Positions 1-64,000 of a stretch of 64,000 bases of DNA are shown in pieces. Below the pieces are notes generated by a model. The model worked only from the letters and a program-made list of their open reading frames with translations. It did no database searches and was not told the DNA's origin. How positions within the stretch are numbered: position 1 is the stretch's first letter; each line of letters opens with the position of its first letter. Origin of the DNA: Cloeon dipterum (lineage: Eukaryota; Arthropoda; Insecta; Ephemeroptera; Baetidae); contig NC_088789.1 in the NCBI RefSeq assembly GCF_949628265.1, forward strand, positions 21,383,883-21,447,882, in the 5' to 3' direction. Made by a program: the position numbers and the translations under genes.

Positions 1-2998
<2,998 letters not shown>

Positions 2999-3138
2999 TC
3001 GTTATTGTCTTTTTGATTACTTAAACTGTACCATTTAATTTTTGTCACGGTTGCTAGGGCTTTGAACAAAGTAGAATGATTATTAGAAAAACATTTTTTA
3101 TTTTAGAGGTAACAAATTTTTTGTAACGTGTTTGTGAA

Positions 3139-3144
3139 AATAAA
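3139..3144 (+). terminator. Polyadenylation signal of the dioxygenase gene
   Basis: AATAAA lies about 140 nt after the dioxygenase stop codon. The stretch from here to about 3,500 holds no other feature; it should contain the facing 3' UTR of cathepsin O. Confidence 0.6.
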
Positions 3145-3516
3145 TCTAACATATAGCATTACAAGATCAATCTTTCTATTTTCTTATAAAAGCAGTGAAA
3201 AAAATGAGTACAGCATCAGCGTTACAGAAATCGGCAGTGTAAAGGGAAATCCTGCACTTCGCGAAGAAAAAAAAGCAGTCATATAGAGAGAGTGCAACAG
3301 TTTTTTGTACATAAGAGAGAATCGCATTAATTCTAAATAGCTAGCGGGATGGGGAACTCTTTAAAATCACCACCAATGGAATGTAGAAATATATAGACTT
3401 GGAACATTTGTTAAAAATGGCACTTACAAAAGGCTCCGAAATCACACAACATTCACAGCAGACACTTCGTTGGCCAAGCCTGTTAAGAAAAAATAAATAC
3501 TGTTCAGTAATAGAAG

Positions 3517-5059
3517 TCACCAATCTATAATTCGATCCTCACCACATATGTTATCTCCAATGGCAATGTAGAGATATCCTTTGTCCCCAAAATCAGAGCC
3601 CCACGAGTTGCGGATTATGTAGAAGGGAATGGCTGCAGTTCGGTCGTACCCGACAATCTGGACGGCGTGGTTGAGGCTGAACGGGTTGCCATCGCAGTTG
3701 AACTGGATCACGCCTCCTAAGTAGTTTTGCCAGTTTATGGCGTTCACAGCGACGGCCACAGGCCCGTGGGTGGCCACCACTCTCATCAACTCTTGCTCCT
3801 CACCCACATAGCTGCAATCAATAAAGAAATATTAGCAAAATATCGGGCAGAGCAAGTTTTTATTTGATTTTTAGATTTAAGCAGTTTAAATTAAGTTTTA
3901 ATTTAGTTTCAACAACAGGAAAATAATTTGGACCTTGAAGATTGTTAGTATTAGAAGGTAAAACTTTAAAACTTTTGAAAGAGAAACACATTTTTAAATT
4001 TTACAGGATATTAAAAAATTATTTCTAGAAACTTTTGTGAAAGAACTTGTGGGAAAATTGATTGAAAAGTGGAGAGAAAACATAGATAACAATAGGAAAA
4101 ATGCACTTACTTATTGCACGTAAAATTTGAAGTGATTCTGGTTCCAACTGTGTTTACACTGCGAAAAATGCGAGTAAGAAGTAAGAATAACACCTGTTAG
4201 ATGAAAATTCAGGAATTTTACTTGTCGGTCACTTTGCATTTGCCAGTCATGCCAGTGAAGGGGTACTGATTCTCAGTTACGAGAGCCACCTTTGAGGCAT
4301 TCATCCACTCTAGAAAACGGCATGTATCACCGCCAGCACAGCCTATGTTGCCATTTGTTGCACAATCCACCCCTTGTTGCACACTCAGCATCACCGATTT
4401 TCCTTTTTGCATGGCCTGCATCGCCTCGATCGTTTCAATAGTGCTGAAGGCCCAGCAAGCACCACAGGTTTTCTGATTTTTAATTGGAGTTAAGATTCCC
4501 TTCTTCCTCCTGCGAAGGATGAAAGGTAAATTATTTCAAATTTAAATCAATAAGACATTATTTATTATTACCAATCAACCACCATGGGTAGAGTGTTGTC
4601 GAAAATCACAGCCCTTTTTTCCCTATTGGAATGCTGGTGCTTTTGAATTAATTGCTCCCGATGTTCCTTCTTCATAAATTTGACTGACAGATCTGGATTT
4701 AGGTATGTCTGTATGAACTCCTCCTGGGACAAATCCGAAAATTTGGTCGCCCCGTACCGTGCTGCAAGAGGGTGGTCACTTGAGGAATTCAGGTCCTTTG
4801 ACCGACTCAATGAGTTCTGAAAAGGTTTGTTTGAGAAAAAATTATTTTTAATTAACAGTAGGTTGTTTACCAGATAGTAGCCAAACTTTCTTTGAAATTC
4901 AGGCGAATCCTTGGCATAGGAGCGGTTGCGGGCTGCCAGATACGAAATAAAAGACTGCTGCAGGTTGTTTGCTGGAGGTGCAATCTTAATGGGGATGCCC
5001 AGAAAGCAGAGGGAGAAAATTGCGACGTACGTCAAAGCTGTTTTCCAAGTGATCGCCAT
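3517..5059 (-). CDS. CTSO: Cathepsin O-like papain-family cysteine protease
   Basis: A lysosomal or secreted C1A protease. Five exons on the minus strand join in phase: 5059-4871, 4816-4572, 4509-4222, 4158-4111 and 3811-3517, giving about 354 residues. A hydrophobic signal segment (TYVAIFSLCFLGI) comes first, then an I29-type propeptide with GATKFSDLSQEEF. The mature enzyme begins near VDWRKKGILTPIKNQ. Catalytic Cys lies in TCGACWAFS, His in LNHAVQIVGYD and Asn in IIRNSWGSDFG. The LSVQQGVDC and INWQNYLGGVIQ blocks are more like cathepsin O than L, B or F. The CGACW motif has Ala where most relatives have Ser or Gly. Intron 1 is only 54 nt and stays open when read through, so a retained-intron form would add 18 residues. 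It faces the dioxygenase gene tail to tail. Confidence 0.93.
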
Positions 5060-5320
5060 CGAGATGTCTTTCGTTTCACGGTATTCACGTGATGCTCAAG
5101 ACATTTCACCTCCTTTTCCGGTGTCAAACTTTGGTGCAAACGTGATTGTTGGTCTTGGGACTCGGCTCGCCACAGTGTCAGTCAGTCACAGTCACATGAC
5201 AAGCCGTCCTAGCTCCCGCTTGCTATTTTTTATTTTTCCTGCCACAAGTATGTAGTGCAAGCTGGTGGAAGCAGACCCGCACTACGCGCCTTCAAAACAA
5301 ACAGTGCTGCCAACCAAATT
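5060..5320 (-). promoter_or_regulatory. Cathepsin O promoter region
   Basis: This is the region directly upstream of the start codon. It holds an arthropod-style initiator run (GTCAGTCAGTCAC on the plus strand near 5177-5190). It also holds the 13-mer GTTGGCAGCACTG (minus strand, 5314-5302), which recurs with one base change upstream of two other genes in the window. No TATA box is clear. The TSS is not directly visible. Confidence 0.4.
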
Positions 5321-6062
5321 GTAAGCACGAGATTTGCTAGTGTTTTCACTTCTATAAATTCGCCGATTTTTGTCAACTTGAAATACCCAATTCAACCTTT
5401 ATTGCTGGATTTTTTCTAATTTATGTGTCATTAGACAAAGAGTACAACATTTAATCTGAGGATTATACATATTAAAGAATTCACATTAATTCAAGTGAAC
5501 GCCTTATCTAGCTTTATTGCCATCATTATTCATCTCTTCAATGATAGAAAGTACATCAATTATTCGCAATCAGTAAATTAAATGTGTTTCAAACAACATT
5601 AATTCCCAGACTCCAGATTTATACGGCCTTTACATCGAAAAAGATGCCGTAAACTCACCAAAATAGCAGCATACCGAGGTTACAAAGATTTAAAGCGGAA
5701 AGCAACTTAAACGTAGTTTCAAGAATGTATAGGGAGAAATGTAATGACTATGTGACAAGATTCTGCAGCCAGACATCCACTTCTAGAATTTAAGCATCAT
5801 AAAAATTTACAATCTTGGCGAATTCTTCCTTCCAATTTTACTATCAATCATAATTATTATTATTATTATGGTTAATTGAAAATAAATCAGTGCTTTGAGT
5901 GATTAGGTACATATTCACTCTTTTGGAACTAAAACATAAAAGCAAATCCACATTTTTAGATATTGCACAACATCATGATGTGCAATGCAAACAAGAGCCA
6001 CCATAAAATCATTTTTTTGCAGAAACACTCGTTTGGAGGGTGAACCACTGAGTCATAGAGTT
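5321..6062. other. Intergenic sequence between cathepsin O and ERH
   Basis: AT-rich sequence with a short (ATT)n microsatellite at about 5848-5868. The ERH 3' UTR must run into it from the right. No coding exon is supported. Confidence 0.5.
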
Positions 6063-6614
6063 TTAAGCCCTGGAGGCCTGGTTCCTCAACAAGATGTAGA
6101 TTTTTTCTTTGATCCAATCTTTGTTGTATGGGGCGTATGTAAAAGACTGCTTCTGGTATCTGCAATAGATAAGTCTGAGTTAATGGCATTTTTAAAAACA
6201 AACAAGACAAGTCAAAAAAATAATTTAGAGGAAAATATCAGCTAAAATCGTTTCTAATATTGTAATGGGATTATTATGAACATACACAAGACAGGAAAGG
6301 TCAGCTAACTCGTCGATGAAGCCAAACAACTGTGAGATGTCATAGGTGATGCTGGGCGTGTTTGGATTCATCTTCTTCAAATGCTCCTCGTAGATTTTGC
6401 AAACACCCTCCATGCACTCGTTGACACTTTCATAGTCCGAATATGTTCGGGTCTCTGGTTTGTGAGTCGGCTGCACGAGCAGGATTGTGTGTGACTGGAG
6501 AAAAATAGAAAATTAAGTTATAAAATTCAAAGAGCCTCCCATAACAAAACATAATTATGTATATACAACTTTTATTTACAAAAAATGGTTTTCTGTTCGA
6601 AATTTACGCACCAT
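6063..6614 (-). CDS. e(r): Enhancer of rudimentary homologue (ERH)
   Basis: A small, highly conserved nuclear protein of eukaryotes, linked to splicing, RNA decay and cell-cycle gene expression through binding of partner peptides. Three coding exons are 6614-6612 (the ATG alone), 6494-6286 and 6159-6063, giving about 102 residues; the human protein has 104. Diagnostic strings are [60 protein letters not shown] and [20 protein letters not shown]. The start was chosen because ATG directly abuts a GTGCGT donor and the next exon begins with the conserved Ser-His-Thr. The second donor is GTATGT inside the CLVY codons, set by phase. It is divergent from the pyrophosphatase gene and probably shares a promoter with it. 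Confidence 0.95.
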
Positions 6615-6880
6615 TTTGACAGCAGAATGGTGAAGACGGATTCCTGATTCACCAAGTTCTCGGAAAAACCTTTTGTAACCGTCAAATATCAAAATTCGAC
6701 AGCAGGGCTCGCGGGAGGTGTCAAAGTTCTAGAGCAAAATGCACAACTTTATCAACTTGCCGGAACTCTCTCTGCGCAAGACGCCATATTACATCAGCTG
6801 CGCGCGCGAAATTTTGTATCTTTCGCAATTTTCAGCCAGTCAGGGGCCTGAAAAGAGCCACGCCTCCTATTTCAAGCCCG
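6615..6880. promoter_or_regulatory. Shared (bidirectional) promoter of ERH and pyrophosphatase
   Basis: Only 266 nt separate the ERH start codon (minus) from the upstream start codon of the pyrophosphatase (plus). The interval has a GC-rich core (GCTGCGCGCGCGAAA near 6798) and no clear TATA box, as expected for two housekeeping genes. An out-of-frame ATG at 6739 opens a 75-codon frame that overlaps the pyrophosphatase start and could act as an upstream ORF if transcription starts before it. Confidence 0.5.
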
Positions 6881-9093
6881 ATGTGGCCGGTGCTGACGCT
6901 CTCTTTTGTCTACCGCACAGCAAGGGTCAAGGCAGCTTTTTCCACGCTTTCCTCCAAAAGAATTAGCGGCTCTTTAATTTCCAAGACACCCAATTGTCCC
7001 TCGAGAATATTCACTAGTAACATGGCCAGCCAGCCGTTCACAGCAGTCGAGCGAGGAGCGCCCAATTCATTCGACTACCGTATTTATTTCCGTAAGTGCA
7101 AATAATTTTTTATGTGTCTTTTTGTGTACATATCTTAAAAACGTGCTTAATTCTGTATCAAGGACACTCGATTGGAGACAATGTTTGACAAAACGAAAGA
7201 TAAGGAGTTCATTTCGCTTAGCTTTAGGAAATCCATAAATATTTCTAATTTAATTCATGATAATTTAATTTCAAAGGGGATGACTAAATAAAACATATGG
7301 TTTCTAGGTTGCAGATTTTTTTCGCTTAAATATAACTACCTTTTAAGTCTTTTCATTGTAAATTTTTAATGTGCGAAGATAACAAACGTGTACGTCTAGA
7401 TTGATCTTGATTAAAGGAATTCCTTTATTAAGTCGGAAATGAATATTACAACTGTCATGATATCGAACTGTATTGCACAAATCCCCAGAGGCCGCTGAAA
7501 TTTCCCGCAGCACTTTTATATCATCCACTTAAACTGATTGATATTGATTTCCTTCATTGCACTTGTGCAAGTTAGATACATCCACACCTAAAATGTAAAT
7601 TTTAATCACGGTTGGTCACTGCACTCGCAACACCATTATTTTTTTTTTAAATGTTAAATTCCAACTATTCACTCTGTATGTGAGCACGCAGAGAGTGCAG
7701 AGTGTAAAATACATTTAGTCAGTCTCTAGCAGCCAAACAGAGAATTATTATCATTCCTTTCCCTACCCGTGCGGCCACCCCGCAACAACTACATTTAAAA
7801 AAAAAAAACTACAAGCTCTAAATCAAGATTGATTGCTTCCAGGTGATGCAAATGGACCCATCTCGCCAATGCATGACATTCCCCTGTATGCTGATGAAGC
7901 CAATAAAATTTACAACATGGTCGTTGAAGTGCCCAGATGGACCAATGCAAAGATGGAAGTAGGAAATTTCCATCAAAGCAAAAATCTACAGCCGAGCTAA
8001 ATATTTAATTTTGCAGATTAGCCTGAAGGAAGTTTTGAACCCCATCAAGCAGGACATCAAGAAGGAGAAGCTGAGATTTGTGGCCAACTGCTTCCCTCAC
8101 AAGGGCTACATCTGGAACTACGGGGCACTCCCGCAGACCTGGGAGAACCCTGAGGTGCTGGACGCGTCAACCGGCTGCAAGGGCGACAACGACCCCATTG
8201 ACGTGATGGAAATTGGTCAAAGGGTAACCCACACAGGCCCTTGAATGATGATCTGACTTCTTACCTCTGGCAAATCGCAGATCGCCAAAAGGGGGGAGGT
8301 GCTGCAGGTCAAAGTGGTGGGCTGCATTGGGCTCATCGACGAGGGCGAAACTGACTGGAAACTTGTTGCCATTGATGTGAATGATCCCCTGGCTGAGCAG
8401 CTGAAAGGTTAATTTTATTCCTGCCTTTGTTGTTCATCTAAATAAATTTATTTTAAATTTTTAGCCCTAAAATTGTAACAGATTTTTTATTTTGATTTTC
8501 AGCAGTACAGTAATTTTAATATTTAAATTTTATTTCTCTTCATTTCCAAATAGACATGAAAGTTTGCCTATCCATTGTCCTTTAATTTTAGATTTTTACT
8601 GTCCTAAATTTTCCAGATATTGCTGATGTTGAGAGGCTCTGCCCGGGCTTGCTGAAAGCCACTGTTGAATGGTACCGCATCTACAAGATCCCTGATGGCA
8701 AGCCAGAAAACAAATTTGCCTTCAACGGTGAGGCAAAGAACCGTGAATTCGCCACTCACGTCATTGAAGACGTCCACAAATTCTGGCAGTCACTGCATAG
8801 CAAGGAGGCGGACGCTGGCGGAATTTCGCTGTATGTTTAATTAATATGCTAATTAATGTTGAGAAGCTAATTAAAAATTTAATTTCAAACAGCTCAAACA
8901 CTACCGTGGAAAGCAGCACATTCAAGATGGACCTGGTGGCTGCTGAAAAGGTTATCAACGACAGTCCACCCCTGGGAGAGCCTCAGCCCATTGATCCAAT
9001 TGGTAATTATTTCAGTTTTGTTATTGCATAGGATATTTTTTCAACTCAGTCCTATTTACAGTTGACAAGAGTCATTACATCCGGCTGAAGTAA
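6881..9093 (+). CDS. Nurf-38: Soluble inorganic pyrophosphatase (Nurf-38 type)
   Basis: It hydrolyses pyrophosphate to phosphate with Mg2+; the fly orthologue is also a subunit of the NURF chromatin remodeller. Seven exons join in phase: 6881-7091, 7843-7958, 8017-8223, 8281-8407, 8617-8830, 8893-9002 and 9062-9093. The signature DNDPIDV is present, with [41 protein letters not shown] and [16 protein letters not shown]. Two in-frame starts exist. ATG 7022 ([16 protein letters not shown]) gives about 291 residues, the cytosolic/nuclear length. ATG 6881 adds 47 residues that are rich in Arg, Lys and Ser with no Asp or Glu, typical of a mitochondrial targeting peptide. I give the longer span. 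The family identification is certain; dual targeting is inference. Confidence 0.95.
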
Positions 9094-9150
9094 ATCATTA
9101 CTTTCTATGGATGAAACGAAATTCAACTGAATTGTTTTTGCGCACGTTGA

Positions 9151-9156
9151 AATAAA
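9151..9156 (+). terminator. Polyadenylation signal of the pyrophosphatase gene
   Basis: AATAAA 58 nt after the stop codon. The interval from here to the reductase 3' end (9656) is AT-rich and holds nothing else I can name. Confidence 0.65.
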
Positions 9157-9655
9157 GAAAAGTCGCACATTATTTGCTCGTTCGAAATAAGTTTTAATTC
9201 TACATCATTTTTTGAAATCAATCCACGTGTGGGAGTCTGAATATTTGCTTGCTGATAAATTTTTTCTGGCGCCTAATGTTCACAAATCTGCACCGTAAGA
9301 AATATCTTCCTGGAGGGAAAATTTCAGATCGTTTTGCGCACACTCATCAACATTTATTTGTATTGTCGAAATTAATGTTAGATGATGTGTACAATTAAAA
9401 AATATTATTTTGAATTCATTTGACTTGACTGTAAATATTAGATGTACATATTTAGATTTATTAAAAATTTTAACTCTGTTTTGTTAGAAAATTTTAAAAT
9501 TTTTAAAGGTCAAAATTTCGAGGGAAAAAATTGGTAAAATTGGTGATTTTGAGGTTGGAGGCTGTAAGAAATAAAAAATGTGGTTACAGTAGTAGAGGCA
9601 CCACCTGCATAGTTATGAAGCTAAATGCTAAATAATGTATGCTTGATTAAATATC

Positions 9656-9661
9656 TTTATT
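9656..9661 (-). terminator. Polyadenylation signal of the reductase / two-cistron transcript
   Basis: AATAAA on the minus strand, about 65 nt after the sepiapterin reductase stop codon. It is the only good signal close to this end and would serve the CCDC32-reductase transcript as well. Confidence 0.55.
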
Positions 9662-9725
9662 CATTGAATAATATACAAGTATAGTCTTTAAATTTAACGT
9701 ACTGTAAATAATGTTTGGAACGTAA

Positions 9726-10553
9726 TTAAAAGTCAAACACATCAACGTGGTCGCCGGACTTGAACTTGCCACTTTCAAGAAGCTGCATCAACTTTTCAAC
9801 CGTTTTCTCAGTTGTCAAATACTGGCCATTTGATCGCAAATCCTCGAAAGGCTTCCGCAGCTCATGGCATTGGAGGCCTGCAAGGATCTCGTCAGCCATG
9901 TCTGTCAGCACCGGTCCTGGAGAATAGTTGAGAACAGTAACAGTCGGCTCTTCCAGGGCAAGCACCTGCAGAGAGAGATTAAATTAAAACCAGATTTAGG
10001 TGGAAATGTGTTAAATTACTTTCAAAAACATTTCTCGGGTCGCTTTTCCGGTGCAGTACATGGAAAATCCCTGGAATGGCTTGATGCCGCAGAGCGATGT
10101 GATGTTGACCACTAGCCTCTTGTACGCGTCAGACTCAGGGAATGCTTGTAGGAACAAGGTGTTCAGCAGGATCATCGATCCGACGTTGAGATTGAAGTAC
10201 TTATTGATTTCGTCTAGGTCGTCAAAATCTTTGGCTGTGCGCTGCAAGTTTCCGAGAGAGCCGGCGTTGTGTACGACGACTGCTCTTTCATACTCCTCAG
10301 GATTTGCGGCTGCTGCGGAGAGGAAGTCCTTAAGAGTTTGCTCATCAGGCGACTCAAGATTCACAGAGAGAGTTTCGACCAGCACGTTCGGGCAGCACAG
10401 ACTTTTAGTTTCCTCCAAACCAGATTTTGACCTGGCTAACAGCACAAATTTGGATCCAGGCGCCACTTTGTTGGAAAACTCGACTGCGATGGTGCGGCCG
10501 ATGCCCTTGCTGGCGCCAGACACAATGACGAAACTCTTCTTATTCCACTCCAT
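9726..10553 (-). CDS. Sptr: Sepiapterin reductase
   Basis: An NADPH-dependent short-chain dehydrogenase that carries out the last reductions in tetrahydrobiopterin synthesis, in the cytosol. Two exons, 10553-10020 and 9965-9726, give about 257 residues, close to the usual 260. The cofactor-binding motif is SGASKGIGRTIAVEF, HNAGSLGNLQ follows the central strand, VNITSLCG carries the active-site Ser, and the catalytic pair lies in YCTGKATREMF (Tyr-x3-Lys). The C-terminal exon holds NYSPGPVLTDMADEI. The start ATG lies in the same exon as the end of the CCDC32 frame and precedes that frame's stop, so the two frames overlap by 14 nt. It is either translated from a shared two-cistron mRNA or from a start site inside the preceding coding exon or intron. 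Confidence 0.95.
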
Positions 10554-13353
10554 TTTGCTCCAGCTGGTCGGCTTTCAGCAACTCAACTAATTCTCCAGGA
10601 TTCAAAGGCTGTTCAGGAGCTACTCGGCGCACGACCTCACTCACTTCAATTGGCTGCTCCAAGTCAATCTATAAACGAGGAGTAAGGACAAATATAAATC
10701 CTTTCTACCGTTATTTGAGTTTATTTTAAGCTCTTGCGCTAAATCGTTCCAAATAAAACCACACATATATTTAATTCAAACGAGCGACTGTGTGAAGTGT
10801 GAATGAATATCTCATCTGAAGGAAAATACACGCGAACAAGAACATATTTCAAACAAGATGACAAGGAGGTCACTTGCGATATGTTTGAACAAGGTGCGAT
10901 AAAAGTTGATTTGCTACGTTGAATGCAGCATGTTTGCAATGAATTACGATAATTTCGAGATATATTTTCAGTATCGTCCACCATGTTTTCGTTTCATCCC
11001 ATAATAAACTTGTGAGTAACTTTTATTTCAATTGCCAATTTTTAAAAATTTCTTTAGAGCAATTCTTGACTGATTGTACGATAAATTTATATTTTTAATT
11101 ACGTGTTGAGGAACAATATTTAAGTTTTAATGGATGTCATTGTAGAGGGAAAAAATTCCAGTTCTTATTAACAGAACGGATCGGTTATGAAAGATATATT
11201 GAGACTTAAAATTCAATTGGCTGAATAATGAAGCGTAAAAGATACGCTCGTGAGAGGCCATAATGAAGACACAGTCACGGTTGAAAGACTATGTTTGACG
11301 GCGAATTGAAATCATCAAAGTTATGTTGCTCTTAAAGTACAGCAATATCAATTATTAAATAAATTGTCACGCACTCTATTAACATGATAGCCTTGGGCGT
11401 GTCAGTCAACTTGTCACGTGATTTTTTTAGATACGGTGCGCACTAAGAATGACACTCTTACTAACAAAAAAAATGCGCAAAGAATAATTTCAATAATAAT
11501 TCTGGAGTTTAAATTAATTTCTTTGAAAAACTCAATCTCTCCAAAATTTTAGCGTTATAAATAAAAATAATAAATCTCTTAAATTCTATCTGTAAAAAAC
11601 CTTGATAATCATCAGAGCATTTAAGCAGCGCATATTTTAGGTGAAAAAATGGATCATCATTTTCTTGCACAGAAAGTTTGATTTCATTTCAGTTTCTTAG
11701 CACTAAAATTAAACGGTAGAAATGGCGTGACACCAGCAAAACCTGTTTATTACATTAATTAAGTAGGCGGTTTTGTTAAATCTTGTTTCTCAGTGATTCA
11801 AGCATTTCTTATGTAACAAATTTCCAACATCTTCATAAATATAAGAATAAAAAAATAAAATAAATGATAAGAAAAATGACGCAATGGCTAAAATAAAATA
11901 AATACTAATATGCGCACTGACAAATTGCATAACACTTTAAAAAAAACAACAAAAATATTGACTTACATCAGGGGTGATGGTACTGCTCGTTATATCGCTG
12001 CTCTCAGAGAGGAATCTCCTCATGTAAGAGTCACGTGTGGTAGCCAAGCTTTGAATCAAGTCCTTCTTGCCCCTCTGCTGCTGCAGCTTTGACAGCTTTT
12101 TTTCTGAAAGCACGAGGGAGAGGAGATACTAAATAGTGTGTCCCTAAGAGTTACAAAACATCTATAGAGGACACACATACCCATACCCCACCGAGAAAGA
12201 GCAGCAAAAAAAAGGACGAAAAAAAACCAAGGCCGAATGGAGAAATTTATAGTTAGAGGAGGGAGTGGAGTGATTTTGACTTAAACTAATTAGGTTATTA
12301 CAGGGTGCGTACTGCGTGCGTCATTTTGCAATGTTTAGTGATTTCGCCATCCAGTCAATTCTGCGAGTTTTCGACTCAGCTATAAAAGCATAAAAAATAC
12401 TTATACAGACACAGACACAGACGATGGACTAATTCACACACAAGTCCACGCGTGTTACCGGTTAAATAAAATATTACTGATTTTTTACACAAACATCTAC
12501 GAGAAACGAGAAAATCCAGTGCAATGGATCTTTGAGTCACTGTGTAATTGGTAATTTAAGATAACTATTCAAGGTGCTAAACAAACAAATTGAGTACACT
12601 CGGAAAACATATATTATTATTATGATCGACGGATCAATATTTTGTTTCGGGCGATCATGCAGTTACTGCTTGTCACTTTATGCCATTGTTCACAAATTTT
12701 TTAAATAGACTGTAATTGATATACGTAGAACAATAAACAACTATACTATGTTACTACTCCTTATTGAATTTTAGCTTAAAATCTCACACGATTAGGTATA
12801 AGTTAAATTTTAAAAGACACCTCTTTATACAAAACCAACATATCTACACGTTTATTTTTAAAATGGAAAAATGAAAACAATAATTATATTATTAGTAATT
12901 TTAAATTCTAAATTTGTTACATATTGTTAAAGAATAATGTTATTTTTTAATTTGGTGAAAGGAAAACCTATTGGGGAAAAGGAGAAACAGGATAAAAATT
13001 TGTTTTGAGACTTTTTCCATGAAAATGCACAAAATGCATACATACATATTTATTAAGAGTGCACCAAGGGTCCTATATAATACAAATTAATTCACACTTT
13101 GTACACCAATAAGCCATGTATCATACGCACAATTTTTACGGCGAGAAGGTGATCAATAATTTATTTTTCATGATTTTACTGTTATCAGAGTTATTTTCTT
13201 ACCCAAACTAGCGAGGTACTCCTTTGAGTCGGGCAAAGGCTGGTGCACTGCTTTCAGATCAGCGAAGTTATCCTCGAACGATTGGTTGAATTCGTTAGGA
13301 ATCGTATCAGCGTCTCGGTCACAAGAGCCCCAGGCAGCCATTACGAAATGCAT
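10540..13353 (-). CDS. CCDC32: CCDC32 homologue, first cistron of the CCDC32-sepiapterin reductase locus
   Basis: Three exons on the minus strand, 13353-13203, 12103-11967 and 10668-10540, join in phase to about 138 residues. The recognised core is HQPLPDSKEYLASLEKKL, spanning the first splice; human CCDC32 has a nearly identical PLQDSEVYLASLEKKL. A Lys/Gln-rich helix (KLSKLQQQRGKKDLIQ) and an acidic, Pro-containing tail follow. Human CCDC32 assists assembly of the AP2 clathrin adaptor; that role here is inferred by homology. Two in-frame starts (13353 and 13341) lie 12 nt apart. The last coding exon continues without a break into the reductase: the TAA at 10542-10540 falls within the fifth reductase codon. 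All splice sites are GT-AG and phases agree (1, 0). Confidence 0.85.
10669..11966 (-). other. CCDC32 intron 2
   Basis: AT-rich intron. I see no exon, RNA gene or mobile element in it. It is the only non-exonic place close upstream where a separate reductase promoter could lie. Confidence 0.5.
12104..13202 (-). other. CCDC32 intron 1
   Basis: Intron of 1.1 kb, AT-rich, with an A-rich tract near 12205-12230. Nothing else is supported. Confidence 0.5.
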
Positions 13354-13920
13354 CACAAAAAATATGCTCCGCTGATTGTCAGCAGAGCCTGGCCAAGACC
13401 CCAAACCTATAGTTCAGGATATAATGAACCTTTTTTTACTATCTTTTTTCCGCTGTCTGCCTTTGCCCTGCCACTGCCACAAACTCAAAACTCAAAGAGG
13501 GAGGTAAACAATGGTGGGCGTTTCCTTTTCAGTGGCAATGCTTACAGTACAAGTCGTTGGAGTGTGCCACTGATCGATTTTTAAAAGGAATATTCAAAAG
13601 CATTGCACAATTTTCTTCTAAAATTCTAAATAAAAATTTGATTTTATGATAATTATCTCTTACAGTTTACAAAACAATCACTCAATAATATTTTATCTAA
13701 CGACGCTGAACCTAATTCTATACACATAAACAATTCGACACTAATCACTTCTTCTTGGTATTCTTGGTAGAATCATTGACAAATTTATTGATTTTTGAGT
13801 GTAAGAACCATAAGAACCCAATGTATTTTCGGTATTTTCAATGTTTGTATTTTTAGAAATAAAAAACATTATCTTCGTGGCAACTGCCATCTCAAAGTGA
13901 AAAAAAGTAAAAAAGAAACT
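13354..13920. other. Intergenic: CCDC32 promoter side and spacer before the tRNA
   Basis: The CCDC32 5' UTR and promoter must lie here, transcribed leftwards. No TATA box or other gene is clear. The stretch next to the tRNA holds the tRNA's pol III terminator run. Confidence 0.4.
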
Positions 13921-13992
13921 GGGCTCGGCCGGGATTTGAACCCGGGACCTCTCGCACCCTAAGCGAGAATCATACCCCTAGACCACCGAGCC
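13921..13992 (-). tRNA. tRNA-Pro (anticodon AGG)
   Basis: On the minus strand the 72-nt body starts GGCTCGG and ends CCGAGCC plus one discriminator base; the 7-bp acceptor stem pairs perfectly. The D-arm contains the A-box TGGTCTAGGGGTATG. The anticodon stem CTCGC/GCGAG closes the loop TTAGGGT (anticodon AGG, proline). The T-arm carries GGTTCAAATCC, a good B-box. There is no intron. A T-run (TTTTTT) just downstream fits a pol III terminator. The gene sits 100 bp from the left end of the giant inverted repeat. Confidence 0.95.
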
Positions 13993-14783
13993 GCGATGAA
14001 AGTACGCTGACGTTATTGATACTTTAAACAGGATTTCTTTTGCTGGAGGGGTAGAGGTAAATTTTGAGATGATGCTTTCTTTAGTTTTGTTGTATAGAGA
14101 TGTTTTTGGCCAAAATCGCTATCAAGTTTATTACACTAAAAAAAACTAGATTTTTTGGCCGATTTTTTGGTACCAATGAAACCCAAATGTTCGGAGCCGA
14201 AGTGGCCTAAATCGGCCGCCGAAAGTAGGGCACGCCCCCCAGTTGTGAATGACGTCACAAACGGCGCGCCCCCTATGTGAGGCGTGTGCGACAGAGGAGT
14301 AGTGAAGTGTTGTGAACCTACGGCCGACTGGGTTTCGGTTACCTGTGCACCTGTACCTGAACGTATTGGTTCCCCACCTGCGGATGATCGACCTTTGAGA
14401 CCTGGAGCAGCGGCTAGTGGGTGCAAGAGGTGCGTTTTTATGGTTTTTATGGAATTGCTTAGATCACGCTTGGCGAACACGTTTTTTAACTGCGAGCCGG
14501 GACGCGCTTTTCAATCGTAAATCAAAATTTTATGTTTTGAAACTGAAATTCGTGTTGATCCGTTGCAATCTGGAATTCCAAACAGGCTCATGACTGTTTC
14601 CTGTACTGAAATCTGCTAGGCTAAAGTCGAAATAAAAAACGTAAAGTGTTTTGGCTTGTAATTTTTGAAAGTTTGTTTACGTACATGCATACATTATGTA
14701 CATTTATATATGATACACGTTCACATTTTAGTAAAGTAGAATTAATTAATCTATCGATTTTACATAAGTGTTCTGATTTTCAG

Positions 14784-15591
14784 CACGCTCGCTGCAGTGT
14801 AATCGACGTCCTGTCGACATGGCTGACCGGACACACAAGTCCTTTGAGCCCCTATCTGGGCCGCCGTGGCGTGGCATCCGAAGGGCGGCTACCTGGTGTC
14901 CGCGGCCGGCAGCGAGCTGTACCTGGTGCGGTCTGAGACTGAACATTGGTGGTTGCTGCCAACGACAGCGGCCGAGCATCTGCTGTTGTGGTCGCCGAGC
15001 AGCCGATGCCTGCTGGCCGCATCCTCCTTCTTCCACTTGTGGAACGTGACCACCTGGACGGCCGAGCGGTGGACAGTTGCGCGAGGCTCCTCGATGGCAG
15101 CCGCCTTCAGCCCTGACTGCTGCCTGATGCTGTTTTTGGCGATGAGGCCGCGCGGCCTTTACCGTCTAGTTACGGAAGGAGACATGCTTTTCTTGTCAAG
15201 CGAACCCGTGTGACCACCTTGGCCTGGGTCGGGACCGTCCTAGCCGCTTTTCTGCACGGCGCAGTGCTGCGGTTCATGTTCACAGAACCAGAACTGATAC
15301 CCAACTCGACAAGACCTTAGTAAGTTGTTCACAATTCAGAAAATATTTTTTAAAAAAAAGATGTATTATTTTAGTGCAGAAACCGATTTTTATTTCATAG
15401 ATTAATTTTAATCCCCTGCTATCAATTTGTGTTTCAGTTTTTGCTTTGTAATTAACGGCAAGGATGGCATCTATCAACTTCTTCCCAGGCGCCAAGGGCG
15501 CCTCCTTGTTGGTGATCATTTGGTCTTCACGCATCCCCTTTCACCGCAGAAGAAGTCATCAGCAAAGCCAACAGATTCTGAGAGAGACTGA
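14784..15591 (+). pseudogene. AAAS: Aladin (AAAS) WD-repeat fragment, left-arm copy
   Basis: Aladin is a WD-repeat nucleoporin. One exon-like block (acceptor before 14784, donor after 15319) and a second (15438-15591) are visible. The frame with AWHPKGGYLVSAAGSELYLV, HLLLWSPSSRCLLAASSFFH and VTTWTAERWTVARGSSM matches the middle WD repeats of aladin, including the family's W-T-x-E-R-W. A following piece, TLAWVGTVLAAFLHGAVLRF, matches the next repeat but in another frame, and the start of the exon is in a third frame (GHTSPLSPY). At least two frameshifts therefore break it. N-terminal and C-terminal exons were not found. Kept introns argue for a DNA-level copy, not a retrocopy. The intact gene is not in this window. 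Confidence 0.7.
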
Positions 15592-16400
15592 AATGTGATT
15601 TTTTACATGCCATGTCACACTCTCACTAAAAGAAAGACTCATTGTGAAACTCTACACAGATGGAATTTTATTAGAAAGAGTTCTGGGTTTCCTTTGGATG
15701 GCAGTGTTTTTTAGTCTTTGTATGGTTGGGCCAGACGCTGTCGATTTCCTCCTCGGCTGGCTTTGTCGCTTCCACGGAGGCCTTTTGGGCACCAGAAAAT
15801 TGTGCATTGCCGCCCAACCGACAAGAGAGAGAAAGCCACGCTGCCCAAGGTGGCGCCCAGCCAGAAGACTACGAAGAACTACGCGAACGTGTGTCCCAGA
15901 CAGCCCATCTAGAGTCCCGTGGCCAGCGGGGAAAAAACGGGTCTCTGTCATTCAGAATATTAAGAATATCTCGAGTTATTATCCTCTTAGTCCTTGAGTT
16001 AAAGAGGGTTGAAAAATTTATATTTCAGTTCATGCAGTGCGAGGGAAATGAAGCAAGACTAAGATTCAGAATCTGCACATCTCTCTGAGTTAAGAGTCAC
16101 TTGTCAACACTTCCAGGTACAGAACCTGGATTATATTTTTAATATATAATCAAAGACTATATGGTTATTTGATTATCTTTTTTTAATAGGAAAAAACTGT
16201 ATTTTCATAATTATAATATAAATCATATTTTCTGCAGGGATATCCACTTGGTGTTTCCAAATTTGCACAGCGTTTCCTTTTGTTTTGAATCTCCGTAAAA
16301 GACAAATTTACATTATTCATTAATTAAGTTGCTCTTCTGATCCGCAATAAAAAATTACTTTGAATCTAAATAAAATCTGTATAAATGGGTTAATGAAGGT
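15592..16400 (+). other. Unassigned GC-rich tract in the left arm
   Basis: Open frames occur on both strands (for example 15726-16088 plus, 15652-15951 minus) but none has a recognisable domain, and they overlap each other. It may be more of the aladin locus or of another gene copied with it. The same content is mirrored at 18297-19105. Confidence 0.3.
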
Positions 16401-16479
16401 ATTAAAAATATTGTTTTATTTGCTACTGAATAGGGAGGAAATCAAATTAACCAGCTAATTAAGCATATATTTAGCTTTG

Positions 16480-17400
16480 AGTCAAAAAGACTCAGGGTTC
16501 GCCAATTTTGCATTACGCGAAAATGCATCACTGTTTTTTTTCTGCGCAAAAAAAACAGCTGTAAAGAAACACCAGATTTCCGCTGCTTTTTGCCAAATTT
16601 ACCCCGAAAAGGTCACATTTCACGCCAAAACGTCAGATATTTTGGGAAATTACGATTACTAATAAAATTGTCAGTCTTCTGTTGAAAATTGGCTTTTATA
16701 CTGATTTTCTGAAAATCTTTTTGGGTTATTCATCATGAGAATCAGACCTTCAGTAAAAAATAATGCATGCCTGCGCATGTTTCGGAAAAATGCGCAAAAT
16801 TAGAGAAAAATTGCAAAAAAATGTTTTCTACAAACGCAGTGGATTTTTCAGTAATTTGCGGGTTTTTGAAAACCCTGGAAAGACTATCAGACCAGGTAGA
16901 TCACCTTATCACATTATTTTCAAAGTTATTGGAATTCTATTCGTTGATGCGTAATTGCTTATTTATCTAATAATTACCATTTATCAATCAATAAAATTTT
17001 ATTGAACACAAATCGTGTACAATAATTACCATTTATAAACTAAACGGAAAAAAGCACCTTCAGAAATTAAAATTATCTATAGAAAATATTAAAATTTGGA
17101 GAAAAATGCGAAACATATACGCAAAATTGATGTAAAAAAACACAAAAAACAGTTTTTAGCGATGCAGTAGGATTTTTCCGAAAAAAATGCAGGTTTTAGC
17201 GAACCCCGATACAACACCGAAATTTAATATCCAAAAAATAAAAATCTAATGTTTTGAATATTCCGTAAAAATGCATGTAATACGCGAAATTCCGGAAAAA
17301 CCCCGCAAATTTGAGGAAAAACTGCAAAAAAATATTTTGTTGGTTTTGCCGTAAAGAGCCCTGAATAAACCCACTGCTTCGCAAAAAACTGCGGGGTTTT
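16480..17400. repeat. Degenerate AT-rich sub-repeats around the palindrome centre
   Basis: Several related units share runs such as GCGAAA, TTGCAAAAAAA, GGATTTTTC and TTTGCGGGTTTTT, near 16,500-16,600, 16,790-16,870, 17,100-17,210 and 17,270-17,400. They look like a diverged interspersed or tandem family. The same units are mirrored in the right arm to about 18,200. Confidence 0.45.
17307..17390. other. 84-bp unpaired spacer at the centre of the inverted repeat
   Basis: This is the only sequence between the two arms; it starts AAATTTGAGG and ends GCAAAAAACT. It resembles the neighbouring sub-repeats, so it is probably not foreign to the arms. Confidence 0.9.
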
Positions 17401-20400
17401 TCCGGAATTTCGCGTATTACATGCATTTTTACGGAATATTCAAAACATTAGATTTTTATTTTTTGGATATTAAATTTCGGTGTTGTATCGGGGTTCGCTA
17501 AAACCTGCATTTTTTTCGGAAAAATCCTACTGCATCGCTAAAAACTGTTTTTTGTGTTTTTTTACATCAATTTTGCGTATATGTTTCGCATTTTTCTCCA
17601 AATTTTAATATTTTCTATAGATAATTTTAATTTCTGAAGGTGCTTTTTTCCGTTTAGTTTATAAATGGTAATTATTGTACACGATTTGTGTTCAATAAAA
17701 TTTTATTGATTGATAAATGGTAATTATTAGATAAATAAGCAATTACGCATCAACGAATAGAATTCCAATAACTTTGAAAATAATGTGATAAGGTGATCTA
17801 CCTGGTCTGATAGTCTTTCCAGGGTTTTCAAAAACCCGCAAATTACTGAAAAATCCACTGCGTTTGTAGAAAACATTTTTTTGCAATTTTTCTCTAATTT
17901 TGCGCATTTTTCCGAAACATGCGCAGGCATGCATTATTTTTTACTGAAGGTCTGATTCTCATGATGAATAACCCAAAAAGATTTTCAGAAAATCAGTATA
18001 AAAGCCAATTTTCAACAGAAGACTGACAATTTTATTAGTAATCGTAATTTCCCAAAATATCTGACGTTTTGGCGTGAAATGTGACCTTTTCGGGGTAAAT
18101 TTGGCAAAAAGCAGCGGAAATCTGGTGTTTCTTTACAGCTGTTTTTTTTGCGCAGAAAAAAAACAGTGATGCATTTTCGCGTAATGCAAAATTGGCGAAC
18201 CCTGAGTCTTTTTGACTCAAAGCTAAATATATGCTTAATTAGCTGGTTAATTTGATTTCCTCCCTATTCAGTAGCAAATAAAACAATATTTTTAATACCT
18301 TCATTAACCCATTTATACAGATTTTATTTAGATTCAAAGTAATTTTTTATTGCGGATCAGAAGAGCAACTTAATTAATGAATAATGTAAATTTGTCTTTT
18401 ACGGAGATTCAAAACAAAAGGAAACGCTGTGCAAATTTGGAAACACCAAGTGGATATCCCTGCAGAAAATATGATTTATATTATAATTATGAAAATACAG
18501 TTTTTTCCTATTAAAAAAAGATAATCAAATAACCATATAGTCTTTGATTATATATTAAAAATATAATCCAGGTTCTGTACCTGGAAGTGTTGACAAGTGA
18601 CTCTTAACTCAGAGAGATGTGCAGATTCTGAATCTTAGTCTTGCTTCATTTCCCTCGCACTGCATGAACTGAAATATAAATTTTTCAACCCTCTTTAACT
18701 CAAGGACTAAGAGGATAATAACTCGAGATATTCTTAATATTCTGAATGACAGAGACCCGTTTTTTCCCCGCTGGCCACGGGACTCTAGATGGGCTGTCTG
18801 GGACACACGTTCGCGTAGTTCTTCGTAGTCTTCTGGCTGGGCGCCACCTTGGGCAGCGTGGCTTTCTCTCTCTTGTCGGTTGGGCGGCAATGCACAATTT
18901 TCTGGTGCCCAAAAGGCCTCCGTGGAAGCGACAAAGCCAGCCGAGGAGGAAATCGACAGCGTCTGGCCCAACCATACAAAGACTAAAAAACACTGCCATC
19001 CAAAGGAAACCCAGAACTCTTTCTAATAAAATTCCATCTGTGTAGAGTTTCACAATGAGTCTTTCTTTTAGTGAGAGTGTGACATGGCATGTAAAAAATC
19101 ACATTTCAGTCTCTCTCAGAATCTGTTGGCTTTGCTGATGACTTCTTCTGCGGTGAAAGGGGATGCGTGAAGACCAAATGATCACCAACAAGGAGGCGCC
19201 CTTGGCGCCTGGGAAGAAGTTGATAGATGCCATCCTTGCCGTTAATTACAAAGCAAAAACTGAAACACAAATTGATAGCAGGGGATTAAAATTAATCTAT
19301 GAAATAAAAATCGGTTTCTGCACTAAAATAATACATCTTTTTTTTAAAAAATATTTTCTGAATTGTGAACAACTTACTAAGGTCTTGTCGAGTTGGGTAT
19401 CAGTTCTGGTTCTGTGAACATGAACCGCAGCACTGCGCCGTGCAGAAAAGCGGCTAGGACGGTCCCGACCCAGGCCAAGGTGGTCACACGGGTTCGCTTG
19501 ACAAGAAAAGCATGTCTCCTTCCGTAACTAGACGGTAAAGGCCGCGCGGCCTCATCGCCAAAAACAGCATCAGGCAGCAGTCAGGGCTGAAGGCGGCTGC
19601 CATCGAGGAGCCTCGCGCAACTGTCCACCGCTCGGCCGTCCAGGTGGTCACGTTCCACAAGTGGAAGAAGGAGGATGCGGCCAGCAGGCATCGGCTGCTC
19701 GGCGACCACAACAGCAGATGCTCGGCCGCTGTCGTTGGCAGCAACCACCAATGTTCAGTCTCAGACCGCACCAGGTACAGCTCGCTGCCGGCCGCGGACA
19801 CCAGGTAGCCGCCCTTCGGATGCCACGCCACGGCGGCCCAGATAGGGGCTCAAAGGACTTGTGTGTCCGGTCAGCCATGTCGACAGGACGTCGATTACAC
19901 TGCAGCGAGCGTGCTGAAAATCAGAACACTTATGTAAAATCGATAGATTAATTAATTCTACTTTACTAAAATGTGAACGTGTATCATATATAAATGTACA
20001 TAATGTATGCATGTACGTAAACAAACTTTCAAAAATTACAAGCCAAAACACTTTACGTTTTTTATTTCGACTTTAGCCTAGCAGATTTCAGTACAGGAAA
20101 CAGTCATGAGCCTGTTTGGAATTCCAGATTGCAACGGATCAACACGAATTTCAGTTTCAAAACATAAAATTTTGATTTACGATTGAAAAGCGCGTCCCGG
20201 CTCGCAGTTAAAAAACGTGTTCGCCAAGCGTGATCTAAGCAATTCCATAAAAACCATAAAAACGCACCTCTTGCACCCACTAGCCGCTGCTCCAGGTCTC
20301 AAAGGTCGATCATCCGCAGGTGGGGAACCAATACGTTCAGGTACAGGTGCACAGGTAACCGAAACCCAGTCGGCCGTAGGTTCACAACACTTCACTACTC

Positions 20401-20605
20401 CTCTGTCGCACACGCCTCACATAGGGGGCGCGCCGTTTGTGACGTCATTCACAACTGGGGGGCGTGCCCTACTTTCGGCGGCCGATTTAGGCCACTTCGG
20501 CTCCGAACATTTGGGTTTCATTGGTACCAAAAAATCGGCCAAAAAATCTAGTTTTTTTTAGTGTAATAAACTTGATAGCGATTTTGGCCAAAAACATCTC
20601 TATAC
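17391..20605 (-). repeat. Right arm (3,215 bp) of the giant inverted repeat
   Basis: Reverse complement of 14092-17306. It carries the mirrored aladin fragment and all mirrored subfeatures. The flank beyond 20605 is unrelated to the flank before 14092, so the paired region ends cleanly on both sides. No target-site duplication was recognised at the outer ends. Confidence 0.95.
19106..19913 (-). pseudogene. AAAS: Aladin (AAAS) WD-repeat fragment, right-arm copy
   Basis: Mirror of the left-arm copy, with the same two exon-like blocks (19913-19378 and 19259-19106) and the same frame changes. The frame breaks therefore predate the duplication, or the second arm is an assembly copy of the first. 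Confidence 0.7.
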
Positions 20606-22166
20606 GCGTAATACAAAATGTGAAAATTTCCTCTAAAACAAATTTTAAGCGTTAACGTAATTATGAATTAACCTTTGAAGTATGAAATAAAATAAAAAAT
20701 AATAATTCATTACTATTTTTTTATTTATTATCCCAGGATATTTTTTTAGTTTTAATGATCGGTGTGGGAAAATCATTGATAATATTATGGATTATGGAGG
20801 CGCATTTAATCTATAAAATTATAAAATGAGCAAAAACACTTGAATGAAGATAATATTTATTTTCAAGAACAAATTATTGGGTTGTAGTTTCATATTTAAT
20901 CGGCCTGTTAGCTTTCGCATAGCTGGGGTATGCTGCTGTTAATTTTTGAAACCATTTTTAACAATTAAAAATTATATCAAGGAACAAAAATTTCCTAGAA
21001 TCAAGTTTATAAAAGAGATATAGATATAGTTAGTTATTGGGTTAAAAAATGTTCTTCTATCTCATTTTTCCAGAAAGGGTCTTTTCACGACGTGCTGTTA
21101 GTTAAATAAGATCACGCTGGTCGCATTGGGGGGTGTTGAGGAGAGGAGACGGACGTGTTGCAACTCTTGAATTCGCAATAGTCAACTCGACTCTTGAGCT
21201 CTGCACTCCGTTGACACATTGAGAATAACATTCGTTGGCTTTTTATTTCATTCTTACACGTCACTATTCATAAATTTGTTAAAAACAATAAGAGATGAAA
21301 TTTAGAAATAAAATCAAATAAAGTATATATCTACGCCAGATTCAACAGGTCTCTATAAAATAGCAGTCATGTGGGAAAAATACTGCATTAAAATCTAAAA
21401 TGTCTTATTTTTTATTTTAATTCTAGTTCTAACAGAGTAGAAAATGTATTATATATACTTTTAACGGTTGAAATATCCTGGCGGAGATTTGAAATTTAAA
21501 TAATAAAATTTATAAATATGCACCCTGTTTTGACTCTGTTTTATGAGTTACAGAAGATAAAATTAATTTGACGAGCGCATTCTTTTTTAAATATTTCTAT
21601 AAATTTAATGCTCAAACCATTATGTCATCGACGTGCAGTTAATAAATGAAAAATATTGGAAATTGAATATTTGGCGTTAAAAATCAGGCTTAAAATATTA
21701 CATAACATGACGATTTGTCACTCATGCTAAGTGGAACATTAAACACACAAACTTTAAAAGCTGCTTTTGACAATTTGGCAGATGGCCACGCACTGAAAAA
21801 AATCGCTGCGCAGGAAACACAGTCCATTTTGAGGCGCCGGTGAATTTGTTGCTAAAATAAAAATAATTTTCCTAGCCAGTGAGTCACGCAAATTTTGGGA
21901 GAGAGTGACGTCAATCTGCTTAAGTCCCTATCCCAAAGGTTTTGTTTGTTTGCTTTTCCCCCGATCAGCAATGAGTGAGCTACACGGGTATTATTGGGAC
22001 GTCTGGTCGGCCGAATTTCTTTTTGTGAATTCGCCAAGTTGAACCGAGAAGATTTATTTTCCTAACAGAGTGTCGGGCCAAATCCACTGTGCGGCTCGAT
22101 GGTTTTTTTCCAAGAGGGAAATTGACTGGCGCTAATAGCAGTTGAGTTCGTTTGTATACAGTCAAC
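20606..22166. other. Gene-free AT-rich stretch
   Basis: No exon, RNA or mobile element could be supported here. Confidence 0.5.
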
Positions 22167-22288
22167 CTGGGCTAATTGAATATATCCGTCTGCCGCGATT
22201 CTGCGAATTGTTTGTTGTTGTACTTCGGCTGCAGACTTCTTTTCTCTGTGCACGTTAAGTCCGTTGCTCAACATTTTGTTTGGATCTC
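22167..22288 (-). CDS. Candidate exon of an unrecognised gene
   Basis: On the minus strand a fair acceptor (TTTGCTGTAG) precedes 22288 and a GTTGAC donor follows 22167. Between them one frame stays open with an in-frame ATG at 22274: it begins DPNKMLSNGLNVHREKKSAA and ends YIQLAQ. From the ATG it is exactly 36 codons, phase 0. The composition is protein-like (charged, Gln-rich helix). No family is recognised and no partner exons were found on either side. Confidence 0.25.
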
Positions 22289-24010
22289 CTACAGCAAAAG
22301 ATAAACATTTTGTTAGAATGAGCCTCATAAATTATGCTCAGGGTTAAAAGATATGTGATAAAAATGCTGCGATTTTTCAAATATTTTTCTTGAACGTTTT
22401 AAAAAGAACGGTCTTAAATAATGCTATTAAACCCAAAGTCGAAATTTATTTTAAATCCAGACCACAGCTAACTAGAATCACTTTGTTGTGTAGTCACCAA
22501 AATATTCTCATCGTGCCAGGATTATTTTTAAATCAATTTATTCTCATTATTTTTCATCAAATTAATTGTCCCTGCAATAACATTAACTGGAAATTATTTG
22601 ACAAAATGGCAAAAAGATTAATTTTCTAAAAAAGGGTACAATTTTTCTTAAGATTTGTCAAGATCAAGAAAGCAAATTTTTTATCTTTAACAGAAATGTC
22701 ATCAAAAAATAGTAATTTAGCTTTTTTTACAGAAATTTATTTTTTATTCAGAGTTTCAGGATTCTTGGAATGTAAATCAGAATGGGACAGCAAAACTCAC
22801 TACAATATATGTGTCGTAAAGGAAAAATTTCATAAATTACTGCAGTGATGACCAAAACAGAGTAGGGGGTGTGAACGAGCCACACTCACCACGTGAAAAG
22901 AATCTATAGTCGGTCCATGTGCAGATGTGCCGGACGACTATGGTTGGGTATTTCAAAATACCAGGTTTGCTGATATAGGCTTTATATCAGTGCTCCAATA
23001 AATTATGTTATTGATATCCTTGCACAATTTTTATATTTCGCTTCCTATATATAACCGTGCAAGCAATTGGAAAATTTCCTCATCCAACTGGAGACCTTTT
23101 CTCCCTAAAAATAACTATATACGAAATTTGTTCATGCAGCCATGTGAAATTTAACTTAAATTTACCAAAGCGAAAAATTCAATTGCTAGGATGAATCGTG
23201 AAACTGAAGATTAAACTAGTATGCTTCGTAAATGAGTTTAAACCTTTTAACTCTGTCTAAATGTTACAGAAGTTTATCAAAACTGTTGTCTTTTGATCAA
23301 ACAATCCTGGCCAAGAATCACAATTCTTACACAGCTATTTTCAATAACATTTTCACTTTTAAATTTGCCTTAAATAATTATAAATTTTATATAGCTAAAT
23401 CTTTATAAGCAAACTATTTTAAGGAGCAAAATATAGCTAAAACACACAACCCTAGAAGAAGGTCAAATATTTCAAAAGAAAAAGATAATTTGGTACAAGT
23501 ACAAGATTTGTGAGTTTATTCTTAATAGCATATCGCGTCTGATTATACCAATAACATGAGATTTGGGTGTCACTACACACGATCCGAATATATCATTATA
23601 TAAACAATGACCTATTTGCAAAGTTGATTCACAACCAAGAAAATACAAACTACAATACATCCAAGATATTTACCAGCGTTTGGAAAGAATATGTATTTCA
23701 TCTGCGTCTGCGAATCTTAATAATATCCTCATCTTATCACACAAGCATAATAATAGGAAATGATGTGTAGCTAGAAATGTTTACTGAACTTAAATCACGG
23801 AGAGGATATATTTTTAAAGTGATGCGATTTAACAAAATCAGGTGGGTATAATTAAATTCCTTATAATATTACATACATATTATAAATAGAGCACCCAAAC
23901 TGTTTAAAATCTCGAATTTCCCGATTGAGCACGGATATTGTAAATATAACGTTCATTCCCACTCGATCACATCATTCACCAGCAATCTCCGTCCACGTTC
24001 AGAGTTGTTT
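22289..24010. other. Gene-free AT-rich stretch downstream of RhoU
   Basis: Nothing supported. If the RhoU transcript uses a distal poly(A) site, its 3' UTR would lie in the right part. Confidence 0.5.
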
Positions 24011-24016
24011 TTTATT
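24011..24016 (-). terminator. Possible polyadenylation signal of RhoU
   Basis: AATAAA on the minus strand only 16 nt after the RhoU stop codon. It would give an unusually short 3' UTR; a more distal signal may be used instead. Confidence 0.35.
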
Positions 24017-24031
24017 TGTATCACTAATCAG

Positions 24032-27000
24032 TCAGTAGGTGCAACAGAAGAGTCTCTTCCAGAAGGGGGTGGGTTTCAGCCTCGGTTTGGGGGGCAGGGG
24101 GGCCCGGTAGTCGGCGGCCGCTCGGCTGCGCGCCTGCTGCCGCAGTCCGTGCACGATCGCCTGGTCGAACACCTCCTTCAGGTTGTGCTGCGTCAGGGCG
24201 GAGCACTCGATGTAGCCGCAGGCGCCGCACTGCGCCGCCACCCTGCGCGCCTCCATCTCAGACACGGGTCTCTCTCCATACCTGCAAATTTCGTGTCGGT
24301 CTTAGCACTGATTGTAAGAAAAAAATACTTAATAAAAAAGCATCAACGTTGAAATTACCCTTAAGAAGGATGTACGGTAAATTTTCCGTGCTTCAGATTT
24401 TTGTGTGTGAAAATAGCATCAACATTAGGCTAAAAGATGATATTTGCAGGACATGCATTTCATTGCACTGTTTGGATTGTTGGTTTTAAAGAATTGGTTG
24501 ATTTTTAATAAGATCCTTAAAATTTATTTCATTAAATTTTGGTTGAGAAAGAACGCAAAAAATTTGAGAATATTTACGGTTTAAATTTTCTAAGAGGATA
24601 ACATACGTTATATTAATACAACTTTACTCAATTTTACAATTTCACTATAAAATAATTAAAATAAATTAAATTAAATAATAGTCCACGTTAACTTAAAAAT
24701 TGTTTGGAGAGGCCAAGAATTTTGTATTCACTGAAACTGTGAAAAAATACTCATGGATGAATTTGTCTCACAAAGTATCATAATCGCCTACGAACAGAAA
24801 CAGACATTAGTTTATGAAAAATTTAATTTAGAGTATAATTTTCAAATCTCCGTAGATTGTTAAAAAATGCCAAATGATCTGCTAGAAATTCAACATCTGA
24901 ACAAACCCCATTCAAAACTGGTTGAAGCAAACATTTACCCTAGATTAAATGTGGGAACTTTTGTTCTTTGACAATATTTTGACTGATTGAAAAAAAAATA
25001 CCGAGTGTATAAAGTCAATCAAGTAAGTGCTCTATATTACCTTGCTAATCTAACAAGAACACCAACGTCGGCTCTGAGGTCACTTTGCGTTCCAGTGAGC
25101 AGAATGGTCGCATCGGGACAGAACGACCTGACCTCGGGTATCCACTTGGTGACGGCGTTGTGGAGGGACGCAGGCGAAACCACAGAGAAGCAGACGACGA
25201 AGATGTCGGTGCCGGTGTAGCACAGCGGCCTCAGCGAGTCGAAGTCGTCCTGAAAAACGAGTTCGATTTTTAGCATCTCACGAAATAGGCCACGCGCATA
25301 TATTTAAGAAATTCGCTCGGGTTCGGAAATCTCATCAAAGATTCGTAACGCAACGCGCCGTTTTATCAGATGCACGGAATTAGTTCAAAGCGGATGAATT
25401 CGTCTCGGCTGTCGGCGCGAAAAAGTCAGACGACCGCGGTCACGGTCGATTTTGACGAAGCGCGTCCGAAAACGAGCGGCCTCGCCAAGGAGCAGCTGCC
25501 TCTCTCTCGAGGCTTCTCCGGTTCTGGTCCATCATCTCAATTAACCTGGCAACGTGGCACGCACACGGCAGAACCAGCGAAGAGAGAGAGGAATAGACCA
25601 GCAGAGAAGCAGAGTGCACCTGACTTCTTTCATGCGTTTGTGCTCAATGTGCTGCTCCAAGGTTCAGCTCTTGCTTGAGTGTCTTTGAAGATGACAGAAT
25701 TGAGATGACAGCTCTACTATTCTCTATTTTGCTGAGCCCCAGTTAGTTAGAATTAGTTTAAAACCGAATAATGAAGGAAAATCATTTTATCTCAAGAAAA
25801 TCGGATGGAAGCGTATTAATCTATTAATTCCTTCACTTTATCCACTCACCGTTGAAACGGAATGACACGAATATTTTTTTTTCAACAAGCCAAAAATAGC
25901 CGAGTAAATTTAATTCTAATTTTAATCCTCAAAATAAGGATTTTAAACTGTATAAAAAATTTAAGGTGTTACATAGGAAAGTAAATCTCTAGATGAAATT
26001 ATAAATTTTCAGATTATGTATATGGGCAGTTTTAAAATAGTTCAAAATACTTATGTAGAGAAGAACTATACAATTGATTTTATCAAAGTCATTAATCTCT
26101 TCATATTTTTTTAATTAATTCAAAATCAGAAAATTTTTATATTCAATCTAGAGTTTTACTTTCTTATTTATTATCGTCCAACAAATTACTATTAAATTTA
26201 AATTGCTACTTGGTCCTCATTCTACTAGAGTGTTCTTTTTTTGTTATATATCACAATAAATCACTTTCGAATGACAAAAATGTTGCATTAAAAGAAATGA
26301 CTAAATTAAAATAAATTTTAAATAATAATAAACTTATAGTATTAAACTAATTTCAGAATAAAATAATTTTTGTGCGAGTTCTGCTTCCAGGAAGTTCATG
26401 ATTTACGATTTATTCTTTATTGCTAAACTATTTTTAACACTCCTAAAATGTGCTGGCGTTTGCAACGTTCTTGAACGGCCAAAGAAGCCGTCGGCAAGGT
26501 TCGCGGCACACGGAATTGGCTATCGGCGGTTCCCTTCAGCCTTTGTGCGAGCGTTGAGACGTTGAGAGGCCGGTGAGCTACGCGCGGACCCTCAAGGATC
26601 TCGGTAGCCGCGAACAATCTGCTGTCGATCGCGTGACAAAATTCAACGGCCAAATAATAAAGCATAATAGCAGTGCAAAAAAGAAGCAGGCTCGCGAAAG
26701 GCGGTGAGGGAGCAGCTAGATAGAGGACAAAGGAGCATAGAAAGCTGATTTGCGAGGCACAATAACACTCTCGCGCCGCGCCGCACAGTAATTATTATTC
26801 CCGGGTAGCCAAGAGTCAAGTCAGTCGGAGCAGTCACGGGCTCGAATAATACCAAATGACCAGGCAGCAGCAGCTTTCACGGTAGACAAAGTGGCGTTTC
26901 TCTTCAAGCCGGTACAAAATACATCAAAATGCAGATGCTGAGAGTGGCAGATGCTCGTCAATCTGCTCGAAAGTATTTCCCTTTCGTGCAGGTAATCCTG

Positions 27001-30000
27001 AGATTTATTTCAGCGGACCGCGATCAATTATCAGATAAAAATAAATAAATTCTGTTTTTTATTTACTGCCGGGTCTCATTGTTTGCAACGCACCCGACCG
27101 AGTGTTATTTATTTTGAGAGCGATTGTGCGGGTGGGAGTCGACGATGCGGGCAATAAAATTTAATTAAAAGCCAGTTCCAACCGTTTGACGCAAATGCAA
27201 ATTCTAGGACGTGTGCGTATACGAAATTAGAGTCCTGCTCATCGCATTAGAAGCGATCGTGCCTTAGATTTAAAATTACCGGTGGCGTAACTAATGCCTC
27301 CTTTTTAGTTTGTGGGCTGATTGTATCATCCTTGTTTTTTTACCATTAAATTAAAAATATGGCCAAAAATTTAGAAATAATAGGCTGCCGACCCTGATGA
27401 GAATTGCTACCATCAATAGAGTCAATAAATTTCGACGTGGCATTGATTCCAGCATTCGTTGCGAAACAAATTTTCCCGAAAATAATATTGCAAGGCTAGA
27501 AAAATAAGGAAACAAGCTTCTGAATCTAACCGCTTCACAGGAAACTAATTGCATAGCAACCTGAGGTAGTTTTAAAACGAGCTGCACAGACCGATGAACG
27601 TTCCCGCATGAAAATCGAGATAAACCACGGCCACTTCCTTTAACGGTCGAAGCCAAGCGATATCACATTAATCCGCAGCCATAATCCATCCATCATACTC
27701 GATTTCATCGCAAATTCTGCGTGGGAAGACTCGACTGTCCAGAAAATCTGCCCCGAAATCAATCTGCTGGACGGGAAAAGTCGTCATGCCACGTCGAGCG
27801 TTAAGTCAATCACGCATTTCGCGCGAGATAATAATATTTGGCCGACCGTCCAACTGGTTTAAATCAACACCTACGAATAATCGCTCGGCGGCGCAGCTGC
27901 TTTTCCCAGACGTGGATATAAAAATTAATATTCCACCGCACGGCACACATTAAGGGACCACCAGCAACAGTCGGTGGCACGGCAGATGTCACGAGACCGA
28001 CCTCCTCGCAACTCTTTTTCTGTTCTCCAATTAGCCAAATGAGGCGGAAGAAAACTGCGGCTGCCAAGCTCGACGGAAAATCAAACACCACCGCACTACG
28101 CACCTCATTTCCATTTAGATGGCCGTGTGCGTCCCGTCCCGAGCGAGATAAGGCACGTTTCCAATTTCCAACAACAGCAGCCGCTCGAAATCGTTGTTTT
28201 TTGTTGTGCTGCGTTTATTTTAAATAGGGTTACCAGCTTCCTATTACGGTATTTCCAATTTCCAACATAGGATTTATTAAAATAAATAAAAGCGACAGGA
28301 TTATAAATCGTTTATTTTATATAAAGAAAAAGAAAAAAAAATTCAGTCCTAACCAAAACATTCCATCCGCAAGTTTTGCTTATCTCTTCTCACAAGGAGA
28401 AGCGTCTGGTCACCCTAAATATAATTTTTTTATATTAAAGCGAACCTGAGAGGAAGCCTTTTGCTGCCAGATAGATTTTGAGCTGCCTGGCGGAGAGAGG
28501 CTGAGCGTGAAATTCGAGCACCACACATGTCAGGAATAAAAGCAGAGGAAAACAAAGTGTTGGCACGGCTTGCTGCATCTCCAGATGCACTGGTTCAAGC
28601 GGCAAAAAAAGAAGTGTTTAGTGCTGCTTTTTGGCCTCCCGAAAATTTTAATATAAACAAGACAAATGCCAGTTTCCTAAAGGCAAAAGAGCCTTGATGA
28701 AGGAAAACACTAGCGTGGCATTGTTAGAATGTCTTTGCATAAAAAATAAGTGTTGCATGAGATTGAAAAATCGAATCTCATCAGAGTCTGAAAAATATTG
28801 TCTCACACCAACAACTGATCTCAAGGTGAGAGGGAAATTTCACGTCTCAAATTTTCGATCTCATATCAAGAAATAATTTTTTTAGTCTCGCTTCATAAAT
28901 TTTCGCTTTTTTTCTATTCAAATCAATAAATTAAGAATTACAGATAACTTTGATGATGTCAGTTCTGTTTGTTGTTTTTCCGAGTTTTTACAAAGGATTG
29001 CACGAAGTCGTCATCGATTGCAAAATTGAACTCTTCAAGCGACACTCAACAGAGTTGTGTATATTTAATGTCTGGTGCGGTGGTGCGTGCCGCGGCCGCC
29101 TCCTTTGACGAATCACTTAAAAACAATAATCTTCACCGCCGATGATCAAGCTGCACGCAGTGCGTTTCTGTTTATTTACCGAGAGGCGCGTACAAACACG
29201 AGACGCCCATCACACCCAAGCATTAAAAGGGTGACGCAACACAAATTGTGTGAGCGAGTGCGCATTATGCCGGCGTGAGCTCACATTTTACGATCGAAAA
29301 GCAACAAAATCCACCTGCTTGCACTTGGAGGTGGAGACGCTGCGCTTTCGTGACATTGAATTTAGAAGAAAAATGTCAACCAAGGAGGAGGAGGACAATT
29401 GAATATCACGGGAAAATCTCGCTGGAGAGACAATAGCAGCGAGCAGACGAGATAATCTTCCTTGGTTTTCGCCCCGGTGACCTTCGCTGACCTTGTAACT
29501 GACGCACGAAGGCCTTACTCGGCGCTCTTGCTCAGTTCTTTTGCAAATAAAAAGAGCAGCAACTAGTTCGATAAAGACATAAAAATCTTCGAGTGCGAGC
29601 ACGCGAGATGAGAGCTCAAGGAAAGTGTCGAATCGACCGTGGGCGATTTCAAGACCTAATTACACGCGACCCTCGCGTTTATACATTATGTTAAGTTAAT
29701 TAATTACACAACGACGACGATGAAGACCAAGTGTGTTGCTATATAACAGGTGGTCCAAAAAGGTTGGTGTTCGTTTCTGAGGGGCCCGCCTTCTATGGCT
29801 TCAAATAGTTAAGGTCTGACTTAATTAATGACACACACGGCAGACCACCTCAATCCAAGACCACGCTGGGCACTGATTTGCAATGCAGATAAAACACTCG
29901 GAAGTTTCTTTAATAAACGCGGGGGACTATAAATAATAGTTTACATCAGCAATAAAGATTTCAAAAATAGATTTTGCGACGGCTACTCCCATGCGGATTA

Positions 30001-33000
30001 TTATAAGGAATGGGTTTGCTTGGAGAGAATTAATTATTTTCATTATGAATTGAATATGATTCAGAATTCTGTGGCGTGAATTTTTTTTTTTAATAACAAA
30101 AAGTACTGCGGGGCCGAAACAGCGAGCTCTTAAGTAAAAACGTGCGTGCCATTTTCTTCCATTCTTCCTTTGACAGTTAATTCACTTTTCCTTATTTTCC
30201 GCTTATATGGAAGTAGCCAATTTAAATATATTTTATGTCTTCTTTTTCCTTTAAAATAGTTTAATAAAGACATTCTCGGAAAAGAAGTCTCTTGTCGGTA
30301 TCCAATTAAAAATTGCGTTTGTATGTTTAATTTCCTTACAATCCTGCCAATTAAAAGCACTCGAGCGATTGCATGAATTGGCGCTCAGTCAACACGCCCG
30401 AGGGAAACGGGAAATCGATACCATAACAAGACGCGCTGATTGATTTGTTATGATTAAAGCAAATTAGCTCGGCTCAAGCCCTCAGGTGAGAGGAGTGCAA
30501 TTAAAACACATTCACCGAGAGCGCTAATCGATCGATTCCATTTTGCGAGTGCAAAAATTGGAGCGGAAAATCGGAGAGAAATCAATTTGATCATCAAAGC
30601 GGTCGCGATTAGCCTACGGATTATGAGGAGGCCTCCATTAAGGTGACTCACAGCCTATTCTGAGACAATAATTATGCAAATTGGGCGCTAAGAAATAAAT
30701 TCGCCCGTTCCACTAACTAATTGCGACACTTAAATGTGTGTGTGTGTTGGTTTGGTCGAAAGTAAAGGACGCTTGATATGGGCTGCCTCGGCGAACGCGG
30801 CTCAGCTGCCTGAAACGCGCGCGACTGGTTCTCCAAGTATGGGAAATGCAACCGGCTCCGCGTGCATTCATATGTATACATATACAATGGTGAGCGGAAT
30901 AAGCAAGAAACGCCTCTCCTGCAGTCTCATTACCGTGTGATTGCGGTTACGATTCGAATATAATGCACTGCCTGTGTATAATGGCAGGTGCTGAGCCTCG
31001 CTCCTAATTGCGCCTTGGGAGGAAACCGCCGTTTGTTTGATTGCATTCGACGGAGCGCGAGATGAGAATTTTCGTCAACTCGGCCAGTGAAACGCCTCAC
31101 ACGCATACATGCCATCCATCATAATGGCTAAACGTGAGGCCGAATGCAATCATTGTTGCACTATAAGAGTTTCTCTCTTACTGTCCTTGTGTAATCTTAC
31201 ATTCTTAGAATTTTTAAAAACAATGTGTTACCATCTAAACAAGACCGAGAGAAATTATTGAAATCTAGAATTTGCATATTTTCTCGGCATGAACTTAAAC
31301 TATGTGGGACTCCTTTCGGCATGAGTCACGAGATTTTGTTGAAATTTGGTGGGGTTGTGGCCCACCAAACTATTGGAAATTTTAGGTAAGAATGAGTTTT
31401 TCTAAATTTTGTTCTGATCAAGTTAAATTAAAAATGGTATCTAAGATATTCTATATTTCATGGCTAAAAACTTAACCATGACCAATGTTTTTAGGTCAAG
31501 CTTAAAAATTTAAGAATTATTTTTTCAAAATATGAAATACCCAGAGTGAGCATCATTTTACTGAGAAATTAAATGAAATGGTGATTCCTCTATACTTTTT
31601 ACAAAGTTCTCCTGTTTTCCAAAATGAAAAAAACTTGACAAATATTGCGCCTAGACCACAAAAAATCTTGGATGACATGTAATACGAGTAGTTTTACCTG
31701 AAACGTGGTCAATATTGATCGTAACTCTATCATAACCATTAAGGAAATCTATCTCCTTCTCACGAGGATCCTTGAAGGTTGATTTTGGGAGGTTAAATTT
31801 CATCTCGATTATTGCTTGGTATTTTCAATGTTTGATTATTATTTGTTACCTTCAGAAACTCAAATCAGTCGTTGTTTTTTTATTATTCCCTTTGATTAAA
31901 AATTAAATCCTACTTTTTGGATAAAAATTTGTTTTTATATTCCAAGAGCTTCAACCAGAGCCGACAAAAACGAACGATCCAGCGCAACGCAGATGTAAAA
32001 ATTTAATTCCTTCCACAGTGAAGAGATTCGTGATTTTATGAGGTCTCTGCCCGGTATGTGTGTAAAAGAGATCCTATCGGAACATAAGATACATCCTGCG
32101 TTTTAGCACTTTTAAAAAAGAAGTACCTTGTCGGCGCGCGGTGCGGGGAAAAACGAGAGGGTCGTGTCCTTTTAGATAATGTATTAATTTTCAAGAAAGG
32201 CGCAGTTTGGCTTCTGATTAATCTAGCTGACGAAAAGGCAGCTCGAACAAAAGTCATTTGATGCCTATCTCGTTGGGCGGAGGAAATTTGATACACGCTC
32301 GAACACAAAAGGCGATAGACAACAGGGGTTGAAAATCAAGGTGACAGCAGCACTTAATATCTCTTTCGTTACCTGGCCAGCTGTGTCGCAGAGCTGCAGT
32401 CTCAAAGGTTGGCCGTCGATGCGAACCACGACTGAAACAAAAGGCATAGATCGATCAAACTCTAAATCCTTTTTAGTACATTAGGTTAAGGCTGAATAAT
32501 ATACCTATAAAAGGAAAAGAAAGTCCATATAAGGGAATTAGTACGCTTTAAAGACAGCATTTTATGCTTAAAAATTGATGTGCAGTAATTTCAAATGTGG
32601 TTTTATAGATGCGTGTAAGATTTATACTGCAGCGAATTGCTATCTCGTTATCCACATTTTTCATCCGTAATTGTACAAAAAACTGCTGAGCAGCTACATA
32701 TTTCAGTTTTCCCTTGTGCCAAAATCTGAAAAATCAATTTTAATAGGTTTGCTTTACGATTAAAACTGCTTGGCACCTTTGAATCTCATGCATCGACTAA
32801 ACAAAGTTTCAAAGCTCATGTTTTTCCTATTCGGATTCTTGTAATTGTTGATTCACTCTAACTAAGCATCTGCAGTTTATTAATAGCAAAAGATTTCCAC
32901 TCCATTCATGCATAATGATATCAGTTATGTAAACACGCACGATGCACGTATGATTGACAACAACTCTCTTCCCATAAACACTGATCTGCTAATGAACCAA

Positions 33001-36000
33001 TCGGCCATCAAACGCCACCCGACTCGAAACGCTAAGACCTCTTGATGGTATAATTAACAATGCATTATTCCTCTCACGCATCTGCATGATTAAACAAGAG
33101 ACTCGGCTGCTCATTAAGTCAATTCAATCCAACTTATTTCATTTTGTACTTTTCCCACAGCATACACAGACATGTGTTGGGAATAATTGCGAAACACGTG
33201 ATCATGATCGCAGCAGGGCGAGAGCACAGCGTCTGACCGATGGTCTCATTTGCACGTCGCGAATTTTCTTTCGTCCGCCTGCTCGGCCGGTCGGTGTTTA
33301 TTAATTCGGACGTCGGAATGACACATTGCATGCATGGACGGACAAATATTAATGCGGCCAGAGTTGTTGTGTCTCCACTCGGCCAATGTTTGAACACGCT
33401 CCATCGCCTCCAGCCAACAGCGACGCCAAATTAAACTTCCTTGTGTTGTATGTTTTTCGATCAATGAGGTCATTCATTGGCTTAAGCGTCGCGAGTCGCG
33501 AAACACAAATAAATGCGAGCTTTTAATGGGTCAGTGGAGAAATATTTGCAGGAAAAATATATTATTATTTGACATTCCGCAAGAAATATTGAGTTAAACA
33601 GTCAAGCAGTCTGTGCACACATTTAAGAAATATATTTCCATGGTACTTGCGATAATGTGTGTACTGCAAAATGGAGAAAAATCATATTTATCTTTAATTC
33701 AAATATTTTCTACGAATTCGGAAAGAGCTTTTTCCCTGTGAGCCGTTTAATGTGGATAGAGGGTTGATGTTAGAATTGTTGGCTACAATAAGCAGATGAT
33801 CAAAATGTTATAAGTTTTAACAATTTGTTATAATGTCTAATGATCAATTAAAATTAAAACGTTGCTAATTTTCTCTAAAATTTATGCGCTTGAAGAGTTT
33901 TTCTTGGTAGATTTTGATTCTTCTCGTCGAAATCTATTTAACGGTGAATGACAATTTTCGGGGAAACTCCTTGTTGGAAAATAAAATAATACTTCAAAGC
34001 CTAGGAAATCTGTGCTCACCAATTGAAAAGCATGCTAACTTTGTAACAAATTTTCTAAAAAATGAGCAGTGCTATCCAGGTCATTTTTTTTTCTTTATCT
34101 GAATCTTTAAGGATTATTTTACACATTTGCAACTAGGATTTTCCGGGGATTTTGCGGCATCAATCCTCTTTAAATGGATTGTGAATCCAGAGGCGTTTTG
34201 TCCTCTGCGTAATAAAACCTTCAAACATAAAGACAAACCCTTGAGATCCGAATTAGAGCCGGGATCTCACGTTACCTGTGAATTTCCTAACTAAGGTATT
34301 ATTCCAAATGCAATAAAACAAGCAATGTACCGTAATTTTAGACTGCTAAGCCGGCAGACGGCACGAGGTGCGAATTACCATGGAGCGGTGCATGTTATCA
34401 GCGAATACACATTGCGTGCGTTTCAATTCCGACGTAATGGCTTCCTCTTTCCCGCAGATAAAAGCCTGCTTTGGCCGGGTTGACCAGCATGAGCTTTCCA
34501 GGTGCGACCCTTTTCTCTTATCTGCACCCGTGCGTGCACTTTTTTTAACCCGCAACGCGATATTCGTCGTGGATTTACGGCTCACAGGAGAAATATATAT
34601 AAATGAAAAATAGTTCTGGCGTGAATTATGATCAGTGGAAAATGGCAAGAGGAAAATCAGTGGAGCTTTCATTTTTCCACCTCAGTGATTTGCATGCGAC
34701 TTTCATATTCATGCCACTTCGGCTTTCATGCTCGGGTGATTAATATGAATTATTGCTAATTCAGTTGATGCTTATCAAAGTGAAAACGAACAAATATTTG
34801 CAAGCACGCACGCCAAGGCCATAATCCACAGGTATTTGCTCTCGCACTTGTCAAAAGGAGATGCGATCAATTAATCACCATTGCATTTTGTGCAAGGCCG
34901 AGTTCATTGTGTTTTCCATCTCCAGATTTTCAGTGGAAAATAGCCAGCAGGTTTTCTAAAATTTAAATCTTCGGGCCATTGCGAAACGATTCCCACGCAC
35001 GCGATTTGCATGTCGTGCTCGCTATCTCGCGCGCATCAGACACGCAAAATTTTTATACTGGGCATGAAATACAAAAGAGCATCTGCCATTTTTTATTGCG
35101 AGCGCCTTGTTAAGCCCATAAAACAATTAAAACAGTCTGCTTTAGGCAGCAAACAGGAGACACACTTGGCGGTGCACAAAACGCGTGGAAATCAGCTGCC
35201 CTCCGCGTCTTCCTGCGAAAGAAGAGACCGCCGTGTTCATTAACGACACGCCAATTGCAGAATTGCAGGTGCCAATGTGTGCGATTAGGTCTGATCTGCT
35301 TTTTTATTCACCTCGCGCAGACAGGCGGCAGCTGCTCTAATGGGCACGCACAGCGAATTTTCTTGATTAACTTATCATTATCTAAAGTCTTTTTTCTAGT
35401 GAATGGTGATGGACTCATGAAGGCTTCAATATTTTAAAACGAACATAGAAAGCCAATTAAACTTTTTATCTTGGAGTCTAACTATTTTTCATGTACCATG
35501 AAAAGATTATTTAAAAAGGCATCCTCTAAAGTTTAAAAGATGAAATAATGATTAGAGCAGGACATTTCTGTAGAAACACAGCAACCGTACGAAATATTTT
35601 CCTACCGCGAAGCAAAATGATACATTTTGATTTTTAGAAAATGTATACGGTTTTAAGACTGTTTTGGCAGTATTAGAGGGCTTTAAGATTTATGTAAGGT
35701 TCAGCTGTCAATTTTAGACGATTTTTTCCATACAAATGAGACGGTTTCTAGGCCGATTTAGATAGTTTTACGAGACATCGTTTCAGCCCAATTAACACGG
35801 TTTTCTGTAACCATTTCTACTGAAAATCTCACGTTTATTTTAACAAGTCAAAATTCTAGTCATTTTTCAGGAGAACTGTACCGAAAATACCGAAAAATCA
35901 TTTTTTGAATCGGAAATTTAGTATCGTTTTTATTTTGCCGTCTAAACTGAATGGGAATGAAACAAAGGGTGATTTTTTTTAAATGCATTAAACCGTTTTT

Positions 36001-39000
36001 CAGACCTATAAAAGTGACGTTTTGACCGCGGACAGAATAAGAGGTCGGAAACAGGTCCAGCAAGCGAGCGAGCGGACCATGCATCAAATAATGATTTACA
36101 AGCGAGGAACGAAGGCGCGCGAGGCTCATGCCTTTTTCAGCCATGGATGGATGACTCACGCTGCTCTCTCTGTGGCCAATTTGAAGAGGACGCGGTCAGC
36201 CTGACTGGCGCTTGCATATTTATAATAAGTCGGCTCTCAGCGCCGGCTGGTTATTTTTGTACAGTTTAACGCAGTTTCGAGGGCAGTTGTTCATTCCTCG
36301 TCTGGCAGCGCCGAACGAACGCACGCGGCCCACGGCTGATTAATTTTTAGCCGATGACGGATGGGTTCGCCGGAAAAGGCGAAACAGCTATTTTTCTGCT
36401 CAATCTGCGGAACAACGCAAGAAGTGTGAAACGTGAGCCCCTCGTAAATTGCGGACCCTTATTTTCGGAGGAAGCTATTTTTCCTTAGGAAGAGACGGGT
36501 GATTAATCTGTGGCGAGATAAAAACCATTTGTTTGTTCACATTGAGGGTGCTAATTAGCTGGCGGCGTTAAATGACACTGCGCAGGAAATGGGCTGCTTA
36601 TCTGCGCGGATCTGCCAAAACACGAAAACCCTCCTCGTAACTAATTACATAACAAATAAACAAAAATTTTCCCACAGAAATCTGAACAGTTAAGTTTAAA
36701 AAGAAAGATATCGAGGGCATTAACGAACGAAATTTCGTAGAAACACAGTGCTCGGCACCTTTGATATGATTTTTCAAGGTTCAAGATAGGAAAGCTAGCC
36801 CGGGAGGCAAAAGGTGCGATTTTAGGACAAAAGGTCGGTCGTCGGGCGGCGCGGAAAGATGAAAAATGAATTGCGCCGCCGAGCAGGCTGAGGCTGTCGG
36901 GCTCTCTTTGAGAGACGGACGCACTGCCTCGGCATCACCTGCAATCAGGCAGCTCTCAAATTAGTTGTTTCAAAATTAGGGGGTCGCCGAGAGCGCGGTG
37001 TGGCAACCCAGCCTTATTAAGTGTGATTATGCCAGGGTTTCGGGCAGAATCCTCGGCGTGGGAAATGAGCCGCTGCTGGCAAATGAGCGGCGGCGTTGCC
37101 AAGAGCAGCCCAGGTGGCCGGCAGGTGGGATTTATTTTGTATCGGGCCGAAAAATAATGATTCCACTGCGCCCGCCACCGCTGCAGAGAGTGAGTAATAT
37201 TTTCATGGTCATTCAAGAAGACGTGGAGGAGAAGCAAGAGAAGAAGAAGAAGGTTCGATTAAATTTTACCTGAAGCGCACCGCCGGTAAAATAATGGGTG
37301 TGCATGGCCAGGGAAACATTTTAACCAGACCTGTTCTCGCACAACCTCTGATAAACACTTGACATATCAAATTTTTGTAAAAATATATAATATTTATTAT
37401 TAAACATATTTAATAAGCTTAGCCACCAATGAATTTGAATTTTTGACACTTGAACGAGTTTAAATTTAAGATAATATTTATTTTTGTAAATTAATTCGAA
37501 ATAAAAATGAAATAATGAACGTTGCACTACCAATCATTTGCAACATTAAATAAAAAAAATCAATGTTAATCAATTCAAATTAATTTTTAATTTCGAAATT
37601 AATACAAAATAGGATAATTTTAAAGGCCCCTTTAATTTTGAACCAATTTAAACATTTTGTAATAGAAACTAATTGTAGGGATGGAATATGTTGGAATTAA
37701 ATTATTGCTAACTTATTCGGAAATTTACATAGCCTGGCCCCGTTTTTAGTTTGATTTAAATTATTCTCACTGTGGGCTTTCCAACGGTTTTTAAAAAATC
37801 AGATTTTCAGTTGGCCAGCACAAAACCTTGGAGCCAGTTTTTCCGGGAAATGCACAAGGCAACCGCGGCAGTATGACCCAATTCATAAAGGCAAAAACTA
37901 TTTTCATGTTTTGTTACGAAATTTGATCTTTACAATTTCCAAACCAAAGAAAACAAGAAAATTCAATTAACCACATACGAAATGTACTTGAGACCTGTGA
38001 AATAATGTTTACGAATCGCCGGTGCGACCTGTTGCATTATTGTCTCACTACAACGCGTTGATGCTCTAGTTGAGACCAAGCGTGATTTCACAGCAGAGCA
38101 GAAACCTTGGCCACTTGCCCACTGGTTACAATTATTCTGCCTACCTGTCTCGCATACGACAATAAAACAAAAACAGCTAGTTGTGCTGCGTCTTGTGGGA
38201 GCAAAAGTGAGGAATATTCGAGTGTACGTGATCTCATTTGCCTTGAAATTCGAGACCGCGCCACCGCGTGTAATATTAAGCAGCAGCAGCAGCAGGCACA
38301 ATAAATATGTTTTGCCAATCGCATGCCATAAAATTCAATACGGAACAGCCGCATTTTGTGCAGCTGATGTTCCTCGACCTTTTTCTCAAGTGCGAAGCAA
38401 ACCACCGGATCACCTTCTTTGAAACCAAATTACGCGCTCGGCTCGCACGCTGCGCTGAAAAGGAATCGTAAAATTTCACTTCTGACGCTCGTATTCGCGT
38501 CGTAAAGTAATTATTAAAGATGTTCGCCGCTTTTCCGTATATAATTAAAACCACGCCTGCAGTCTGCCGCCGCGAGTTTCTCTCCAAATTTCAGTGTCCC
38601 GTTTTCACGACCCGATCGCGTCTCTCGTTCGTTTTTCTGCCGATGGTGCAACACGTGTTAGTTTCGAACTCCAACCCAAATAGATTCCTCGCAACTCCCT
38701 CGCTGACTTAATTTTAATCTCGCCGCGCTAGTGGGATTAGCTGCTCGTCTTCTGCTGCACTCCTGCCAAAAGCAGTTTTTCCTCGCTCGATTCCATTCAC
38801 AAATCAAGCGATAATAGTAGCAAAAACATTCAGGGTAATCCCATGCAGACTGTAGCTTGACAAAATCACATTTAGTTGAAGATTTGGATGCTTTGAAAGC
38901 GTGTCATTGTTGTCACTCCGTTTTAAAAGATCTCAGTCCGAATATCACTGTAATGAGTCTATTTCGAAACAGCGAAAGCGCGGAAATACTAGTTTCCAAC

Positions 39001-40745
39001 CCTTGTTGTTGAACATTACACCGTACATTATTAACTAATATTTGCGTTATCTAAAATATGTCAGAAATTCAGCAGCCAACACGATATTTCTATATTTCCG
39101 CCTGGTGAGAAGTAAACAACTCTGTCAAGATTCCCCCTCGCCGATTTTTAAATCGCAGGAGCCAACAATAACAACTGATAACAATAGTTATTTCTGGAAA
39201 GTGCAGTGCGCTGCATTTCCTCCGCCACCCCTGCTCCCGAGGAGGGTGCATTCATTGTGCGCGCAGACGGTGATATAGCTAGGTGGGTGCCTGTTATTTA
39301 TCGACAAGGTATAGATTCACTCTCACAAAAAGTCGGGTTCCCACAGGCGCTGCAGCGGCGGGGGGAGGCGGGTGCGTTTTACACAAAATGAGCTAATAAA
39401 ATCACTCTGTGCTTGTTGCTAGGGCCTCTAATTTATCTGTCACTAAACCAAAATTCGATCACGCAGTTGCTCCCACGCCTGAAGCGTGAAATCGTGAGCG
39501 CGATTATGATTTAAGCGCCCAAGGAGTGACGATTTTCACTTTTGCGGTTGTATTTTTAAGAAAGTGATAAGTTTTTATGATGACATTAATGCGCTTTTCT
39601 CACGTTGCACAAAGAAAGAAAATTTTCAAATTGAGCCCAAAGTCCAGTTGTTTTCGTCTCGGTTTATGGAGTCACGCAGAGCCGAGATTCAGATTCAGGG
39701 CGTTTGTTCGGTGCTTGAGTCAGCGCTCTTTACGTCGAGATAACACTCATATTATCGCGTCTGCCGGGATAATGATCAAGCAGTGCCGTCCGTCGGTGCG
39801 GCGGCGGCGGAAAGTGAGACACTTTTTTCCGCACCTCGGCGCATTTGCCGCAATTTGGCGGGGTCGATAATGCGGCCAACATCATTAATTTCATCCGCGG
39901 CTGATAACGCGATTAATACGCTTTCCTGAAGTGGGCGACGTTTTGACTCATCGCACTGTCTGACAATAAAACTCAAGTTTATTTCTTTCCGTAATTTGAG
40001 ATAATGTCACGGAAAGGTCGATTGTTTCGAATCGTTACTTCACACCGCTTGATTGCCACAAAATATAACAGCGATATCGTAACAACAATAATGCCACAAA
40101 GGCAGAGAGACGAGGAGAGTGGATTTTTAGAAAGGCTCGGTGACGGCCGAGCAAAGCTTTTTGCTCGATTTCTTGCCCAAATGATTATGACGAGCTGTAA
40201 TAATTCAACAAAGTCCTTCAATCCGTGCAATTTTATTTGCAAAGGAATTTATTGTTGCGAAATGATAACGATTCAAGCGGCAAAATCAACAGCGTGAAGC
40301 TCAGGGAATATAATCTCTCCATGAAAGACGATATATGTTTAATATTATTTAATTTCAATTTAATCTAAAATATAAAAATTGTCAAATAAACGTAAGAAGG
40401 GAATTTTAGCACATCCAGCTGTATTAATTTTGATTAATTTAATTTAGGAAAAATTTTAGTTAATTTTTAATAATTTAATCAAGACACGGAACAGGTAGTG
40501 CACTCACCATTGTAGTTGTCAAAGGCTGTGGGCACATACTCAGTGGGGAAGCCGTTTGTCGTGTAGCTGACCACGAGGGAGGTTTTGCCGACCGCACCGT
40601 CGCCGACCATCACGCACTTGACCTTTTGTCGGCAGTGCTCGAAGCCCTTGTCGGCGTTGTACTGCAGCAGGGTGGCCGTCAGGGCCTTGTCGCTGAAGGG
40701 CGGCATCGCGCGCGCTGCTCGGGGCCACGTCCCGCACCTTTCCAC
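24032..40745 (-). CDS. RhoU: RhoU/Wrch-type Rho family GTPase
   Basis: A Cdc42-related GTPase that shapes actin, adhesion and polarity. Four coding exons are 40745-40508 (ATG 40745, or 40706 for [14 protein letters not shown]), 32431-32373, 25249-25041 and 24281-24032, giving 238 or 251 residues. The P-loop is [20 protein letters not shown], switch I is [11 protein letters not shown], switch II is [18 protein letters not shown], and the base-recognition motif is GTQSDLR, with the TQSD of the RhoU/RhoV branch in place of TKx[21 protein letters not shown] is also branch-typical. The C terminus [10 protein letters not shown] has the double Cys of palmitoylated RhoU and no farnesyl CAAX box. The N-terminal extension lacks the Pro-rich SH3-binding tract of the mammalian protein, but a [12 protein letters not shown] stretch lies near the C terminus. 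Introns of about 8.1, 7.1 and 0.8 kb fill the locus. Confidence 0.93.
24282..25040 (-). other. RhoU intron 3
   Basis: AT-rich intron between the third and fourth coding exons; nothing else seen. Confidence 0.6.
26816..26827 (+). promoter_or_regulatory. Possible transcription start (initiator) inside RhoU intron 2
   Basis: TCAAGTCAGTCG contains the arthropod initiator core TCAGT. The identical 12-mer occurs upstream of the first GM2-activator-like gene (52301-52312). It lies 102 nt before the ATG of the candidate exon at 26929. Confidence 0.3.
26929..26991 (+). CDS. Candidate first coding exon, nested in RhoU intron 2
   Basis: ATG in a good context (ATCAAAATGC) opens 21 codons, [20 protein letters not shown] plus Gln, ending on a GTAATC donor in phase 0. 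A GC-rich leader and an initiator-like site lie just upstream. No family is recognised and no further exon was identified downstream on this strand. Confidence 0.3.
28527..28697 (+). CDS. Small intact ORF (56 aa), nested in RhoU intron 2
   Basis: One uninterrupted frame from ATG 28527 to TGA 28697. It begins [20 protein letters not shown], continues [20 protein letters not shown] and ends [12 protein letters not shown]. The composition is balanced and protein-like, with an amphipathic helix at the start. There is no signal peptide or transmembrane segment. I do not recognise the family. It could be a small single-exon gene, a retrocopy or chance. Confidence 0.35.
   Translation: MSGIKAEENKVLARLAASPDALVQAAKKEVFSAAFWPPENFNINKTNASFLKAKEP
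32432..40507 (-). other. RhoU intron 1 (8.1 kb)
   Basis: A long first intron with GC-richer islands near 33.0-33.5, 34.3-34.6, 35.0-35.3, 36.0-37.3, 38.1-38.8 and 39.2-40.2 kb among AT-rich DNA, suggesting enhancer clusters. A (CAG)n run lies at 38281-38295. Open frames here (for example 36998-37273) have no family match. The tract 35,640-35,830 repeats an ACGGTTTT-like motif several times. Confidence 0.45.
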
Positions 40746-41090
40746 GCACGGGCACGGCCTGCACTGAACTGAAAGCTCGATCTCCTCCGCTGCTCCACTC
40801 CGCTCGCTCTGCTCTGCTCAGCGTGTTGTCAGCCTCGCGCACCGCAACCGCAGCACTCCAACAGGCAGGCAGCTGATTCACTCACTCCGCTCGCTCCTCG
40901 CTCGCTCGGCCACTGGCAACGTCGGCCCCCACTCGCCCGCGTCTCGTGCCAACTTTTCAGATTCGGATGCTGTGAAGGAGCAACAGTCGACACGCATTCA
41001 CTGGCCCGCTTACTGCCGATTCGGCACTTTTCAAGTAGTGCACTCGCTGTGACGTTCAATATCCTATCGAGTCGGTTTTTAGTTGGCATG
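40746..41090 (-). promoter_or_regulatory. RhoU promoter and 5' leader
   Basis: A CpG- and GC-rich block directly upstream of the first coding exon, with many CGCTC/CTCGC repeats (for example CTCCGCTCGCTCCTCGCTCG near 40885-40904). No TATA box is seen. It marks the 5' end of the RhoU gene. Confidence 0.45.
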
Positions 41091-41645
41091 AATTACGCAA
41101 GACTCAGTCAACTTCACGGTGAAATTATTAGAAAAACGGAAGTTTAAGAAATCATGGCTTACATGTATTTGGAAAACGCAAATTTTAATTAGCACTCGTG
41201 AAATTTAGTGAGACACAAAATAAACTATTGCTAGACACTAAGGAGACACCTAATTCATTATTTGAAAATCAAGAATTTCGCAGATGTTATGCAACCTGTG
41301 CAGCACATCTGTTTGGCGGAAAGCATACGTGCTGAATGCCTTGAGGAGAAAATTTGCAGCACCATAGCAGAGCTAATGTTTTTTTTTATTTTACTTTTAA
41401 CAAATTTTATAATCGTTTAGTTTAAAGTGATGAGAACTCAAGAGCGAAATTTCACCCTTGGAAATATTATTATTGTTGTTGTTGTTTATTCTCACAGTTA
41501 GTCAATACATTCATGTCATGGAAGTAAAAAAAAATATAAAAGCATTTGAGGAAAGGCAACACTCCTGGCAAACAGCTTACGAAAACCCTGTCCGGGAGGA
41601 CAGAGCCGGAGTGGGCCCGGACTAGTATTAAAACACTTCACTTAC
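41091..41645. other. Spacer upstream of RhoU
   Basis: AT-rich, with a (GTT)n microsatellite near 41470-41485 and a perfect 7-bp stem-loop (41590-41596 GTCCGGG with 41616-41622 CCCGGAC). No gene is supported. Confidence 0.45.
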
Positions 41646-41870
41646 ACTTTGAAATCTCATAATCACATATTCCTTGCAAAGCGGGATAAACTGTGTCACA
41701 CTACACGCCTTCATCACAGGTGGAATATCGTTCAAGTATTTAACGACGCGAAAGTCAAATACGTTTTTGCCCAGATCTGTGCGGATTTGCGGCTGTTGCA
41801 GCCGGGGGTGCAGTGGGTCATCGCCACGGTATAGAAAAATAGCAAAATTTGGAACGTGATGTGTACAACA
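41646..41870 (-). CDS. Candidate 75-codon exon of an unrecognised gene
   Basis: On the minus strand a frame stays open from an AG at 41871-41872 to a consensus donor (AGT|GTAAGTG) at 41646, exactly 75 codons, phase 0 at both ends. Parts of it read YRGDDPLHPRLQQPQIRTDL and VKYLNDIPPVMKACSVTQFI. Local GC is above the flanks, as in true exons here. However, two plus-strand frames are also open across the same bases, the acceptor has a weak pyrimidine tract, and no neighbouring exon or family was found. Confidence 0.3.
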
Positions 41871-42570
41871 CTTTCAATTTTTACAGATCGATTTTTGTGC
41901 TGCGTAAGAATGACTGTAATTCCAAGTAAATTCAATATTTGTGTTCGATAATTGACTTTTAACCACCAATTTTTCTTCTCAATTACTCTATACTTTTTTT
42001 ATACAACTTTTTAAAATAACTAAAATCCACTAAAAATCAACACAATTTAATTTTCTACTCAAGAAAATCTTAATTTTATTTTCTATGTAATTTTGCATGT
42101 CTTTTATAAATATGAACGTAGCAGACCAACAAAATAAAATGTTTATGCCTATTTATAATTGAAAACAGTAACACACTTTTAAAACAGAGTTTATTTCAAA
42201 ACAATATTGGAACTGAAATGGATATAGTTATGTTATGTCTATATTTTTGCTTTCTCCATATTTATTACAAATTCTGAAATTGCTTTTTGGAGCTATATAA
42301 ATAATAATTGTGAAAAGAGCGTCAATATTTTGATTAAGTTTTACGACAACATGTATTTCACGTTTCAGCCCTGATTGGAACAAAGTGTGAGTACAATATA
42401 GTGTAAAAATGTCGTGTAACAGCAAACAAATTTAATTATGCAATATAATCAATAATGTTTTGAAAAGTGAAACTGAAAACATGTGAATAAAATAGACACT
42501 AACTATATATTTTTCAAAACTGCTTCGCAGTCCGCAGTGCGTGGGTATCTATCATAGCTACAGCATAGAA
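41871..42570. other. Spacer upstream of the zinc-finger gene
   Basis: Strongly AT-rich; should contain the zinc-finger gene promoter at its right end. Nothing specific seen. Confidence 0.4.
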
Positions 42571-43781
42571 ATGGTTCAAAAATTTGAGTGCGATAAGTGT
42601 AAAAAAACAAGTAATGGTCATCCTTTTCTTTTGTACCACAATGTTGAAAGCAGAGTGTTTGCAAAAGTTTGTTATAAATGCGTTCAAGAAAAAGAGTAAG
42701 TAAGAAATTATCATTGACAGCTAACGAATCAATTTAAATATCTTTACATAGAGTGACGGTCAAGACCTTCTACAGCGTGACACAAATTCCTGTAACGCCG
42801 GAATCCACGGAATATTTCAACAGACTTTTTCCACCAGGTATGTGCAGAGTGAAATTAATTTAAAATCTCATAAATTGACCAATTGCATAAACCCTTAGTG
42901 TTCGAAGCTGCCAACATTTGGCGCAACCACAGACTTTCTTAAAAATTTTTGTTGTAAGCGGTTTTAAGGCATTCCCGCTGTGATTTCAGACTCAATCTAG
43001 CTATTATGCATTCTTCAATTATTTTGCTTTTTTTGACGTGCTGAAAACCAAAATCGGTTCACCCATTCGCCGTAGAAACGTTGGAAAAGATTTTGTTATT
43101 TCAAAAAAATACGGTGGCGCCATCTGTTGGCGGCTTTAAACACTTAGGGTTTATGCAACTGGTGAATTAAGAAAAAAAATCGGTCAATGCGATTGTAGAA
43201 ATCGTTTGAAATTTAAACTGTGGTCCTTCAGTTTTTCCGAGCTAAAATTTATTTCTCTGTTGGATTCTTATTTCAATTATATATTATGTCAGTAGAAAAT
43301 GAAAATAATGTTTTAAAAATAGAGCGAGAAAATATTCCTCAACCAATCAACATATTTTTTAGGAGATGGCAATGAAGTTCTTGGCTACTTACTCGATTTC
43401 GACCAGTGCAAAATTTGTGGCAAGCAACTCGTCAAGAAAAACGATGCGATCAATCACGTTTCCAGGGTGCATGGCGACGGAATCGGGATGTTCCACTGCT
43501 TCATTTGCTCCGAGGTCTTGGCCGGAAATTGGATGCTGCCATTACACAAATGCCACGTGAAATGCAGGCATTGTTACTACATTTTCAGAAAATCGGACAA
43601 ACATTTCTCGGAGGAGAAGCATCCAATGTCGCTATGTCCCATTTCCGACTGCATTTATTGTGCAGAATCATTTGAAGATATGATGAAACATTTAAACACG
43701 ACTCATTTTTGGCAGAAAATACCAAGATCTGGAAAAGGCATTGGAAGCAAAATGTTGGACAGGTTGAAGTGTGCTGACTGA
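42571..43781 (+). CDS. Small multi-zinc-finger protein, unrecognised family
   Basis: Three exons, 42571-42695, 42752-42837 and 43363-43781, give about 209 residues. The N-terminal exon has a C-x2-C ... C-x2-C pair (FECDKCKKTSNG and VCYKCVQEKE), a treble-clef-like knuckle. The last exon has four C2H2-like modules: DQCKICGKQL with NHVSRVH, FHCFICSEVL with PLHKCH, VKCRHCYYIF with FSEEKH, and SDCIYCAESF with KHLNTTH. Finger spacing is irregular and no TGEKP linkers occur, so it is not a KRAB/ZAD-type array. A basic tail (PRSGKGIGSKMLDRLK) ends it. It is probably a nuclear protein; function unknown. Splice phases agree and the stop is followed by AATAAA at 43963-43968. Confidence 0.75.
42872..43169. 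mobile_element. MITE-like element with ~55-bp terminal inverted repeats
   Basis: The left end (TTGACCAATTGCATAAACCC...) and the reverse complement of the right end (TTCACCAGTTGCATAAACCC...) match over about 55 bp at roughly 80% identity, including GCCAACAnnTGGCGC. The element is about 298 bp, has no coding capacity and lies wholly inside intron 2 of the zinc-finger gene. The superfamily is not certain; a target-site duplication was not resolved. It is a plain non-autonomous DNA transposon candidate. Confidence 0.65.
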
Positions 43782-44334
43782 TGTCCACGTCATCTTTTAA
43801 TTTATATATATAAATAGTTTTAACTGTTAGAGATTGAGAATTAGATTTTCCCCTCAACATTATTACAATTTTTTAAGTTAGGTGCGAGTAAAACTTGTTG
43901 TTTATATTTTTAAATTTTAAAATAATCGGTTTCAAATTGACAATGCAATTTAGTTTCGAGTCAATAAATTTTGTAATTAAAATAAACTATTAAATTTCTT
44001 ACTTTTATTTCATATTTGGTCAACAAAAACAATTAATTTTAAATTAATTAAATGATTTTAAAATTGATTCAAAAGTCTTAAAACTGTGTTTGCTCATTTG
44101 GAGTCTGGAATCATTAGCACAAAGTTCCCCTATCCTGATCCGCGCTTCAGTATTGCGGCAGCGCTTTTTCACGGTGGCTGCGGTTGGCAGCATTGAAAAG
44201 TATGGCAACAGCGCGTTTGAAGAGCGAGGCGTTACGTGTGTTGTTTGGGGTGTGTTAGCTGCTGCTCTGCTTCGTCGGCTGAACGAGTGACAAGAAGAAG
44301 CACAAGTCGCTCCGCGGAACAGCATTGCCGGAAA
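43782..44334 (+). promoter_or_regulatory. 3' end of the zinc-finger gene and Lachesin promoter
   Basis: The left part is the zinc-finger gene 3' UTR. The right part, from about 44,100, turns GC-rich and leads into the Lachesin start. It contains GTTGGCAGCATTG at 44183-44195, shared with two other upstream regions in the window. No TATA box is clear. Confidence 0.4.
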
Positions 44335-47300
44335 ATGCTGCCCTTCGTCCTTTTGCTGGCCGTCCTGAGCCCTGGTGAGTGTCCCAGGCACCCCCGCTGG
44401 CCCCTAAACGGGCCCAGGGGCCTGAGTTCGGTTGCTGCTGGCTTGGCTCGCAAACAAAGCTTCTCTCTCGCGGGATCGCGCCTTTCCTCTGGGCGTGACT
44501 CGCTCCCGGATTCTATGTAGATTTGTTTTCTTTTTGTTTAAATTTTTATTTTTCAAACGGATACGGGTGTTTAAAGCGTTGCAGCTGTTTCGTGTTGATG
44601 CAGTTGGCTCTCCTTGCAATTAATTGGTGCAGTGTGAATGGAGGGTGCATGACCTTTCAGAGAGCAAACAATACCGTGCCTCAGTTCAATACGAGTAATT
44701 GGGCCGCTTTATTTATTCATGAGCAATTTCTCATCGTGCATTCCTAAAGAACTGGCTCTTTGGCAACTGAGGAATCGTTAATTAAACGTTTCCCATGTTG
44801 CAAAATTGGTTGGAGCAAATTTTTTAAGAGTACAATGCCCGTACGTGTTGAGAATAAAACGAATGGCAATTATTTTGACGTTGTTTGCCCTTCGTTCCGC
44901 TGCGTAGGCTGTTCTGAGCACTTTATTAATTCACGGTGGCTGAATTTTGTGGATTAAAGTAATATGTAGTAAAAATTATTGCTTGCACGCAACACGACTT
45001 CCTGTTCGAATTGAAGTGTTTTTTCAGTTAAACCTGTTAAAGCAGTAATGATTTTTAATTCAACTGTTTCGTTTCAAGGTTCAAATTTTTAAAACGTCTT
45101 CTTTCAGCATATTTATTTGGGTGGTAACAATTCGTCCTGGTAAAATTTCGCAACTTTCAACAACCAAATGCGAATTTCCTTGTTGCAAGAAAAGGGCAAC
45201 AATCAATTCGACAATGAAAATTTGGGTGTTTGTTGAGCGATGAGCAATTTTACCGCGCCCAGGACGAATTTTTATAATAGGAAACTTTCCTTTTTGCACT
45301 TCCCTCTGCGATACTTTTTCTTGCAAACGATATTTTTTAATTGAGATTGAAAAAATAGCTTCTCTGATCTCATAGATTGGCTATTTAAAAGCTTTTCTTG
45401 TCAAACAAGAGGGACAATCAATCCCTTTGATATCATGTTGCCCATTCCTCCAGCGTGACGTAATGATGGCCAAGCAGCAATGATTGACTCATATTTGAAT
45501 TTGTACAGTGACTTAAGGCTTTATGGCTCATGGCATGGGAGTACGAGAGGTGCCAAACAATGGTCTGATAGGGGTATCTTTTGAGTGCGTCCTCAACAAA
45601 ATGAGCTTAATTTAATATTATCCTACACTCTGTGAGGCTGATTTGAACGACTTTTTAACGAAGTGAAATTTATAAAACACTATATCGACAATTTTTTAGG
45701 TGTTACAATTTAAATTTTAGTGCCTGTACGCTCCTTTTGATATGTATTCGCCAGGCTTTTATTCTTATAGAAGTTATTCCATTTTTCCAATTGAAAGTAA
45801 TTTAAATTTTGACAAACTTAAACAGAAGTAGTGTGCAAATTAAATAAAAAATGCTTGATTTTTTTATCAAATTTATTCACGTGCCAGTGGCTTAGTTTTT
45901 CACGTCACCTTGGAGAAACACAAAAGCAATTATTGCCAATGAGGGTTGAAAATTGGACATGATCTATTTTAGCTGGTGAATGGAGTGTGTGTGTGAAAAT
46001 AATGGCGCACGTACGGCAAGCAGCGCTAGACACACGCTCCACCCTAGCATGCGAATCATGCAGCTGCACCCCTTGCGTCGCCTGCAAAGATAGGGGTGCC
46101 AGGAATTCATTCATTCACGCCGCCGTGAAAACTGAAAAGAGGAGTCTGCGTGCATTAAATGTGTATGAAATATCGCGTCGAGACCAGCACAAAAAAAGGG
46201 GAAGAACGATCCATAAATCGTGCAGCGCGTCGCGAGCAATTGAGCCGCACAACATCCCCCGGGGTTAGGGAACAAGGGTTGCTGATTAGTTTTTTAAAGC
46301 TTGAACACGAAAAGGAGCTATAAGGGGATTTAATAACATTAAAAGGTCGAGAATTTTAAAATCCAGTGTGTTTTGTCAGCAAAATTCTGATTTAAAAGTA
46401 TTAATTTTAAAATTCACTTAAATTTTTACTTTTCCCATTATTATCAGGAAGAATTTTTTTTTTTTTTTTTTTTGCTCTTTTTATCCCTGCCCGAGGACCG
46501 GAGGACCGGGAAGGGCGCGCACTGCACTAGCACGAATGCTGAAACCCGGGTCCCAATAACACCGCGAACGGATAACATGGGCGCACCAGGCCGCACAGGG
46601 ACCCCGCCCACTCAAGGGCCACTTGCCTCCGCACCGAGGACTGCTTTGAAACGCTAGACATTCGTCCCGTGAAGCCAAATCACGCATGCTGGAAAGGTGC
46701 AAACCAGCAAGTAGCGAGTCGGCGCCGGTGCGCCTCCCAGCCCGTTGAGCAATTTGAGCAATTCGAGTCACTAAACTAACCACTTTTTGCCATTTCTGAC
46801 ATTGGGTAGCCAGTATTAGATCTCCCAACTGCTCAAATACCTCTCATTGCTTTGACACTCCTGAGAGTGCCTTAACAATGCGAGCCAACGGGCTGGTTTT
46901 CATTTATAAAAATAAAAATTTTCATTTATAAAAATTGCATATTTTAAGATTTTTTTTAGCCTAGTCCAGTTATATTATTTTTGAGATGTTTAAAAGAAAA
47001 ATAAATAAATTTCAAGCAGTTTAAACGAAAGACTAAAAATTAAATGCGACCAGTGCTGAGTTCATTTTTGAGTCTCGGTTCTAATGAATTATTTAATTTT
47101 TCCTTTTCTACATAAAAAATAATTTTTATTGGCACAGAAACCATCTCAAATATTTTCCTTAATCATTGCTCGCTCAGCCCTTGAGCAATTCAGGTTTGTG
47201 CGTCCACAAATTTAGCTTGAGCTGACAGTTTAAATGGCACATTTAAGACTTTAATAAGGGGGAAGCGTGGTCAGACCCGTTTTCACCAGATCCTAATGCC

Positions 47301-50300
47301 GCCCCTGCTTGTGCAGCAAATCCATTTCTCGCCTTTGTGCTTGCTCTCAGAAACTCGACACTTTTATTATTTTTTTTCGCTGCATGACTTTTCCTTCTGA
47401 CATCTGGTCATTCTCTCTTTGCTCTCGTACACCGTCGGATTTATAAAAATGCTTTGTTTCAGCTCTGGCTCAGAGAACTCCGACCATCTCTTACATATCC
47501 CAGGAGCAGATCAAAGACATTGGAGGCACAGCGGAGCTTGAATGCTCAGTGCAGTATGCTCAGGTAAACGCGTCCCTAAAATATAAAAGTCTAGACTACT
47601 CATTAAAACTTAAATTATTATCCTATGTTAAAATGATGTTGAAATCCCAAATTTACGTGCAAATTTATTCATTGAATAATATAGAAAAAAACGTTATAAT
47701 TATTGTTAAGATGTTAAATAGTAAAATAAACTGTAGAGAACAAATTATAATTTTTTTCCAAAACTTTCATTAGAAAATAAAAATAATTTAATTAATAAAA
47801 ATTAAAAATCCGAATACATTGTTCTGCTGCCTAGTCCTTCTAAAAATCAATTTCAAATAATAACAAATTTCAGGACTTTCCGGTGCTGTGGATGAAAGTG
47901 GACAAGCAGAGCGACTCCCTGCCCATTTCCACCGGCAGTACTCTGATTCTGAGGGACAGTCGGTTCTCCCTGCGTTTCGATTCGGCCAGCTCGACCTACA
48001 CCCTTCAGATCAAGGACATCCAGGAGACCGACGCGGGCATTTACCAGTGCCAGATCATTATCCAGCTCAACAACAAGGTCTCTGCCGACGTCGACCTGCT
48101 GGTGCGACAGCCGCCAGTCATCTCGGACAACTCGACAAGAGGCATCGTCGTCAAGGAGGGACAGAGTGTGCAGCTTGAGTGCTACGCCGGCGGCTTCCCG
48201 CTGCCCAAGGTCTCCTGGCGCAGAGAGGACAATGCCATCCTGCCCACTGGTGGCTCTATTTATAGGTAAATTAAAAAAATATGCTCAAGTTCAAATAAAT
48301 ATGAATGCTAAATTTAAGCTTGTTTTTGAAATTAAAATTTAACTCCTTATTTAATTTCCAGAGGAAACATTTTGAAGATCGCGCAGATCCAGAAGGAAGA
48401 CCGCGGCACCTACTACTGCGTGGCAGAAAATGGTGTCGGCAAGGGTGCCAGGAGAAACATTGCTGTGGAAGTGGAGTTCGCACCGGTCATCACCGTGGCT
48501 AGGCCGCGACTGGGCCAGGCGTTGCAATACGACATGGATTTGGAGTGTCACATTGAGGCCTATCCTCCCCCAGCTATCACCTGGAGCTACAAAGACGTCC
48601 AGCTCTCCTCCAACCAGCACTACGCGTAAGAAAAACCTTTATATTTTTATTCGCTGTACCGTCACTTGAATATTTCACGCGTAATATCAGCACTCAAGCT
48701 TTGTCGTAAAATGCTCAAAATAGCTGCATTAACCTGTTTAATCTTTAAAACCACTTGACTATATCAATGGAGAGCCAAGTGAAAGGAGGTTTGGCGTGGT
48801 AGGCTCCATAAAGAAGTAAATATAGAGTAGTAAAAACGTTCCACAATAAGATTAAGAAAAATGTTTGAAAATTCATAAGGTAATCGAACTGTAAATAAAT
48901 CTTTTGATAATATTCTAAACAGTTCCAGTTAATAATTTTTTCGAGATTTATAGCATCATTAGAGTGTGATAAAAGATTATAAAATGCTACAAATCCATTT
49001 TTGCAGTCGGCAGTGGCGTTGAAGACTCAATCACACATTAATTGTGATTTTTGTCTGAAAATTTTTTAAAAAAAATCATAATTTGTGGAAAACTGAGGCT
49101 ACAAGGCTGCAATCCATATATATATTTTCGTGTCAGACCACATAAAAGTTTGATCCTGATCAATCCATTGAGAGAAAAACTGCAAATTTTCTTAAAATCG
49201 TTCGTATTTGCCGCTATTTTTCTGTTCAAAAGCCTTTTGAGTCTAGTTTTCATTTTTACCCATTGAAAATAAATACAGTTTGCAGCTCCAGCCATGCAGA
49301 ACCATGAAGCTTCCAAAACAATTGATCAAGCTATGTTGTCTCAGTATTCAGAAATGTCCTTGAATTGCCCAATACAGCATCACTCAATTCGCCACCAACG
49401 ACGAGGTGACTGACACCACCCTGCGTGTCCTGTCGATCGAGAAGCGTCAGTACGGCGAGTACATCTGCAGAGCAGCCAACCAACTGGGCCAGACCGAAGC
49501 TCGAGTGCAACTGTTCGGTGAGTAGCCCTTTTTATCCTCTTATTGGCAGCTAGATTGAGTTACATCATTCTTTCGATGACGTGGGTCATTGACATAAACA
49601 AAATTTCGACTTGAAGCATCTTGGCGTGACCCACGCCACCTTTTTAGCAATGCTGTATAAATTATTTTTGTTGCATGGTTATTTGCATGTGTGAACTGAC
49701 AAATTGCAGAAACTACCACCCCATTGTGCCCTCCTGCTTGCGACCAGACCAGATACTCCGCGGGGGAGATCAGTGCAGCCATCAACTGCATGACTATTCT
49801 AGTTATGGCCGCTATTACCTACTTGTGGCGCCTGTAAATGTTCAGTGTGAGTTGTGCATTTTACAGAGTAGAAGCTAGTATTTTTTTAAGCATTGATATT
49901 GATACAAGCTCGAGCTAGTTTTTATTTTTGATCACTTGACAGCTGTCTATCCATTTCCCTGAGCACATGTCCTAACTCCTAACCTTTTACCAACTGCACC
50001 TCTTTTCCTTTTATTTTTTTTTCTTTTGTCTTATCAGGACAGTATTTTTAGTCTTTGTCTTTATTGGCATCAAAATTATTTTCTGTTCCATTTATTTTTA
50101 AAAAATCATTTATTAGATACATACAAATAAACAATTTAATTAATTTCCTCACATCGTCCTTATCACATTTGTTCCGATTTCACCACATTCCATGTATGAC
50201 TAGTCTTGTGATAGTGTAATAACTAGTTTGTTGTTCAACTATGAATTAGTTCTGGTGACAATGAACGAACTTGAAAACTGTAAACGCACTTGTGTGTACA

Positions 50301-50926
50301 CTTCGCACCTACACTTACAATGAAACTCTAGAATTCAACGTTTTAGTTTTTAGTGAAATTATTGATCAATTCTTGTAGTAACCTTCAAACTAAGAGTTTA
50401 TTTGTTATTCGATGAGTGTCCGTTATGCAGCTTTTACAAGGGAAATGTCTTAAAATCGAATAATTGTGAAACCTGTTTTCATGATATACTTGACAAGATA
50501 AATCGATCGGTGGATATTTTTTCTGAGAGCTTTTCGACTCTTGCTCGGAAATTTGGAAAAAACTCATTAACGGTTTCAATTAAAATTTTCAAACTCTAAG
50601 CTGCTTACCACACTACTTTATCTCTATTATTTGGTCCCAAAGAAAAAAATTTAAAAAAAGTGTCCCCACTGTTCATAGTGCACATTAGTTTGAGCTACAC
50701 TAATTTTTTGTTTTCGCCAAACGTTGAAACGTAAAATCTTAAGTTTCCTTGTTAACTAGCATGACTGTGTTGCCTTGATACTCCTTAAACAATTTTATTT
50801 CGACTTGCAGAGACTGTAATTCCAAACCTGCGCTACCGCAAAGTCTTCAGCTACAGCAACGGCGCGTCATTTCTCATGAGTCAGGTGTTGCTGGTGGTCA
50901 CAGCCATTTTGGCAGCTCAACTGTAA
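44335..50926 (+). CDS. Lac: Lachesin, Ig-superfamily adhesion protein with two alternative last exons
   Basis: A cell-surface adhesion protein of septate junctions and neurons. Exons are 44335-44374, 47463-47563, 47874-48265, 48362-48625 and 49378-49517, then either 49710-49837 or 50811-50926; all phases fit. The protein has 354 or 350 residues. A signal peptide (LPFVLLLAVLS) leads to ALAQRTPTISYISQEQIKDI, nearly identical to fly Lachesin. Three Ig domains follow, with their Cys and Y-x-C motifs (AELECSV ... DAGIYQCQ; VQLECYA ... DRGTYYCVAENG; MDLECHI ... YGEYICRAANQ). Ending 1 is ETTTPLCPPACDQT plus a hydrophobic tail closing in YLWRL; ending 2 is ETVIPNLRYRKVFS plus a hydrophobic tail closing in AAQL. 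Both hydrophobic tails fit GPI-anchor signals or membrane anchors. Intron 1 is 3.1 kb. Confidence 0.95.
44375..46453 (+). other. Lachesin intron 1, left part
   Basis: Intron sequence. An imperfect inverted repeat of about 140 bp (ATTCGTCCTGG near 45131 and its complement near 45258-45268) suggests a degraded small transposon or a structured element. No exon is supported. Confidence 0.4.
46454..46830 (-). mobile_element. Possible poly(A)-tailed retroposon (SINE or LINE 3' end)
   Basis: On the minus strand a GC-rich block of about 350-370 bp, unlike the surrounding AT-rich intron, ends in ATAAAAAGAGC followed by 20 A (the T-run at 46454-46473). This is the form of a reverse-inserted poly(A)-tailed retroposon. 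No clear A/B box, reverse transcriptase frame or target-site duplication could be found, so the family is unknown and the left limit on the minus strand is approximate. Confidence 0.45.
46831..47462 (+). other. Lachesin intron 1, right part
   Basis: AT-rich intron with a short direct repeat (TTTCATTTATAAAAA twice, about 46898-46935). Nothing else seen. Confidence 0.45.
48626..49377 (+). other. Lachesin intron 4
   Basis: AT-rich intron of 752 bp; no feature seen. Confidence 0.55.
49838..50810 (+). other. Sequence between the two alternative Lachesin last exons
   Basis: It serves as 3' UTR for ending 1 (an AATAAA lies near 50128) and as intron for ending 2. No other exon is convincing. Confidence 0.5.
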
Positions 50927-51893
50927 TCATGCAAATTGTGAAAAAAAGAATCTGTTTGATGCCAAAATAGCGCTAATTGGATGTAAATTGAAAAAAATGT
51001 ATTCTTTAACTGTACAAAACAGGTCGAGAAGTCTGTTGTAGTCTTTTAAAATACCAAACGCACGCTACTACACCACTTGATTAGAACAAATCGTACAAAG
51101 AAAAGACACTTGCATGCTTTAGAACTCATTCTAATTATAATCGATATTCTATGCAGCTGAGAGTCCATGAGTTGAGCACAATTTATTTGCAACTGATTCC
51201 CTCCTTTTATTGTTGATATTATATTTTCGCTGGCACCTACAACTCACTTTTTCCTTATTAAAGAGAAAAAATATTATTCATATTATGTTTGTAGTTAAAG
51301 CTCAACACGAAGGATATCATGTACAGTAAGATATTTTTTTATCTTCCGCTTTAACGCCGTCTTTTAATAGTTGACAGTTAGCTAGTGTTTTAACAATTCT
51401 GACACAGTGCCCTGATGCAAACCTATAAGAATGCATTGCATGCCTATGCTACGATCTGACAACTGATATTATCAGTATTGATGAATACATACATCTAATC
51501 GAATCTATTTTCCTGTAGATTGTAAACAAAGTTTTAACCGATTGGAAACCATGTTGCCACACGGGTTTAGGCTTTTAACGGAGAAAATTTAACTTGAAAA
51601 GTGTTTGTCGTATTTGATACCTTTAAGGACCAAACAATACATTCCAGATATCGTGTTTGATTTTTGATCATTTCTCGATTGTTGATAAAATTATTTGTTG
51701 TCTAAAAGAAAATATGTGATTTTTTCATAAATGGCAGGTAATCTGTTTTATTTCTTGAATTTCTTGTGATCTTGAGCTATTTTTTCCACAGTATATGTTT
51801 TGAGGTTGCAATAATTTTATATTTTCTTAAAATTTAGTTATTTACTTGCTTAGCATACATGTGACTGGGATTTTGAACCTTGATGTGAATAAA
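50927..51893 (+). terminator. Lachesin distal 3' UTR with polyadenylation signal
   Basis: About 1 kb of AU-rich sequence follows the ending-2 stop codon; AATAAA lies at 51888-51893. Several ATTTA-like and TGTA-rich stretches could bind RNA-decay or Pumilio-type factors, but this is not tested. Confidence 0.5.
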
Positions 51894-52559
51894 GGAATGC
51901 CACTTTCATAAAAACATCTCTGCTTTTTATTTCAAACGAACACGAGGAAGCATAAACGAAAGATAATTAGTTCATTGTCAAAAATTCATGAGGTGTCCCA
52001 TCCTTGGATTGTTTACTGCGACTCGACAAACTGATATTGCGCGAAACCTTTTCCCAATTTGTACCTGCGCGTCATCCCGCGCACCTGCAGCTATTCAGAC
52101 TCGTTATAGATTATTAAGTTGTGCATAATTGTCGATTGTTCAACAGGTGACAATCATGTTATTTCCTGTAACTTCGCGAGAATTCCCTTTAGTTTTTGCA
52201 ATTAACCTTCGCGTGTCCACTGGCTGCGTCAGGGGAATTACAGTCACGTGACCCGAGGAGCAAATAATTCGCAAGAAGCATAGCGGAGACTGCGAGTGCA
52301 TCAAGTCAGTCGTCGCTCGGTGCTCGCGTAGAAAAGCGGCTGCTTTCACTCCTTTTTCGCAGTGCGCGGATTAGTAATCAGCAGGATTTTCATAAACATC
52401 AGTCAGCCTTTGCAAAAATAGACTACACCGGCAGACGTGTGTATAGAGCGACGAAAGGTGGTGCTTGAGGTTTTCTTCCATGAGTCAGACGCGGTCGTCG
52501 TTGAGGAAGGAAATCTATATTCATAGTAGTTGTGTGGAGACAAATAGACGAACAGGAAG
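51894..52559 (+). promoter_or_regulatory. Promoter and leader of GM2-activator-like gene 1
   Basis: TCAAGTCAGTCG at 52301-52312 carries an arthropod initiator (TCAGT) with GC-rich sequence downstream. The leader of about 250 nt then reaches the ATG. The left part is spacer. Confidence 0.4.
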
Positions 52560-53558
52560 ATGCTGGGATCAACGCTCTTGAACTGCTCCCTTATCTCAGT
52601 GCTGCTGCTCGGTTTTGCTGCACAAACATCACTAGCGCACATATTCAGTAAAGTAAGTTTAGTGCATTTTTTACTCTTGGAATCAAGCTGATTTTCCTCT
52701 CACTATTAAAAGAGTATTTAATTTAGTAAAGAGAGTTATTTCAATGTCACGTATTGACATTTCTTAATTTTGAAATAAGTTTAAGGAAAAATAATGTAAG
52801 TAACAGCTTTGAGCTTATGAGGAAGTTAAAAATAGCTCTTATCGCTTTTATCTAAAAAATTATTTGTTTTTTGTTTATTGGATAAGAAAATTATTAAAAC
52901 TACTTATTGTTACTTGATTAATAGTTCTCATTTCGTTAAATTAATTTTTTTACAGAAAAAAGTAATAATAAAATATCTGCGGTATGGCAATTGCGGTGGC
53001 ACATTTGACCCAGTCCGCTTCACAGACGTGCAGGTTTCAACAACTGGCGATGGTGACCTAGTCGTTTCAGGAAAGCTGGACGCCTACGCAAAGATCGAGC
53101 CGCCAATCAAGGTTAGAGTCGCTTTATTATAGTATTATTTAAACGATAAAATTCTTCACATAATCCCGTTTCAGGCCATAGTGAAAATGAAGCGGCGAAT
53201 CCTGGGAATTTGGACGCCCGTGCCTTTCTGCTACAATGATTTCGGCTCATGCGATTTCGACGACATCTGCACCTACGGACGCGACTACACCAACTGTCCG
53301 GCGCTGTTGGACGAGCACGACGTGCCGTGCGAGTGTCCAATCGAAAAGGTACGCGTGAAACATTAAAGGTGAAGGGCAGCAGCAAGTATAGTGTTTTTTT
53401 TCTCTCAGGGTCGGTACATTCTTCCTGGCGCGCAGTTTTCCACAAAAGGAACTCGATGGGCGGGTTTGATAGCGGGACATTACAAGGGAAGCATCCGACT
53501 GATGCACAATGAAGATCAAATTGCCTGCTACAACGCCACTTGGACCCTCGACGACTGA
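52560..53558 (+). CDS. GM2-activator-like secreted lipid-binding protein 1
   Basis: Four exons, 52560-52652, 52956-53111, 53175-53348 and 53409-53558, all phase 0, give about 190 residues. A signal peptide (LISVLLLGFAAQTSLA) is followed by NCGGTFDPVRFTDVQVST and a beta-rich domain. The best match to the ganglioside GM2 activator family is the third exon: LGIWTPVPFCYNDFGSCDFD, then CPALLDEHDVPCECPIEKG; mammalian GM2A has IPCTDYIGSCTFEHFC and LPCHCPFKEG at the same places. GM2A extracts glycolipids from membranes for lysosomal hydrolases; the insect substrate is unknown. A tandem relative lies 310 bp downstream with the same exon pattern. AATAAA follows at 53681-53686. Confidence 0.85.
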
Positions 53559-53868
53559 TCTGCATTTATTATATAATAATTTAGTCCAGATGTAAATATA
53601 TTTAATAGAATTTTCGTCGCTCTCACTCAGTGTCGGTCGGTGTGTTCCCTTATATAAGACCAAAAATTTTGCTTGTAGTAAATAAAGATAAGATAATATA
53701 GCCTAAAAATCCGCCCTGATTATTAATACCCGGCTCTTTCCAATCAATTTTTATATCTTAGCAAGTTTTCCATCACCACTTCTGATTGAGCAGGTTGCGA
53801 CAGAGCTGGAGGGAGTGGCTGAGTAGTGTTGACTTAGCGTGTGACCACTCGCCGGAGATCTCACTAAA

Positions 53869-54621
53869 ATGTATTTTTCAAATTTTCTGGGCCTCGCGTG
53901 CCTCACAGGCTTTCTTGCGGAGACAGCCGCCTCCAACGACATATTCCCAGCAACGACAGAGGTAAATCACTGATTAACAAAGAGGAAAAACGTGATTTTC
54001 TTTTAATTATAACACCACAGATAATTAGAAAAAGGTTCAAACTACGCAACACGTCTTGGAGTAGCTGCGGCAGCGACTCGGACGCGATTCAGATCGACTC
54101 GCTGGACATCGAGCCCGGCTTCATCCACCTGCCAGGGGACATCACCGTGAATGCCCAGGTGACCGTAAACGCCAACATCACCTCGCCAGTAAAGGTAATA
54201 AATAATAAACTTCCTTTTTGGCACTTTTTGCAATTATTTCTGCGAAAGGTGACGGTTGTTGCCAAGAAAAAAACATTTCTCGGCTGGATCACGCTGCCGT
54301 GCTGGCAGCAAACTTTCGGCTCGTGTACCTACGAGGACGTGTGCTCCCTCACTCCCTACCCTGACGACTGTCCTGAATATTTCGTGGACAACAACCTGCC
54401 CTGCCATTGCCCGCTGACAGAGGTATTGCCTCGAAAGACGCCGCAGAGCCGAAACTAATACAAATTCTCCTCAGGGCGTCGTAAACGTGGATAACCTGAC
54501 AACAACGCTGTACATGAGCGTGCCTGAATGGTTGGAGAAGGGAAACTATATGGCGCACGTGCAGTTCTCCCACCACGATACAAAATTGGCTTGTTATGAG
54601 TTCAGATTTCAGTTGGCATGA
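53869..54621 (+). CDS. GM2-activator-like secreted lipid-binding protein 2
   Basis: Four exons, 53869-53961, 54021-54194, 54249-54422 and 54475-54621, again all phase 0 and cut at matching places to gene 1; about 195 residues. A hydrophobic leader (LGLACLTGFLAETAA) is followed by NTSWSSCGSDSDAIQIDSLD and VTVNANITSPVKV. Then come GWITLPCWQQTFGSCTYEDV and FVDNNLPCHCPLTEG, closer to mammalian GM2A (LPCHCPFKEG) than gene 1 is. N-glycosylation sites NTS and NIT are visible. Intron 2 is 54 nt and open when read through, so retention would add 18 residues. It shares little sequence with gene 1 beyond the Cys framework, so the tandem duplication is old. AATAAA lies at 54764-54769. Confidence 0.85.
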
Positions 54622-55002
54622 AATATTTATTTTAAATATATTTTCCGATACAACATTCTTACAATTATTACCAATGATAGCAACAAAATCCGTGTTATAT
54701 AATATATTTTAAATTACAACGACTTAAATGGCAGGTTACAAAAGACTGAATTTTGGCACTGCAAATAAACTCCAGGGTTTCTTGTAATAAAGGAATGTCA
54801 ATAAAGTTGCACATTAACCGACTGGAGGTTTTTATATAGGTTATTCAGACACCGTAGCCTCTAGCGAAATTAAACATTTCTATTCACGTGCGGTGTGATT
54901 AGAATACTTTTAGTAAAATATCTTTGAATTTCACTTACCTTAGCGCCGTGATTAAAAATGGCCCATTGAATTTCGCGTAACATGCACACTCGATCACAAA
55001 AA

Positions 55003-57059
55003 TTATTCGTTCATTTGAAGCAGACTGTTTATGGTCAAGTCCTTGTTTCCTCTGTTGGCCTCGAAGACCGACCGAATCACCTCCTTGTCCATGTTCTTGA
55101 ACATTTCCTCTATCTGCAAAAAAAAACACATTTTCAGGGGAATTAACTTTTAGTGTAGTTAAATTATTTTAATCACGCAAATCATGAATAAAAAATTACA
55201 AGCAATAGACTATTTAAATACATGAATAAGCAAAAAAGCTCAGGCAGCGCCCTGATGTGGTTAAATTCTCGTTCCTGAGCACCGAAAACTACACGCCATC
55301 CTGATTTTTTTGCCATTTTACAACCCCTCAAGGAACATTATTTATTCCCATGCTCAGAAAAATTATAATTTTTAATTTTAAAAAATACTTAAATTTGAAA
55401 AATTCTACATATATATTTGGTTTGAATTTTAAAGTTGTAGACTGTCTAAATTGGCGTCTTTTGGTGCAAATTTTGATGTTGCAGCTTCATTAGAACTCAA
55501 AATTTTCTAATTTTTGCTAACGCCAAGAGGCCCGTTTCTGCAGATTTTTCATTGTAAAAATTTTCAGTAACTTTACACCTCCTTAACAGCGTACCAAAAA
55601 ATCAGGATGGCGCTCAAACAAAAATTTAAAAATTGCAGACCATATCAAAACACCCAGCTCTTTTTTATTTAAAAGCCCCGGAATGGTGGACTCTTCCGTC
55701 GTTTCATAATTAAAACAGATATTGGGATCAAGAGTTGATTGAAAACTGCTACTTGGAAAGAAATTATTGATAATTACCGACAATTGAATGCCAACAAGCT
55801 TTACAAACTATACCATTGGGGACTTTAAATTTAAATTGTTAATTAATAAATTTACAAACCATTTTGTACTCCTCCTCAGTGATTTGAGGGGCAGGGGCAG
55901 GTTGCTGCTGCTGCTGCTGCACGGGGGGCATGGGTTGGGGCATTTGATAGACAGGAATCGGCTGCACGCCGTAGCCAGTGGCTGAAGGCACCATCACCAT
56001 AGGAGCCGACATAGGTTGGTACAGCAGCGAGTACGACTGCGGCATGTTAGCAGTCACTGCCTGAAAGAAGAAAATGTTATTACTAAAATATGATAATCGA
56101 CTTGAAGAGAAAAATACCGTGAAACTGAGGACAAGATTGATGTGGCCCTCTTGTTGGTCGCCCTGCTTGCCATTGAGGGCGTACCACTCGTCGATTGTCT
56201 CGCCGTTCATCACTGCGTCAGGAATGGGAATGTGGGCCCAGGCAATCAGCTCATCCACCGTGAAGGAGCATTCGTCGTATATTTCAAGGTAGATGCTGTT
56301 GACCTTTTGGGCCAAAAGGCTGAAAAATCGATAAGTTGTAAATATAAATATTTACACTCGGCGTTAAAGAATTTTAAAATATTACGCACCACTGCACAAC
56401 CTTGTTCCAGTGCGGGTTTTTCCCTCCGTTGTTGTCAGTGTGAGTTTCGTAAACAGAATGTCCAACTCGGAGTCTCACGTAAGGGTCCATCCTCGTCATT
56501 CCGTAGTTTTTAACTAGTTTTGCCTGAAAAGAGATCAGTGCTATTAATATGTGACGACGTAATATTATATGTCAGATGCTATCTATCTCAATTTTTATTT
56601 GCTGACAATGAATCTGTATCAATTTCATTTGTGTGGAGTGAATCAATTTATTTTCTTGACACTACCAATGACGTAAACTAGATTAAAACCATGCCATAAT
56701 AGTCTTACAAAATTTCAAAAACCGTTTCTACCGACCCTCAAAATTCACAATACATATTCGCCAACCTGCGCAACGGTGACGTTGAGTTTTCCCAAGCAGG
56801 TGGGTTGGGGGTAGGCGGGCACCCCCGAGTACTGCTGCTGAAGGGCGATGGCCGCCTGTCTGTCGGCCGCTTCTTGCAGCTGCTGGGCGGACACATTGAT
56901 GCGCAAGAAGTCCGAGGGCAGCGGTCCGAGAAAGACCTGGTTTAAATGGTTTAAATGACAGTCCAGTCAACTCTACAAAGGCAATTAGTACGACGAGTAA
57001 TGTCTCACCTGCTGTCTTCGTTCGTTGTTCTTCTGCTCGGGCGAGACGGCTGAACTCAT
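55003..57059 (-). CDS. Tollip: Toll-interacting protein (Tollip)
   Basis: An endosomal adaptor linking ubiquitinated cargo to sorting and, in mammals, restraining Toll/IL-1 signalling. Six exons on the minus strand are 57059-57009, 56936-56766, 56523-56390, 56319-56118, 56060-55860 and 55113-55003, giving about 289 residues (human 274). The N-terminal Tom1-binding segment includes [13 protein letters not shown]. The C2 domain starts at [20 protein letters not shown], contains [17 protein letters not shown] and [20 protein letters not shown], and ends near [11 protein letters not shown] Pro/Gln/Met-rich linker with five consecutive Gln follows. The C-terminal CUE domain is [20 protein letters not shown] with a closing NSLLQMNE. 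It sits tail to tail with GM2-activator-like gene 2. Confidence 0.94.
55114..55859 (-). other. Tollip intron 5
   Basis: AT-rich intron of 746 bp. CATCCTGATTTTTTTGCCAT (about 55298) and its near complement ATCAGGATGG (55602-55611) flank a 300-bp middle, a possible degraded inverted-repeat element. Nothing else seen. Confidence 0.35.
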
Positions 57060-57808
57060 CGTGTAAACGTCTCGGTTGCAATCGTCTATGCAAATGTAAT
57101 ACAACTAGAATGATTCACTGCTGTGTTGCTTTTGCACTGGCTGGTGGCTGACAGAGTTTTCCGAAGATATCGCTAAAATGCGTCAACATCAGCTGACTCC
57201 TAAATTGAACTGGAGTAAAGTGTGCGGAAAGGAGCTCTAGCGTGCAGGTGCGGTATATTCGAGAACTTGCCACTTCGCCACTGCGCAGCGCGACAAGTGG
57301 AATGAATTAAATTATGTTTCGCTGCGAGGAGGCGCGGGGGCCCCGCAATAACAAGTTAACAACATATATATTTACGACTGTTTCTTATCTTATTATTTTA
57401 TGAGTACAATAATTTTAATATTTTAAGAGTTATATTTTGTATTTTTTTCAAGTGGATCGATGCAGGGCGACAATTGAAAATGATTAGAATTGTTTGGATG
57501 CGCAATTTCTTTTGGAGTAGGAATAAAATCGATAAAATCGTTTCATATGAAACTCTCAATAACAGTTTTGATAGAACTTTCTGTTTAAGGCAATGTTGAT
57601 AATAAAGTACTCTGTTTTCATTTCTTTACACAAATAGTTTATTATTTTACCACATTTGAATGCCGGCATAGATATTACATCATGCACTGTAAATATATCA
57701 TTCTTTTTAATTTCTCCTATGACTTGAAAATTTAGAGACAAGCATCTATACATACACATTTTAGTCTTAAAGTACATAAAAAATATTCTAGTAAAAATCA
57801 AAAGTTTT
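57060..57808. other. Tollip promoter side and the receptor gene 3' region
   Basis: The first 200-300 bases hold the Tollip 5' UTR and promoter (GC-rich, no TATA seen). The rest is AT-rich and should contain the 3' UTR of the receptor gene, which ends at 57809. Confidence 0.4.
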
Positions 57809-60800
57809 TTAATTCCGTTCAGTGCAATTAGATGGAAAGCAGACGCATAATTTCCTGCGCAAAATTTGCATAATACACCGTCTAAATGTGGATCCGCAGA
57901 GAGAGTAAAGAATGAAATTGATGCTGAAATTCGTGTAGTAGAGGATCATGCAGAACTGCTGGACGCACCAGAGGACCATGGGAACCTGTCCGCCCCAGAA
58001 AGACGTGTATATTATTACATAGAAGCGGATCACGTAGCTGCAACAGAAGAGCGCGCGCATTACTCTCTTTAAATACAGACCGCACCCTCTATTCACCGCA
58101 TCACGTTTTATGGGTTCCTTGCTTGCTTCCTCTTAATTATTTTCTCAATGCTATACTTAATTCAGTGGGGCATGTTGTGAGCGAATTAATTTATTCGGAT
58201 TGTAGAAGGATACTAAAACCGTAATAACTATTTATAATTTAAATTTGAAAAGGTTGCAATTATTCTTTTTGATATTAATTTATTCCCAAGGGTGCAGAAG
58301 AATTGACCCAAATATATCAATTAAAATATTTGTGGGGTTATTTTTCCTATTTTGAATTTCTATAAAGCCTTTAAGCTTATGCAACCTGTGCAGCATCAGT
58401 GCGTTGCTGTTGCCTATTTATCTTTTGTTCACTATATTTTACCTCGGCATGTTCAAGACTAGAAAAGTGGTTGAGATCACCAGCAGCATCTTCGTAATGC
58501 CCCTTTGCGTTTGGACGGTCACTACATTGTTGTGAGATGAAAAACGCTGATCTGTTGATGAATTCATATTATTATGTTAGTTCAAAACTCCTTTTACAGC
58601 AATTTGGAGCTGATCATGCGAGAAAGCGAGGGGTCATTAATAAATACTCACTGCTGCTCCGGGAACCATCAGTGACAGTTCTGATTGCAGTGAGTCGCGT
58701 GTTGTTGGTCCTGACAGAGTGCAGAGAATGCTGCGATCCCAGATGCCGCCTTATTTGCTCCTGTGGGCAAGTGTTGGAAAACCGTTTTTATGAATGGGTC
58801 TCTCACAAGGCTTCAAAGACCCAAATAACAATGGATATAATATTTTTTAAAAATAAAATAAAGATAATTCGGCTTTGTCAAAAATCAATAAAGTTTGTTT
58901 AAAAGACAATGAACTTTTATTCCATAATTAATGCCTTTGTCATAGTAATAGAGAGGATTTCAGGACAAGAAATGGAAACTGGAAACCGGAATTCCGGATT
59001 GCTCCCGAAACTTCGGCAGAACAGGAAATATATTACCGGAAAAGGACACAAGATAAGAATTTTCTAAAAACCTCCTAACGTGATGAAAAATATTTTAAAC
59101 CGAAATATCCAGAATTTTTTATACGGCGGAACAGGACCGGAAAATTCAGGATTTCTTTTCGGAACAAGACAGTCTATGGGAACATTCAAACCTTTCCGAA
59201 ATTCTCTCTAATTGGTGCGGAAAAATATAAACAATTTTGTCAGTGAGGTTCCTTTACTAAAAAAAGGAGGCTTCAAATTAAGCTCATCAAAATCTACCCC
59301 AAAAAATCGAACAGTTTGATAAGAAAAGATCGAACCATTCAAAATTTACAGCATTAAAAGCTTTAGAAGAGTATTTAATCTAATTAAACCAGGCGACAGA
59401 TAAATGTGTGTGGGTTTTACATTGATATCGATTTATTCGAAACTAAAATCCTTCCCCGCGTTTTCAATTTGAACCAATTCGAAGACAAGTACATCCTTAG
59501 ATGCTTGGGCTTGGAGCTGAAGAGCAATCCTAATAAACTGCAATGAACATCAAACACAAGAGTGCTGTCTATGCGGAGACGATATAATGAAGAAAAACGC
59601 GGATAAGGGAAAGTTACCAAGGGGGTAGAAACAGTGACGGCCGTCTCGGCGGTGGACTCGTCGTTTTGGTCGTCGCCATGGAAGCGGTGATTGAAACGGA
59701 TGAGTTTGCGGGTGATGAGCGCGTTCATGAAGACGAGCAGCACCGAGGGGATGGCCAGCGTCAGCAGGCTGTCGACCAGCGTGATGATGCGCATCACCTC
59801 CGAGTACTCGGGCAGCATGTTGCATTCCGGCTTGCCGTCCTGCGCTGTGCTCAGCCCGGCTGTCAGCAGCGTGTGTGCGTTGAGCACGAGCGCCAGCAGC
59901 GTCAGCGCCAGCACGACGCTCTTGGCGCGCGCCACCGTGCACACGTGCGGACGCTGCAGCGGAAACTGGATCGCGATGAAGCGCTCCACGGTGAATGCAA
60001 CGGTCAGCCACACGCTCAGGAAGCTCGAGATGTGCGTCATGTACACGTACAGCTGGCACCACCCGCTCCTGGAACAGTTTAATTAAAAATTCCTCTTAAA
60101 ATTAGAAGGACAGTGATTTTTTGTGCAAATCGTCCAAATATTTTTTGTCAAGCAATTTTCTTGTCAATTAGTTTTACTTTTATAATTTCCCCTCTGGACA
60201 CTATATATTTTTCTTTGCAAACGATAATAATATAATCGAGCAATTCCACATGAGAGTTAGGAAGAAATTGAGCGAGATTTTGAGACGTTGGAAATGTTTA
60301 CTGAAACAAAATTTTCCTGAAAATGTCAAGTGAGAGGGGATGGAAGTCGATGCTGGAGGTCGAAAATAGTGATCGGTGTTTCCCAGTTTTGTATGGTATT
60401 AAAAATAACCGTTTTTTAAATCAAGATTTATATTTTTGTTTTTAAAAAACCTTGAAATAATGAAGCTTTCTTTTTCTAAAGTGTTAAATTAATTTAAAAA
60501 GTGCAAGTTTCCTTTGGTATAATTCAATTCTTTGAGAAAAAATAATGTATTAATAAGCCTTATAAACTATTGGTTAGTAAACAAAATTTAGCCTTAAAAA
60601 CTGACGAAAATTGTCCAATTGACAACTACAAAAATAATGTGAAATAGAAAACTGGCGTAAGAGATCATATATAGCTAAAACGTTGCTTTCCAGAAGCTTG
60701 AACCAATTTAAACGGCTTTGAACAATTTAAATTAAGACTCAAACTATTTAAAATTGCTTTACTCGTCTATTTTTGCAAACAATGTGACACAAAATAAATT

Positions 60801-61931
60801 TCAGGTTTGTATCAACAGTCTAAATTTGCTGTTTTTCCCTTCAAAATTGACTAACAGGCACCAATCTGCAAGTTGCTGCACACGTAGCTGACATAGCAGA
60901 GTCATTTTTATATTGCTGATATATTTTTCCAAGCAGAAAAGTGGATGATGTGCAGTGAGCTAGTTTATATAGTAGCTCATTAAAATGAATTTATTGCGCC
61001 TTATTGAACGTACTTTAAGGCGTGAGGAGCACTCCAGAAGTTTTTCTTCGGCGAACGCCGTACGCAAAGGGTGAAAATTTCCGTAGCTGTATCTTTCCTA
61101 TATTATGTGATAAAAGCTAATTTAACGCGAAGGCCAATTAAGGCAACTGGTGCGTAAAATTGACGCGCGCAGCAATAATGTTTCGTAGTATATTAGTGTT
61201 GTTCGTGATAGGCTATACCACCCGCATGAACCAGCTGCACGGCGGCACAGCATCTCCACTGATCAAGGCGTAATTTTCTCTATTTCCCTCAAGAATCGTT
61301 AGATAACTTCGCAAAAAAGAAAGATAATCTTTTAAAATATAATTCTCTTGGAATCAATAAAGGGAAAGATAAAATTTGTTAAACTGATGGATTAAGCAAA
61401 TATTGGGAAGCTAAAAATCGGACTTGGACTCGTTCCCTGTGCAGGAAAATTTAGAATTTTTTGCAGATATTTTGGTATGAGTGTATTAATTAAATGTTTC
61501 GATTTTTCTTGCTGCGAGTTACAATTAAAATTAAAAAATCCTAGAGAAAAATGTGATATATATTGATTTAAAATTAAAATAGAGCATTCTTACCTGTTAA
61601 ACATTTTCACGTCCAGCGTATCTTCCGTCCAAAGCACTCCCAAAGGTATGAGAAAGACGACGTCCGCGATGGCAAGAGCCGCCAGGTAATAGCTGGAACT
61701 CCTGTGCTTCAGGTGCGAGTTGAGGAAAACGTAGAAATTCAAGATATTGCAGCAGATGCCCATGACCACGATGAACGGAATGTAATACTTGTTCAGCATG
61801 CTAATGACGTCGAAATAGCGGCCACACATGTCTTCGGGCGTTGGATTTTGGGACACCCTGGCCGCCGTGTTGTTCCTCGAGTTGATGTAGAGGCTGCGGA
61901 TCTTGGGCATGGTGCTGTTGGTGGAGGCCAT
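57809..61931 (-). CDS. Class A neuropeptide G-protein-coupled receptor (TRH/CNMamide-receptor-like)
   Basis: Seven-helix receptor. Exons on the minus strand are 61931-61594, 60068-59618, 58546-58443 and 58037-57809, phases consistent, about 373 residues. ATG 61931 lies in a near-perfect context (GCCGCCATGG); an upstream in-frame ATG at 62069 would add 46. The N-terminus has glycosylation sites NST and NNT. TM1 is YYIPFIVVMGICCNILNFYV, TM2 is SSSYYLAALAIADVVFLIPL, and TM3 (SVWLTVAFTVERFIAIQFPL) carries ERF in place of DRY. The conserved TM3-TM4 loop CTVARAK, TM6 ITKMLLVISTTFLVLNMP and TM7 YYTNFSINFILYSLCGSTFR (NFxxY in place of NPxxY) follow. The overall pattern suggests insect thyrotropin-releasing-hormone-like or CNMamide receptors; subfamily is uncertain. 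The acceptor of exon 3 was set by phase and has a weak pyrimidine tract. Confidence 0.82.
58547..59617 (-). other. Receptor intron 2
   Basis: Contains a stretch (about 58960-59170) with many CCGGAA/TTCCGG steps and a perfect 12-bp palindrome CCGGAATTCCGG at 58986-58997, possibly a decayed repeat. No exon is supported. Confidence 0.4.
60069..61593 (-). other. Receptor intron 1
   Basis: AT-rich intron of 1.5 kb. No exon or mobile element recognised. Confidence 0.5.
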
Positions 61932-63236
61932 GGCGGCGCCAACGCTCGGCACAGACTCGTCCGTCGGGGCTGCTCGCCCCCGTTTCCTCTCTTTAAATGC
62001 ACCCGGCCGCGTGCAGACATGCGCTCCAATATCCAACAGGTACATTATTGTGCCAGCAGACCGCACCACGCATTGTCTGCGCGCCCGTGTCCATTAAAGA
62101 GGCCGCAATCATTGGGCGAGTGGATTATGCTTGCTTATCACGCGTCCTATCCCATCAGAAAATTGGACATAAAATTCTCTAAAAGAAACATCTCATCAGG
62201 CCCGCAACAAAAGAAATGCGAGCTCGCTGCTTTGCGAATGCTATTGAAGATCTGGAAAAATGTCGAATTCGTTTGAGACAAAAAAGGGTTTGATTTGCGC
62301 GTTGCAAAATGACCGCGTGCTAAATTTAATTTCCCTAAATTCTTATTTTAAATTATTTTGTTTTAATTCATTATACTTTTTGTAAGAAATTCTTACTATG
62401 CATATATTTAAAGGTGCCTTGAATTGAATGATTGACGCAATTTTTTATTATTAAATTAATTTTCGGATATGTACATAGTCAAGATTTATTTGTTTGGGAA
62501 ACCTAGGATCACAAAAATGGCGTCAATCGTTCATTTCAGGGGGCCTTTAAAGTGGGTTCATAGTTCATACGCAGGGCTACTATAGAGATCAATTTGAATT
62601 GTTGACTACAATAAGCAGTTGCGATCAAATGGTTAATAGTTTGAAAAGTTTGTGCAATAATCAAATCAGGCCCAAGTATATAGTACCAGTTAAATTACAG
62701 ACTTTGTTGTTTAGACAGATTGCTATTTTCTCAACCGGCGTGCAAAATTATGTGAGTCAAATTTCCACTCAGTCGAATTAAATCGGGATTTTCAAGAAGG
62801 AGAGAGTGAGTGTTTAGTGCACTAGCCGTTTGATTAGCATGCAAACTTTTAGAAGCTTGTTTTTTCAGAAAATTAAATGGCAACAATTGGTAAAATTTTA
62901 GCTCCTTCACAATTTTTAGAAAATATCTCAGTATTTTTTTTAGAGTGTAACAGTGTAACAGCACATTATCCCATTGTGAGTAACTTGCGCTCTCTGCCGC
63001 TCTACGCGCGCAAACTCTTCCATCGTTGCAGTTATCAATGATCCCTTTGCCTGTATGTTCATTCAGAGTTTTTAAATTATTATTCTCCGAAATTTGGAAA
63101 TTCTAGTTATTTTTCTTCATGAGATATTTTCTCATCTGTTTTGTACAGAAAAACATTAGAATAACAAAATATTAATATTTTTCCTCTCCTGATAGACTCG
63201 GTTCGATCCTTGTTGACTTTAGTCAGACACCATCAT
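61932..63236. other. Receptor 5' region and intergenic spacer
   Basis: The left part is the receptor 5' leader or promoter. The rest is AT-rich with short open frames lacking family features. Confidence 0.4.
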
Positions 63237-63402
63237 GTTGGCAGCATTGCCTAAATAACATTCAGCGATAACCAAGATGGCGCGTAATTAAAGCGATCGC
63301 AACGAGAAAACGGGCAAAATTCGACTAAAAACGCCGTGTCGAGGACTTGGACTCGGTCTCGTCGGCGGCCAGGAGGCAGCAGGACCTTGCGTCAGGGACG
63401 AG
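63237..63402 (+). promoter_or_regulatory. Promoter of a gene that leaves the window
   Basis: Contains GTTGGCAGCATTG (63237-63249) and a YY1-like CAAGATGGCG (about 63272-63281), 120-165 nt before the ATG at 63403, then a GC-rich leader. This arrangement fits a TATA-less promoter. Confidence 0.45.
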
Positions 63403-63459
63403 ATGGCCCTGGTGACCGTAGATGGCTCTCAAAGTGACTCGCAGTTGTCGGGCAGCTCG
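63403..63459 (+). CDS. First coding exon of an unidentified gene (continues beyond the window)
   Basis: ATG in a strong context (ACGAGATGG) opens 19 codons, MALVTVDGSQSDSQLSGSS, ending on a GTGAGT donor in phase 0. The GC-rich leader, promoter motifs and good donor support a real first exon. The peptide is too short and Ser/Gln-rich to name a family. The rest of the gene must lie to the right, past base 64000 or in unrecognised small exons. Confidence 0.5.
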
Positions 63460-64000
63460 GTGAGTTTAGCAAGCACTCGACAAACCAGTTACTGCCTTTT
63501 TGTTTTTATTTTTTGCCTGTCGTTTCTCGACCATTGTCTCTTGCCGTCGTCTCATGCATAATTCAGACGGGATTCATCGCACGTAAAGTACCGTTAATTC
63601 ATATATTTATCGACAATCAGCCCTCGGACCCGCGAGTGCCCCGTTGCGAAACACTCGAGTGACAACAGTCGATGCGTTTGACGGTTCGCACGCAGATCTT
63701 TGATCCGCCGCGATGATGTCACTCGATAAAGCCGGATTTTCTGACGTGATTGATGCATCATTGCATCATTTAGGCTCTTTCGAGCAACTGTTGCTGCGAG
63801 TAGATTATTCAGGACCATCAATTTTTGCCTCATATTCCGCAGATTCCAGGGTTGTGCAATTACATATAATTTTCGCGACTTGTCAAACAAACCCTTGCAT
63901 TAATCTTTGTAATATGTATGTAGTAACAAATTTGATAAGTTTTATTGTCTTGGTTATCGATAATTTATAATAATCTTACATCACGGAACATAGATTTGTT
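63460..64000 (+). other. Presumed first intron of the last gene
   Basis: No further exon seen; AT-rich after 63,800. Confidence 0.45.

Follow-up and report, generated by a model that had tools for sequence, protein, structure and literature searches.

The closest precedents for the locus described here are the extended inverted repeats of the Galileo transposon, animal Pack-TIRs (Ssk-FB4) and the hairpin-RNA (hpRNA) loci of Drosophila. Galileo elements with extended terminal inverted repeats (TIRs) are described from Drosophila willistoni and D. mojavensis, where the TIRs grew by taking in non-TIR sequence and other transposons, present in both TIRs, and the longest copy, of 9021 bp with TIRs of 4246 and 4680 bp, is without the transposase segment (PMC4168063, PMC3573991). 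D. virilis has the foldback transposon Tetris (PMC4079207). Pack-TIRs are defined as non-TE sequence flanked by TIR elements, and a survey that looked for captured genes across 100 animal genomes reported no case among its insect reference genomes and a single family, Ssk-FB4, carried by FB4 in populations of D. melanogaster (PMC8277862). The arms of Drosophila hpRNAs can be nearly perfect, and their complementarity to targets ranges from one siRNA up to extended regions (PMC10317233).

We analysed a stretch of 64,000 nucleotides from the mayfly Cloeon dipterum (the window), in which a long palindrome shares some properties with each of these systems. As in Galileo, long inverted repeats occupy most of the element, but Galileo has 7-8-bp target-site duplications, a P-superfamily transposase and non-identical arms (e.g. 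95.2% and 97.5%), whereas the arms here are exact, and the Galileo accounts drawn on here describe no host-gene piece like the aladin/aquaporin piece of the palindrome (PMC4168063, PMC3573991). With Tetris it shares a non-autonomous foldback structure and a transposase partner that was not found. However, the duplications of Tetris are 8-9 bp (9-10 in rearranged copies) and not TA, its TIR repeats gave rise to a satellite, and no host gene is mentioned in the portion of its description used here (PMC4079207). Host sequence is carried and multiplied by a TIR transposon, as in Pack-TIRs, for which template switching has been proposed, but here the host piece lies within both arms and not between them (PMC8277862). 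Finally, the inverted repeats contain host-gene sequence as Drosophila hpRNA loci do, although those were shown by Dcr-2-dependent 21-nt siRNAs, while our palindrome is known from its sequence and its carrier is a mobile family (PMC10317233). Transposon gene capture and hairpin-RNA loci have mostly been studied apart, and in this palindrome each of two exactly inverted arms contains a piece of host genes. We consider it likely, with a probability of roughly 0.6, that the palindrome is a non-autonomous foldback DNA transposon, that its arms carry a piece of the aladin and aquaporin-11-like genes, and that one arm was very recently rewritten from the other.

The palindrome and its edges

Position-by-position pairing bore out the original prediction of a near-perfect palindrome in which position x pairs with 34,697-x from edge to edge without an indel. 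The arms span 14092-17307 and 17390-20605, and each is the reverse complement of the other with 0 mismatches and 0 indels over 3216 bp. The predicted dimensions, 3,215-bp arms and an 84-bp spacer, needed a small correction, since one more pair per arm leaves a spacer of 82 bp (17308-17389). Within this centre 30 of 41 opposed positions are mismatched, and beyond the outer edges mismatches run at the random level of 70-83 per 100 positions. A repeat search with find_repeats returned identical outer edges and stretched the inner end across two mismatches to 17312/17385, giving an arm length of 3221 nt with the identity printed as 100%. Chance is far too small to explain an exact inverted match of 3216 bp. 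When the genome was searched with the 82-bp centre it matched only its own place, with no second copy. The outermost pair, 14092 G and 20605 C, looks like a chance pairing in the flank and the TA next to it is likely a target-site duplication, so we take the element proper to be 14095-20602 (6508 bp), filled by long terminal inverted repeats around a short middle:

14093..14094, no strand: TA, likely target-site duplication, left
14095..17307, + strand: left arm, 3213 bp
17308..17389, no strand: unpaired centre, 82 bp
17390..20602, - strand: right arm, exact reverse complement of the left arm
20603..20604, no strand: TA, likely target-site duplication, right

The palindrome begins and ends where the members of a dispersed repeat family have their termini. 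The terminus gave 38 terminal matches in the genome against 1 for the reversed control, and the first 81 bp of the element gave 24, so that dispersed copies have common termini, as in a foldback transposon. The two flanks of the palindrome have only TA in common, which is a weak sign of duplication because it is two bases long and self-complementary. Of the 8 elements listed with both ends, 4 have TA on either side, the palindrome element among them, and TA stands at the expected place in only 14 of 30 terminal rows; L012 and L018 are without it on either side, and for L009 and L017 one end only was found. The flanks are otherwise unrelated to each other, and a search of the genome for an empty site, using the joined flanks, matched just the two halves at the palindrome locus. 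The edges at dispersed-family termini, the flanking TA and the unrelated, unique flanks together lead us to read the palindrome as a transposon and not as an assembly foldback.

A tRNA-Pro lies 102 bp to the left of the element. Targeting of insertion to tRNA genes was considered and rejected as a coincidence, because ARAGORN reported no tRNA at any of the 30 related loci. A comparison of the palindrome with a phage collection gave no match. A promoter role for the terminal part of the element was considered and not adopted, the signs of it being a TGACGTCA motif and putative splice signals seen only by eye.

Host DNA and nested repeats in the arms

Each arm contains a 1.07-kb stretch of host chromosome, and the intact aladin and aquaporin-11-like originals are on another contig of the C. 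dipterum genome, so the element, like a Pack-TIR, holds host non-transposon sequence within a TIR element while the parent remains elsewhere. Aladin is a nucleoporin gene, and the aquaporin-11-like gene is its convergent neighbour at the parent locus. The left-arm piece consists of the 3' part of aladin (sense), a gap, and the 3' end of the aquaporin-11-like gene (antisense). The aquaporin-like exons were recognised through a PDB match and were not listed by the Pfam search. The aladin piece is dispersed in the genome, with 12 matches in several copies. Between the captured piece and the parent locus there are 32 exact 21-mers, which fall in runs of 30, 30 and 32 nt:

14860..15931, + strand: captured host DNA, left arm, 77% identity to C3:35097479-35098545
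15488..15517, + strand: identical over 30 nt to the intact aladin locus, in the last aladin exon
15728..15757, + strand: identical over 30 nt to the aquaporin-11-like gene, in its last exon
15833..15864, + strand: identical over 32 nt to the aquaporin-11-like gene, in its last exon
18766..19837, - strand: captured host DNA, right arm, same piece as in the left arm

A protein-coding role for the aladin piece was rejected, as by eye it is out of the parent's frame and meets an early stop.

The arms also contain dispersed repeats:

16493..16877, + strand: repeat X, nested hAT-like MITE, flanked by AAAAGACT / GAAAGACT (8-bp flanks)
16914..17235, + strand: second dispersed repeat, with piecewise matches of about 80-90% at C2:11970770, C2:23223896 and C3:649444
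17820..18204, - strand: repeat X, mirrored copy in the right arm

Of the other copies of repeat X, L073 does not have the exact 8-bp flanks that L074 has. The presence of the same MITE at the mirrored place in both arms means that arm-to-arm copying came after its insertion.

Origin of the identical arms

The relatives of the palindrome in the same genome help to explain how its arms came to be identical. The shorter relatives L016, L017, L018 and L058 are foldbacks, while L009, L011 and L012 combine both orientations as expected of centre-deleted palindromes, and L010 keeps a single orientation with a foreign end. In L009, a second palindrome, the arms differ at 37/606 outer sites and at 6/1149 inner sites (Fisher p 2.3e-12). 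This pattern is consistent with rehomogenisation of an old palindrome from the centre outward. Its outer arms are as far apart as separate copies (30/606 and 29/606 differences from the palindrome copy, 37/606 between themselves), and two-armed elements therefore likely predate the palindrome copy; trees of this outer part have weak support (0.58-0.78). An arm of the palindrome differs from L011 at 60 of 1755 compared sites, against 0 between its own arms. Two of the explanations first offered for the palindrome, a very recent duplication and arms kept identical by gene conversion, thus gain support from this comparison and from the centre-biased homogenisation of L009. Membership in a transposon family and the host-gene pieces in the arms were not part of the original prediction. 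One genome here contains a perfect palindrome, another that is partly homogenised and several relatives with a deleted centre, so that the way in which long inverted repeats keep their identity can be tested directly.

In the mechanism we propose, a transposase acting in trans would mobilise the element. Host piece and MITE alike would first have entered one arm and then been copied to the other, either by gene conversion or by template switching in a hairpin or cruciform structure, a route modelled on the proposal for the extended inverted repeats of Galileo.

The alternative that survives best is a one-step origin by strand snap-back within the same transposon, with no older palindrome in the lineage. 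A broken or displaced single strand would have folded back at the short central inverted repeat CCGGAAAAACCCCGCA...TGCGGGGTTTTTCCGG and copied one arm in full, which would leave two perfect arms. Such a single event would account for the full-length identity and the mirrored MITE, and it agrees with 3216/3216 perfect pairs out to the terminus and with a centre found once in the genome. However, L009, L011 and L012 resemble deletion products of an older palindrome, and the distances between the outer arms of L009 point the same way, so we regard snap-back as unlikely, if worth keeping in view.

Predicted hairpin RNA and transposase

The original prediction that transcription through the palindrome would give a double-stranded RNA hairpin holds at the level of sequence, and the central 258 nt are predicted to fold into the stem. 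A read-through transcript would form a hairpin with a 3.2-kb stem, which Dicer would be predicted to process to siRNAs, including a few with the exact sequence of aladin and aquaporin-11-like mRNA. Like an hpRNA locus, the palindrome has inverted-repeat arms matching a host target gene. It is conceivable, though doubtful, that the transposon acts as a mobile hairpin-RNA gene and that the long dsRNA from each insertion would silence the parental aladin and aquaporin-11-like genes. If true, new endogenous RNAi loci could arise in a mayfly by a mobile route, through two self-homogenising arms.

A further alternative is a selected hairpin-RNA locus, in which the inverted repeat is kept because its siRNAs control the aladin or aquaporin-11-like gene. 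The inverted host coding sequence in both arms, the exact 21-mers to the parent locus and two genomic matches to the Dicer-dimerisation domain would suit this explanation. But the aladin piece recurs in several dispersed copies, family termini bound the palindrome copy, and identity to the parent is just 77%. Divergence from L011 is also alike inside the host piece and before it (40/1149 in a part that is mostly host piece, 20/606 before it), and we therefore see no sign of constraint on the piece. We consider selection improbable as the reason for the inverted repeat.

An assembly artefact, either the foldback that the original prediction had allowed for or polishing that equalised two differing arms, is the least credible explanation: assembly and polishing are difficult where a long inverted repeat has a short centre, but a foldback would have mirrored the flanks and left arbitrary edges, whereas here the flanks differ, each is unique, both edges lie at family termini, and the assembly preserved arm differences in L009.

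Flanks with only TA in common do not show the 7-8-bp duplication of Galileo and the P superfamily or the duplication of about 9 bp of Mutator-type foldbacks. TA does fit Tc1/mariner, and DDE_3 genes are present in the genome, but away from the family: of 49 DDE_3 matches in the genome, none lies next to a terminus of the family, and the closest, judged by eye, is about 54 kb from a terminal match. Ten reading frames, chosen from many within 1.5 kb of terminal matches, showed no catalytic transposase domain in Pfam. Five of the ten had other matches, namely FHA, BRCT, a BED zinc finger, a ubiquitin-like domain and TMEM154 (below cut-off), and the BED zinc finger also occurs in transposases.

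Geometry and setting of the palindrome

The two arms of the palindrome pair exactly, x with 34,697-x, from 14092/20605 to 17307/17390, which gives 3216 bp with 0 mismatches. The original prediction of a near-perfect palindrome is borne out, here with no mismatch or indel at all; its arm length of 3,215 bp was one pair short, and its spacer of 84 bp becomes a centre of 82 bp that is unpaired (mismatches at 30 of 41 opposed positions). A repeat search gave the same outer edges, and the left and right flanks beyond them are unrelated. Because the outermost pair looks like a chance match and the next two bases inside it are TA on both sides, we take the element proper to be 14095-20602.

The window corresponds to C4:21383883-21447882 in the genome of the mayfly Cloeon dipterum (Baetidae), whose assembly comprises 190.1 Mb in 10 contigs, five of them of 33-43 Mb. 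A different assembly, the 2020 C. dipterum genome from an inbred line sequenced with Illumina and Nanopore, is reported as 180 Mb with 5% transposable elements (PMC7250882). A tRNA-Pro (AGG) gene lies at 13921-13992, some 100 bp to the left of the element; the 30 related loci examined contained no tRNA at all. Other features of the window are as follows.

3520-3831, piece of a papain-type protease gene
10014-10574, piece of a short-chain dehydrogenase gene
16493-16877, repeat X, a nested MITE of 385 bp, CAGGG...CCCTG
40482-40817, piece of a Ras-type GTPase gene
47844-48266, piece of an Ig-domain protein gene
59420-60082, piece of a rhodopsin-family receptor gene

A dispersed family of foldback relatives

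We propose that the element is a foldback transposon mobilised in trans, one arm of which would have been overwritten with a copy of the other, either in gene conversion or in template switching via a hairpin or cruciform. With one arm as query, the genome held at least 64 matches (the best 40 of 689 candidates scored), including the two arms of the window copy; the arm's first 81 bp matched at 24 places, both window-copy ends counted. A 23-base terminal pattern allowing up to 3 mismatches had 38 matches against 1 with the reversed control. Most family termini have the form T[A/G]GAC.TGTTTTTGGCC, and that of the window copy is TAGAGATGTTTTTGGCC. Of the eight elements compared at their two ends, four (the window copy, L016, L024 and L058) are bordered by TA on each side and two (L012 and L018) on neither; in L009 and L017 TA borders the single end found. 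It is at the expected place in 14 of 30 terminal rows, some of which have one end or one flank in common. When the two flanks of the window insertion were joined and searched, either half matched the genome here only, so the search gave no empty site. Four terminal matches on contig C1 (36868802, 36901030, 36922610 and 37072026) have the same 30 bases beyond the terminus, which indicates that a larger unit including the terminus was duplicated there. No transposase for the family was found by a DDE_3 search of the genome or by Pfam on 10 reading frames near termini.

The shorter relatives are also foldbacks. In L016 and L018 the sequence extends to about arm position 318 and resumes in reverse at 260; L017 has this arrangement the opposite way round, and L058 joins arm 2-68 to 62-11. 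Three larger relatives contain both orientations with the centre missing: L009 (arm 2-2014 forward, then reversed 2414-2289 and 1981-154), L011 (10-2164 forward, then reversed 293-140) and L012 (4-171 forward, then reversed 1206-660, 479-206, an insertion and 224-10). Their layouts fit internal deletion products of a long palindrome, and L009 and L011 are without right termini. In L012, a different sequence of about 1.45 kb with many GATATATC-like repeats (L012:3370-4825, C2:6.1 Mb) splits the right arm, as judged by eye. The exception is L010, where arm 180-2004 in a single orientation is followed by a different end. At L010:4300-5600 (C3:1.81 Mb) two neighbouring copies, 88% like arm 46-132, have another terminus and other following sequence, and may belong to a sister family with a common subterminal part; two further short matches lie at C3:1815794 and C3:1826268.

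Captured host-gene DNA

Arm 757-1119 is an open frame. Against the Pfam aladin propeller its aladin part scores 2.5e-14, under that model's whole-protein cut-off, and against PDB aladin chains 2.2e-8 at best. The intact source, C3:35097479-35098545, is 77% identical to arm 769-1840 (window 14860-15931), and the joined exons of the intact aladin gene at this locus (L013) show 100% identity, from end to end, to NCBI 'aladin [Cloeon dipterum]'. Aladin and a second gene converge there tail to tail. The exons of the second gene, when joined, match PDB aquaporin-11 at 3.9e-9; no Pfam match was listed for this aquaporin-11-like neighbour. Followed by eye, the copied stretch starts inside aladin, keeps an intron, crosses the gap and ends in the neighbour's last exon, from which we infer capture as DNA. 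Since the aladin frame in the transposon departs from the parent's and stops early, the piece probably does not function as a protein.

Searched against the genome, the aladin piece matches at 12 places: the window copy (two), the parent (one), L009 (four), and L010, L011, L012, L014 and L015 (one each). The last two (C3:7.22-7.23 Mb) are older relatives, about 72-77% like the window arm over matched stretches, and as they hold the piece too, its capture predates the young copies. A metagenome contig of 992 bp encodes a 90-aa protein with 95.6% identity to the window copy against 78.3% to the parent, so the captured form is also present elsewhere, in other material. The components are known; their combination, a perfect insect foldback element with a host-gene piece in each of its arms, was not found in searches of the open-licence literature, which does not prove its absence.

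Probable arm homogenisation and the predicted hairpin RNA

Relatives of repeat X are many, at about 70-76% identity among the best 40 of 556 candidates scored. Its 8-bp flanks, AAAAGACT and GAAAGACT, are alike at 7 of 8 positions; its relative L074 has an exact 8-bp pair, AGTCTATT, and another, L073, has none. From the CAGGG ends and 8-bp duplications, we presume it to be hAT-like. The right arm carries repeat X at the mirrored place, identical to the base, and in L009 the first 13 bases of repeat X survive in the right arm with a single change. That the one insertion occupies both mirrored places implies that arm-to-arm copying happened after it. The main rival within the foldback-transposon frame, that a single snap-back event at the central short inverted repeat made the palindrome, seems to us less likely.

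Restricted to columns with letters in both L009 arms, the window copy and L011, the count gives 37 differences between the L009 arms among the 606 sites of arm 154-800, against 6 among the 1149 of arm 801-1981 (Fisher p 2.3e-12), whereas L009-left against the window copy has no such contrast (30/606 and 44/1149, p 0.26). Trees separate the two L009 arms for the outer part (weak supports, 0.58-0.78) and group them for the inner part (support 1.00). From the contrast and the trees, the L009 palindrome probably dates from about the time when L009 and the window copy split, and had its inner part homogenised later; alternatively, its outer right arm could have recombined with another copy. Between the window arms no position differs (95% bound on divergence 0.093%, 3215 identical sites), and the window copy differs from L011 at 60 of 1755 sites (3.4%). 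Assuming equal rates, the arms of the window copy would have become identical for the last time in about the most recent 3% of the time since the L011 split.

The proposed rewriting resembles the TIR-to-TIR transfer that the authors propose for Galileo of D. willistoni, in a text that also describes TIRs lengthened by tandem repeats, insertion of other transposons or uptake of non-TIR sequence (PMC4168063). For Galileo in D. mojavensis, the proposal is that recombination and conversion are drawn to long TIRs (PMC3573991). The template-switching route is likewise similar to that proposed for genes captured by animal Pack-TIRs (PMC8277862).

Transcription through the element would yield a hairpin RNA whose stem is 3.2 kb long. 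For the central 258 nt the folding energy is -149 kcal/mol, against a shuffle mean of -45. The arm and the parent locus have 32 exact 21-mers in common, in runs of 30, 30 and 32 nt, and the Dicer-dimerisation domain has two matches in the genome. Target complementarity of Drosophila hpRNAs is described as ranging from one siRNA up to extended regions (PMC10317233). Given these, silencing of the parent genes by the predicted hairpin RNA is possible.
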